Positions 1 through 48,123 of a stretch of DNA of 48,123 nucleotides are shown here, piece by piece. A model generated the notes under the pieces. That model made no database searches. It had not been told where the DNA came from and saw nothing but the letters and a program-made list of their open reading frames with translations. How positions within the stretch are numbered: position 1 is the stretch's first letter; the number at the start of each line of letters is the position of its first letter. Source of the stretch: an uncultured bacterium (GTDB lineage: Bacteria; Zixibacteria; MSB-5A5; CAIYYT01); contig CAIYYT010000261.1 in NCBI GenBank assembly GCA_903930455.1, positions 1 through 48,123 on the forward strand, in the 5' to 3' direction. A program made the position numbers and the translations under genes.

Positions 1-410
1 AACGGCTTGCCCACGCCCGACACCAGTGCGCCCACAAATGGCTCCGAGCTGACCCTGATTCCGATTTTACCGTCTTTACCTACGACGCCCGGCCAAGGAT
101 TCCGTTTGCTCCTGACCACAATCGTCAGCGGTCCCGGCAGGAATTCGCGAACTATGCGTTTGGCGTATTCGTGCTCGATTTGCGCATACTCCGCAATCGC
201 ATCAGTTGCGGGCACGAAAACCGCAGACGGTTTCTCACTCGCTCTCCCCTTTATCCTATAGATGGTTTCAATGGCGCCTTTGTTCTCGGCGTCGCAGGTC
301 AAGCCGAAAATTGTCTCGGTTGGTATTACAATGGCCTCACCAAGAGCGACAAAGCCGGTCGCGGTTTCAAGACTCCCTTCCTCCTCCACGCAACGTATCA
401 GTGCCGTCAT
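1..410 (-). CDS. tsaC: L-threonylcarbamoyladenylate synthase (YrdC/Sua5 family), 3' part outside window
   Basis: Read on the minus strand from an ATG at 410, about 136 residues are present before the window edge cuts the gene. The family makes threonylcarbamoyl-AMP from threonine, bicarbonate and ATP, the first step of the t6A37 modification of ANN-decoding tRNAs, in the cytoplasm. Visible YrdC hallmarks are PTETIFGLTCDA near residue 31, IYRIKGR near 51, PGPLTIVV near 92 and IGIRVSSEPFV near 115. It lies 28 bases downstream of the manC stop on the same strand, so the two may be co-transcribed. The Shine-Dalgarno is weak (GGAACG, rather far upstream). Whether it is the short TsaC form or the longer Sua5 form cannot be told because the C-terminus is missing. 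Confidence 0.85.
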   Translation of the reverse strand, partial: MTALIRCVEEEGSLETATGFVALGEAIVIPTETIFGLTCDAENKGAIETIYRIKGRASEKPSAVFVPATDAIAEYAQIEHEYAKRIVREFLPGPLTIVVRSKRNPWPGVVGKDGKIGIRVSSEPFVGALVSGVGKP

Positions 411-438
411 TGTTGTATGAAAATCGTTCCCGACCCTG

Positions 439-1518
439 CTACAAGTACTGTTCAAACTTCTCGTCCTCTTTGAGACGCGCCAACAACGATTTGATCTCAC
501 CGACTTTCGTCTTGTGCGCCACTAGAACCACCCGGTCAGTCTTGACAATCACCAGATCAGAAATGCCGAGTGTGGCGATAATCCCTTCGCCGGCGTTCAC
601 CGCCGTAATCTCATACGAGTCGTATAGAACCGTCTCGCCTATCGTCACGTTGTTGTCCTTGTCCTTTGCGTTGATCCGCTCCAGTGCTAGCCAACTACCG
701 ATGTCATCCCAGATCAAATCACCTTTGATTACGAGGACATTGGCGGCAGCTTCCAGAATCGCCACATCGACGGAGATGCTCTCCGCCTCTTCGAATAACT
801 TCAACCGGGCATCCATCTCTTCCGGTGTGCCGATCTTGGTCTGGTACTCCATCAATTGAGCATACATCTGCGGTCGACACTGCGACACCGCTTTCATAAA
901 CGATTTTGCCGTCCAGATAAACATTCCGGAGTTCCACAGATGCGAGCGGCCAACATAGTATTGTTGCGCCAGCGGGCGGCTTGGCTTCTCCTTGAACTGC
1001 TTTACCACAAACGTAGAAATGCCATCAAATGTGTCATAGATCTCGCCCTGCTCAATATATCCATAGCCGGTTTCCGGACGCGTCGGGTTGATGCCGATTG
1101 TAATCAGCACATCATCACGCTCAGCGATGGTGGCTCCGCACTTAAGCAGCCCCAGCAGGCGTGCCTTGGGCTGAATAAAATGGTCGGCTGACAGTACAAC
1201 CATCGTGCAATTCGGATCGGATTTCATCAAGTGCGTGGCTGCGAATGCGACAGCCAAACAGGTGTTCTTCCCGAATGGCTCGGCAAGGATGTTTTCTTCC
1301 TTGAGAAAGGGGATATGCTCAAGTATTTGGCTCTTAATGCTTTCGCCGGTTACGATGAGTGTTTGCTTGAGCGGAACCAGATCGACAACGCGTTCGATCG
1401 TGTCCTGCAGCATCGAGTGATCAGAGTAGACATGCAGCAACTGCTTCGGCTTCTCTTTCGTCGAAAAGGGCCAGAAACGTTCGCCCTTTCCTCCCGCGAT
1501 AATTACAGTGTATATCAT
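439..1518 (-). CDS. manC: mannose-1-phosphate guanylyltransferase
   Basis: This 359-residue cytoplasmic enzyme would convert mannose-1-phosphate and GTP to GDP-mannose, the donor for mannose, fucose and rhamnose-type sugars in polysaccharides. The N-terminus carries the nucleotidyltransferase signature GGKGERFWPFS followed by KPKQLL, and the middle has VLSADHFI and NSGMFIW, as expected for the GMP family. The length matches the short single-function form: there is no C-terminal phosphomannose isomerase domain. I chose the ATG at 1518 because GAAGGGAAG sits just before it and the GGxG motif then starts near residue 9; an upstream start at 1545 would add nine residues with no homology. The partial tsaC gene follows on the same strand. 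Confidence 0.93.
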   Translation of the reverse strand: MIYTVIIAGGKGERFWPFSTKEKPKQLLHVYSDHSMLQDTIERVVDLVPLKQTLIVTGESIKSQILEHIPFLKEENILAEPFGKNTCLAVAFAATHLMKSDPNCTMVVLSADHFIQPKARLLGLLKCGATIAERDDVLITIGINPTRPETGYGYIEQGEIYDTFDGISTFVVKQFKEKPSRPLAQQYYVGRSHLWNSGMFIWTAKSFMKAVSQCRPQMYAQLMEYQTKIGTPEEMDARLKLFEEAESISVDVAILEAAANVLVIKGDLIWDDIGSWLALERINAKDKDNNVTIGETVLYDSYEITAVNAGEGIIATLGISDLVIVKTDRVVLVAHKTKVGEIKSLLARLKEDEKFEQYL

Positions 1519-1544
1519 GTGCTTCCCTTCTTCTTCAGCAAACA

Positions 1545-1573
1545 AATGTGCTGATTTTTTGCCGGTCTGTCAA
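1545..1573 (-). promoter_or_regulatory. candidate promoter of manC
   Basis: On the minus strand a perfect TTGACA lies at 1573-1568, with a poor -10 (CACATT at 1550-1545) 17 bases away. It is placed correctly for manC but rests mainly on the -35 match. The rest of the 1519-1755 gap shows nothing I can name. Confidence 0.3.
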
Positions 1574-1755
1574 GACTCAAGCTTACCATCCTGCGTTTAA
1601 TTGTCTCCTCAGGATTTGCTTCGCAGGGGCTATTGCGGGATTCGGTTTCCGCTTCAGGTACACTTCTATTACGCTTGCCAGGGCAACGCCACCCCGAAAA
1701 ATTTACCGGACATGATGAACAGCATCGGCGATGTCGTACTCGCTTAGCCGCAACC

Positions 1756-2460
1756 TCACTTCGTCAAGCCGGGCACGAATAGAATCGTGACGTCCTGCAG
1801 GAAGTGGGCGACAATCCCCGGATAGAGTGAACCGGTGTAGAGATACAGCCCGGCAAACATCAAACCGTAAACGGCGATAATCGCCAGTCCGCCAAACCCT
1901 TGGTAGAGATGGCCGCCGGCGAAGGCGATCGTCGCCGCCAGCACGCCAACCCAAGCCCTACCTCCCGCCAGACGGGTTATGCGAGTGAGAATGTATCCCC
2001 GGAATGCCATCTCTTCGCTCACGGCGACTATCGCGCAGAGAATCACCCAGATCGAGCGGGCGAATGACGTTTGGGGGATGATGCCTGTGATCTCGTTGAA
2101 GCTTCCCGGAGACTGCGCGAAAAGCTCAAGCTGCAGCACCGAGAGGATCAGATTGGCGGCTATCACAAAGACCACGGCCTGTAGTATTGTCCAGCGGCTG
2201 AATCCGCGCATGCCGAGATCGGCCAGGTTGACCTTCTCTGATCTCACTGCGACGAACACCAACAGCAGTGTGATCAGCTGCACGATCATCGTCGGGTAGT
2301 AAACTTCGTTAACTGGGTTGGCCACTTCCTTGAGCATGTCCAACTGTGAGCCGAGAAAGACGAACGACGACAAAGGCCACAATACGGCCAGCAGCAATAG
2401 GGTCAGGTAACTGACGGCAGTAAGCTTGAATCCTTCGGGTGGCTGGTGCATCGGCCACAT
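1756..2460 (-). CDS. CPBP-family intramembrane metalloprotease
   Basis: This 234-residue integral membrane protein has several hydrophobic segments and the three CPBP (CAAX protease/bacteriocin-processing, formerly Abi) motifs: EEMAFRGY near residue 147, FAGGHLYQG near 180 and HFLQD near 221. In characterised members the paired Glu and the His residues bind zinc and cut substrates within the membrane; the substrate here is unknown. The ATG at 2460 is preceded by TTGGAGTATC, a usable Shine-Dalgarno. The gene stands alone, divergent from the regulator gene starting at 2556. No clear terminator is visible between its stop and manC. Bacterial members have been linked to prenyl-protein processing, bacteriocin immunity or regulated proteolysis, but nothing here chooses among these. 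Confidence 0.85.
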   Translation of the reverse strand: MWPMHQPPEGFKLTAVSYLTLLLLAVLWPLSSFVFLGSQLDMLKEVANPVNEVYYPTMIVQLITLLLVFVAVRSEKVNLADLGMRGFSRWTILQAVVFVIAANLILSVLQLELFAQSPGSFNEITGIIPQTSFARSIWVILCAIVAVSEEMAFRGYILTRITRLAGGRAWVGVLAATIAFAGGHLYQGFGGLAIIAVYGLMFAGLYLYTGSLYPGIVAHFLQDVTILFVPGLTK

Positions 2461-2555
2461 GATACTCCAAGCTCATGCGATTCACAATGCGATTGTCACC
2501 TGATTTACCTCGGCCGGTCGGCGGCGTTTTATGTCTGCCGAAAGGAGACCGACAG

Positions 2556-3041
2556 ATGACTATCCGGATGTTTGACTGGATCTATCTCACACACAAAACC
2601 CCTCTCTGGCAGGGCGAGACCACCGCAGAAGAGCAACTTCGTCGGCAGGAACTGGAAAACAAGGTCAGGAAAGCTCTTGACGAACTGACAGTTGTGGAGC
2701 GGGCTGCAATCGAGCGTCACGATTTCGAGGGTTTATCGCTTGTGAACATTGCCACTGACTTGGGATGGTCCTGTTCAAGAGTGCAGGCTGCTCGTCGTCG
2801 AGCGCTACGGCGGCTGCGCAAGGTGCTTGCGCCATTTGTTCAAGAACGTTTCGGTGTTTCTCTGCCTTCAACCGATTGCCCGATATGCGCCAATCCGTTT
2901 CGTCGGGACGCCGAGAGGATAATCGCCGCTCGCAAGCGGGAGGAACCATATTCCAAAGTGATTTCCAAGCTACGACACGATTTCGAGATCGTCATCATAT
3001 CACCAAAGACGATCATTGGCCATATGAAATATCATTGTTGA
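2556..3041 (+). CDS. sigma-70 region 4-like DNA-binding protein with C-terminal CxxC/His-Cys module
   Basis: This 161-residue protein has two parts. Residues about 28-80 look like sigma-70 region 4: a helical segment (LDELTVVERAAIE), then EGLSLVNIATDLGWSCSRVQ as helix-turn-helix and an Arg-rich recognition stretch RRRALRRLRK. There is no region 2, so it is not a complete sigma factor. The C-terminus (about 108-161) begins CPICANPFRRDAE and ends GHMKYHC. CxxC plus a terminal His/Cys cluster around a second predicted helix-turn-helix suggests a zinc-bound DNA-binding module. The ATG at 2556 has AAAGGAGA nine bases upstream; upstream in-frame starts have no such site. The small gene at 3056 follows after 14 bases and is probably co-transcribed. 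I do not recognise a named family. Confidence 0.7.
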   Translation: MTIRMFDWIYLTHKTPLWQGETTAEEQLRRQELENKVRKALDELTVVERAAIERHDFEGLSLVNIATDLGWSCSRVQAARRRALRRLRKVLAPFVQERFGVSLPSTDCPICANPFRRDAERIIAARKREEPYSKVISKLRHDFEIVIISPKTIIGHMKYHC

Positions 3042-3055
3042 ATGAGGGAGGAGCT

Positions 3056-3298
3056 ATGTCAAACGGCTCCGATCAAAGCAAACACGACCGCTCATTAAAC
3101 ATTCAAGTGTCCTGGGAACTGAAGCAGGCGCTTGAAGAACTGGCACAACGGTATGACCGCACGTTGGCGACGGTTGTGCGCTCTCTCTTGCGCATTGGCA
3201 TTCCAGTGTTGCACGGGATTTGGGAGGCGGAGCGAAAGATGCTGGACGATCCCTCAGGACTGTTCCGTAGAGGTTCGCTACGACAGGAAGATGATTAA
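3056..3298 (+). CDS. small ribbon-helix-helix-like protein
   Basis: This 80-residue protein has the pattern of a ribbon-helix-helix DNA-binding protein. A short beta strand (SLNIQVS) is followed by two helices, WELKQALEELAQRYD and TLATVVRSLLRIGIPVLHG, as in the CopG/Arc type. The ATG at 3056 has AGGGAGGAG directly upstream, and the gene starts 14 bases after the regulator at 2556-3041, so the pair is likely one operon. No toxin-like partner is visible, so a toxin-antitoxin reading is not supported. Its stop codon overlaps the convergent aminopeptidase gene by four bases (3295-3298), leaving no room for a terminator between the two transcripts. Confidence 0.6.
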   Translation: MSNGSDQSKHDRSLNIQVSWELKQALEELAQRYDRTLATVVRSLLRIGIPVLHGIWEAERKMLDDPSGLFRRGSLRQEDD

Positions 3299-5472
3299 TC
3301 CGTCGTGATGCAAGGGGCAGCTCCCTGCTGGTACAGATAGTCGAGGAGCACGACGACGTCGACAAGATTCACATCGCCATCGCAGTTGAGGTCAGCTTGC
3401 AACAGGTCGACGGGAGCCGCGCCATTCTTGTATAGGTATCTGAGCAGATAAAGCAAATCCCCGAGCGTGATCTGCGGCTGGCCATCGATGTCACCGTGAA
3501 TCAGTCTGACGCTGAGTGGACTGAAGACTGACAGGTCATGGGTCGGTTGGTCGGAGTCCGATACTCGCAAAAAAACACTATAGACGCCCGGATCAGTTGG
3601 AGTTCCCGACAGGAGACCGTTGGCGGAAACGGACAACCCAATTGGGAGCGACACATCCATTGCGCTCCAAGTATAGGGTGCCTTGCCACCGGCAGCCAGT
3701 AATTGCTGGCTGTATGGCTTGCTAACGAATGCATCGGGCAGACCGTTGTTGACAATCCGAAAACCGTATTCAATCCGCTTAGCGCTGTTCAGGATCCAGT
3801 TGTCGGGATCGATCACACAACTATCGGGGATGTCTGCAAAGCGCAAAACGAAGTTCTGAGCAGTAAGGGTATCGACCAGACGCACGGTTATGGTTGTCTC
3901 CGGAAAGAAGAAACGCACATCAACATCCGTCTGAAAGGGTTTGTATCCTTGCTGCACCTGGTTGAGGAAAAAATAGGCGACAACTCCGGTGTCGGTCGCT
4001 TCTGGAAGGAAGGCATATTCATAATCGGGCCGCCCACCTTCATAGACCCATTGGTGGAAGAACGCGCTCAGATTCCGCCCGGTCTGCTGCTCGGCGATCT
4101 GCTGCAAATCCGCAGTCAATGCTGTGCCATATTGACGCGGCGCTGAACCGTATTTGCGCAGGATGCGGAAGAATGCGGAATCGCCGACCGTATAGCGCAA
4201 CATGTGCAGCACCCACGCCCCTTTGCGATACTCTTTCACGTCGAAGATTTTGTAGATCGAAGTGGTGTCACTGACGTAGAGCACGTCCCCCGCGCCCCAA
4301 TTCGCTTCAAACGAGTTCATGTAATTGTGATAGGCGGCACTGCCACCTTTGTGCTCCGCCCAGAGTGCTTCACAATAGCTGGCAAAGCCCTCATTCAACC
4401 AGATTTCGTGCCACGATCCGCAAGTCACCATGTCGCCCCACCATTGATGTGCCAATTCGTGCGCCATGACCGATTCACCAAAGCTGCCGAGGGAGGTACA
4501 GGTTTGATGCTCCATGCCGCCACCGAAGTCAAACTGGGCTTGACCATACTTCTCTCTGATAAACGGATAGATGCCGAAAAGGTCGGAATAGGCCGCGAGC
4601 ATGTCTTTCACCAGCGCATTGTGGCTTTGAGTTGCGCTGTCCGGAGTGCCGTAATGGAAAAAGTCTATCGGCATTGTGTAACCGTGATACTCCAGCGTAT
4701 CAGAGTAAACGTAATAGTCCGCAATCGCCAGGCTGACAAGATAAGTTGCGATCGGGTACGATTCATGCCAGTGCGTGGTCTTAGTACCGTCCCCCTTGTC
4801 AATAATCGACACCAGCGAGCCGTTGGACGCTACCGTCAGGTCGTCATCAATTGTCACATAAGTGTCAACGGAATCGGCTTTGTCTGTTGGATGATCCTTG
4901 CAAGGCCACCATGTACGTGCAAAAAAAGGCTCCGAGAGACTAGCGACAGTTGGCTTGTTATTGTAGCTGCTGAAGCTGAAGGAACCATATCCATACCCTT
5001 GGGGATGACCCTGATAGAAGATCGTCACGGCAAACTCTGAAGTGCCGCCCCCAGCAGGTAGGGGTATCCAGATCAAATCAGCAACGCGTTGGAAGCTCAG
5101 AGAGGACGTACCGGTCTTGACGGAATCTACCGTCAGATCCTGCGAAATGTCAAACTGGACAGTGTCCAAGGTGACGTCTATTAGTTTGCCGTGTATGGTC
5201 ACCTCGCCGGTTATCCGTCCGCCAAGGAGGCCCGCCGGATCAATAGACAGCCGAATCTCGTAGTAGGTGACGTCGAACCGCTGTTGGATCGCCGTCATCT
5301 TGTTTTCCGCCAGAGACCGATAAGCCTGTTGCAGTTTCAGCAGATGAGATTTCCAAAAAGCTTCGTCAGCAACAACCGAAGGTGACGTGTGAGAAGAATC
5401 GTCGGCGCCGAAAACTGCGTGCGATAATGCGCTCGCGACAATTATGACCAGAAGCAAAACTCGTCTTGACAT
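3295..5472 (-). CDS. secreted M1-family aminopeptidase with putative Ig-like domain and C-terminal dockerin-like repeats
   Basis: This is a 725-residue exported zinc aminopeptidase. An N-terminal signal peptide (MSRRVLLLVIIVASALSHAVFG) is followed by an M1 N-terminal beta domain. The catalytic region has GGGMEHQT near residue 317, the zinc site HELAHQWWGD near 337, and the third ligand Glu in LNEGFASY 18 residues later. After the peptidase comes a segment (about 590-655) resembling a putative Ig domain (LPDAFVSKPYSQQLLAAGG, then LSGTPTDPGVYSV). The last about 65 residues form two dockerin-type calcium-binding repeats (GDIDGQPQITLGDLLYLLRY and LNCDGDVNLVDVVVLLDY). I chose the ATG at 5472 because it starts the signal peptide; upstream in-frame starts at 5529 and 5544 would add a polar extension. 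No cohesin is seen in the window. Confidence 0.9.
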   Translation of the reverse strand: MSRRVLLLVIIVASALSHAVFGADDSSHTSPSVVADEAFWKSHLLKLQQAYRSLAENKMTAIQQRFDVTYYEIRLSIDPAGLLGGRITGEVTIHGKLIDVTLDTVQFDISQDLTVDSVKTGTSSLSFQRVADLIWIPLPAGGGTSEFAVTIFYQGHPQGYGYGSFSFSSYNNKPTVASLSEPFFARTWWPCKDHPTDKADSVDTYVTIDDDLTVASNGSLVSIIDKGDGTKTTHWHESYPIATYLVSLAIADYYVYSDTLEYHGYTMPIDFFHYGTPDSATQSHNALVKDMLAAYSDLFGIYPFIREKYGQAQFDFGGGMEHQTCTSLGSFGESVMAHELAHQWWGDMVTCGSWHEIWLNEGFASYCEALWAEHKGGSAAYHNYMNSFEANWGAGDVLYVSDTTSIYKIFDVKEYRKGAWVLHMLRYTVGDSAFFRILRKYGSAPRQYGTALTADLQQIAEQQTGRNLSAFFHQWVYEGGRPDYEYAFLPEATDTGVVAYFFLNQVQQGYKPFQTDVDVRFFFPETTITVRLVDTLTAQNFVLRFADIPDSCVIDPDNWILNSAKRIEYGFRIVNNGLPDAFVSKPYSQQLLAAGGKAPYTWSAMDVSLPIGLSVSANGLLSGTPTDPGVYSVFLRVSDSDQPTHDLSVFSPLSVRLIHGDIDGQPQITLGDLLYLLRYLYKNGAAPVDLLQADLNCDGDVNLVDVVVLLDYLYQQGAAPCITTD

Positions 5473-5653
5473 ATCTAACACCTGCGTCGACGGTTCCTTC
5501 AACAGAAATGTGATCTCAGGTTTCGTCATGGCATTACACTCCACGGCGAAACAGCATCCAAGATACGATCTGTTTCAATGACGTGCAATTGTTTGATTTG
5601 TCAAATTCCGCAGCCCAATTCCTGTCGTTGCAGGAACGTTCCACAAAGAAGAT

Positions 5654-5681
5654 GCCGTGCCGATTTTGCAATCGGCACGGC
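5654..5681 (-). terminator. intrinsic terminator for the 5715-8834 gene
   Basis: A perfect 12-bp inverted repeat (GCCGTGCCGATT / AATCGGCACGGC) with a 4-base loop lies 34 bases past the stop of the minus-strand gene. Read on the minus strand it is followed by ATCTTCTTTG, a moderate U-rich tail. Confidence 0.75.
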
Positions 5682-5714
5682 GAGAAATCAAGGTATGTAT
5701 GGAGCTTTAGGCTC

Positions 5715-8700
5715 TTACTTGCCTTGGCAGTGCGGCGCTTTGCCACCCGAGAAAATACGGGCGATCAAGTACACCGCGTCAGAAATATCCACCTGGTGAT
5801 CGCCATTGGCGTCTCCCTTGCCCTTCGGATAGTCACACCAACGCGGGGATGTGCCTCCGGAGAAGATGTGCGCGATCAAGTACACCACGTCGGAAATGTC
5901 AACCGAGCCGTCGCTATTGGCATCACCGCAAGCGGAGCACCTCCCGCGATTGGAGATTAATGCCCTCGCCTGATCGACTGCCAGGTTGAGGCCGGCGAGT
6001 CCATCCAAATTGGTTTGGGCGCGCTTGGCCGCCAGCACAATGTCGAACTTGAGACGGCTGGTCGGAGTCACGGTGTAGTTCTTCGCGACAACCATGACAA
6101 TGCTCATATCCCCGATCGAGTCGCCCGTGAGCCAGAGGGAACTGTAAGGATGTGGACTGTCGACCGCCTGCATGTACTTCCACACCGAGTCAACCACGTA
6201 TCCTTGCTGGCCGTACACTTGCTGCTGGTTGCCCCACGCAAAGCCGCCAGCGATCGGTTGAAGGGTTTCGTCGGCGTCGGCGCTGTCAGGGCTAACGGTT
6301 TTTTCAAGATATGCAGCTGACGCAGCATATCCCAACTCGCGAGCAGCACTGTACTCACCCTGCAGATAGATCATCTGTCTGAGCGAATCATAACCGATGG
6401 AGTTGTCGGATGAGGTATCGGACGGAACATCCCAATCGCAGCCGAACGCGATGTCAAGACCGGGAACGGTGCCGGTTGGGTTGTTCTTGCCCTTGTATAC
6501 TTCGAAGTGCCCGACATAGAAATCAGCTGAATCAACGAACTTGGCAGCATACCAATTGACGTCAAATCCGACTGTCGAGTCACGGTTCGTGCCTTTTCCA
6601 TAGGCCACGCGATAACTCTGGAAGGTCGTCGTGTCATAGGTGGTGTTGCTCAGAGCATACAACCTACCGAAGTTGTTAGCGTCAGTGGGTTCGCCCTGAC
6701 CATTTTTGAATATGAGCCAGCTAAGATTGTCCACGGAATTACCCATGATCAGAGAAGCGTCGGTAATGAAGTCTTCGCCGCCGGTAACAAAATAGCTGAA
6801 GGAACTTCCCGTATAATCGCTGGCCGCTTGACCAGCCTGATTTACCAACATCTTGTTGTTGGCAGTGCGGATAGCCACGTCTTGTGGCAGGAACCAGCTA
6901 TCAAACACATAGAAATCAATCGGTACATCGAATGTCTTGGTCCCGCTATCGTAGGTGAATCTGATCGTGTTATGGAAGAGACCCTCAGAACTCTTCGTAC
7001 CAACCTTAGCGGTGACTGTCGCCGAGTTTGTGTAACCGGCTGGTACAGAACCACTTGCTGGTAATAGCGAAACCGTGACACCGCTGCCGACGAGGGCTGA
7101 AGTCCAGTCGATTGACTGGTTGCCACCGTTAACCAGCGTCAGTTCCTGAGTCGCAAAAGCGTTTTTAGCAGCGTGGAACGGATACTTGATAGCACTAGGC
7201 GTACATGTCAATACCCGATACGGCGCCATGTCTATACACGAATAGGTGAGGAATTTTACTGGGTCCAGCTCCGAAGTAGTTGCGTCATTGCCCACTGCAC
7301 TGCCGGCATCCAGATCCTCCAAGTATTCGATACGCAACGAGTCCGTGACGTATCTTGCAGACGAAGTAGAACCGTCATCCGCACAGGCTCCAGCCAAACA
7401 ATCATTGGTCTTGGTGTTGGTCAAGTTGACCGGAGCGCCCCAAGTCTCACCCATCGTGGATGAAGGAGACATGAATACTTCCTGATTATGGTATAGCAGA
7501 TGAGAACAATCGGGATCCGCCGTCGTTCCAAGCTGGCGAGAATAAACCGCATAGAGTAGATCTTTAGCCAACGACGTGGAATGGCACTGAGTCAGAGTGA
7601 CTTTGGCAACGTTGTATTCGAACGACGCGGTATTGCAATTGGCATCTATCTCGTTGGCGTCGAGTACCATGCTTGTGTTGTTTGGGTACTGGCTCGACCA
7701 TTGCTTCAACTTGCATTGCTCGTTGTCAGTGCTGGTCGCCGAATCATAGTTATTTTCGACGTAAAGGATGTGGAAGTAGCCGTCGGAGGTGAATAGCACC
7801 GACAAATCCCCTGAACAGCGTGTTGAGGCCTTGGGATCGTATTTGGTGACGTTTACTATTGGTCCCCAACTCGCGCCCATATCGGTCGACAAGCGATATG
7901 CCAAATCGTTGTTTTCGCGATTTGCTTGTCTAGCTTTTGGATAGGCGATAACGACATCATTATTATATGGAGATGCAGCGATATCGTAGCCGGTAGCTTC
8001 ACAAGAATCAACGAACATGCCGCAGGTACCATACAAGCCAGGTACCATAGGCGCTGTTAGACTCGCACCTACGCCGCGGTAGTAGGCAATTGCACTCCAA
8101 GAACCGCCGGCGGTATTGCCTTCCGACGCCGCGATGTGAACAACGAGTTTGCCTGTGCCGTCCTGATCGGCAGCCACAACTGGCCAGATATAGGGCGCGA
8201 CTGTTGTTCCCCCCCCGGCAATGATGCCTTCGCAGTTGACCGTATCCGAGCGTGGGTCTACCGTGGCAAAATTTCCGCCAGCCGACGCGATATCGAGAGC
8301 GGAAGTGGTGAGGTTGTTGCCGGCGTTTGTATAATGGTAGGACACGAGTGCTCTGCTGGCATAGACGTCAATCGAACAGAAACGGCCTGGTGACTTATCC
8401 AAAAACCCTGAGAGGCTATAAGACTCATCCAGTACGCCATTTCTGTATGACGAGTATTGAACGGCACGAGAGTTCGCATCGAAAGGAAACGGAGCTGCTG
8501 TCCAGATGAAATGGACGCGGTTGTCCGCACCTACCTCAACTTGGCGAGCCATGCGCATGTTGTGTTGAAGATCGTAAGACGTGCTCCCAAGCAAAATGCC
8601 TGGCGAAATGCCGGTCATGAGGTAGCCTAGCGCCATGTGACTTACGTCCGCCTTGCTACCATTATCGCTTGATGTCCCAGGCTTGGTTTCCAATAGCGGC

Positions 8701-8834
8701 TGATTCATGCGTTCACTGGGCCACATGCGCGCGTGATTGTTGTCACCGCGCGCCCCGTTGGCTGCAAAAGCTGAAACCGCAGCCAGCGAGAACACGTACA
8801 ATAGTGCTAGAGTTAGGATCGTTAATTTTCTCAT
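5715..8834 (-). CDS. large secreted protein with C-terminal dockerin-like repeats, function unknown
   Basis: This 1039-residue protein starts with a signal peptide (MRKLTILTLALLYVFSLAAVSAFA). The N-terminal half has repeated beta-propeller-like stretches with Ser/Asp/Trp features (for example DNRVHFIWTAAP, STDMGASWGPIVNVT, GETWGAPVNLT). These resemble the Asp-box blades of sialidase/BNR-type propellers, but no catalytic residues can be assigned. The middle has an Ig-like stretch (near FATQELTLVNGG), and the last about 75 residues are two dockerin-type repeats (GDANSDGSVDISDVVYLIAH, GDANGDHQVDISDAVYLIAR), each followed by a Cys-containing loop. The ATG at 8834 has AAAGGAG upstream and starts the signal peptide. 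A strong terminator at 5654-5681 separates it from the aminopeptidase gene, so each probably has its own transcript. Confidence 0.85.
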   Translation of the reverse strand: MRKLTILTLALLYVFSLAAVSAFAANGARGDNNHARMWPSERMNQPLLETKPGTSSDNGSKADVSHMALGYLMTGISPGILLGSTSYDLQHNMRMARQVEVGADNRVHFIWTAAPFPFDANSRAVQYSSYRNGVLDESYSLSGFLDKSPGRFCSIDVYASRALVSYHYTNAGNNLTTSALDIASAGGNFATVDPRSDTVNCEGIIAGGGTTVAPYIWPVVAADQDGTGKLVVHIAASEGNTAGGSWSAIAYYRGVGASLTAPMVPGLYGTCGMFVDSCEATGYDIAASPYNNDVVIAYPKARQANRENNDLAYRLSTDMGASWGPIVNVTKYDPKASTRCSGDLSVLFTSDGYFHILYVENNYDSATSTDNEQCKLKQWSSQYPNNTSMVLDANEIDANCNTASFEYNVAKVTLTQCHSTSLAKDLLYAVYSRQLGTTADPDCSHLLYHNQEVFMSPSSTMGETWGAPVNLTNTKTNDCLAGACADDGSTSSARYVTDSLRIEYLEDLDAGSAVGNDATTSELDPVKFLTYSCIDMAPYRVLTCTPSAIKYPFHAAKNAFATQELTLVNGGNQSIDWTSALVGSGVTVSLLPASGSVPAGYTNSATVTAKVGTKSSEGLFHNTIRFTYDSGTKTFDVPIDFYVFDSWFLPQDVAIRTANNKMLVNQAGQAASDYTGSSFSYFVTGGEDFITDASLIMGNSVDNLSWLIFKNGQGEPTDANNFGRLYALSNTTYDTTTFQSYRVAYGKGTNRDSTVGFDVNWYAAKFVDSADFYVGHFEVYKGKNNPTGTVPGLDIAFGCDWDVPSDTSSDNSIGYDSLRQMIYLQGEYSAARELGYAASAAYLEKTVSPDSADADETLQPIAGGFAWGNQQQVYGQQGYVVDSVWKYMQAVDSPHPYSSLWLTGDSIGDMSIVMVVAKNYTVTPTSRLKFDIVLAAKRAQTNLDGLAGLNLAVDQARALISNRGRCSACGDANSDGSVDISDVVYLIAHIFSGGTSPRWCDYPKGKGDANGDHQVDISDAVYLIARIFSGGKAPHCQGK

Positions 8835-9294
8835 CGGTATGTTTGCTCCTTTCAGAAGTTTGCGAGAAAATCGGTTGCATTTCGGTTCGGACCGCTGCTT
8901 CCGAACAATGCTAAACTGCGGGGTATCACCTCCTCCAGTTCGACATTCAAAGGTCGAAACTTGTCTGAAATCTGACTGACATAAACCATCTAATAAAGGT
9001 CTAAATGCAAGTTCAACTGCGATTAGCAGATTCCAAATAGGCGGTGGTTGAATCAATTCAAAGCGCGAAGTACGCTAACGAATTTGCGTTCGCCAATGCG
9101 AACCTTTGTTAGAAGCAATCACTCACCCACGATCGCCCAGTGAAGTATGTTAGACCCAATACTGCTCTTGCTCTTCTCGCTTTAAGTATAAGTGAACTGC
9201 CTGGTTTTGTCAACCATTTTTTTGCCTTCCTTTCGAGTTGCAACCGCGTCTAAAGCGCTGAAAGGATTTGCTTTCTACCTCCGAAAGGGATACT
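8835..9294. other. intergenic region between divergent genes, with orphan Shine-Dalgarno-like site and dyad
   Basis: This 460-base gap separates the divergent dockerin gene and the NtrC-type regulator. Two things stand out. On the minus strand, GGAGGAGGTGAT at 8936-8925 matches the anti-Shine-Dalgarno closely, yet it lies about 90 bases upstream of the chosen start with no well-spaced start codon of its own. A dyad at 9075-9112 (CTAAC/GTTAG outside, GTTCGC-CAAT-GCGAAC inside) could be an operator or an RNA hairpin. I see no convincing sigma-54 (GG-N10-GC) or sigma-70 promoter. Confidence 0.5.
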
Positions 9295-10662
9295 ATGTGC
9301 GATATGCTATCTTTGCGAGTTATCGTCGTAGACGATGAAAAGAATCAGCGGGAAATGCTCGCGGGTTTCCTGAATTTGAAAGGCTACTCGGTGTCAACCG
9401 CAGATTCGGCTGAGTCAGCGCTCGAATTGCTTGGTCGCAAGGCATTCGAAATCGGCCTCTTTGACATGAAAATGTCGGGTGAAAGTGGTCTTGATTTGCT
9501 GAGGAAGGCCAAGGACAGAAACCCCGAGTTGCAAGTCATTGTGATAACTGCGTTTGGCACGGTTGAGACCGCGGTCGAAGCGATGCGAGCCGGAGCCTTC
9601 AACTACCTGTGTAAGCCCATCAACCTTGAGGAGCTTCTGGAGTTGATCAAGACGGCGGGGGAGCGGCACTTTCTTCTTGCCGAGAACCGCATTCTCAGGG
9701 AACGCTTAGAAGAGCTGGAAGTCAAAGAGATCGTCGGCGTGTCTGCCAAGTTGAAACAGACCCTCTCGGAAATTGCCAGAGTCGCACCTACAGATACAAC
9801 AGTGCTAATCACAGGGGAGTCAGGTACCGGTAAGGAATTGGTGGCTCGCACCATCCACCGCCTTTCACCGCGCGCTGCCGGACGATTTGTACCGGTAAAC
9901 TGTGCTGCGATCCCCGAAACCCTGCTTGAGTCCGAGTTGCTCGGGCATGAGAAGGGGGCCTTCACCGGCGCTGACCGGAGGCGCATTGGCAGGTTTGAAC
10001 TGGCAATTGGCGGAACGATCTTCTTAGACGAAATCGGTGAACTGCCGGCCGCAATTCAGGTCAAACTCCTGCGGATTCTCGAAGAGAGGCGTTTTGAGCG
10101 TCTAGGCGGCGAAGAGGAGATCTTCGCCGATGTACGGGTCATTGCCGCCACCAACCGCAACTTGGCCTCAGATGTGGAGCAGGGGCGCTTTCGGGAGGAC
10201 TTGTTCTATCGGATAAATGTTGTCAATATTGATATACCACCTTTGCGGGAGCGCCGCGAAGATGCAATGCCGTTAATCAACTACTTCCTGCAACAGACTT
10301 CGGCTCGACTAAACCGCCCGACCAAAGGTATCTCCGTCGCTGCCAAGGATCTATTGCTGGCGCAAGACTGGCCGGGAAATGTCCGAGAACTCGCCAACGC
10401 CGTCGAACGGGCAATCGTGCTTTCGCGATCTGACATCCTGGATGTGGATGATTTTCCGCAACTGCGCCCGCTGGCGCGCGATACTGAGACTGAGGCGGCT
10501 GGAACCGCTACGTTGCTGCGCGACTTGGAGAAGCGGCATATCGAAAAGATATTGGCGTCGACAGGTTACAGCCTTCAGCAGGCGGCGGAACTGCTCGGCA
10601 TTCATCGCAACACTCTGCGGCAGAAGATCAAAGAGTACCAGATTAGCAGGCCTTCAGACTGA
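9295..10662 (+). CDS. sigma-54-dependent response regulator (NtrC type)
   Basis: This 455-residue protein has the full NtrC layout. A receiver domain (about 6-125) has the acidic pair D13/D14, the phospho-acceptor Asp in LFDMKMSG (residue 57), and the conserved Thr and Lys in VITAFGT and CKPI. The AAA+ domain has Walker A GESGTGKELVAR near 176, the sigma-54 contact loop GAFTGAD near 222, and Walker B-like GGTIFLDEIGELP. The C-terminus is a Fis-type helix-turn-helix (LQQAAELLGIHRNTLRQKIKEY). It should activate RNA polymerase-sigma-54 when phosphorylated. The ATG at 9295 follows AAAGGGA. No sensor kinase lies nearby, so its partner and targets are unknown; the divergent dockerin gene is a possible target by position only. 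Confidence 0.93.
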   Translation: MCDMLSLRVIVVDDEKNQREMLAGFLNLKGYSVSTADSAESALELLGRKAFEIGLFDMKMSGESGLDLLRKAKDRNPELQVIVITAFGTVETAVEAMRAGAFNYLCKPINLEELLELIKTAGERHFLLAENRILRERLEELEVKEIVGVSAKLKQTLSEIARVAPTDTTVLITGESGTGKELVARTIHRLSPRAAGRFVPVNCAAIPETLLESELLGHEKGAFTGADRRRIGRFELAIGGTIFLDEIGELPAAIQVKLLRILEERRFERLGGEEEIFADVRVIAATNRNLASDVEQGRFREDLFYRINVVNIDIPPLRERREDAMPLINYFLQQTSARLNRPTKGISVAAKDLLLAQDWPGNVRELANAVERAIVLSRSDILDVDDFPQLRPLARDTETEAAGTATLLRDLEKRHIEKILASTGYSLQQAAELLGIHRNTLRQKIKEYQISRPSD

Positions 10663-10793
10663 GCAAAGGCGTCGCTAGACTGCCGGCAGCGCCCACCGTT
10701 TTTTCAATAAGCTGGTGTCTGCCGGTCGTAACTGTTGTGAAGTAAGTCCGTAGGAACGCTTGAGAAAAGTCTTTGAAGTGAGATAGACAAAGA

Positions 10794-11885
10794 ATGATAC
10801 CGAACGCATATTCCATTACCCCTGACAGTTACCGATCTCTGTCCGATGCGGACTTGATCGCCCGCATACGCGCGCGCAAGGCTGAGTTGGGAAGTCGTGT
10901 CGTCATTCTAACTCATCATTACCAGCGTCGCGCCGTAGTTGCTCTCGGGGACCATCAGGGGGACTCTTACGCGCTTTGCAAAATCGGAGCCAAGGCCTCC
11001 GCTGAGTACATCGTCTTCTGCGGTGTACAATTTATGGCTGAGTCGGCAGTCATTCTCGCCCGTCGGGACCAAAAGGTCTTCTTACCCAACCCATTGGCTG
11101 GTTGTCCGATGGCGGATATGGCTGCAATAGACTCGGTCTATGGCGCTTGGGAGGAACTCCATCACTTGCTGCCGGGAATCAAGGTCGTACCCATCGCGTA
11201 TATGAACTCCGCCGCCGATCTCAAAGCGTTTTGCGGTAGAAATGACGGTATCATTTGCACCTCCTCCAATGCCGACAAGGCTTTTGCGTGGGGATTTGAG
11301 AGAGGGGAAAGGCTGTTCTTTTTCCCAGATGAGCATCTCGGACGGAACACTGCCAACAAGTATGGCATTTCAAGGGATCAGATCTTCGTCTGGGATTTCA
11401 ATTCTCTACCACAGAACCGCGATGTTGATGCCGTCCGGCGAGCCAAGGTTATAGTGTGGAAGGGCTACTGCCATGTCCACTCCGTCTTCCAACCGCATCA
11501 TGTGCTTCAGATACGGGAACAGTATCCTGGTGTCAAAATCGTGGTGCATCCGGAATGCACGGAGGATGTTGTGGCGCTTGCCGATTCAGTGGGCTCGACC
11601 AGTCACATCGTCAAGTATGTCGAGCAGCAGCCGCCGGGGAGCATCATAGCCGTTGGTACGGAACTAAATCTGGTGGACCGGCTCTCGCATCAATATCCTG
11701 ACAAGAAGATTCTGGAGTTGGCGGGTCAAACCTGTGCCATGTGCGTAAATATGTATCGCACTACATTGGCTGATCTCGCCTATACGTTGGACAATGTCGA
11801 TACTTTGAGACCGATGTCGGTTGACGAGGACGTAACTATCCACGCTCGCATTGCGCTAGAACGCATGTTAGCAATCGGCGGGTAG
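10794..11885 (+). CDS. nadA: quinolinate synthase
   Basis: This 363-residue enzyme condenses iminoaspartate with dihydroxyacetone phosphate to give quinolinate in de novo NAD synthesis. It needs a [4Fe-4S] cluster. The expected cysteines are visible: C104 in PLAGCPMADMA, C255 in HPECTEDV and C314/C317 in GQTCAMCVNM. Other family motifs are LTHHYQR, VFCGVQFMAESA and the segment near GTELNLVDRL. Length matches the family. The ATG at 10794 has only a weak ribosome site. The L-aspartate oxidase (nadB) and nadC partners are not in the window. A 10-base palindrome CTGCCGGCAG at 10680-10689 with a nearby T-run sits in the gap after the regulator and may be a weak terminator. Confidence 0.95.
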   Translation: MIPNAYSITPDSYRSLSDADLIARIRARKAELGSRVVILTHHYQRRAVVALGDHQGDSYALCKIGAKASAEYIVFCGVQFMAESAVILARRDQKVFLPNPLAGCPMADMAAIDSVYGAWEELHHLLPGIKVVPIAYMNSAADLKAFCGRNDGIICTSSNADKAFAWGFERGERLFFFPDEHLGRNTANKYGISRDQIFVWDFNSLPQNRDVDAVRRAKVIVWKGYCHVHSVFQPHHVLQIREQYPGVKIVVHPECTEDVVALADSVGSTSHIVKYVEQQPPGSIIAVGTELNLVDRLSHQYPDKKILELAGQTCAMCVNMYRTTLADLAYTLDNVDTLRPMSVDEDVTIHARIALERMLAIGG

Positions 11886-11940
11886 AGCAAGTCTTTGCAT
11901 CGATGCTTGGCAAACATGGGCAAGCAGACTCAAGTCGATG

Positions 11941-11952
11941 TTTGTTAACAAA
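11941..11952. promoter_or_regulatory. 12-bp perfect palindrome, possible operator
   Basis: TTTGTTAACAAA is a perfect palindrome 71 bases upstream of the E2 start, within the 138-base gap after nadA. GCATCGATGC at 11897-11906 is a second palindrome. Either could be a repressor site, but nothing identifies the protein. Confidence 0.25.
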
Positions 11953-12023
11953 TCATGTCTGCGTTATTATCAATGCCGTTGATTCATGATCTGGAATACA
12001 AGTAACGAGAAGGAGTAGTGCCG

Positions 12024-13274
12024 ATGGCGACAATGCTGAAAGTGCCGCAAATGGGCGAGTCGGTTGTCGAAGGGACAATCAACAAGTGGTTTGTCGAAGT
12101 TGGTCAGCCGATCAAAAAAGACCAGCCAATCGTCGAATTATTGACGGACAAAGTCAATGTTTCCTTGCCGGCCGATGCCGATGGTGTGCTGCTGGAGATT
12201 CTGGCGCCAGTAGGTACGATCGTGCCTGTCGGCAAGGATATCGCTGTTATTGGCGCTCCCGGTGAGAAAACAGCGGCTCCCATCACAACAATGGCCGCTC
12301 CGGCAGTGACCGTCGCCAAAGCAGCTCCCGTGATAGCTGAGCCGGTGCCTGCCCCCGACTCCGGTGAACCACAACGTCTGTCACCCGCGGTCAGGCGCCT
12401 GATCAAGGAACACGGTATTGACATTACTCAGCTTCAGGGCACTGGAGCCGGTGGTAGAGTGACTCAGAAAGACGTTGAGGACTACATCGCCCGCACAGGC
12501 AAACCGGTTCAGGCAACCGCGTCGATGTCGACTTCCGCGACACCTTCATATAGGCCCCCTACTACCGGCATCGATTCCGGCAAGCGTGTTGAAGAGATTC
12601 CGATTCCACGCATGCGCAAGCTGATTTCCGAACACATGGTAAGGTCAAGACAGACATCAGCGCATGTGACTACCTTCGACGAGTGTGATTTTACCCGGCT
12701 CGTGGAATTTCGTCAGCAACATGTCGACCGGATTGAGAAGGAGCAGGGAATTCGCATCACATACATGCCCTTCCTGATTGCGGCGGCTTGCAAGGCACTG
12801 AAAGAGTTTCCGTACGTCAACGCTTCTTTAACCGAAGACAAGATCATTCTCAAGCACTATTACAACGTTGGCGTCGCCGTGGCGCGTGATGCCGGTCTGA
12901 TCGTGCCGGTGATCAAAGACGCTGATTCCAAGGGTGTAGTTGAACTAATGCGTAATCTGAAGGATCTGGGTGATCGTGCTCGCACTGACCGACTCACTCC
13001 TGCTGACATTGAAGACGGTACCTTCTCGATCACCAATGCCGGTGTCTATGGCGCTCTCAACTCCACACCGATTATCAGTCAACCACAGGTGGCTATCTTG
13101 GGCGTGCATACGATTCAGAAACGGCCGGTAGTGCGTGATGGGCAAATCGTCATTCGCGATATGATGAATTTGGGAATGTCATTCGATCATCGCTTGATTG
13201 ACGGTCAGTATGCCGTGCAGTTTCTGCGCCGATTGATCACATACCTCGAGACCCCGGAATTGATGTTGCTGTAA
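12024..13274 (+). CDS. 2-oxo acid dehydrogenase E2 component (dihydrolipoamide acyltransferase)
   Basis: This 416-residue cytoplasmic protein is the core acyltransferase of a pyruvate, branched-chain or related 2-oxo acid dehydrogenase complex. Residues about 1-80 form a lipoyl domain with the lipoylated lysine in LLTDKVNVS (K43). A Pro/Ala-rich linker leads to a peripheral-subunit-binding domain (SPAVRRLIKEHGIDI, then GTGAGGRVTQKDV). The catalytic domain ends with DHRLIDG (H389 and D393). The ATG at 12024 is favoured over the GTG at 12018 because GAAGGAG then has nine-base spacing. The E1 and E3 genes are absent here. lipB starts two bases after its stop, so acyltransferase and lipoylation enzyme are translationally linked. 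DKV rather than DKA leans towards a branched-chain or acetoin-type E2, but the acyl specificity cannot be read safely. Confidence 0.93.
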   Translation: MATMLKVPQMGESVVEGTINKWFVEVGQPIKKDQPIVELLTDKVNVSLPADADGVLLEILAPVGTIVPVGKDIAVIGAPGEKTAAPITTMAAPAVTVAKAAPVIAEPVPAPDSGEPQRLSPAVRRLIKEHGIDITQLQGTGAGGRVTQKDVEDYIARTGKPVQATASMSTSATPSYRPPTTGIDSGKRVEEIPIPRMRKLISEHMVRSRQTSAHVTTFDECDFTRLVEFRQQHVDRIEKEQGIRITYMPFLIAAACKALKEFPYVNASLTEDKIILKHYYNVGVAVARDAGLIVPVIKDADSKGVVELMRNLKDLGDRARTDRLTPADIEDGTFSITNAGVYGALNSTPIISQPQVAILGVHTIQKRPVVRDGQIVIRDMMNLGMSFDHRLIDGQYAVQFLRRLITYLETPELMLL

Positions 13275-13275
13275 T

Positions 13276-13944
13276 ATGGAGCAGCCTGTTGCTAACAGCT
13301 CCTCGGCAAGGATACTCGATCTCGGTCTGGTTGACTATGACCGAGCTCGCTTAATTCAACTACAACTTGTCGACAAACGCATCGACGGCAGGATCACGGA
13401 TACCTTCGTCTTTGTTGAGCACCCGCCAACGATCACGGTCGGACGTGGCGCTCGCGACAACAACATCCTTGTGTCGGAAGAAAGCCTCAAACAGCGCAGT
13501 GTGCACGTCTGTGAAGTGGAACGCGGCGGTGATGTTACATTTCATGGCCCGGGTCAGCAGGTGATCTATCCGATCATCGACCTGGAGCAGCGTGGGCGCG
13601 ACCTGCATCGCTTTCTGCGCGATCTTGAAGAAGTCGTGATCAATTTTCTTAGGAACTATGATCTCAATGGGGAACGCATACAGGGCAAAACCGGAGTTTG
13701 GGTCAGCGACAAGAAGCTCTGCGCCATCGGCATCGCCGTCAAACGCTGGGTCAGCTACCACGGTCTGGCGCTCAATCTTTGTAATGATTTGTCCTACTTC
13801 AATCTCATCAATCCCTGCGGCTTTCCATCGTCCACCGTGACCAGTCTTGAGTCTTTGACCGGAATCCCGGTGGACTGTTCGAGAGTATTTTTTGAATTGG
13901 TCAACTCTCTAGAGAACGTGCTTCAGGTGGAGATCTCCCTATAG
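13276..13944 (+). CDS. lipB: lipoyl(octanoyl) transferase
   Basis: This 222-residue enzyme moves octanoyl from acyl carrier protein to the lysine of lipoyl domains, the step before sulfur insertion by LipA. Family motifs are RGGDVTFHGPGQQVIYPI near residue 83, GKTGVWV near 138, the conserved lysine of KKLCAIGIAVKRWVSYHGLALN (K147) and the catalytic cysteine in NPCGF (C181). It starts with an ATG one base past the TAA of the E2 gene, whose lipoyl domain is an obvious substrate. lipA is not in the window. The N-terminal 12 residues are probably disordered. Confidence 0.95.
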   Translation: MEQPVANSSSARILDLGLVDYDRARLIQLQLVDKRIDGRITDTFVFVEHPPTITVGRGARDNNILVSEESLKQRSVHVCEVERGGDVTFHGPGQQVIYPIIDLEQRGRDLHRFLRDLEEVVINFLRNYDLNGERIQGKTGVWVSDKKLCAIGIAVKRWVSYHGLALNLCNDLSYFNLINPCGFPSSTVTSLESLTGIPVDCSRVFFELVNSLENVLQVEISL

Positions 13945-14352
13945 CAGCCTTCGAGATACAACCCAACCGCAAAAGGCCGCATTACTTCACATGGTCTCCA
14001 TTTCTCTGCACAATCCCTTCTGGGATTAAGCCCGTATAAATCAAACGGTTAGTGAAAGTTTTATATTGACAGAACTGGTTGGGTATGGCGAATTTCAATG
14101 GGCCAGAAGGGGGGGTCATATCGATGTCCGGCAAGGATGCGCGACTGGATATGATATTTGGAATGCCAGCCAACAGGAGATGGTCTTGGCATTGGTTTTC
14201 TACTGACTGCGGGCGTTTCTCCTCTCAGATCTTTTCTGCCGAGCATGCCGATCGTGTAAACAGAATACGGACACGATCCGTCTTCTATGTGTGGGCGAAT
14301 GTGTTAGCAATGAGTGTATTGAGTTTGAGGAAACCTAAAGTTTTGAGGAGGA
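13945..14352. other. long intergenic region upstream of the TonB-receptor locus
   Basis: About 400 bases with no convincing gene. A perfect TTGACA occurs at 14066-14071 but has no good -10 at 16-18 bases. An open frame at 14079-14369 has no ribosome site and an unlikely composition. I expect the promoter of the 14353-21473 operon to lie here but cannot place it. Confidence 0.4.
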
Positions 14353-14412
14353 ATGCCGTTGAAAACTAATAGCAAAGACATTGCACGTTTGCTATTCGAA
14401 AAATTTGTCTAA
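14353..14412 (+). CDS. candidate 19-residue leader peptide ahead of the TonB-receptor gene
   Basis: The sequence GAGGAGGA is followed by an open frame encoding MPLKTNSKDIARLLFEKFV and a TAA at 14410-14412. The ATG at 14353 is very close to the Shine-Dalgarno; the in-frame TTG at 14359 has ideal spacing and would give a 17-residue peptide. The stop lies one base before AGGAGG, the ribosome site of the receptor gene. Translation of the leader would therefore place ribosomes right at the next start, and it would melt the hairpin at 14368-14396. That layout suggests translational coupling or a regulatory leader. I do not recognise the peptide, and it may be chance. Confidence 0.4.
   Translation: MPLKTNSKDIARLLFEKFV
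14368..14396 (+). promoter_or_regulatory. 9-bp hairpin inside the candidate leader ORF
   Basis: AATAGCAAA and TTTGCTATT form a perfect 9-bp stem with an 11-base loop, ending 17 bases before the AGGAGG of the receptor gene. It is not followed by a T-run, so it is not a terminator. It could stabilise the mRNA or influence translation. Confidence 0.5.
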
Positions 14413-14426
14413 CAGGAGGTTCAGAT

Positions 14427-17333
14427 TTGGAGCTAAGAGCTAAGGTTGCAGTCACCCTGCTTCTTTTTCTAGCAATGCCCAGTTTGGTTTTCGGCGGCAC
14501 CGTCGGGAAAATTTCGGGTACTTGTACGGACAAAGAGACTGGGGCTCCATTGCCGGGAGTGGCGGTATCCATCACCGGAACCACCATGGGAGCGCTTTCG
14601 GATGCGGAAGGTAAGTATTTTATACTTAACGTCCCGGCCGGTCGCTATGACCTCAAAGCCAACATCATCGGTTATGCTCCGGTGGAACTAAAAGATATGA
14701 ACGTATCGGTTGACCTCACAAGCAAAGCAGATTTTCAGCTATCGTCGAAGGTGCTGGATATCGGCCAGGTTCAGGTTGTAATTGCCGAACGTCCCATGGT
14801 TATCAAAGACCAGACGGCGTCATTGAAGCTGATTTCCAGGGAGGAAGTTCAGCAAATGCCGACGCGCGGTTATCAGGATGTCGTCGGATTGTCAGCAGGC
14901 GTTGTCGCCAACTACAAGAGCCCGCCGACCTTGAACTTGCGCGGTAACCGCGAGAGCACCAACGCGCCGACGTTAAACATTCGCGGCGGTCGTCAGGGTG
15001 ATGTGGCCTATTTTGTTGATGGTTTCTCGCAGCAAGATCCGCTAACCAACTTGTCGACGACGGCGATCAACAACAACGCCATTGAACAGATTGCGATCTC
15101 AACCGGCGGCTTCAACGCCGAGTATGGTTGGGTCTCGTCTGGAGCTATCAACGTCACTACCAAAGAAGGAACCAAGAAGTACTCGGGCACTGTTGAAGGC
15201 ATTACCGACGGCTACATGAGCAAAGCGCATCGCTATGATTACAATCATGTGGCGATGAACGTTGATGGCCCGTTGCCGATCGGCAAATGGAAAGACAAGG
15301 GCAGCTTCTTCCTCTCGATGGAACGCCGTCGCGAAGGCGATCGTAGCCCAAGGTCATTGGCTGAAGGAATCCTTCCGCATAATACTCTGTCCGGCTGGAC
15401 TTGGCAAGGCAAGGTGAGATATGACGTCAATGCCAAGAACCAAATCCGGGTCGGCTCACTCGGTAGCCGCGATGACTGGCAAGAGTTCAATATGAACTAC
15501 TATTTCGACCAGGCACATGCGCCACGATATCTTGATGAGAACTACTCATACTACGCCAAGTGGACAGACAACTTGTCGCCCAAGACCTTCTTCGAATTGG
15601 GTACGACATACTATCTGACCAAGAGATTCCGCGGAGATGGCACGGAATGGCAGGATGTGATCGACTACGGACGTCCCAACGGCAATCCTCGTTTTGATGT
15701 TACTACGCTGTTCCAGCAGTGGGACGATCCGACAACTGACACCATAGACGAAAGCCATATTTATGATGACTTTCTCCAGCGTCGGTCATCGTATGTCGGC
15801 GGCAACTTTGCCTTGACCAGTCAAATCAATAAGTCAAACTTGCTGCAATTCGGTATCGATGTCCAAGCTCATCGGCTTCGATACATCGACCATCTTACAC
15901 CGACGCAGATTGACACTACGCTGCTTGCTAATATCGCCGACACCGCGCTATACTACACCAACGGGTTCCAAGATGCCAACGGTTACGGCTACCGCTTCCG
16001 CGGATACCGCGTTGTGGATGGCAAAGCCGTACCTGATGGCACTATTGAGGAAGTCAATTCCGGCCCCGACGGGGTAAAGAAACCGTATACCTTTGCTCTC
16101 TACCTTCAGGACAAGGTTGAGTGGCAGGGGCTGGTGGTCAATGCCGGCGTTCGCTACGATTACTTGAATGCCAATACCGACCGTCTTCGTGACGAACAGC
16201 GCCCGCTGGATCCGGACAAATATGGTCTAAATCCGAATGCGACTCCAGCACAAATCGAGTTGAGCCAGAAGCTTGATCCCGGCGATTTTGAGAAGGCCAA
16301 GGCCGAGCAGAAGCTGTCGCCGCGACTCGGAGTCGGTTTCCCTATTTCGGACAAGAGCGTCTTTCATGTAAATTACGGCAAGTTTTTCCAGCGCCCCGAG
16401 CTGCAATATCTCTATGTAGGCACGGAGTGGTTGCAGAGAATGGTGCGGGATCATCCGTACTATGCACCGGTTGGAAATCCTAATTTGAAGCCGGAAGAGA
16501 CAACGGCTTACGAAGTCGGTATCTCCCATCAGTTGGGTGATTTCACTAGTCTAGATATCACAGCCTACTACAAAGACATCAAGGGCCTTACGGAAGTGGT
16601 TAATCAGTCGTCAGTGCCGAATTCGTTCGCCGTCTATCGTAACTATGACTTCGGCACGACAAAGGGCATCGACGCCTCGCTCAAGATGCGCCGCACGCGC
16701 AACATTTCCGGCGAGTTGGACTATTCGCTGTCGTTTGCGAATGGTACCGGTTCGTACGCCACATCGCAGTCCAACATCGCTTGGACGAACAATGAGCGGC
16801 CGATCCGTGTCTCCCCGCTGGAGTTCGATCAGAGACATAAGCTGACGGCAATCATGGATGTTCGCGCCACGAGAGGACAGGGACCGAAAATCGGCAATAC
16901 TTTCATTTTGGAAAATGCCGGCATCAATTTCCTGTTTACGGCCGCCTCCGGCACGCCCTATACGCCGATCGAGGTAGTGAATGAAATCACCATGGGAGCT
17001 TTCTCACCAGTTCCAGTTGCAGCGGTTAATTCGCAAAATACGCCGTGGACTTATCGACTTGATCTGAAAGCTGAAAAGACGTTTGCAGTCGCCCGTGTGA
17101 ACTTGGATGTTTATCTTTGGGTGATTAACGTCTTTGATCGCAAGAACGCTGTTGAGGTATACGAGGGTTCCGGACTGGCGGATAACACCGGCTGGCTGGC
17201 CACGGCCGATGGTCAGAGTTTCGCCTCTCAGTACGGAGCTGACGGTGTGGCTAAGTACAATATCAAGCAGCGTAATCCGATGCACTACGACACCCCGCGT
17301 CAGGTACGTCTCGGCTTGAGAGTGAATTTCTAA
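14427..17333 (+). CDS. TonB-dependent outer-membrane receptor with N-terminal carboxypeptidase-regulatory-like domain
   Basis: This 968-residue protein begins with a signal peptide (LLLFLAMPSLVFG). A carboxypeptidase-regulatory-like beta domain follows at about 24-110 (ISGTCTDKETGAPLPGVAVS, SDAEGKYFILNVPAG), as in SusC-type and other FCB receptors. A plug domain lies at about 125-245 (LNIRGGRQGDVAYFVDGF, AINVTTKEG). The rest is a beta-barrel of alternating aromatic strands ending in RQVRLGLRVNF. The start is a TTG at 14427 with AGGAGG seven bases upstream; no ATG fits. A large secreted protein with a type IX-like tail and a PorV-like barrel follow, so export of the partner rather than, or as well as, nutrient uptake is possible. 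The substrate is unknown. Confidence 0.9.
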   Translation: MELRAKVAVTLLLFLAMPSLVFGGTVGKISGTCTDKETGAPLPGVAVSITGTTMGALSDAEGKYFILNVPAGRYDLKANIIGYAPVELKDMNVSVDLTSKADFQLSSKVLDIGQVQVVIAERPMVIKDQTASLKLISREEVQQMPTRGYQDVVGLSAGVVANYKSPPTLNLRGNRESTNAPTLNIRGGRQGDVAYFVDGFSQQDPLTNLSTTAINNNAIEQIAISTGGFNAEYGWVSSGAINVTTKEGTKKYSGTVEGITDGYMSKAHRYDYNHVAMNVDGPLPIGKWKDKGSFFLSMERRREGDRSPRSLAEGILPHNTLSGWTWQGKVRYDVNAKNQIRVGSLGSRDDWQEFNMNYYFDQAHAPRYLDENYSYYAKWTDNLSPKTFFELGTTYYLTKRFRGDGTEWQDVIDYGRPNGNPRFDVTTLFQQWDDPTTDTIDESHIYDDFLQRRSSYVGGNFALTSQINKSNLLQFGIDVQAHRLRYIDHLTPTQIDTTLLANIADTALYYTNGFQDANGYGYRFRGYRVVDGKAVPDGTIEEVNSGPDGVKKPYTFALYLQDKVEWQGLVVNAGVRYDYLNANTDRLRDEQRPLDPDKYGLNPNATPAQIELSQKLDPGDFEKAKAEQKLSPRLGVGFPISDKSVFHVNYGKFFQRPELQYLYVGTEWLQRMVRDHPYYAPVGNPNLKPEETTAYEVGISHQLGDFTSLDITAYYKDIKGLTEVVNQSSVPNSFAVYRNYDFGTTKGIDASLKMRRTRNISGELDYSLSFANGTGSYATSQSNIAWTNNERPIRVSPLEFDQRHKLTAIMDVRATRGQGPKIGNTFILENAGINFLFTAASGTPYTPIEVVNEITMGAFSPVPVAAVNSQNTPWTYRLDLKAEKTFAVARVNLDVYLWVINVFDRKNAVEVYEGSGLADNTGWLATADGQSFASQYGADGVAKYNIKQRNPMHYDTPRQVRLGLRVNF

Positions 17334-17367
17334 TGGCAGCAGGAATGAAAGCTTCAGGAGGAAGCAA

Positions 17368-20300
17368 ATGAAGAAAACAAAAATCATTCTTTCCCTCGTG
17401 ATGTTCCTGTTGATGACCACGCTCGCTTGGGGCGTTAGCAGCATGACGGGGAAGTGGCAAGGTTCCCGAACGGTTTTGATCTATGATACCATTCATACGA
17501 TTGACGCCAATTCGTTGGAGATGTTCATCTACAACAATGGCAACTTCGCCTATGATAATGCGAACATTTACGGCAAGACCGACGGGCTTTATTACCCGCG
17601 TGGCACCAAGAAGACGGTTATCTATGACGCCGGTCTTTGGATGGGTGCCAAGGTCAGGGATACGGTTCGGATTGCCATGGCGGAGTACTCGTCCGAGTTC
17701 GTTCCCGGTCCGATGAAGAACGGAACTTACGAGGCCGACAAGGCGGAGTTTAAAGTCTACAAGATCAAACGCGGGGACGATGCCGCGAGCAATCCCGACT
17801 ACCGCGATTGGCCGGTCGATCAGGGCGCTCCGGTGGATAGCTTAGGCAACCCCACCTTGATCGGTGACCAACTCACTTGGTCTGCCTGCAACGATGCCGA
17901 CCTGACCAAACACACGAACAACGCCGGAGGCACTAAGACCCTTGGCGTCGAAGTGCAGCAGAGTACGTTCGCTTACGCCCGAGGCGGTGCGCTCGGTAAC
18001 ACGATCTTCATGAAATTCAAGATCATCAATAAGGGTGCCAATCGACTTGACAGCACCTACGTTTCCTTGTGGGCGGATCCCGATCTAGGTGACGCCACAA
18101 ATGATCTTGTCGGCTGCGATACAGCATTGTCACTAGGTTACTGTTACAACTCGGGAACTGACAAGATTTACGGTGCTGCGTCCCCGGCTGTCGGTTTCGA
18201 TTTCTTTCAAGGCCCCATCGTTCCCGGTGAGCCGACCGATTCGGCGTTATCTTTCGGCGTTTGGAACCATGGGAAGAAGAAGCTTGGCATGACCGCGTTC
18301 AGTAAGTACATCAACGGCGAAGACCCGCAGTCCTACTCTGAAACCTACAAATTTATGAAGGGCTACCGCAAGGTTGGCGGCCAAATGGTACCCGCTGTTG
18401 ATCCGGTTACGGGTGATACGACGACCTTTGTGTTCGCCGGCGATCCGCAGACCCGTATTGGCTGGCTTGACACGGATCCTAACGACCGCCGCTTCATGAT
18501 GACTTCTGGACCATTCACCATGGCACCGGGCGATTCGCAGGAAGTGGTAGCGGCCGTGCTGGTAGGACAGGGAGCAGATCCTATAAACTCAATCGGGGCA
18601 CTGAAGCTCGTTGATCAGCAAGCCCAAGCCGTCTTCGAACTGAATTTCGAAATTCCCAATCCGCCCCCGAGTCCAACCATTTGGGGGAGAGGGGACAAAG
18701 GCCGAATTGATATCGCCTGGGGATCAGAACCTGTCGGTGACGTGCAAATCAGCGAGAAGCTGAATCAGGAATTCCATTTCGAAGGTTTCAACCTCTATCA
18801 GGGAGAAACAGCGGTTGGACCCTGGACCAAGTTTGCCACCTATGATGAGGATAGCTACGAGCTGATTTGTGCTATCGACAGCACTCTCGATCCTCCGGAG
18901 ACCACATTCTGTCCGCTGGGTCTTATCTATGGCGACGAAGTTGATCCTGCGGCTGGTGGCATTCAGCGCGTGATTGTTCAGAAAGGTTCGAATTCCGGGC
19001 TCACGTTCCACACCTCGCTGACGAACAGCGAACTCGATGGCAGTGTCTTGAAACAAAACGTGCCATATTTCTTCGCTGTGACGGCATACTCATACGATCA
19101 CAACCACGTGGCGCAGTTCAACAATCAGGGTGGGATATTCCTCGGTCATTTGACGGAAACGCTGGAGAGCCCCATCGTTCCGGTTGAAGTCCGACCCTAC
19201 ACCGTGGTTGGCCAGCTTTCGCCGACAATGGACCATACTGCTGGTCAGAGTGAGGGCGAAGTATATGTCGAATACCTTGAACCGACGAAGGTCACAGGGG
19301 ACACATATGGAGTCACGGTCAATGAGGATTTGTCTTGGAACCTCCTAAGGACCAAGAAGGCGGGTGTGGTCGCATCAGACACATTGTTGAAGGACCAGAC
19401 CAATGAAGCAGATAATTATGACCGCCCAATCTTCGATGGTTTGATGTTCCGTGTGGTGGGACCAGCACTTGGTATCAAGGACGTCACCTGGGTTGATTAC
19501 GACGGCAAGACAGGAACACGACAGTGGTTTACAGGTGAGTCGCAATTCGCATTATCGTTCTTTAATGGCGGACTAGGGAATATGGCTGATTTCTGGGGAT
19601 CGACTATCGGACCTGCCGACTATCTTAACGTAGAAATCCGCTTTAGTAAGACTCAGACTCAGAAGGCCCACGACTACCTGCGTGGCGGTTCTCCGAACTA
19701 CGGCTACATTGGGTTCTTTGATGTTCCGTTCACGGTTTGGGACGTCACCGCCAACCCCGCTCGCCAGTTGAACGCGCTTATTGTGGAAAACAGCGGCACC
19801 TACACCTTTGACTCAACCTGGTTCCCGGGCAAAGACGGTGTAGCGAGCAGAGAGTATCTCATTGTCATGCGGTCTACTTACACGGGTCAACCTGATCCAG
19901 ATTACATTTCGCAACGTCCAAATGCGGGGGGAATGGACATGCAGTATCTTCTCGTGCCGAAGTTGAGACCGAGTCTCGATGCGGATACTGCTTTCAAAGA
20001 TGGCCAGAAGCTTGTCATCAACGCCACAAAACCGATTCTTCCGGTGGACAAGTACGTCCACGTGTCTAAGAAGGTGGGAGACGCCGATGGCGCATTGGTC
20101 GCCATGACTTTGAATGATGTGAAGACCGTGCCGAATCCGTACTATAACTTCTATCAGGAAGAAGTCGATCAGTTCGACCGCATTCTCAAGTTTATCAACC
20201 TTCCACCGGTACCACTGAAGATCAGAATCTTCAATATCGCCGGTGATTTGGTCCGCACAATGGATCGTACCGACATCTATAACTCCGAATTCGTTTGGGA

Positions 20301-20430
20301 TCTCAAGACTGATCAGGGTCTCTGGGTGGCGTCAGGCGTTTACGTCTGGCTGATTGAAGGCCCGGGAGTGGGGACGAAATACGGCAAGATGGCGATATTC
20401 ACAGAAGTTGAACAATTAAACATCTTTTAA
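17368..20430 (+). CDS. large secreted protein with C-terminal type IX secretion-like sorting domain
   Basis: This 1020-residue protein has a signal peptide (MKKTKIILSLVMFLLMTTLAWG) and a long beta-rich body with many Asp/Gly loops and no recognisable enzyme motif. The last about 100 residues (VKTVPNPYYNFY, then LKIRIFNIAGDLVRTM, then SGVYVWLIEG) match the FlgD-Ig-like/type A C-terminal domain fold used as a type IX secretion signal in FCB bacteria. The ATG at 17368 has AGGAGG six bases upstream. It sits 34 bases after the TonB receptor and 17 bases before the PorV-like gene, all ahead of one terminator. Surface attachment or release through a type IX machine is inferred. The body could be an adhesin or a surface-layer component. 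Confidence 0.75.
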   Translation: MKKTKIILSLVMFLLMTTLAWGVSSMTGKWQGSRTVLIYDTIHTIDANSLEMFIYNNGNFAYDNANIYGKTDGLYYPRGTKKTVIYDAGLWMGAKVRDTVRIAMAEYSSEFVPGPMKNGTYEADKAEFKVYKIKRGDDAASNPDYRDWPVDQGAPVDSLGNPTLIGDQLTWSACNDADLTKHTNNAGGTKTLGVEVQQSTFAYARGGALGNTIFMKFKIINKGANRLDSTYVSLWADPDLGDATNDLVGCDTALSLGYCYNSGTDKIYGAASPAVGFDFFQGPIVPGEPTDSALSFGVWNHGKKKLGMTAFSKYINGEDPQSYSETYKFMKGYRKVGGQMVPAVDPVTGDTTTFVFAGDPQTRIGWLDTDPNDRRFMMTSGPFTMAPGDSQEVVAAVLVGQGADPINSIGALKLVDQQAQAVFELNFEIPNPPPSPTIWGRGDKGRIDIAWGSEPVGDVQISEKLNQEFHFEGFNLYQGETAVGPWTKFATYDEDSYELICAIDSTLDPPETTFCPLGLIYGDEVDPAAGGIQRVIVQKGSNSGLTFHTSLTNSELDGSVLKQNVPYFFAVTAYSYDHNHVAQFNNQGGIFLGHLTETLESPIVPVEVRPYTVVGQLSPTMDHTAGQSEGEVYVEYLEPTKVTGDTYGVTVNEDLSWNLLRTKKAGVVASDTLLKDQTNEADNYDRPIFDGLMFRVVGPALGIKDVTWVDYDGKTGTRQWFTGESQFALSFFNGGLGNMADFWGSTIGPADYLNVEIRFSKTQTQKAHDYLRGGSPNYGYIGFFDVPFTVWDVTANPARQLNALIVENSGTYTFDSTWFPGKDGVASREYLIVMRSTYTGQPDPDYISQRPNAGGMDMQYLLVPKLRPSLDADTAFKDGQKLVINATKPILPVDKYVHVSKKVGDADGALVAMTLNDVKTVPNPYYNFYQEEVDQFDRILKFINLPPVPLKIRIFNIAGDLVRTMDRTDIYNSEFVWDLKTDQGLWVASGVYVWLIEGPGVGTKYGKMAIFTEVEQLNIF

Positions 20431-20447
20431 GGTGAGGAGGTAGAACG

Positions 20448-21473
20448 ATGAAAAAGACATTGATTATGTCGTTGGCGCTGGTCATCGTACTCAGCGCTGT
20501 GCTCCTCGCCGGAAGCGAGGATCGGATAGGCACCGCCGGTGCGCAGGAACTGCGTATCCCGATTGGCTCACGTGGTTCGGCAATGGGAGGCGCGCTGGTT
20601 GCCGACGCCAAAGGCACCGAAGCGCTCTTCTGGAATCCCGCCGGAGCGGCAGCCGAGGGGGGTACTGAAGCGATGTTCTCGCACCTTCAGTACTTCGCCG
20701 ATATGAAGCTTGAGTACGCCGCGGTGAAAACCGACATCGAAGGTTTCGGCACCATCGGCGTGTCCGCCAAGGTGCTAGCCGTCGGCAATATTCTCAAAAC
20801 GACTTGGGACGATGAGCAAGGAACGGCGGGTGAGTATTTCAATCCGACCTTCTCGGTGATTGGCCTTACCTATGCCCGTCGGCTTACCGACAGAGTGGCT
20901 TTTGGCGCGACCGGCTACTTCATCAACGAGCGCATCGAGCAGGTCACGGCTCGTGGTTTGGCTTTCGATTTCGGCTTCACCTATTTGCCCAACTGGCGTG
21001 GTTTGAAATTCGGCGTTGTGGTCAAGAACTTCGGACCAGAGATGAAATTCGATGGCCCCAACTTCGACAACTCAGTGATTCCGACGGGGTCGAACCCGAA
21101 TTCAACAACCAAAGACCTGCGTTCCCAAAGCGCGTCATTTGAGTTGCCGTCTTCGGTGCAGTTTGGGGTCGCTTGGAATCCTCTGGATCGTCCAAACGAA
21201 AAGAACAATGTGGAGTTCGCGGCCGTGTTCCAGAGCAATAACTTCTCACAGGATGAATTTCGCGGTGGCTTTGAATACGGCTACAATGACATGTTCTTCC
21301 TGCGCGGTGGTTACGCCGGTTCCAATCAGAACAACTACATGTTCGGCCCGTCGTTTGGAGCGGGTGTGCAGATGAAGTGGGGCGCGACCAAAGTGATGTT
21401 TGATTATTCCTGGCAGAAGACCGATTTCTTCACAGGTGATAACCAGTATTTCACTGTCAAGCTGGGGTTCTAG
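20448..21473 (+). CDS. PorV/PorQ-family outer-membrane protein
   Basis: This 341-residue protein has a signal peptide (MKKTLIMSLALVIVLSAVLLAG) and a FadL-like beta-barrel body. The N-terminal signature GSRGSAMGGALVADAKGTEALFWNPAGAA (split here over residues 34-64) is typical of PorV/PorQ proteins. The C-terminal strand ends FFTGDNQYFTVKLGF. In type IX secretion, PorV shuttles cargo proteins from the translocon to the attachment complex. The upstream gene encodes a protein with a type IX-like tail, so this is a plausible dedicated partner. GGTGAGGAGG lies upstream of the ATG at 20448. It is the last gene before the terminator at 21498. Confidence 0.85.
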   Translation: MKKTLIMSLALVIVLSAVLLAGSEDRIGTAGAQELRIPIGSRGSAMGGALVADAKGTEALFWNPAGAAAEGGTEAMFSHLQYFADMKLEYAAVKTDIEGFGTIGVSAKVLAVGNILKTTWDDEQGTAGEYFNPTFSVIGLTYARRLTDRVAFGATGYFINERIEQVTARGLAFDFGFTYLPNWRGLKFGVVVKNFGPEMKFDGPNFDNSVIPTGSNPNSTTKDLRSQSASFELPSSVQFGVAWNPLDRPNEKNNVEFAAVFQSNNFSQDEFRGGFEYGYNDMFFLRGGYAGSNQNNYMFGPSFGAGVQMKWGATKVMFDYSWQKTDFFTGDNQYFTVKLGF

Positions 21474-21497
21474 GCTGTTTGGCTTACAGTAGCACGA

Positions 21498-21527
21498 GCC
21501 GGTGGAGATGTTTCCACCGGCTTTTTT
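21498..21527 (+). terminator. strong intrinsic terminator
   Basis: GCCGGTGGA and TCCACCGGC form a 9-bp GC-rich stem with a 6-base loop, followed directly by six T residues. It closes the TonB-receptor/type IX/PorV operon, 24 bases past the last stop. Confidence 0.9.
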
Positions 21528-21563
21528 CTTGGTGGCACAGTTCTCCGGCGCTGCTGTTTTTTG

Positions 21564-21592
21564 TTGAAGATTTCGCCGCACTGGTTCTTAAT
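21564..21592 (+). promoter_or_regulatory. candidate promoter for a leaderless NlpC/P60 transcript
   Basis: TTGAAG (21564-21569) and CTTAAT (21587-21592) are 17 bases apart. Exactly six bases separate the -10 from the ATG at 21599, so transcription would begin at or next to the start codon. The gene has no Shine-Dalgarno, which fits. The same TTAATT-N-CTTTATG block occurs at 33714-33727. Confidence 0.45.
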
Positions 21593-21598
21593 TGCTTT

Positions 21599-22348
21599 AT
21601 GACAGTCAAGACAGTCACCGTCCCCGTCGCCGACATGCGGCGGGAGCCGAACCACCGCTCTGAACGCCTGTCGCAAGCGCTGTATGGCTCTACGGTTGCA
21701 GTACGAGATGCGCGCAACCAGTTTGACCTGGTACAGACTCCGGACGGTTACGAGGGCTGGATGGCCCAGAGCTATCTTCAGGAAGCGGACGCAACCGAAG
21801 CATCCCAAGCCGTGGTGTCGTCACGCTGGGCCTATTTTACTCTTGACGGTGGAGGTGAACTAATATTGCCGTTTGGATCGCTCGTGCACGCCGATTGTGA
21901 TCGTGAACTGTACCGCGACTGCCGGAATTCCCTGCCCATGATGCTTGTTGCGGGCAGCGTTGACGAATCAATCTCGCGACCGGAACTCGCTCCCGAAACG
22001 GTAGCGCTGCTGCTGATTTCGTCACCATATCTTTGGGGCGGCGCCTCTCCGTTTGGCTATGACTGTAGCGGTCTCCTACAGGCGGTTTTCAGGCGTTGCG
22101 GTGTCGATCTTCCGCGTGACAGCAAAGACCAGAGTGCTTGTGGACAGCAAATCGCTCTGTCTGATGCCGGGGCAGGAGATCTAATCTTCTTTCTCGGACA
22201 CGTCGCGCTCTGCCTTGACGATCTGCGTATAATCCATGCCACGCGGCAGCGTGGGATGGTCGTCGTCGAATCGCTCAATTCCGATGCGCCGGATTGCCGG
22301 AGCGATCTTGTAGACAAGATCACATGCATGAGGAGACTGCTGCCGTGA
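21599..22348 (+). CDS. ykfC: NlpC/P60 murein-peptide endopeptidase with N-terminal SH3-like domains (YkfC-like)
   Basis: This 249-residue protein has no signal peptide. Two SH3-like stretches (VPVADMRREPNHRSE; YGSTVAVRDARNQFDLVQTPDGYEGWM) precede an NlpC/P60 domain. The catalytic cysteine is in FGYDCSGLLQAVF (C156), with H201 in LGHVALCL and H213 in IIHATR. This layout is that of YkfC, which cuts L-Ala-gamma-D-Glu from meso-Dap or Lys in recycled murein peptides. The next genes are an LD-carboxypeptidase and the Ala-Glu epimerase, as in the ykf operon. The ATG at 21599 begins just before the SH3 region; a longer reading frame would run back through the terminator and is rejected. Its stop overlaps the next start (GTGA). 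Confidence 0.9.
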   Translation: MTVKTVTVPVADMRREPNHRSERLSQALYGSTVAVRDARNQFDLVQTPDGYEGWMAQSYLQEADATEASQAVVSSRWAYFTLDGGGELILPFGSLVHADCDRELYRDCRNSLPMMLVAGSVDESISRPELAPETVALLLISSPYLWGGASPFGYDCSGLLQAVFRRCGVDLPRDSKDQSACGQQIALSDAGAGDLIFFLGHVALCLDDLRIIHATRQRGMVVVESLNSDAPDCRSDLVDKITCMRRLLP

Positions 22349-23286
22349 TTGTGCCGAGACAGCTCAATGAAGAGAGCCGCGTCAAAGTTATCCTGCCTTC
22401 GTCATCGCTGCGCGCAACATTTGGCTTTGGCCATGCCTATGCGCGCGGATATAGCTTGCTTCAGAAGCATTTTTCGGTGGAGAATTCGCAATATTGGCGG
22501 ACTGACTATCAGCGTTTCGCCGCCACCGATGAAGAGCGCGCAGCGGAGTTCAACGAGGCATTTCGCTCTGGCAAGTGGCATGCCGTGATCGCCGGTCGCG
22601 GTGGCTACGGCTGCTTGCGAATGCTGGCGGCAGTCGACTTCGAGACAATCAAACAGCGCCCCAAACTTCTGCTCGGGTTTTCGGACATCACCATCCTGCA
22701 ATTAGCGATGTACTGCAAGATCGGTTTGGTGAGTCTCTCCAGTCCTGTTGTGGCATCTCTTAACAACTACAATATCCAGAGGTTATTGCCTCTCCTCCTG
22801 GGTGATTCTGCCGGTTTCGATCTCATTTCCCCCGCAAACAAGAAGCGGATCGAAGTTCTACAACCCGGCAAGGCCGAAGGCGTGCTGTTGGGCGGCAATC
22901 TTTACTCAATGGTACAATTGATCGGAGCCGGCTACATGCCGCGACTCGACAACGCTATCTTCTTCGTGGAGGACGTCAACGAGACTGTCGACTCGATTGA
23001 CAGCTTCTTGCATCATTTGAAACTTGCCGGTCTGCTATATAGGATTACCGGTGTGATCATCGGCGATCTTTCGCTGAGCCGAAAGCACCTATTCACGAAT
23101 CAGTCAAAATGGCGGAATCTTCTTCGGCAGCGGATCGCATCCATATTCCGCAAGGAAATACCGGTGATCAGCGGAGTGGACTATGGCCACATCAGCAATT
23201 CGATCACGATACCAATCGGCGTGAGGGCAGAATTGGATACCGAGAGCCGGAGTCTCACACTCTTGGAAAGCGTGACACATGCCTGA
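22345..23286 (+). CDS. ldcA: LD-carboxypeptidase, peptidase family S66
   Basis: This 313-residue cytoplasmic enzyme would remove the terminal D-alanine from murein tetrapeptides. S66 marks are GRGGYGCLRML near residue 87, the nucleophile serine in GFSDIT (S113), GVLLGGNLYSMVQLIG near 178, the Glu of FFVEDVNE near 209 and the His of DYGHISN (H282), completing the Ser-Glu-His triad. I chose the GTG at 22345: AGGAG is nine bases upstream and GTGA overlaps the previous stop, typical of coupled genes. An ATG at 22324 is an alternative. The next gene starts eight bases before its stop. MccF-type S66 proteins (microcin immunity) are a less likely reading given the neighbours. Confidence 0.92.
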   Translation: MIVPRQLNEESRVKVILPSSSLRATFGFGHAYARGYSLLQKHFSVENSQYWRTDYQRFAATDEERAAEFNEAFRSGKWHAVIAGRGGYGCLRMLAAVDFETIKQRPKLLLGFSDITILQLAMYCKIGLVSLSSPVVASLNNYNIQRLLPLLLGDSAGFDLISPANKKRIEVLQPGKAEGVLLGGNLYSMVQLIGAGYMPRLDNAIFFVEDVNETVDSIDSFLHHLKLAGLLYRITGVIIGDLSLSRKHLFTNQSKWRNLLRQRIASIFRKEIPVISGVDYGHISNSITIPIGVRAELDTESRSLTLLESVTHA

Positions 23287-24298
23287 ATATCTGCCAACAC
23301 TGAAACTCTATACGCTCCGACTCAGAGAGAGCTTCAACATCTCCAAGGCGAGCGCCGACGAGAAATCCACTTTGATAGTCCGCTATGGAGACGGCATCGG
23401 AGAGGGTTCGCCGTCAGTGCATTATGGGCTGCCCGCCGAGCGAGTTTACGAAGAACTCGAAAAGCGACTCAAGCTCTATGGCGCTGGAGTCGACGTCGAA
23501 GAGCTCACGAATTTCATTGATGTGTTGCCTCCGCAGTTGTACGTCGGGCGCTGCGCGCTGGAGATGGCCTATCTCGATCATGTAGCTAAGAATCAGCGTG
23601 TGCCCCTCCACGGTTATCTCGACTTGCCGAGGCCGGGAAATGTAGTTAGTTCATTCACGATAACGCCGGGCACCGAGGCAGAGTTGCGCGCTCAATGCGA
23701 GAGAGCGGAACCCTTCGACGCTCTTAAACTAAAAGTCGGTTTCCGCCGCGATTTGGATTTCATCGACTACGTGCTTAAACGCAGACCTTGCCGACTCCGC
23801 CTTGACGCCAACGGCGGCTGGACCGTCGATCAGGCAATTGAGCAGATGCGCGCCTTGCGCGGGTATCCCATCGACTTCATCGAGCAACCGCTGACCAATC
23901 CGGCTGTTCGTGATCTTGACAGACTGAAGACGAAGGCTGAGTGCGTCATTTTTTTGGATGAATCAATCGTCGGAATCGAAGGCGTTAGCACTTATGCGCC
24001 GGTCATTGATGGCATCAATATAAAGCTCTCTAAGTGCGGCGGCATCCTGCCGTCTCTGCGCTTGGTGGAGCGGGCGAAGGAACTAAAACTCAAACTCTTG
24101 CTCGGCTGCATGATCGAGACGGCTGTTGGAATCACGGCGGCGTTGCATCTGGCCACACTTTTTGATTTCTTTGATCTTGATGCAATCATGCTCACAGAAA
24201 ACGATCCGTTCTGGGGCGCACATTTTGACGGCCAAGCAATGATTCTGCCCATGGGCAACGGAATCGCCATTACCACGGAGGAAAATACCCTTGTCTAG
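23279..24298 (+). CDS. L-Ala-D/L-Glu epimerase (enolase superfamily, muconate lactonizing subgroup)
   Basis: This 339-residue enzyme would turn L-Ala-D-Glu into L-Ala-L-Glu, so that the dipeptide can be broken down. Enolase-superfamily catalytic marks are all visible: KLKVGF with the KxK pair near 154, LDANGGW with the first metal Asp near 180, IEQPL with the metal Glu near 202, FLDES with the third metal Asp near 227, and NIKLSKCGG with the second catalytic Lys near 249. It lies between LD-carboxypeptidase and an amidase, and overlaps both genes (8 bases each). This is the gene order expected of a murein-tripeptide recycling operon (YcjG/YkfB type). A dipeptide epimerase of other specificity is possible from sequence alone, but context favours murein. 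Confidence 0.9.
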   Translation: MPEYLPTLKLYTLRLRESFNISKASADEKSTLIVRYGDGIGEGSPSVHYGLPAERVYEELEKRLKLYGAGVDVEELTNFIDVLPPQLYVGRCALEMAYLDHVAKNQRVPLHGYLDLPRPGNVVSSFTITPGTEAELRAQCERAEPFDALKLKVGFRRDLDFIDYVLKRRPCRLRLDANGGWTVDQAIEQMRALRGYPIDFIEQPLTNPAVRDLDRLKTKAECVIFLDESIVGIEGVSTYAPVIDGINIKLSKCGGILPSLRLVERAKELKLKLLLGCMIETAVGITAALHLATLFDFFDLDAIMLTENDPFWGAHFDGQAMILPMGNGIAITTEENTLV

Positions 24299-26156
24299 AA
24301 TGCTGCGAATCGTCCTGGCTATAACCGTGTTTGCTGCGGCAGCCGCAGCACAACAAAAGCCGCAAATCGAAATCATCTATCCCAAGCCGAAACAGAAAAT
24401 CGCGGCGGTTGATTCGATGTTCATCTTTGGTAACGTTACGCCAAAATCACAACTCAAGATTAACGGCTCTGAAATCAAGGTTTATGATAGCGGTGGTTTT
24501 CTCGCCTATCTGCCGGTAAAATCAGGACCGTTCGTGTTCCGACTTGAAGCATCATTGAACGGCCAAACCTCTACATCCGATTTGCAGATTGTTGTGCCAG
24601 AACCTTATGAAGCGCCTCATGGCAAGGAGCCGGTGATTGTCAAAGGCTACATGAGTCCGGGATCCGACATCATGCTGATGGAAGGGGACATGTTTAACAC
24701 GTCGTTTCGCGGAACGTCCGGGATGTTTGCCTATTTCAAGCTCTCGACTGGCTCCGACCTACTGCAAATGACGGAAGCGCCTCCTGTGCAACAGAGCTAT
24801 TGGGCGGAAGCACTCTGGGGTAGCGATGATTATCCCGACTCGCTTTTGGTGCGCGGAGTGTATACCGGCGCTATGATTCTAAGCGGTAAGCAGGTTGCTG
24901 ATTCGAATCAGATCGAATACTACCTCTGTCGAAAGAAACTCAAGCAACTGAATTCGAAAGAGAAAGCGTTCAAGCAGCAACTAGTGGACTGCGGCTGTGA
25001 GAAACGCGCTAGCGAGGCGACGCTTGCGGTCATGCCAGCAACCAAAGTGATGATTGGCGAGTTGACCGATTCCGTCCAGACGATTCGTGTCGGCCCGCGC
25101 AAAGGATACCTGACAACCTACCAACCGCAGGGAGTACGCGTACGCGTCACCGGTAGATTCAACAATCATTATCGCGCGCAGATACTGCCGGACATCGAAG
25201 GCTGGGTTGCTGACAGTTCGTTGAAAGTCCTGCCACAGGGAACGCAGCTTCCCAACGGGTCGGTTTCGCTCCTGAGGACCCGCAAAGTCGACCGGGGTGT
25301 GCTCGTGACATTCAATGTCGGAGCGAAGCTGCCATTCCGTGTGGAAGAGGATGTGGCTGTCAATAGGCTCTATCTCGACATCTACGATTGCACGTCCAGC
25401 ATCGATTTCATTCGTTATGACACTTCTGACAGCATGATTAGTCGCATACAGTGGACTCAACCGCAGACGGGGTTGCTCCGCCTGACTATCGATCTCACTC
25501 AGACGCTCTGGGGTTATGACTGCTACTATGAAGGTATCCGTTTCAATCTCAAACTGCGCACGCGTCCCGATCTCGACGACAAACTCAAGGGCATCACATT
25601 TGTGATCGATCCCGGTCACTCCCCCGATCCCGGCGCCATTGGGCCGACCGGATATGCCGAGAAGGATGCCAATCTTGCCATCGCACTCGAACTGACCAAG
25701 CAACTTCGCGACCATAAGGCGACGGTCTTCATGACGCGAGAGGGGGATACACCCATTGCGTTGAACGAGCGCCCCAAGTTTGCCTACCAACACAGCCCTG
25801 ATGTCTATATCGCCGTTCACAACAACGCGTTGCCTGACGGCATCAATCCATTTTATAACAACGGCAGCTCAACCTACTATTACGAGCCCCACTCGCACGA
25901 TCTCGCAAAGTTGGTGCAGACACGCTTAGTGAAAGCCACTGGCTTGCCAGATATCGGTCTGTACAACGGCAACTTCGCAGTCATCCGCCCGACCGGCTAC
26001 CTGGCGATTCTCGTTGAATGCGCATTTATGATGATTCCCGAGCAGGAGACGGCGCTAAAGGAGCCGTCGTTCCAGAAGAAAATCGCAGGCGCGATAGTCA
26101 ACGGCGTGCTCGACTTTGTCGACACCGAGGTCGAAAAAGAAAGCTGTGGCAAGTGA
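24291..26156 (+). CDS. exported N-acetylmuramoyl-L-alanine amidase (Amidase_3) with AMIN-like domain
   Basis: This 621-residue protein has a signal peptide (MLRIVLAITVFAAAAAA) and an N-terminal beta region. A probable AMIN-like beta domain follows at about 325-405 (GVLVTFNVGAKLPFRV, LRLTIDLTQTLWGYD). The amidase domain occupies about 430-615 with the zinc ligands in FVIDPGHS, the Glu of GYAEKDAN, the His of VHNNALP and the catalytic Glu of LVECAFM. It should cut the MurNAc-L-Ala bond in the periplasm, releasing peptides for the three preceding enzymes. A TTG at 24291 is preferred: GGAGG lies about nine bases upstream, while the ATG at 24300 would be 18 bases away. It overlaps the epimerase stop by eight bases. 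Confidence 0.9.
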   Translation: MSRMLRIVLAITVFAAAAAAQQKPQIEIIYPKPKQKIAAVDSMFIFGNVTPKSQLKINGSEIKVYDSGGFLAYLPVKSGPFVFRLEASLNGQTSTSDLQIVVPEPYEAPHGKEPVIVKGYMSPGSDIMLMEGDMFNTSFRGTSGMFAYFKLSTGSDLLQMTEAPPVQQSYWAEALWGSDDYPDSLLVRGVYTGAMILSGKQVADSNQIEYYLCRKKLKQLNSKEKAFKQQLVDCGCEKRASEATLAVMPATKVMIGELTDSVQTIRVGPRKGYLTTYQPQGVRVRVTGRFNNHYRAQILPDIEGWVADSSLKVLPQGTQLPNGSVSLLRTRKVDRGVLVTFNVGAKLPFRVEEDVAVNRLYLDIYDCTSSIDFIRYDTSDSMISRIQWTQPQTGLLRLTIDLTQTLWGYDCYYEGIRFNLKLRTRPDLDDKLKGITFVIDPGHSPDPGAIGPTGYAEKDANLAIALELTKQLRDHKATVFMTREGDTPIALNERPKFAYQHSPDVYIAVHNNALPDGINPFYNNGSSTYYYEPHSHDLAKLVQTRLVKATGLPDIGLYNGNFAVIRPTGYLAILVECAFMMIPEQETALKEPSFQKKIAGAIVNGVLDFVDTEVEKESCGK

Positions 26157-26278
26157 GTTAGGTCGCAAACACGTCGAATATCACCGGTCAGTGCAACTTC
26201 GTTCGACCAATTGCGTATCTCTACGCTATGCAAACCTTGTGCTATTTTATCGACGCCGCACTACGGAGGAATCGTGAT

Positions 26279-27550
26279 ATGAGCCACGCGAGAAGAAGTC
26301 GCGTTCTGGTCGCTTTGGCACTGGCTATAGCGCTGATGTTACCAGTGCCCATAGTCATGGCACAGACGCCGAACGACACCACCAAAGCCGCAATTTCAGA
26401 TGCGATCAAGCTCTTCGTCGATAGCCCGGTTGCTGACGACTATCTCAAGACCGAAATTTCCTTCGTCGACTTCGTTCGTGATCGGGCTCTGGCGGATGTG
26501 TACATCCTGGTCTCATCGTTGTACACCGCGTCCGGCGGAAAGGAATATACGGTAACGGTCCATGGGCAGCAGCGATTCGAGGGAATGGTAGACACGCTGA
26601 GGTATGTGTCGCAGGAGTCAGATACGGAGGACATAATCCGCAGCGGGTTGGTCAAGACAATGATCAGAGGGCTGGTGCGTTACGCCTCGCGAACCAGTCT
26701 GGGGCCGCAACTCAACATCAGTTTCTTGAAACAGGAGAAGGCGCAGCCCAAGGTTGACAAGTGGAAGCACTGGGTGTTCACCCTCAGCGGCAACGGGTAT
26801 TTCAATGGCGAGCAAGGATATCGCTATCACAATCTTTGGGGCACGATCACGGCAAAGCGAGTGACGGAAAAACTCAAACTGATCATGACTCTTTACGGCG
26901 CCGAAACCGGCGATCTCTTCGAGTACGATGGTTCCGAAATCAGGAGTTATTCGGACAACAAGAGCTTCCAAATCACACCGGTGTTCGCTATTGACGATCA
27001 CTGGTCGTGGTTGATTAATACAGTTGGTGGTTCAAGTACTTACAGCAATCGCAGCGGCTATTTGCTTGGCGCCCTGGGGGCGGAGTACAACATCTTCCCC
27101 TACTCGGAGTCGACCCGCCGCGCACTTCGGATTGAGTACAATATCTCATTTCGTACAATCAAGTACTACGAAGAGACTATCTACGACCGAATCACAGAGA
27201 GCCGCTGGCAGGAAGAGTTGTTGGCAACGCTCGAGCTCATTCAGCCATGAGGATCATGGGAAACCCAGGTCTCGTTTTCACATTACCTGCACGACTTCGA
27301 CAAGAATAACCTTGATATCTGGGGCGACCTGTCATTGCGAATCGTTAAGGGTCTATCGTTGTCGCTTCAGGGCGGATACTCAAAGATTCATGATCAGATT
27401 GGATTGCCCAAGGGCGGCGCCACTCAGGAGGAAGTCCTTCTCAGACGCGCTCAGTTGGAGACGAGTTACAGCTACTGGTCGTCGGTCGGGGTGTCGTATT
27501 CGTTCGGCTCGATATACAGCGATATCGTGAATCCGCGGTTTGGAGATTGA
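26279..27550 (+). pseudogene. outer-membrane beta-barrel protein gene interrupted by an in-frame TGA
   Basis: The frame starting at the ATG at 26279 (GGAGG upstream) encodes a signal peptide (VALALAIALMLPVPIVMA), then a conserved-looking region (YLKTEISFVDFVRDRALADVYILV). It then hits TGA at 27248-27250. Without any frame change it continues for 99 more codons (GSWETQVSFSHYLHDFD, later SYSFGSIYSDIVNPRFGD) and stops at 27550. The downstream part reads as barrel strands of the same protein, so the complete product would be about 423 residues. In related proteins I recall QPWGS at this site, so TGA probably replaces TGG (Trp). Options are a nonsense mutation, a sequencing error or readthrough. 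Many other genes here end in TGA, so genome-wide recoding is unlikely. Function unknown. Confidence 0.7.
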
Positions 27551-27571
27551 AAGAAGCAGGCAGGAGAGTCT

Positions 27572-28393
27572 TTACCCCTTCAGCGCCCCCGCAATGATTC
27601 CCTCAGTAATTCTCTTGGAGTATGCCACAAACAGGAGAGTGGTCGGTATCACCGAGATCACTGATGCCGCGAACAACTGTGGGACATCGATGTTCTGATA
27701 TCCCTGCAACAATGCCAGCGCCACCGGCAATGTTCGCATGGATTCTGATGATGTCAGAATGAACGGATAGATAAACGAATTCCAATTGACCATAAACGTC
27801 TGCACTGCCAACACCGCCAATGCCGGTTTGCAGAGTGGTATCACGATCCGCCAGATTATTGTCATCTCGCTGGCCCCTTCCAACCGCGCCGAATCCTCCA
27901 TATCGGGGGGGATTGCCAAAATGTACTGTCGCATCAGGAATATCCCCAATGGGCTGACCAAAAACGGCAGGATCAAGGCCAGATAGGTGTCGAAGATTCC
28001 CAGCCAGTTGGTCATCAAATACAGTGGAATGATCACAACATGCACCGGTACCATCAGCACCAATACCACAGTCACCATCAAGAACCCCTTGCCGCGAAAC
28101 CTTCGCCGCGCCAGCACATAGCCGCATAGCGTGCAGAAGAATAGATTACCAAGCGTGACAATCACTGCCACTGCGATTGAATTGGCCAATGGCAAGTACA
28201 ACTCGGCGCGCGCGAAGAGCGTCGCGAAATTTGCTAGTGTCAGGCGATAGCTACCGAGATCGATCGTGCCGGTGAGTGAAAACGTCGATGCCAACGCGCC
28301 CAGCAACAGGTAAACAAACGGCAGCAACATGATCAGCGCGATGACAATCGCGACCGCAACTCTGCCGCAATTTCTGAATGCTGCCGTCGTCAT
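27572..28393 (-). CDS. sugar ABC transporter permease, MalG type
   Basis: This 273-residue inner-membrane protein has about six hydrophobic segments. The cytoplasmic EAA loop with the usual carbohydrate-transporter form is visible (EDSARLEGASEMTIIWRIVIPLCKPALA near residue 188; here split as EDSARLEGAS and IPLCKPALA). It would form the channel with the partner permease at 28395-29276, one base away. The C-terminus (ITEGIIAGALKG) is typical of MalG/LacG proteins. The substrate is not readable from sequence, and no glycosidase is adjacent. It is the last gene of the minus-strand operon. Confidence 0.92.
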   Translation of the reverse strand: MTTAAFRNCGRVAVAIVIALIMLLPFVYLLLGALASTFSLTGTIDLGSYRLTLANFATLFARAELYLPLANSIAVAVIVTLGNLFFCTLCGYVLARRRFRGKGFLMVTVVLVLMVPVHVVIIPLYLMTNWLGIFDTYLALILPFLVSPLGIFLMRQYILAIPPDMEDSARLEGASEMTIIWRIVIPLCKPALAVLAVQTFMVNWNSFIYPFILTSSESMRTLPVALALLQGYQNIDVPQLFAASVISVIPTTLLFVAYSKRITEGIIAGALKG

Positions 28394-28394
28394 C

Positions 28395-29276
28395 TTAGGC
28401 CGTCTTATCCTTGATGAGTTTCAATTCCAACCACGAGACAATCGCAATGATGGCGAACAGGATATTTGCCGCCGCCGCGCCATATCCGATGTTGAACTTC
28501 TGCAATCCTTCTTCATACACAAAGTACACCATCGTATTTGTCGAGTTGAGCGGTCCGCCCTTGGTCATGACAAACACTTCAACGAAGATCTGGAACGACT
28601 TGATGCTGTTGAGCACAACGATAAACAATAGCATCGGCTTGAGATGTGGCAGAGTTATCACGCGAAACTGTCGCCACGCGCTCGCGCCATCCAGTCGCGC
28701 CGCTTCGTACAACTCGTTGGGAATCGACTGCAATGCGGCCAGAAACAGCAGCATATAGTATCCCGTCGCCATCCAAATATCCATGGCCATCACCGCTGCG
28801 AGCGCTGTCGCTGTCGAGAACAGGAATCCTTCTTGTGGATAGGGGGCGCCGACCAGGCCGCACAGCAATTGGATGTATCCACCGCGGGCGTACAGTGACG
28901 TGAAAATCAGCGCGACAACTACCAGCGACACCATCGATGGGAAAAAGTAGACCGACTGGAAAAAAGTCTTGAGCGGCAGGCGACCGTTAAGGAAAATCGC
29001 CAGCAGGATGGCGAAGCAGGTTGTGAACGGCAAAGTACCGATTGTAAATATAAAAGTGTTGCCGATCGCTTTCGTAAAAGCGGCGTCTTGGAGAAGCTGC
29101 GCGAAGTTGTCAAATCCGACGAAGCTATAGCTGCCGGCCAACAGACGATAGTCTGTGAAGCTCAAGAACAACGAAGCCACAATCGGAAACAGCCAGAAGA
29201 GGATGAGTGTGATCACCCAAGGTGACAAAAAGAAGTAGTCGGAAAATCGGAGCCGTTGCGTGCTATTGGTCGGCAT
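28395..29276 (-). CDS. sugar ABC transporter permease, MalF type
   Basis: This 293-residue inner-membrane protein has an N-terminal hydrophobic segment (WVITLILFWLFPIVASLFLS) and about five more. The EAA loop reads YEAARLDGASAWRQFRVI near residue 194. It pairs with the MalG-type permease encoded immediately downstream and overlaps the upstream substrate-binding-protein gene by 14 bases. The usual ATPase (MalK/MsmX type) is not in this operon; a shared ATPase encoded elsewhere is common for this family. Confidence 0.92.
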   Translation of the reverse strand: MPTNSTQRLRFSDYFFLSPWVITLILFWLFPIVASLFLSFTDYRLLAGSYSFVGFDNFAQLLQDAAFTKAIGNTFIFTIGTLPFTTCFAILLAIFLNGRLPLKTFFQSVYFFPSMVSLVVVALIFTSLYARGGYIQLLCGLVGAPYPQEGFLFSTATALAAVMAMDIWMATGYYMLLFLAALQSIPNELYEAARLDGASAWRQFRVITLPHLKPMLLFIVVLNSIKSFQIFVEVFVMTKGGPLNSTNTMVYFVYEEGLQKFNIGYGAAAANILFAIIAIVSWLELKLIKDKTA

Positions 29277-30525
29277 ATTTCTTTAGAATCGCCGCACAGT
29301 CGTTGTCGATCATCTGCAACGCATCCTCAGGAGATTTCTTCTTGTACAACGCCTGCTCGATACCGCGTTCCAACACTTCCTCCAGCGACACCCAGGCCGG
29401 ATGAACCGGCGTTGAGCGCGAGTTGTGCAACTGCTCCTGAAAGACGCGTGCGATTGGTGTCAACTCGGCATCATAAGTCATCGTTGATAGAGTATTGACT
29501 GGTGTAAAACTTCCCGTCGCCCGGGCAAACATCGTGTCATTTTGTGGCTGCACTAGAAAGCGAATCAATCCCATTGCCATGTCGGGATTTTTGCTTGCAG
29601 AACTGACGACGAGGTACTCGCCCCCCGCAAATGACATGCCCGGTTTCTTGCCCCCCGGCGAAGGCATCGTTGTGACGAAGTAGTCGAACGATCGTTCCAT
29701 GCCGCTGAGCTTTTTCACCAGCCACTCCCCTGAAATCACAAAGCCGATCTTGCCTGCCGCAAAGTAATCCTCGATACGCGCTTGCGTTTCGACCAACCCG
29801 TTCGCGGACAAGCGCAGATAGTACTCCAAACTCTTGCGTCCGGCATCGGAGCTGAATTGCGTGGCGGTCATATTGCTATTGAATACTTCGCCCCCGGCAG
29901 ACCAAAAGAAGGGAAGGTACTTCTTGTACAGTCGATGTCGCTCCGCCGAATTCGAGCCGAATCCGAAGTGGTTGTCTCCGAGCCGACTGATCTTGGCTGC
30001 TGCCTCCGCCAGTTCAATCCATGTCTTTGGCACAAACGTTTCATCATAGCCCGCCTGTTTGAGCAAAGTGCGATTGCAGAACAATACGCGCGTGCCGAGC
30101 ATCCACGGCACGGCGTAGCGCTTGCCCTGATATATCGCCGGATCCCACATGAGCAAACTGTCTGTCAATCCCAGTGTTGCGGCTGTCAAATCAGAGAGCT
30201 TGCCACTGGCGGCAAATTCGCTGATCCAGTCCGACCCAAGCTCGATCACATCTGGCCCCCCTCCGGCTGCCAGAGCAATCGCAATCTTTTCATGGCCATC
30301 CGCCCAGGTCAGGTCGCCAAGCTGCACTTTGACTTGCGGGTGTGTTCTTTCGAATTCGCCGATCATCTGCTGCACTGTCGGTTTGACTTCCGGGTTTGTC
30401 CAAAACTGCCAAAACGTTACGACCGTCCTTCCCGACGACGACTTGCCGCACGACAGCGTCATTGCTGTCATGAAAACTACTATGGCAACCAGTGCCAGTC
30501 TCGCGCAGTTTCTTATCTTACCCAT
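29263..30525 (-). CDS. sugar ABC transporter substrate-binding lipoprotein
   Basis: This 420-residue protein is a family 1 extracellular solute-binding protein. A lipoprotein signal (VFMTAMTLSCGKSS) puts the acylated cysteine near residue 26. The mature part starts TVVTFWQFWTNPEVK and contains FERTHPQVKVQ and GGGPDVIELGSDW, as in maltose/oligosaccharide-binding proteins. It would deliver sugar to the two permeases encoded next. There is no Shine-Dalgarno before the ATG at 30525. TTGACA at 30562-30557 and TGATAT at 30537-30532, six bases before the ATG, suggest a leaderless or short-leader transcript. Confidence 0.9.
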   Translation of the reverse strand: MGKIRNCARLALVAIVVFMTAMTLSCGKSSSGRTVVTFWQFWTNPEVKPTVQQMIGEFERTHPQVKVQLGDLTWADGHEKIAIALAAGGGPDVIELGSDWISEFAASGKLSDLTAATLGLTDSLLMWDPAIYQGKRYAVPWMLGTRVLFCNRTLLKQAGYDETFVPKTWIELAEAAAKISRLGDNHFGFGSNSAERHRLYKKYLPFFWSAGGEVFNSNMTATQFSSDAGRKSLEYYLRLSANGLVETQARIEDYFAAGKIGFVISGEWLVKKLSGMERSFDYFVTTMPSPGGKKPGMSFAGGEYLVVSSASKNPDMAMGLIRFLVQPQNDTMFARATGSFTPVNTLSTMTYDAELTPIARVFQEQLHNSRSTPVHPAWVSLEEVLERGIEQALYKKKSPEDALQMIDNDCAAILKKYADQ

Positions 30526-30531
30526 AGAGGG

Positions 30532-30562
30532 ATATCAAGCGGCCAAAGAGCGCCACTGTCAA
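30532..30562 (-). promoter_or_regulatory. candidate promoter of the sugar ABC operon
   Basis: Minus-strand TTGACA (30562-30557) and TGATAT (30537-30532) have a long 19-base spacer; the -10 ends six bases before the ATG. The -35 is perfect and the -10 weak. Confidence 0.3.
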
Positions 30563-30718
30563 CTAAAACAACCGAGGTCAAACGATCCGTGTGTCAATAC
30601 GGCTCGGTGATTGCAGTAGGTCTGTTATTGGGTTTTCTTCGCTCTGCCTCATGTTTTTGTTGATCTTCTGCACTCGCCTGAACATGTTTCTTCTGCTTTT
30701 GGCTTTGTTGGTGGCACA

Positions 30719-31507
30719 GTGAACTCTTTCATTCTTGCAACAGGCGTGTTCGACCCCGCGTCATTAGTCCTTTTGATCTGGGTGCTTCTGACCTGTGGCG
30801 TTGTCTCTTACTTCAGCTATCGCCGACACGTTTCGCCTCTGCGACTGCGCGCTATTCCGGGCATTGCCGCGATCGAGGAGGCTGTTGGCCGGGCTACCGA
30901 ACAGGGCAAGCCGATTGTTTTCACTACCGGTTGGGGGGGTGACATTCAGCGCCCGACCACGCTGGCCGCACTAAATCTGTTGCGCTTCGTCGCCGGCAAG
31001 GCGGCATCCTACGGCTGTCGTATTCTATTTCCGACGCACGATCCGGTTATCGCTGAAGCCGCCAAAGAAATCATCCGCACCGCCTACAACGAGGCCGGTC
31101 ATCCCGATCAGTTCCGCGAGGACGACGTCACTTTCGTCTCGCCGTCGCAGTTTGGATACGCTTCCGGGGTTGACGGCATCGTTTCGCGTCAAAAACCGGG
31201 TGCGATATTTCTCTTCGGTACTTTCGAAGGCGAAGCGCTCATTCTTGCCGAAACCGGCAATATCAACGGCGCGCTGCAAATCGCCGGCACCGATTCGACC
31301 ATCCAGCTATCGTTCTTTATCGTTGCCTGCGATTACACATTGATCGGCGAGGAGCTATACACAGCGTCGGCATACCTAACCGATGATCACCGCGTGCAAT
31401 CATCAATGTATGCACAAGACCTGATCCGCGCCGTTCTCGTGACGCTCTTGATCCTGCTACCGATACTCGCCATGCTCGGCGTCAATCTCTACAAGGAGAT
31501 TCTATGA
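30719..31507 (+). CDS. DUF6754-like membrane-anchored protein, first gene of a five-gene membrane operon
   Basis: This 262-residue protein has one N-terminal membrane segment (LVLLIWVLLTCGVVSYFSY), a soluble alpha/beta domain and a C-terminal membrane segment (AVLVTLLILLPILAMLGVNLY). The soluble part begins PGIAAIEEAVGRATEQGKPIVFTTGWGG and has further strand-loop repeats such as PGAIFLFGTFEGEALILAE. The opening resembles the domain I know as DUF6754, whose function is not established. The start is a GTG at 30719, overlapping the end of a possible hydrophobic mini-ORF. Its stop overlaps the next ATG (ATGA), so coupled translation is likely. Which side of the membrane the soluble domain faces is not clear. 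Confidence 0.7.
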   Translation: MNSFILATGVFDPASLVLLIWVLLTCGVVSYFSYRRHVSPLRLRAIPGIAAIEEAVGRATEQGKPIVFTTGWGGDIQRPTTLAALNLLRFVAGKAASYGCRILFPTHDPVIAEAAKEIIRTAYNEAGHPDQFREDDVTFVSPSQFGYASGVDGIVSRQKPGAIFLFGTFEGEALILAETGNINGALQIAGTDSTIQLSFFIVACDYTLIGEELYTASAYLTDDHRVQSSMYAQDLIRAVLVTLLILLPILAMLGVNLYKEIL

Positions 31508-32115
31508 CCAACCGACTGGCGTGGATCGCAACTCTGGTTACCGGCCTGTTCATGATGGCGCAATATTTCATCAAGACAGAGGCGACGAATGCCATCTACA
31601 CGACGCTGTTGGATTATTATCAGATCATCTTTGCCGTGAGCATGATTGTCGGCGGTATTGGTTTGTTGAAACAGCATTCCCTCAAAGTGCAGCGTTCGTC
31701 CCAGCAGCGTGGCTACAGCCTGATCACTATCACGGCCATTTTGTTCATGGTCATAGTCGCGGTTATCTCCGGTACCGGTGCAACCTCCCCATATCAATGG
31801 GCATTCAACAATCTGCAAGCTCCGATGCAGGCGACGACCTTCTCTCTGCTTGCCTTTTTTGTGGCGTCGGCAGCCTATCGAGGATTTCGCGTCAAATCAG
31901 CGCCAGCCTTTGTCCTTGCGTTGGCGGCCATAATTGTGTTGGTCGGCAAAAGTGGTTTCGGCGAAATGATCTCGCAGCAGCTACCGGCTATTGCCGGTTG
32001 GGTACTCAACAACCCATCCACAGCGGCCAAACGGGGAATTTTGATCGGCGTCGGCATCGGTTCTGTGGCAACCGCGCTGCGTGTGATCCTCGGCATCGAA
32101 CGGAGTTATCGGTGA
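31504..32115 (+). CDS. six-segment membrane protein of unknown function
   Basis: This 203-residue protein has about six hydrophobic segments, starting at LAWIATLVTGLFMMAQYF, YYQIIFAVSMIVGGIGLL and SLITITAILFMVIVAVISG. It has no catalytic motif I can recognise. The loop between segments 3 and 4 (SPYQWAFNNLQAPMQATTF) is the most distinctive stretch. It overlaps the gene before (ATGA) and the gene after (TGATG), so all are probably made together and may form one membrane complex. It is not a known transporter family to me. Confidence 0.75.
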   Translation: MTNRLAWIATLVTGLFMMAQYFIKTEATNAIYTTLLDYYQIIFAVSMIVGGIGLLKQHSLKVQRSSQQRGYSLITITAILFMVIVAVISGTGATSPYQWAFNNLQAPMQATTFSLLAFFVASAAYRGFRVKSAPAFVLALAAIIVLVGKSGFGEMISQQLPAIAGWVLNNPSTAAKRGILIGVGIGSVATALRVILGIERSYR

Positions 32116-32936
32116 TGTCACGATTATTGAGTACATTCTCAGCCCGTCACCTCGTATTCCTCGTAGTCTTACTCGCGGCTACGATTCCGCTTTTGCTCAA
32201 CATCCGCCTGACCCATACCGCTTCTGACGAAACCAAACACTTTTATGCCAATATCGACAGTCTGCCGTCCGGAAGTGTCGTGCTGATGTCATTTGACTTC
32301 GAGGCATCCGCGTTTGCCGAAATCAAGCCGCTGGCTGAAGCCGTTCTTCGTCACTGCTTCCGCCAAAATCTCCGGGTTATCGGCCTGTCGCTTTTTGCGG
32401 AAGGCACTGCGCTTGGAGAACAGACTTTGTCTCGAATCGCAAGGGAGAAGGGCAAAGTATACGGAACGGATTATCTCTATCTCGGTTTCCGACCGCAATG
32501 CACTTCGGCAATTCTGGCGATAGGGGAGTCATTGCCGAAAGAATTCCCGACAGACTACTTCGGCGCCGCCACGGCAACCATGCCGGTGCTCTCGGGTGTC
32601 ACCAACTACGATCAAATCGCAACCGTGATTTCCATCACCGATGGCGGCATGCCGACCTACTGGGTCGATTACGCCGTGACCCGCTACCATGCACGCCTAC
32701 AGACCGTGCTGACCGCCACGATGGTGACATCGTTCTATCCATATATCTCCTCCGGCCAGATACAGAGTCTGATTGCCGGTCTCAAAGGGGCTGCGGAATA
32801 CGAGCTGTTGCTCAACGAGAGCGGTGGAGGTGGCAGAGGTCTCCTGGCGCAGTCGGTGTCGCAGATCGCTATTCTGGCGATAATTCTTGCCGGCAACATG
32901 GTCGGCTATCTCGACAGGAGGCGCAAGTGGCAATAG
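32115..32936 (+). CDS. membrane-anchored alpha/beta-domain protein of unknown function
   Basis: This 273-residue protein has the same layout as the first gene of the operon: an N-terminal membrane segment (LVFLVVLLAATIPLLLNI), a soluble domain and a C-terminal membrane segment (SQIAILAIILAGNMVGYL). The soluble domain has strands such as SVVLMSFDFEA, LRVIGLSLFA and YLYLGFRP, and a later IATVISITDGG. This is a Rossmann-like strand pattern without a clear nucleotide-binding or catalytic motif. A Gly-rich linker (SGGGGRG) precedes the last membrane segment. The ATG at 32115 shares one base with the previous stop. A distant relation to the DUF6754-like protein is possible. Confidence 0.72.
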   Translation: MSRLLSTFSARHLVFLVVLLAATIPLLLNIRLTHTASDETKHFYANIDSLPSGSVVLMSFDFEASAFAEIKPLAEAVLRHCFRQNLRVIGLSLFAEGTALGEQTLSRIAREKGKVYGTDYLYLGFRPQCTSAILAIGESLPKEFPTDYFGAATATMPVLSGVTNYDQIATVISITDGGMPTYWVDYAVTRYHARLQTVLTATMVTSFYPYISSGQIQSLIAGLKGAAEYELLLNESGGGGRGLLAQSVSQIAILAIILAGNMVGYLDRRRKWQ

Positions 32937-33553
32937 CTAGCCTCGCTGCGGCAATAGTAACCGTCGGTATCTTTTCTTTTCTCTACCGCGATAATCCATT
33001 CTATCGCGCATGCGAGCATCTCTTGATCGGGCTTTCCGTCGGCTTCTCACTGGTTCTGCTCTGGAACTCGGTGCTGATTCCGAAACTACTGCAACCGCTG
33101 TTTATCGAAGGGCGCTTGCTGGCGCTGATTCCGTTCGTGCTAAGTCTGCTGATGTTGCTGCGCCTCAAGAGTTCGCTCTCCTACTTGAGCAAACCGGTGC
33201 TGGCACTGGTAATTGGTTCGGGGGCCGGAGTTAGTATTCCTGCTATGTTTGAGGCGCGTGTGTTGCGTCAGATCGCTGCCAGTGTCGAGCCATTTGGCGT
33301 GGTAGGGGACGGTTCGGTATCGGCATTGATGCTGCTGGGGATGCTGATCTCACTGGTAGGCGTTGTCACCGTGATTGTCTACTTCTTTTACACCCGCCCC
33401 GACACAAAAGCATTTAATGGCGTCAGCCAGATCGGTGTCTACTTTCTGATGATCTTTTTCGGTGCGACTTACGGCTATACCGTCACGTCACGGCTAACGC
33501 TACTAATCGGCAGGATTGAGTTCCTGCTGGGTGATTTTCTACATCTGCTATGA
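32927..33553 (+). CDS. six-segment membrane protein of unknown function
   Basis: This 208-residue protein has about six hydrophobic segments (first IASLAAAIVTVGIFSFLY; last IGVYFLMIFFGATYGYTV). A conserved-looking stretch RDNPFYRACEHLLIG follows the first segment. The GTG at 32927 has AGGAGG five bases upstream and begins ten bases before the previous stop; a longer upstream frame is an out-of-frame shadow of the previous gene. Its stop overlaps the ATG of the zinc-ribbon gene. With 31504-32115 this gives two polytopic subunits in the operon beside two anchored soluble ones. Confidence 0.75.
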   Translation: MAIASLAAAIVTVGIFSFLYRDNPFYRACEHLLIGLSVGFSLVLLWNSVLIPKLLQPLFIEGRLLALIPFVLSLLMLLRLKSSLSYLSKPVLALVIGSGAGVSIPAMFEARVLRQIAASVEPFGVVGDGSVSALMLLGMLISLVGVVTVIVYFFYTRPDTKAFNGVSQIGVYFLMIFFGATYGYTVTSRLTLLIGRIEFLLGDFLHLL

Positions 33554-33678
33554 CCTGCAAGAAGTGCCATATCCAGATGAAGGAGGAGAAGCGAACCTTC
33601 CACAAGCAACGCAAATGGATTTGCCCGCGCTGTGGTGCCGTGCGCTTCCAACTCGCAAAAAAGCCTGAAAAAAAGTAA
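33550..33678 (+). CDS. 42-residue zinc-ribbon protein
   Basis: This small gene (too short for many gene callers) starts with an ATG overlapping the previous stop (ATGA). It encodes a protein with two Cys pairs: CKKC at residues 3-6 and CPRC at 25-28, about 18 residues apart, followed by GAVRF and a Lys-rich tail. This is the shape of a zinc ribbon. The coupled start, the Cys spacing and the basic character make chance unlikely. It may be a cytoplasmic accessory to the membrane proteins encoded before it, or a nucleic-acid-binding protein that merely shares the transcript. Confidence 0.75.
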   Translation: MTCKKCHIQMKEEKRTFHKQRKWICPRCGAVRFQLAKKPEKK

Positions 33679-33690
33679 TCAAAAAATGAT

Positions 33691-33718
33691 TTGCACAACT
33701 TTAAGGATTCGTTTTAAT
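33691..33718 (+). promoter_or_regulatory. candidate promoter for a leaderless DUF72 transcript
   Basis: TTGCAC (33691-33696) and TTTAAT (33713-33718) are 16 bases apart, with six bases from the -10 to the ATG at 33725. The last 14 bases are nearly identical to those before the ATG at 21599. The -35 is a weak match. Confidence 0.4.
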
Positions 33719-33724
33719 TTCTTT

Positions 33725-34513
33725 ATGAGCAATGGGTTAGTTCGTGTTGGAACTTCAGGGTATTCGTTTGATGACTGGCGTGGCGCGTTCTATCCGGAGA
33801 AGATAGAGAAAACGAAGATGCTTGACTACTATGTAGGTCACTTTGACACCGTAGAAATCAACTCGACCTACTACGGCATCCCACATCCGCATGTGTTCGA
33901 GGCGATGGCCAAGAAGACCCCCGAGGGATTCGATTTTATGGTGAAAGCTCATCAGTCACTAACCCACAAACGTGACCAGCTCGAACAGGAAACGCCCAAA
34001 TATCTCGAAGCGATCAAACCCTTGATCGAATCGGGCAAATTCAAGGGGATTCTGGCGCAATTCCCTTGGTCTTTTCCAAGGGTGCCGGCTCATCTTGAGT
34101 ATCTCAGGAAATGTCGCCAGGCTCTAGGTAACTTGACGTTATTCATTGAGTTCCGCCACTCAAGCTGGATTAAGCAGGATACGTTTGATTTACTAAAATC
34201 ACTGGAGATAGGGTACGTCTCTGTCGATGAACCTCAATTAGAGAAGATGATCGAGCCACTGGCTGTGGCTACGACGGCCGTCGGCTATGTCCGCTTTCAC
34301 GGACGGAATTCTGAAGATTGGTATAGCGGCAGGGGATCGGATAGGTATAATTACTCATATAGCAGGGATGAATTGACCGAGTGGGTGGAGAAGATCAGAC
34401 GATTGAAGAAAGACACGGAAGTTATTTACTTGTTCTTTAACAATTGCCACCTCGGCCAGGCAGTGTTTAATGCGAAGCAGATGATGGAGATGCTGGATGT
34501 ACAACGGAACTAA
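33725..34513 (+). CDS. DUF72 domain protein
   Basis: This 262-residue soluble protein begins VRVGTSGYSFDDWRGAFYP, the standard opening of DUF72. It continues with FDTVEINSTYYGIP near residue 40, FDFMVKAHQSLTH near 70, FIEFRHSSW near 140, VRFHGRN near 190 and IYLFFNNCHLGQAVFNA near 240. The family has a TIM-barrel fold; its biochemical role is not established. I chose the ATG at 33725, where homology begins; there is no Shine-Dalgarno, but a promoter placed for leaderless transcription is visible. The following carboxypeptidase gene starts 17 bases before its stop. Confidence 0.9.
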   Translation: MSNGLVRVGTSGYSFDDWRGAFYPEKIEKTKMLDYYVGHFDTVEINSTYYGIPHPHVFEAMAKKTPEGFDFMVKAHQSLTHKRDQLEQETPKYLEAIKPLIESGKFKGILAQFPWSFPRVPAHLEYLRKCRQALGNLTLFIEFRHSSWIKQDTFDLLKSLEIGYVSVDEPQLEKMIEPLAVATTAVGYVRFHGRNSEDWYSGRGSDRYNYSYSRDELTEWVEKIRRLKKDTEVIYLFFNNCHLGQAVFNAKQMMEMLDVQRN

Positions 34514-35414
34514 ACGAATCGGATTTGTCTCACTCTCGGTTTTTCTTGCGATGACGATCTTCTGGCCAACTCCGGCCACACAGACAATAACCAAGGAATA
34601 CTACGGCCCGCCGGCGCCGATTTTTCATACGCTAAGTATTACACCTCCTAAGCTTTTTTGCGAGGCAGCGTTCTTGCAGGACAACAGCACGTCGGAAAAA
34701 CTCTACGGCAAAGATGAGTACAACGTTCGCCCGATTGCCAGCATCACTAAGCTGATCACCGCGTTGACGTTCCTCGATTTCAAAGTCGATTGGGACAAGA
34801 CGATCGAAATGGACACCTCGGATGCCAACAACTCCTCGCGCTCGCCACTCAGGGCAGGGGATGTCTACCGCGTGCGCGACTTGTTCCATTGCAGTCTGAT
34901 GTCTTCCGACAACCGCGCCACCCGCGCACTCGCCAGATCCACCGGCGTCTCCACCGACAGTTTTATCGTGATGATGAATCGGAAGGTTGACAGTCTCGGG
35001 CTGTTCAGTATCAAAGTTGACGAAGTCACGGGCCTGTCGGAGAATAATGTCGCCAGTGCTTATGACCTTGCCCGGTTAGTGAATATCGCCTCCGCGAACC
35101 CAACAATTCAGACGGCTCTTCTCACTAAGCAGTACAGCTTCATTTCTGAGAAGCGCAAGCGTCTGATCACACTCGGCAATACGGATCGGCTCTTGTTCAG
35201 CGAGTGGAATGTCCAGGGTGGGAAAACCGGTTACATTGGGGAATCAGGCTATTGCTTTGCCGTGAGAATCGCCAACGATAAGGGGCATGACCTGACCGGT
35301 GTCGTGCTGGGTGCGCACTCCAACAGCCGTCGTTTCAAGGAGGCGACCAAACTGTTCCAATGGGCGTTTACAGCTTTGGACAAGTTGCAGGCGAATACAA
35401 TTGGGAAGTTGTGA
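34497..35414 (+). CDS. D-alanyl-D-alanine carboxypeptidase/endopeptidase, peptidase family S11
   Basis: This 305-residue exported protein belongs to the low-molecular-mass penicillin-binding proteins. It has an N-terminal hydrophobic signal or anchor (IGFVSLSVFLAMTIFWPT) and the three catalytic boxes: S82-x-x-K85 in ASITKLITAL, SxN in MSSDNRATRAL near residue 137, and K243-T-G in GGKTGYIGESGYC. It would trim D-alanine or cut cross-links in murein. The length is that of PBP7-type enzymes without the extra C-terminal domain of PBP5. It overlaps the DUF72 gene by 17 bases. Confidence 0.92.
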   Translation: MYNGTKRIGFVSLSVFLAMTIFWPTPATQTITKEYYGPPAPIFHTLSITPPKLFCEAAFLQDNSTSEKLYGKDEYNVRPIASITKLITALTFLDFKVDWDKTIEMDTSDANNSSRSPLRAGDVYRVRDLFHCSLMSSDNRATRALARSTGVSTDSFIVMMNRKVDSLGLFSIKVDEVTGLSENNVASAYDLARLVNIASANPTIQTALLTKQYSFISEKRKRLITLGNTDRLLFSEWNVQGGKTGYIGESGYCFAVRIANDKGHDLTGVVLGAHSNSRRFKEATKLFQWAFTALDKLQANTIGKL

Positions 35415-35474
35415 TCCGCCTGAATAATGGTTGACATCCCCGCTTGAAGGCATAAATTGTTCGACCTTGTTGCT

Positions 35475-35547
35475 GGCGCCCTAGCTCAGTTGGTAGAGCA
35501 GCAGACTGAAAATCTGCGTGTCCCCAGTTCAATTCTGGGGGGCGCCA
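35475..35547 (+). tRNA. tRNA-Phe (anticodon GAA)
   Basis: A complete cloverleaf: acceptor GGCGCCC/GGGCGCC, D-arm GCTCAGTTGGTAGAGC, anticodon stem GCAGA/TCTGC with loop CTGAAAA (GAA at 35508-35510), T-arm CCCAG-TTCAATT-CTGGG and discriminator A. The 3' CCA is not encoded. Confidence 0.97.
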
Positions 35548-35620
35548 CATTTGCATGATAGCGCACTCGGGCATCCGGGTGCCCCCCCCCGCTTGCGGTG
35601 GGTCTTGAGATAGATTACAC

Positions 35621-35693
35621 GCCACCCTAGCTCAGTTGGTAGAGCAGCTGATTCGTAATCAGCAGGTCGTCGGTTCGACTCCGATGGGTGGCT
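35621..35693 (+). tRNA. tRNA-Thr (anticodon CGT)
   Basis: A complete cloverleaf: acceptor GCCACCC/GGGTGGC, D-arm GCTCAGTTGGTAGAGC, anticodon stem GCTGA/TCAGC with loop TTCGTAA (CGT at 35654-35656) and a normal T-arm. CCA is not encoded. It lies 73 bases after tRNA-Phe and is probably co-transcribed. Confidence 0.97.
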
Positions 35694-35932
35694 TTCTTTA
35701 TGCCTGAGATGTTCTCGCAAGCAGGTAAGTAGCTGGAAATGCTTGCCATTTTGGAGTCGATACTCCAGTTTGCAAAACCACAATGGTTTCGGCTTGCGCG
35801 ACTGTATGGTTTTGGCTAATCGGAGGTTTTGTCGTTTGCTTTTAGCGACGTACTGGTTACATTGGTGCCCGGGAGGCTAATCTGTAATTTGTTTTATGAA
35901 GTATTCGTGAGTTCGTGCAGGCAAACAAGATC
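35694..35932. other. intergenic region after the tRNAs
   Basis: A hairpin at 35752-35767 (TGGAGT-CGAT-ACTCCA) could end the tRNA transcript, but it lacks a T-run. TGTAAT at 35883-35888 is a possible -10 for the next gene. No coding potential is seen. Confidence 0.35.
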
Positions 35933-37435
35933 ATGAAGAATTGCGCGCTTCTGGCTTTTCTATTTTTCCTCGTGGTGTATCAGCCGTTTGCTCTAGTCTC
36001 TGCTCAAACCGGCACCTTTTTCAATCAGCGTGATGATCAGTATCGCTTGCTCGGGTTCAAGCGAGCCAAAGAAGCTTATGACGCTGCCAAAGCAGATTAC
36101 GATCGTCAACTCCAGCTATTTGAGCACAATTTGTCTGCGCGTGCAGACTTGGATCATGCTAGGTCTGTTCTGAGCGATGCCGAGGTCAATTATCAGCAGT
36201 CGCTTCTGGCGGTTCTGTTTGAGCAGCAGTATGTGACGATCAACTCTGCAGTCAAGTACTACGCTCAGGATGGAACGCGACACGTGAGGCTGACCGTGGC
36301 CAATGCCAGCGGCGGGAGCGCGGAGTACTGGAAGCTGCTTAACACTAACGACTCGCTGTTCCGGTCTCTTCATCCGGAAATAGTAAACAATGTTTATGTA
36401 TCGTTGCTGAACGATCAGAATGCGGTCATCAGCAAGCCGTACGAGTCGAAGATTGTTCAACTCGTTTATGGTGAGCCGGTGGAGGAGGACTTCCAACTTC
36501 TGCAGGACCTGGATGCGGTGACGGTGTCGTTGATCTATGGAAGCGGAACACAACGTCAGATGAAGATCTTCCTCGAAAAAGATGTGACGACCAACAAAGT
36601 GGCGGTACAGTCTGAGCAGTTCTCACAGGAAGTGGATCTGGGTTCCGCGGCATCGTATGACCTTGGCCTTGAGCTCTACAGCGGGACCAACAACACTTTC
36701 TCACTTGAGGCGGTAAACCTGCCGGTACAAATTAGCAAGAGCTTCAAGGACCCGATCAGCGGAGCCAGGGTCAGTCAGGTCAAGTTTACCGAGACTACGA
36801 GAAGCAAACGCGCTTCACTAGAGGTTGTACTACCAAGTCGCCCAAGTGAAGTCATTGTGATCGATAAGTCAATCCGATTTTTTGTAGCCGCCGTGCCTCC
36901 GGAACGAGCAGGTCTCTTCTCGGATGGTGCAAACAAGATCTGGACCCAAGAGGAGCTTGACAAACTCGATGTGGGCTACGTCACGCTGGAGCTAACTCCA
37001 CGTGGCAAGGGGATGCTTCTCGTACGCTGCAATCAGCTCTTCCAGACGATCAATGCTGGTGAGTCAGCCGCAATGACCATGAATTTGTTGAACGAGGGAA
37101 GCAACCGACTGGACAATATCGAGTATCGATTTGATCTGCCTCTCAACTGGCAGAAGCGAACGAATCCTGAAAGTGTATCTCGCCTCGAGATTGGGCAGGA
37201 TACGACCGTTGACATGATGTTTATTCCACCGCCGGACGCGACCTCTGGGCGATATGACATTCGCGTCCGCACTAGTGGCCAGTCAAATGGGCGGCCGGTG
37301 AACGGTGAAGACAAGACACTAAATGTCGAGGTCCAGGCCCGCAGTAACGTCGTCGGTACTTTGCTTATTGTGTTTCTAATCGTCGGGTTGGTGACGGGGA
37401 TCGTTGTATTTGGGGTCAGGCTGTCACGAAAATAA
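35933..37435 (+). CDS. exported, C-terminally anchored protein with NEW3-type domain, linked to an ABC-2 exporter
   Basis: This 500-residue protein has a signal peptide (LLAFLFFLVVYQPFALVSA) and a likely coiled coil at about 30-95 (RAKEAYDAAKADYDRQLQLF). Beta-rich domains follow, then a NEW3/COG1470-like Ig domain near 375-455 (AGESAAMTMNLLNEGSNRLD; GRYDIRVRTSG). A membrane segment (LLIVFLIVGLVTGIVVFGV) and a short basic tail end the protein. It precedes an ABC ATPase and two ABC-2 permeases, a pairing also seen in archaea and other bacteria. It could be a periplasmic adaptor or sensor for the exporter. The ATG at 35933 is preferred for the signal peptide; a GTG at 35915 would add six residues. 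Confidence 0.75.
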   Translation: MKNCALLAFLFFLVVYQPFALVSAQTGTFFNQRDDQYRLLGFKRAKEAYDAAKADYDRQLQLFEHNLSARADLDHARSVLSDAEVNYQQSLLAVLFEQQYVTINSAVKYYAQDGTRHVRLTVANASGGSAEYWKLLNTNDSLFRSLHPEIVNNVYVSLLNDQNAVISKPYESKIVQLVYGEPVEEDFQLLQDLDAVTVSLIYGSGTQRQMKIFLEKDVTTNKVAVQSEQFSQEVDLGSAASYDLGLELYSGTNNTFSLEAVNLPVQISKSFKDPISGARVSQVKFTETTRSKRASLEVVLPSRPSEVIVIDKSIRFFVAAVPPERAGLFSDGANKIWTQEELDKLDVGYVTLELTPRGKGMLLVRCNQLFQTINAGESAAMTMNLLNEGSNRLDNIEYRFDLPLNWQKRTNPESVSRLEIGQDTTVDMMFIPPPDATSGRYDIRVRTSGQSNGRPVNGEDKTLNVEVQARSNVVGTLLIVFLIVGLVTGIVVFGVRLSRK

Positions 37436-37449
37436 CGGGCATTTCATCT

Positions 37450-38223
37450 GTGGGAAGTGGATCAGTGCAGGCAGACAAGAGCACAGCGCCAGTCCTGGAG
37501 GCAGTGGGATTGACAAAGAAATACGATGATGGCCGAACTGCCTTGGACCACATCTCGTTTTCTGTGCGGTCTCGTGAGATCTATGTCATGCTCGGAGGCA
37601 ATGGCGCAGGAAAGACAACTACGATCAATCTCTTTCTGAATTTGATAGAACCGACCGACGGCGAAGCGCGTATTATGGGCTGCGTCGCACATTATGAACC
37701 ACTGCAGGCCAAGAAACACGTCTCATTTGTATCTGAAAATGTGATGCTCTATGGCAATTTCACTGCGCTTCAGAATCTTGACTTCTTCGCTCGGCTCGGA
37801 GGTATGACTGGCTGTTCATTGAATGATTACCGAGACGCCTTGCTCCGTGTTGGCCTGAGCGAGGATGCCCACCGGAAGAAGCTGCGCGAGTTCTCCAAGG
37901 GAATGCGCCAAAAATGTGGAATCGCCATTGCCATCTTGAAGAATGCTCCTGCGGTTCTTCTCGACGAACCGACTTCGGGCCTTGACCCAAAGGCCGGCTA
38001 CGAGTTCATCGGATTGCTGAGGTCATTGCGGGACGAAGGGAAGGCTATACTTATGTCAACGCATGACATATTCCGTGCCAGAGAACTTGCCGATACTATC
38101 GCCATCCTGGACCAAGGCAAAATTGTATTTGAACAACCTGCCAGTCGCCTGCAGGAACAAGATCTTGAACAACTCTATATCCGCCACATGGCGGGTGGCG
38201 ACATCGCCCAAGCAGAGCCCTGA
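37450..38223 (+). CDS. ABC-2 type exporter ATP-binding protein
   Basis: This 257-residue ATPase has Walker A GGNGAGKTTT near residue 55, the Q-loop region VSFVSENVMLYGNF, the signature FSKGMRQK near 152 and Walker B AVLLDEPTSGLDP near 173. The H-loop histidine is in STHDIFRA. It belongs to the ABC-2/CcmA-like group that powers export or membrane work. It starts 15 bases after the anchored protein and is followed by the two permeases. The GTG at 37450 is chosen; GTG at 37465 is equally possible. Confidence 0.9.
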   Translation: MGSGSVQADKSTAPVLEAVGLTKKYDDGRTALDHISFSVRSREIYVMLGGNGAGKTTTINLFLNLIEPTDGEARIMGCVAHYEPLQAKKHVSFVSENVMLYGNFTALQNLDFFARLGGMTGCSLNDYRDALLRVGLSEDAHRKKLREFSKGMRQKCGIAIAILKNAPAVLLDEPTSGLDPKAGYEFIGLLRSLRDEGKAILMSTHDIFRARELADTIAILDQGKIVFEQPASRLQEQDLEQLYIRHMAGGDIAQAEP

Positions 38224-38230
38224 GGATACT

Positions 38231-39631
38231 ATGTTTTGGCTCCTTGTGGAAAAGGACATTCGCGACATTGTCGGCTCACCAAAATTCGTCATTTCATTTG
38301 GTGTATGCGCGAGTGTGATTCTTCTGGCATTTTATGTGGGGGCTATGAACTACCGTGCAAGTCGGTCGGAATACGAAGCGGATGTAGTTGATAATCGTCG
38401 GCAGTCGGAAAATCTGACCAATTGGTCTAATCTTCAGGAGTATCGCGTCTTTCTTCCACCTACACCAATATCATCTTTGGTGGTGGGGGTATCTGGCGAC
38501 ATTGGGCGAGCAATCAAGATTAGTTGGGAGGGTCTATCGGGTCCCTATGAAAGTCGCTTCGGTGAAGCGCCAGTACTGGCGATATTCCGCCACTTGGACC
38601 TGGAATTTCTGTTCGGGGTACTTCTTTCCTTGTTTGCGATACTGATGTGCTATGACTCGGTCTCGGGCGAGAAAGAGCGCGGCACGTTGAGGCTGGTTTT
38701 CGCCAACAGCGTGTCTCGATCATCATATCTCGCGGGGAAGATGGCAGGGTCGTTGCTGGCAATCGGAGTTCCTTTGCTGGTGGCTATCAGTGTGGGCTCG
38801 CTCATTTTGCCGCTTCTAGGCGTAGTGCTGTCGGCCGAGGACTGGTGTCGACTGGCAATCATGGTGATTTGTGGTTTCGCGTATATTTCGTGCTTCATGG
38901 CAATGTCCATGCTGGTCTCTTCGATCACAAGCAGGTCAGCAAACTCTCTGATGATCCTTCTGGTTGTCTGGACCATTTCGGTTCAGTTGATTCCACGAAT
39001 TGGCGTTTTCCTGGCCGGAACGCTCGTCGACGTTCCATCGGTTGATGACCTCACGGCTCAGGAAGAGAAGTTCCGTTCGCAGTCCTATAGCGAATACAAG
39101 GGGAAATTAAGCAGTTTCAGACCTTCGCCGAATGCCGACGGAGCCCAGGCGACGAAGGAATCGCAACAGCTCATGGAGAAAGTACTGACTGACAACTACC
39201 TCAGAGTACAGGAGCTTGCGGACCGTTTGGATGAAGATCGCGAAAATAAGCAAAGACTCCGGGCACGTGTGGGGTTGCTCTTGTCACGCGTGTCTCCGTA
39301 CTCGTCGCTCAGTCTGTCCCTGTCTTCCCTGGCAGGAACTGATCTGACTATGGCAAATCGGTTCCGTGACCAGGCGGAGTCATTCCGCCGCGACCTGACG
39401 GCATTTCTGAGAGAGAAGACCGGGTCATACGGCGGGTTTGGAATCGGAACATATACCGCGAGCAGTGGAAAGCCAATTGACGTGACAGAGTTGCCGGTGT
39501 TCGAGTATTCGCGATCATCGCTTGGTGAGGTGGTTCTCTCCGCCGCTCCTGAGCTAGGTCTCCTGCTAACGTGCGGTTTGATGGCATTTGCGGCGGCGTT
39601 CGTAGCATTCGGCCGTTACGATCTAAGATAG
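38231..39631 (+). CDS. ABC-2 type permease, first of two paralogues
   Basis: This 466-residue membrane protein has an N-terminal membrane segment (FVISFGVCASVILLAFYVG), a large extracytoplasmic loop and a core of about four or five segments with the ABC-2 motif MCYDSVSGEKERGTLRLVF. A second extracytoplasmic domain with a probable coiled coil (about 265-345) precedes the last segment. The ATG at 38231 has GAGGA upstream and lies eight bases after the ATPase stop. Its layout and key motifs are repeated in the next gene, so the pair probably forms a heterodimeric channel. Confidence 0.88.
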   Translation: MFWLLVEKDIRDIVGSPKFVISFGVCASVILLAFYVGAMNYRASRSEYEADVVDNRRQSENLTNWSNLQEYRVFLPPTPISSLVVGVSGDIGRAIKISWEGLSGPYESRFGEAPVLAIFRHLDLEFLFGVLLSLFAILMCYDSVSGEKERGTLRLVFANSVSRSSYLAGKMAGSLLAIGVPLLVAISVGSLILPLLGVVLSAEDWCRLAIMVICGFAYISCFMAMSMLVSSITSRSANSLMILLVVWTISVQLIPRIGVFLAGTLVDVPSVDDLTAQEEKFRSQSYSEYKGKLSSFRPSPNADGAQATKESQQLMEKVLTDNYLRVQELADRLDEDRENKQRLRARVGLLLSRVSPYSSLSLSLSSLAGTDLTMANRFRDQAESFRRDLTAFLREKTGSYGGFGIGTYTASSGKPIDVTELPVFEYSRSSLGEVVLSAAPELGLLLTCGLMAFAAAFVAFGRYDLR

Positions 39632-39642
39632 ACTCAACCAGT

Positions 39643-41073
39643 ATGATATTTAATACGCTCGTCCAGAAAGAACTCCGCGCAATCCTGCTCAGTCCCAAAT
39701 TCACTGGAATGTTTGTTGTTTCTTCAGTCCTGGTTGTGGTCTCGACTCTGATTGGTATTGCCGAATACAAGGCGTCCGTCAAGGAGTATGAGGGTGGTCG
39801 GCAGATCGCTGAAGAGCAGTTGAATGATCAGGGCGGCTGGTCGACAATGCAGTACCGGGCTTTTCGTCGGCCCGATCCGATGCAGGTGTTTGTGTCGGGA
39901 GTCGCATTTGATCTGGGGCGGTGGTCTTATGTTGAGAAGAATCGTGCGGCGCATCTCCTCAGCAGCGCGTATTCCAATGATCCGCTCTATGCCGTTTTTC
40001 GATTCATGGATTTCTCGTTTGTTGCGCTGATCGTGTTTTCGCTGTTAGCTATTGTATTCACATACGACGCAGTATGTGGCGAGAGCGAAGCCGGAACGCT
40101 GCGCCTGGTTTTCGCTAGTCCGATCACTCGCGCCCAGTACCTGCTTGCTAAGTGTGCCGGCGCCTGGCTAGGGTTGGTCATTCCGCTTGCGATACCCGTT
40201 TCGATCAGCCTACTGCTGGTGCAAGTGCTGGGGATTCCATTCCAGACGACTGATTGGCTTCGCTTGGCGCTGTTCCTCGCAACAGTGACACTGCTTATAA
40301 CTTTCTTTGTTGTCTTCGGAGTGCTGATGTCTGTCTTGACCAAGAGTTCTTCGGTATCATTTCTCCTGAGTCTGATGTGCTGGGTGCTCCTCGTTTTTAT
40401 CATTCCGCGTACCGGAGCGCTAGTCGCCAGTCGGATTGTACAGGTTCCGTCTGTCTCGGAGATCGAGGGGAAGCGGAGTGCCTATTCAAGAGATCAATGG
40501 CAGAGGTTTTTCGCAGGGCTGACTGATGTTTTTCGGAAGTTCTTCGACGAGAATCCTGGTGTGTCTCAGGAGAGATCATTTGCATTCCAGGATTCGGTCC
40601 AGATGGCCGTCATGACGTCGATCGAAGAGTATGAGGCGAAGCTTTTGCAGGATCGGCGAAGAGCTGAGGGAATGCAAAGACGACTCGCCTATGTATTATG
40701 CCAGCTTTCTCCGGCTTCGTCGTTTCAATTGGCGAGCATGAGCCTGGCTAATACGGATGTTGAGTTGAAGCTAAGATACGAAGACGCGATTGACCGTTAT
40801 CGTGCGGAATACACCAAGTATTTCAAGGACAAGAAGGTTGACGGCCCCGGCTCGCGGCGGGTGACTTCTTTTTCTGACGGAGTGGGTGGGCTGCGGTTCA
40901 GTTTCCCGAGTGTTCAGGAAATCGATCTAAGCGATCTTCCGCGTTTTGTTCCGCCGACATGGTCAGCGTCGGTCTTGCCTCAGTTTTTCGTTGAAGTTGG
41001 CTCGATGCTCTGCTTCATCTTGATGGCCTTCGTTGGTGGTTGGGTTGCGTTCATGCGCTACGATCTTAGGTAG
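39643..41073 (+). CDS. ABC-2 type permease, second of two paralogues
   Basis: This 476-residue protein matches the preceding permease in length and order: N-terminal segment (MFVVSSVLVVVSTLIGIAEY), extracytoplasmic loop with WSTMQYRAFRRPDP (compare WSNLQEYRVFLPPTP), the motif FTYDAVCGESEAGTLRLVFA, a coiled-coil domain, and a last membrane segment followed by MRYDLR (compare GRYDLR). It starts 11 bases after the first permease. The similarity indicates an old tandem duplication. Exporter substrate unknown. Confidence 0.88.
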   Translation: MIFNTLVQKELRAILLSPKFTGMFVVSSVLVVVSTLIGIAEYKASVKEYEGGRQIAEEQLNDQGGWSTMQYRAFRRPDPMQVFVSGVAFDLGRWSYVEKNRAAHLLSSAYSNDPLYAVFRFMDFSFVALIVFSLLAIVFTYDAVCGESEAGTLRLVFASPITRAQYLLAKCAGAWLGLVIPLAIPVSISLLLVQVLGIPFQTTDWLRLALFLATVTLLITFFVVFGVLMSVLTKSSSVSFLLSLMCWVLLVFIIPRTGALVASRIVQVPSVSEIEGKRSAYSRDQWQRFFAGLTDVFRKFFDENPGVSQERSFAFQDSVQMAVMTSIEEYEAKLLQDRRRAEGMQRRLAYVLCQLSPASSFQLASMSLANTDVELKLRYEDAIDRYRAEYTKYFKDKKVDGPGSRRVTSFSDGVGGLRFSFPSVQEIDLSDLPRFVPPTWSASVLPQFFVEVGSMLCFILMAFVGGWVAFMRYDLR

Positions 41074-41085
41074 GATTTGCCGTTC

Positions 41086-41243
41086 CGTCACGTTTTGCGC
41101 CGCGGCCACTCTGTCTGGTATTTGCTCGCAGGTCTGTTCGCCGCGTGTGACGTGACGAAGTGCTCTGTGAGACGGCATCCGACTTGCCGATGCGTCAGGT
41201 CACGCTCCCGCAACACCCCACACCTCCGCTAAGACCTGACGCA
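41086..41243. repeat. structured intergenic element with nested and tandem inverted repeats
   Basis: Three perfect dyads lie in 158 bases. CGTCACGT/ACGTGACG (41086-41093, 41150-41157) encloses CGCGGC/GCCGCG (41101-41106, 41140-41145). TGCGTCAGGTC/GACCTGACGCA (41191-41201, 41233-41243) is an 11-bp pair with a 31-base loop. No T-run follows. A related block (CTGACGC then CAACAGGCGA) recurs at 46562-46580, suggesting a small dispersed element. Confidence 0.5.
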
Positions 41244-41766
41244 ACAGGCGAAATCTTATTTCGGTCATTCCCCTCATAGCTTTCCACAGATCGGTTGGTG
41301 CGCCAATGCCTTTTCGAGTCTTCTAAGAAATCCGAGCAGACTATCCCTCTTCCTTGGCACTGATTTTGCATACCTTACTCGCGACAAGACAACTCAAAAT
41401 GTCAAGTTGGGTACGATCGTGAGTAGCTTTCGGGCACTTCCGTCCAGTAATCGTGTATTTCGTATCTTGTTCGCCCTCTTGGGTTGCGCTGGAGATACAG
41501 GTATGAGCAGTTGGCAGAAAGATAAGGACCAAGCGGGGAACATTGGCATCGACGCCGAGGGGGGGGCGACGCCCAACGCGCGCGCCGGACAAGGAGGTGG
41601 GATGATCTACGGTTTTGAGACACGAGTCTCGGGTTTGTCAAACCAATCTGACGAGCGCACGATGCAGCTCGCGAAAAGGAAATCTGTCGACAATGGTTGC
41701 GCTTGCCGCGCGAGTTTTCGCGCCGGGTCGCTCTTTCAAAATGAGCGGTCTCGAATTTGCAGAACT
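41244..41766. other. region upstream of the subtilase; start of the gene uncertain
   Basis: A small hairpin CGAAAT-CTT-ATTTCG is at 41249-41263. The subtilase frame is open from 41407 and has an ATG at 41602 with AGGAGGTGGG directly before it, but the residues encoded between there and 41766 do not look like a signal peptide or a known domain. No other gene is supported. Confidence 0.35.
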
Positions 41767-44700
41767 GTGATCAGTCTCCCATCAATCACAACGACTTCAC
41801 TAGTCCTTCTATGCTCAATCTGGTTCCTTGCGAGATCGATTTGCGCACAATCAATGGCAATTTCCTCCGCAGATTCTGCGCCGAAACGCCTGATCGTCAA
41901 GCTTAAGAGCGTTGCCCCAACCCAGCTTTTTAAGCCTTCTGCCGGAATGCTGGTAGAAAAAAGGGAACTTGTCCGAGTCAACGCCGAATTTGGCGTAATC
42001 CGGTCTCAACCCTTTCTTCCGCAAGCGGCCGATCTCTCGACTTCTTTTGGGGAAGTGCAAATTCTTACATTCGACGAGAACGCAGATATCGCGAGCATCC
42101 AGAGTCGCTACCAGAAGCTCAGTTTTGTCGAGTACGCCGAACCCGACTACCAGATGGAGCTGTTCACTTCCCCAAACGATCCACTCTACTCAAAGCAATG
42201 GTACTTGCACAACACCGGTCAAAGCTACTGGAAGGTACTCCGTCGCGAGGGGGATTACAACGACTCGCTTGTTGCTGATTTCGGAGTCGCAGGAGCCGAC
42301 ATCGCCGCAGACGCGGTGTTTACCAATCCACCGGCTCGGACGGAAGCTATCATCGCCATCATTGATACCGGCATTGATTTCAGACATCCGGATCTAATTG
42401 GTCAGATCTGGACCAATACTCAGGAAATTCCTAGAAACGGCATTGATGACGATCACAATGGCTATGTCGACGACATTCAGGGATGGGATTTTTCGGCGAA
42501 TGACACAACCTTGATACCGGTCTTGGAGGATAACGATCCAACCGATCACTATGGTCACGGCACTCACGTTGCCGGCATCATAGCTGCCGCCACCAAAAAC
42601 GGCGTCGGCGTAGCCGGAATCGCTCCGCATTGCCGCATTATGCCTCTGAAGATCTATCCGATGATGCTTGCTTCAATGGCGGCGAGTGCTATCATGTACG
42701 CTGCCGACAACGGCGCTGACGTGATCAGCATGAGCTGGGGCGCATCCTATCCTTCAAAGCTGATCGAAGATGCCCTTAGCTACGCCCGCGCCAAAGGAAC
42801 CGTCCTCTGTGCTGCCAGCGGCAACAGTGGAACTCAAGAGGCATTCTATCCGGCAGCGTTGCCGCTGACAATAGCCGTCGGCGCAACCGACAGTCGCGAT
42901 CACGTGACCACATTCTCCAGCTACGGGCCTCATATCGATGTCGTCGCACCCGGAGAGTCAATTCTGTCTCTACGCGCCCTAACTACTGACATGTATGCTT
43001 TGCCGCCGAGCAATGAACCCGGCGTCCACGTTATCGCCGACGAGTACTACGAAGCGTCGGGTACCAGTATGGCCTGTCCCATGGTGGCGGCTATAGCCGG
43101 TTACCTCAAATCAGTTTCTCCGGGAATCACCCCTTCGTATGCCCAGGAAATCATTCAGCTCTCCGCCAAAGACCTCAGCGACCCCTATGGTGTTGGCGGC
43201 AACTATCCCGGTCGCGATATTTACAGCGGCTTCGGTCGCGTCAACCTTAAGCAGGCGCTTACGCTGGCGCCGGCGCGGCGAGCTCGCATCGAGTCTCCCA
43301 GCAGGAGTCCATTTCTTAGCGGCATCGTCAACATCACGGGCATTGCTGATGGTACCGGCTTTGGCAGCTACACTCTGGATTACGGCGCCGATGACAGCCC
43401 GAAACAATGGCGTCAACTCGCTTCTTCGGCCACACCGGTGACCCATACTCTGCTGGCAGTATGGAACACCGACTCCCTTGACGGCACCTTTTCCTTGCGG
43501 CTGCGGGTTGGAGACGTCAACGAGTCGCAGGTTACTGTCCATGTTGCCAATCACGATTTCGCCGACATACTCTCACCGGCAGTTGGGGACACATTGACCG
43601 GTTCGAGCGCCATCGTCGGTAGCGCTTCATCTCCGGATTTCCTCTTTGCCACCCTCGAGTATGGAGAGGGCACTGCGCCAAGAAATTGGAAATCGCTGGA
43701 TACTCTGATGATGCCTGTTTACCAGGGGCTCTTGCTCGACTGGAACGTCAGCGAGCTGACGGAAGGCAACTACGTACTTCGCCTGACAGTTCACACGTCT
43801 CGTAGTGTGATACCATACAGCGTCAATCTGTATGTGCGTTCACCTTTCTCCGGACGCAACGGCTGGCGCACGCATGTAGGCGACGTGACGACGATCGTGC
43901 CCAACTACGGCGACTTCGATGGTGACGGCCGTAATGAGATCGTCGTCGGCACTTCGGAGGGTATCAAATATTACGATACTAATGGTAACCTCAAAACCGA
44001 CGGAATGCCCGAATTGCCCGACTGGAATTTCCGTACGCCGATTGCAGTTGGGAATCTGGATGGTGATGGCATCGACGATTTTGTTGCTGTAAGCGAAGAG
44101 CCGCCGATACTGTTTGTGGTGAGATCGGGTCAACCGTCGTGGAAAGCGGTCAGTCTTCCTTGTGCACCGGGTGTGGAGCAGTATGATGTCAATCAGGAAG
44201 AAAGGTTTCCGGTTGTGTTTCTTACGGACATCAACGGCGATGGCAAGGACGAGATTCATTTTCTGTCCTCCGGCTCCGCGAGGGAGTATTGTCCCTATTC
44301 TTCCGATGGCGAACCCTGGTCGAGTTACGATGAGTATGTGAACGTTAAGTCATGTCTGCCTGCCGATTTAGACGGTGACCATATCGCCGAGATCTATTGC
44401 CTGACCACCGACTCGCTTCGGGGGTATGACCTGGCAGGTAAGGAAATATCATCCGCTTTTCTCAACCTCGCGACGCCGTTTGACCTGCAAGGAATGTCGG
44501 CTGTCGATGTTGATGATGACGGCAAACTTGAACTGCTTGTCTTCGGCCGCTACCCATGGTCCGTCAATACCAGTAACTACTGGCTGTTCGCTTTCGGAGA
44601 AAATCTTTCGCTCGAAAATGGCTGGCCGCGCGAAATACAAATCGATAGGTACTTGCTGCCTAATATGCCGGTCTTTGGCGATCTGGATGGCGATTCACTC

Positions 44701-45519
44701 ACCGAATACGTAACCTCCTGCTGGGATATGGATTTCGGCTACGTATACGTCTGGCAACACAACGGTCTGCCGTACTCTGGTGACAGTGCGGCCAACGGCT
44801 TTTTTACTGCCGTGCCGGAGCGGAGTATGCTCAACATGCCGATCCTGGCCGATCTCGACGTCACCAATGGTGCCGAGATTATCAGTTGCGCGTTACCCGA
44901 CGCTTGGTGCGTATCTCAAAGAGAGAGTATCGTTGCCTGGAATAAGATGGGGCAACTACTCCCCGGTTGGCCGCTGACCGTCGCCACCAGTCCGAATATC
45001 TCGAAAGACTACGCCAATACACCCGTGGTCGGCGACATCAATCAGGATGGCAACATCGACATGATGATGACTACAGCGCTAGGCGACCTGGTCTTCGTCA
45101 ATTTCCCCGATCGTTCTCTGCGCGCCGACAAATTCCCATGCCCAATGTGGCGCTACAATCGACGTCTCAACAACATCGCACCACTGTCGCCAGGCCTTGC
45201 AACCGATGTTGTCGATGATCCGGGGCAGGGGACAGTGCCGAAAGTATTCGCTCTCTCGCAAAACTACCCAAATCCCTTCAACAACTCGACAATCATCAGT
45301 TTTTCGCTGACTCGGCCATCCAACGTAAAGATCGAAGTCGTCAACATTCTCGGACAGACCGTCAGGTCATTCGATCTCGGATTGAAGTCAGCGGCGATTC
45401 ACACACTCGAATGGGATGGTACTGACGACAGAGGACGGGAAGTAAGCTCCGGTATCTATTTCTGTCGCATCAACGCCGGAGACGAGGTTGCCGTTCGGAA
45501 GATGGTTCTGCTGAAGTAA
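41767..45519 (+). CDS. secreted subtilisin-like protease with FG-GAP repeats and type IX-like sorting domain
   Basis: This is about 1250 residues if it starts at the GTG at 41767. A signal peptide (TTTSLVLLCSIWFLARSICA) is followed by a propeptide-like region (RLIVKLKS to VEYAEPDY). The S8 catalytic domain has D200 in IIDTGIDFRHPDL, H264 in YGHGTHVAG and S434 in GTSMACP, with the oxyanion Asn in ASGNSG. Beta domains follow, then seven or eight FG-GAP/VCBS-type calcium repeats (GDFDGDGRNEIVVG, GNLDGDGIDDF, TDINGDGKDEI and others). The last about 90 residues (LSQNYPNPFN, then VKIEVVNILGQTVRSF, then SSGIYFCRINAG) are a type A type IX secretion signal. An ATG at 41602 with a good ribosome site would add 55 residues. 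Confidence 0.88.
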   Translation: MISLPSITTTSLVLLCSIWFLARSICAQSMAISSADSAPKRLIVKLKSVAPTQLFKPSAGMLVEKRELVRVNAEFGVIRSQPFLPQAADLSTSFGEVQILTFDENADIASIQSRYQKLSFVEYAEPDYQMELFTSPNDPLYSKQWYLHNTGQSYWKVLRREGDYNDSLVADFGVAGADIAADAVFTNPPARTEAIIAIIDTGIDFRHPDLIGQIWTNTQEIPRNGIDDDHNGYVDDIQGWDFSANDTTLIPVLEDNDPTDHYGHGTHVAGIIAAATKNGVGVAGIAPHCRIMPLKIYPMMLASMAASAIMYAADNGADVISMSWGASYPSKLIEDALSYARAKGTVLCAASGNSGTQEAFYPAALPLTIAVGATDSRDHVTTFSSYGPHIDVVAPGESILSLRALTTDMYALPPSNEPGVHVIADEYYEASGTSMACPMVAAIAGYLKSVSPGITPSYAQEIIQLSAKDLSDPYGVGGNYPGRDIYSGFGRVNLKQALTLAPARRARIESPSRSPFLSGIVNITGIADGTGFGSYTLDYGADDSPKQWRQLASSATPVTHTLLAVWNTDSLDGTFSLRLRVGDVNESQVTVHVANHDFADILSPAVGDTLTGSSAIVGSASSPDFLFATLEYGEGTAPRNWKSLDTLMMPVYQGLLLDWNVSELTEGNYVLRLTVHTSRSVIPYSVNLYVRSPFSGRNGWRTHVGDVTTIVPNYGDFDGDGRNEIVVGTSEGIKYYDTNGNLKTDGMPELPDWNFRTPIAVGNLDGDGIDDFVAVSEEPPILFVVRSGQPSWKAVSLPCAPGVEQYDVNQEERFPVVFLTDINGDGKDEIHFLSSGSAREYCPYSSDGEPWSSYDEYVNVKSCLPADLDGDHIAEIYCLTTDSLRGYDLAGKEISSAFLNLATPFDLQGMSAVDVDDDGKLELLVFGRYPWSVNTSNYWLFAFGENLSLENGWPREIQIDRYLLPNMPVFGDLDGDSLTEYVTSCWDMDFGYVYVWQHNGLPYSGDSAANGFFTAVPERSMLNMPILADLDVTNGAEIISCALPDAWCVSQRESIVAWNKMGQLLPGWPLTVATSPNISKDYANTPVVGDINQDGNIDMMMTTALGDLVFVNFPDRSLRADKFPCPMWRYNRRLNNIAPLSPGLATDVVDDPGQGTVPKVFALSQNYPNPFNNSTIISFSLTRPSNVKIEVVNILGQTVRSFDLGLKSAAIHTLEWDGTDDRGREVSSGIYFCRINAGDEVAVRKMVLLK

Positions 45520-45575
45520 AAGCGACGTAGCGCTACTGATTCGGTGACGTCCACAATGGGCTTCACCCTTGGAAC

Positions 45576-46382
45576 TCAGTCCAGATTCTCGCACTTCTCG
45601 GCGACAAAAATCATTTCCGGTGAATTGTCAGCGAGCGAGGACTTGTCGAAATTGCCAAATAGATCAACCACTTTGAATCCGCAACGAGCAAGAAGATGCT
45701 CCATTTCATATCGGAAGATGTACCGGAATGGAAATGCCTGGACAATCCGCTCGGTTGTGCCATCCATGTTCGTCAAGTGGTAGATCATCTCTACGTCATT
45801 GACTTGATCTGCTGGATGGAAAGCCGCTACGCGACTAGTCCGCCGTAGTCGTCTGCCGTCCGGCAATTCATGTTCGGCAAAGCCCTCCGATTCCTCTGTC
45901 GCACGTGGATTGTTGATCTTTTTGAAATCGACCTGGAAGACATCAAGGATCAAGTGCCCCCCTGTAGTCAGGTGTCGATTGATGCGTCTCAGGCATGCCA
46001 GTTGATCATCAATGGCAATCACATGCAGAAAAGCACGGAACGGAATGATTGACAATTGGAATGACTCGGCAAGGTCGAAGTCTGTCATGTCACTCTGGAC
46101 AAGTTGGACATGGTTCTGAACTGCAAGTGATTTCCGTTGAAGCTTCCGCTGACACTCTGCCAGCATATATTTCGAGATGTCAAGCCCCGTGATCCGGCAG
46201 CCCGCTTCGGCGGCGGGAAGCGATATCCTGCCGGTGCCACATCCGAGTTCAAGAATCGATCCACTTGCTGCTACACAATACTGAAGGTAGAAATCGATAT
46301 CTGCTCGCTTGGCATAGCCCGGAACCAGATCGTAAAGCTCCGCCATGATCAGCTGATCTACATAACCTCCGTACCTACTCAT
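45576..46382 (-). CDS. class I SAM-dependent methyltransferase
   Basis: This 268-residue cytoplasmic protein has the Rossmann methyltransferase motifs: ILELGCGTGRISLPAAEAG (motif I, near residue 43), ITGLDIS (the acidic ribose-binding residue), LVQSDMTDFDL near 92 and GGHLILDVFQVDF near 140. The substrate is not predictable; many such proteins act on small molecules. The ATG at 46382 has TGGAGGAA upstream. It converges with the subtilase gene, 56 bases away, with no clear terminator between them. Confidence 0.88.
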   Translation of the reverse strand: MSRYGGYVDQLIMAELYDLVPGYAKRADIDFYLQYCVAASGSILELGCGTGRISLPAAEAGCRITGLDISKYMLAECQRKLQRKSLAVQNHVQLVQSDMTDFDLAESFQLSIIPFRAFLHVIAIDDQLACLRRINRHLTTGGHLILDVFQVDFKKINNPRATEESEGFAEHELPDGRRLRRTSRVAAFHPADQVNDVEMIYHLTNMDGTTERIVQAFPFRYIFRYEMEHLLARCGFKVVDLFGNFDKSSLADNSPEMIFVAEKCENLD

Positions 46383-46624
46383 GCTGGGAATTCCTCCATT
46401 TTCCGATATTTCCGTTCACAATGTCAGCAAATAGCGTTATGACGTGGGCCGTGTCAAGAGAACGGGGCAGGCACCTTCGCTAGCAGACAATCTGCCTCCC
46501 TTGTAGCTCACGATATTGAGGAAGAGGAACCACGGCTTCGATTGGCCCGTTCCACACCTAACTGACGCCCCAACAGGCGATTGCACTGTCACGATATTTT
46601 TATGAAGAAATGCGAGAATTTCTC
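46383..46624. other. intergenic region upstream of the rRNA promoter
   Basis: No gene seen. It contains a hairpin GCAGA-CAA-TCTGC at 46483-46495 and a block (CTGACGCCCCAACAGGCGA, 46562-46580) resembling the end of the element at 41086-41252, possibly a relic of the same repeat. Confidence 0.35.
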
Positions 46625-46652
46625 TTGACAGCCGAAAACCCATACGTATATT
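46625..46652 (+). promoter_or_regulatory. rRNA operon promoter (sigma-70 type)
   Basis: TTGACA (46625-46630) and TATATT (46647-46652) are separated by 16 bases. This is the best sigma-70 match in the window and lies about 260 bases before the 16S gene. Confidence 0.7.
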
Positions 46653-46697
46653 GTTTGCCCGCTGATAAGGGGCAGGTTCTTTGAATCAGCGCTGAAA

Positions 46698-46718
46698 CTG
46701 ACTTCGGTCAGCTTTTTT
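46698..46718 (+). terminator. terminator-like UUCG hairpin in the rRNA leader
   Basis: CTGAC-TTCG-GTCAG closes with the very stable C(UUCG)G tetraloop; one C and then six T residues follow. It lies downstream of the promoter and upstream of boxA. A second hairpin (CGCTCTC/GGGAGCG, 46721-46738) follows at once. Confidence 0.6.
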
Positions 46719-46741
46719 ATCGCTCTCGAGGGGGAGCGTAA

Positions 46742-46753
46742 TGATCTTTGACA
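46742..46753 (+). promoter_or_regulatory. boxA-like antitermination site
   Basis: TGATCTTTGACA is close to the bacterial rRNA boxA (TGCTCTTTAACA). A hairpin at 46721-46738 precedes it. It should recruit the Nus antitermination complex. Confidence 0.65.
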
Positions 46754-46853
46754 AGAAAATAGTGTGCAATACGAAAGCTTGAGATACGGGCAAAGTTGTT
46801 TATGATTCATAAGCGACTCTGTCAAAACCAAATTTTAAGCCGATTCGAACGAT

Positions 46854-46883
46854 GTGATCTGGTGTCGAAAGACGCAAGATCAC
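46854..46883 (+). other. leader-RNA hairpin with GAAA loop just before 16S
   Basis: GTGATCT/AGATCAC (7 bp) and GTGTC/GACGC (5 bp with one G-T pair), separated by one mismatch, close a GAAA tetraloop. It ends about 32 bases before mature 16S and could help rRNA folding or processing. Confidence 0.6.
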
Positions 46884-46915
46884 GGAACTTCTAATTATAG
46901 AGCAATTTCAAATTT

Positions 46916-48123
<1,208 letters not shown>

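Follow-up and report, generated by a model that had tools for sequence, protein, structure and literature searches.

Within the 48,123-nucleotide stretch of a Zixibacteria contig (CAIYYT010000261.1) that was analysed, called the window below, a run of overlapping membrane protein genes contains a four-gene cassette, A-B-C-D, that recurs in at least a dozen bacterial phyla together with two cytoplasmic partners, c1 and c0, encoded outside the window. We are highly confident that ABCD functions as a unit and that c0 and c1 are part of the same system, and no described system fits this combination, judging by the families and literature searched. Reading the gene families and their copy numbers together, we tentatively propose, giving the idea nearly an even chance, that c1 and c0 may be a shared ATP-dependent energiser or activator acting on several ABCD membrane complexes.

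Gene set in the window

Five plus-strand genes overlap end to start at the coordinates given in the original prediction, all of which were confirmed (gene calls are simple ORF choices). Gene A (30719..31507, +; 262 aa, GTG start) shares 4 bases, ATGA, with gene B (31504..32115, +; 203 aa), which in turn overlaps gene C (32115..32936, +; 273 aa) in TGATG. Gene D (32927..33553, +; 208 aa) begins at a GTG within C, with an overlap of 10 bases, and runs into gene E (33550..33678, +), a 42-aa zinc ribbon with the pattern CxxC-x19-CxxC, again through ATGA. The suspected resemblance of the first gene to DUF6754 proved well founded, since A is a clear member of PF20539 (282 bits, E 4.5e-84, against a Pfam gathering cut-off of 27 bits), a family without assigned function whose description omits B, C, D, c0 and c1. 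Neither Pfam nor NCBIfam contained a family matched by B, C or D, and a Pfam search of 32 B and 34 D members (E <= 0.1) returned no known family, including no transporter family. Both B and D carry about six hydrophobic segments, as had been expected of two of the genes. The absence of an assigned function also held up in the search for a known complex, which gave no match in Pfam, NCBIfam, the PDB or Foldseek (A and C models, E <= 0.001), and our literature search turned up no paper dealing with either DUF6754 or an operon of this kind.

Structure and predicted topology of A to D

AlphaFold2 models of A and C were confident (pLDDT 92.4 and 96.6, respectively), and both show a transmembrane (TM) helix, a six-strand alpha/beta domain of the order alpha-beta1-alpha-beta2-alpha-beta3-alpha-beta4-alpha-beta5-alpha-beta6-alpha, and a further TM helix. 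The alpha/beta domain between N- and C-terminal membrane segments is thus as originally described, but the term “single-anchor” does not apply, both proteins being double-anchored. The window copy of A consists of a short predicted extracytoplasmic N-end, a TM helix at about 13-34, a predicted cytoplasmic Rossmann-like domain and a TM helix at about 224-252; in C, a predicted extracytoplasmic Rossmann-like domain lies between the two TM helices and is followed by a basic C-end. These locations are predicted from charge bias alone. In A, the mean number of K+R is 3.9 after the first TM helix versus 0.7 before it, which places the domain in the cytoplasm; in C, it is 2.2 at each end, which places the domain outside. 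By the same criterion, B is predicted to be N-in/C-in and D, weakly, N-out/C-out.

A Foldseek search with the A and C models returned no match to a solved fold at E <= 0.001, only generic Rossmann-like folds, and a sequence search of the PDB matched none of A, B, C or D (for A and C, nothing at E <= 10). Conserved residues near strand ends are typical of ligand-binding Rossmann-like domains. Such residues are present in both proteins, namely E172, E178, Q187, T191, Q196, D205, E211 and E212 in A and D61, E69, D119, D147, T200 and E230 in C. Given the lack of a Foldseek match at that threshold, the suggestion that A and C bind ligands comes from this conservation only.

The layout that A and C were said to share is real, in that helices and strands follow the same order in both models, but the idea that they are paralogues found no support at the sequence level: hhalign gave a probability of 2%, our own profile alignment gave z values of -0.6 to 2.5, which are not significant, and strand-anchored scores were mixed. 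A duplicated two-gene module (A with C, B with D) likewise lacked significant sequence support in hhalign and in our own profile alignment.

ABCD as a conserved, repeatedly duplicated unit

In 179 of the 190 copies with room downstream, from many phyla, profiles built from the window's own genome showed A-B-C-D in this order and on one strand, so that the travelling unit comprises four genes. Homologs scattered singly across genomes had been named beforehand as the outcome that would speak against a linked system; the gene-neighbourhood survey instead revealed this linkage. The operon of the original prediction is therefore real as far as A to D are concerned, while E is a lineage-specific addition rather than a general fifth member. 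Among the 11 copies that break the order, some seem to stem from ORF labels that are too long or from breaks in the assembly, and two loci (L042 and L046) have A alone, yet C elsewhere in the genome. One cassette (L055, 3263-8237) has four C-type genes: one is in place and three follow D, C alone having expanded locally.

Our survey covered a sample of a few hundred genomes. DUF6754 was detected in all 133 Zixibacteria genomes, usually in 4-6 copies each, in 66 of 254 genomes outside Zixibacteria and in none of 14 control genomes. Relatives of A occur, among others, in Marinimicrobia, Eisenbacteria, Riflebacteria, a Caldithrix MAG, WOR-3/Stahlbacteria, Planctomycetota, Fermentibacteria/Aegiribacteria, Gemmatimonadetes, Muiribacteriota and Coatesbacteria; none was found in the viral contigs or plasmids searched. 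The set is also retained in a genome of only 0.9 Mb at 98% completeness (G328). Together, its presence in every Zixibacteria genome, its retention in this small genome and its spread over so many phyla make it likely that the ABCD system does something basic.

Five DUF6754 genes, all in A-B-C-D cassettes, are present in the window's own genome (3.77 Mb, 266 contigs): one is the window copy, contig C190 carries a tandem of three, and the fifth lies on contig C123. The whole four-gene unit has been re-duplicated in tandem. In the three tandem copies, A is extended at its N-terminus by an FN3-like domain, and the two whose 5' ends are complete also encode a signal peptide in front of it; the window copy has neither. 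The extracytoplasmic part at the N-terminus of A varies in length between 0 and about 650 aa and gives weak fn3 matches. In a tree of A, window-type copies group in a single clade (support 0.945, 8 tips), and the other Zixibacteria types (type S and the three positions of the tandem, first, second and third) are supported clades too, which indicates that the ABCD paralogues are old and have been kept apart. Such separate maintenance suggests specialisation.

Cytoplasmic partners c1 and c0

Clustering of neighbouring genes showed that, at many loci, c1 and c0 immediately precede A, and it is these co-occurring proteins that carry most of the mechanistic information on ABCD. The first, c1, is a long GlmL/MutL-like ASKHA ATPase that matches PF13941 with an E value of 8.6e-129 over the full 450-position profile and NF040745 with 1.9e-69. 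Its ASKHA core is shared in full with GlmL/MutL, and the two phosphate motifs (ATDCGSTTTKAIL and GVDIGGATTD) are retained in 75 sequences. Yet c1 differs from GlmL/MutL (PF13941, NF040745, TIGR01319) in length (about 600-690 aa versus about 460), in sitting with c0/ABCD and in scoring below both the NCBIfam GlmL equivalog cut-off (234.6 versus 475 bits) and the GlmL-family cut-off (176.7 versus 204.05 bits). The second partner, c0, has about 375 aa, with a barrel-sandwich-hybrid domain and a KOW-like end. Its members match several families weakly: RnfC_N in 13 of 19 (best E 2.2e-5; first member below the gathering score), NQRA_N in 5 of 19, biotin/lipoyl-like domains in 10 of 19 and a B12-binding family in 1 of 19; RNA polymerase beta' was matched as well.

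The association with DUF6754 extends well beyond Zixibacteria. Outside this phylum, C was found in 64 of 66 genomes with DUF6754 versus 2 of 188 without it (G224 and G362), and c0 in 61 of 66 versus 1 of 188, the single exception being a marginal match (E 8e-4). For c0, Fisher's test yielded p 1e-51, with genomes treated as independent, most of them being from different families. MutL-family proteins are likewise present in 61 of the 66 genomes with DUF6754. Their long form, of about 600-690 aa, hardly occurs outside DUF6754-containing genomes, strong MutL matches elsewhere being of a short form of about 455-503 aa. The exception is a 615-aa long-form protein (G218:C120:2249-3664) in a genome that is 85% complete and has no DUF6754, C or c0 match, possibly reflecting an assembly gap or independent use. 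In the two genomes with C that lack DUF6754, a divergent operon (L221, 8148-11927; L222, 5957-9721) contains D, C and a weak B match without PF20539; the position of A is occupied by a protein of 243 aa that has an A-like layout and a hydrophobic segment at its N-terminus, and a 485-aa protein is encoded upstream.

Operons of the order c17-c5-c1-c0-A-B-C-D, in which c17 is a small PH-like protein with two TM segments and c5 has about 100-130 aa, recur in Fermentibacteria, Planctomycetota and others; in Marinimicrobia, the order is c1-c0-c5-ABCD. In the c1 loci inspected, the neighbours were c17, c5, c0 and ABCD, and glutamate mutase genes were not recognised among neighbours whose annotation is incomplete. 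Elsewhere, c1 and c0 often lie away from ABCD, usually still adjacent to each other, and 5 of the 66 DUF6754-containing genomes outside Zixibacteria have no c0 match and 5 no MutL match. The window's own genome encodes a single, adjacent c0-c1 pair (G000:C83, 14899-17946) versus five A and five C genes. One c1 and one c0 per n ABCD copies is the pattern expected if several specialised membrane complexes depended on a common energiser or activator.

Possible function and alternative explanations

From these observations we infer a physical complex, its topology, the use of ATP and the direction of coupling. A, B, C and D would form one inner-membrane complex, in which A may present its ligand-binding alpha/beta domain on the cytoplasmic face and C on the extracytoplasmic face, while the six-helix proteins B and D would make up the membrane core between them. 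The usually single-copy cytoplasmic c1 and c0 would act on all ABCD copies of a cell, using ATP to energise or (re)activate them; one motor might thus serve several complexes, each specialised through its paralogous A-D set and the extracytoplasmic N-terminal part of its A. Our confidence that ATP drives ABCD is moderate, and it is low for any particular substrate. GlmL is described as a chaperone for the reactivation of glutamate mutase (PMC4682846), so that ATP-driven activation of ABCD has the closest precedent; the chief alternative under this model is ATP-coupled transport. With a single ATP module, usually present in one copy, for several membrane modules, the arrangement resembles ECF-type transporters, but the ABCD set lacks an ABC ATPase or a known transporter family, and its ATPase has an ASKHA fold. 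It is also conceivable that c1/c0 and ABCD could co-occur through a common pathway instead of direct contact.

The precedent of GlmL could also be taken more literally: ABCD might be a membrane enzyme with a labile cofactor or radical, for which c1 and c0 are an ATP-dependent reactivating chaperone, with no transport involved. The family relationship of c1 and the described chaperone role of GlmL (PMC4682846) argue for this explanation, as does the fact that one chaperone for 1-7 clients agrees with the copy numbers. However, c1 falls well under both GlmL cut-offs, and no B12-binding domain or known cofactor motif is present in A-D, the one weak B12-binding match being in c0, so that we regard this as unlikely, if worth serious consideration. 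We find it improbable that ABCD is a sensor or signalling complex, in which the FN3-like part of A senses, its cytoplasmic domain reports and the paralogues take different cues, with E as output in the window copy. While the variable extracytoplasmic part of A, the several orthologous types retained per genome and the zinc ribbon in one of them would suit such a role, A-D contain no receiver, kinase, cyclase or DNA-binding domain, and two six-TM proteins with an obligatory ATPase partner exceed what a sensor needs.

Resemblance to Rnf/Na+-NQR suggests yet another explanation, a distant ion or electron translocator in which c0 stands for RnfC/NqrA, B and D for RnfA/E and C for RnfG. In favor of this are the RnfC_N and NQRA_N matches of c0 and a similar layout, with two six-TM subunits and TM-anchored domains, one outer and one inner. 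Homology of B and D to Rnf/Nqr was nevertheless unsupported: no Rnf/Nqr membrane family, be it RnfA/E (NqrD/E) or RnfD (NqrB), was matched by the members searched above, neither protein has an invariant or nearly invariant cysteine, an FMN or Fe-S motif was not noticed, and the ASKHA ATPase takes the place of the redox subunits. Moreover, the c0 signal is that of a generic barrel-sandwich fold, which also fits biotin/lipoyl domains and RNA polymerase beta', and we therefore consider the explanation very improbable, the likeness serving as a works-like analogy only. Least credible of all is that ABCD is a syntenic block of unrelated membrane proteins linked only through common descent. Within Zixibacteria the flanks of each copy type are indeed syntenic too, but the near-invariant gene order across many phyla despite different flanks, the tandem re-duplication of the four-gene unit and the tight co-occurrence of A, C and c0 speak against it. 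An anti-phage defence system, also considered, was rejected since PADLOC gave no match for A-E, c0, c1 or c17 and c5 only resembled Cmr5 weakly (E 0.003).

Returning to a shared energiser, we judge it about as probable as its contrary, or slightly less so, that ABCD with c1/c0 represents a new class of membrane machine, with a Rossmann-like domain on either face, a six-helix core made of two proteins and a GlmL-family ASKHA ATPase acting via a barrel-sandwich adaptor. DUF6754 gains a defined partner set and a testable energy source, and for the GlmL/MutL family a new role outside glutamate mutase is suggested. Should ASKHA-powered transport or membrane-enzyme activation be demonstrated, ATP would be coupled to a membrane complex in a new way.

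Zinc ribbon E and genomic context

The 42-residue zinc ribbon proposed as the last gene was upheld: of the 8 loci of the window's orthologous type, 7 (the window, L096, L097 and L106-L109) have E behind D, overlapping it or close to it, which argues for a genuine gene and not a chance ORF. In none of the tested cassettes of other types was E found behind D. E may be a small zinc-binding subunit or regulator added to the window copy.

Upstream of A lies a divergent carbohydrate ABC importer with two permeases and an SBP_bac_1 binding protein (27572-30525, -), and the same transporter families are also divergent beside the window-type copies in L097, L106-L109 and L117. Other copy types adjoin PTS enzyme I-like, PGI and sugar nucleotidyltransferase genes. 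A role in sugar metabolism is a weak hint from these neighbours, because contexts differ between phyla and, within Zixibacteria, reflect simple synteny. Downstream of E, the window encodes a DUF72 protein (33632-34513, +), found downstream of the window-type copy in L107-L109 too, followed by a D-alanyl-D-alanine carboxypeptidase (34497-35414, +; Peptidase_S11, E 3.5e-42) and a tRNA-Phe and tRNA-Thr pair (35475-35693). In WOR-3 and Fermentibacteria (L162, L163 and L164), ExbB/ExbD/TonB-like and TonB-receptor-like genes are located downstream of D.
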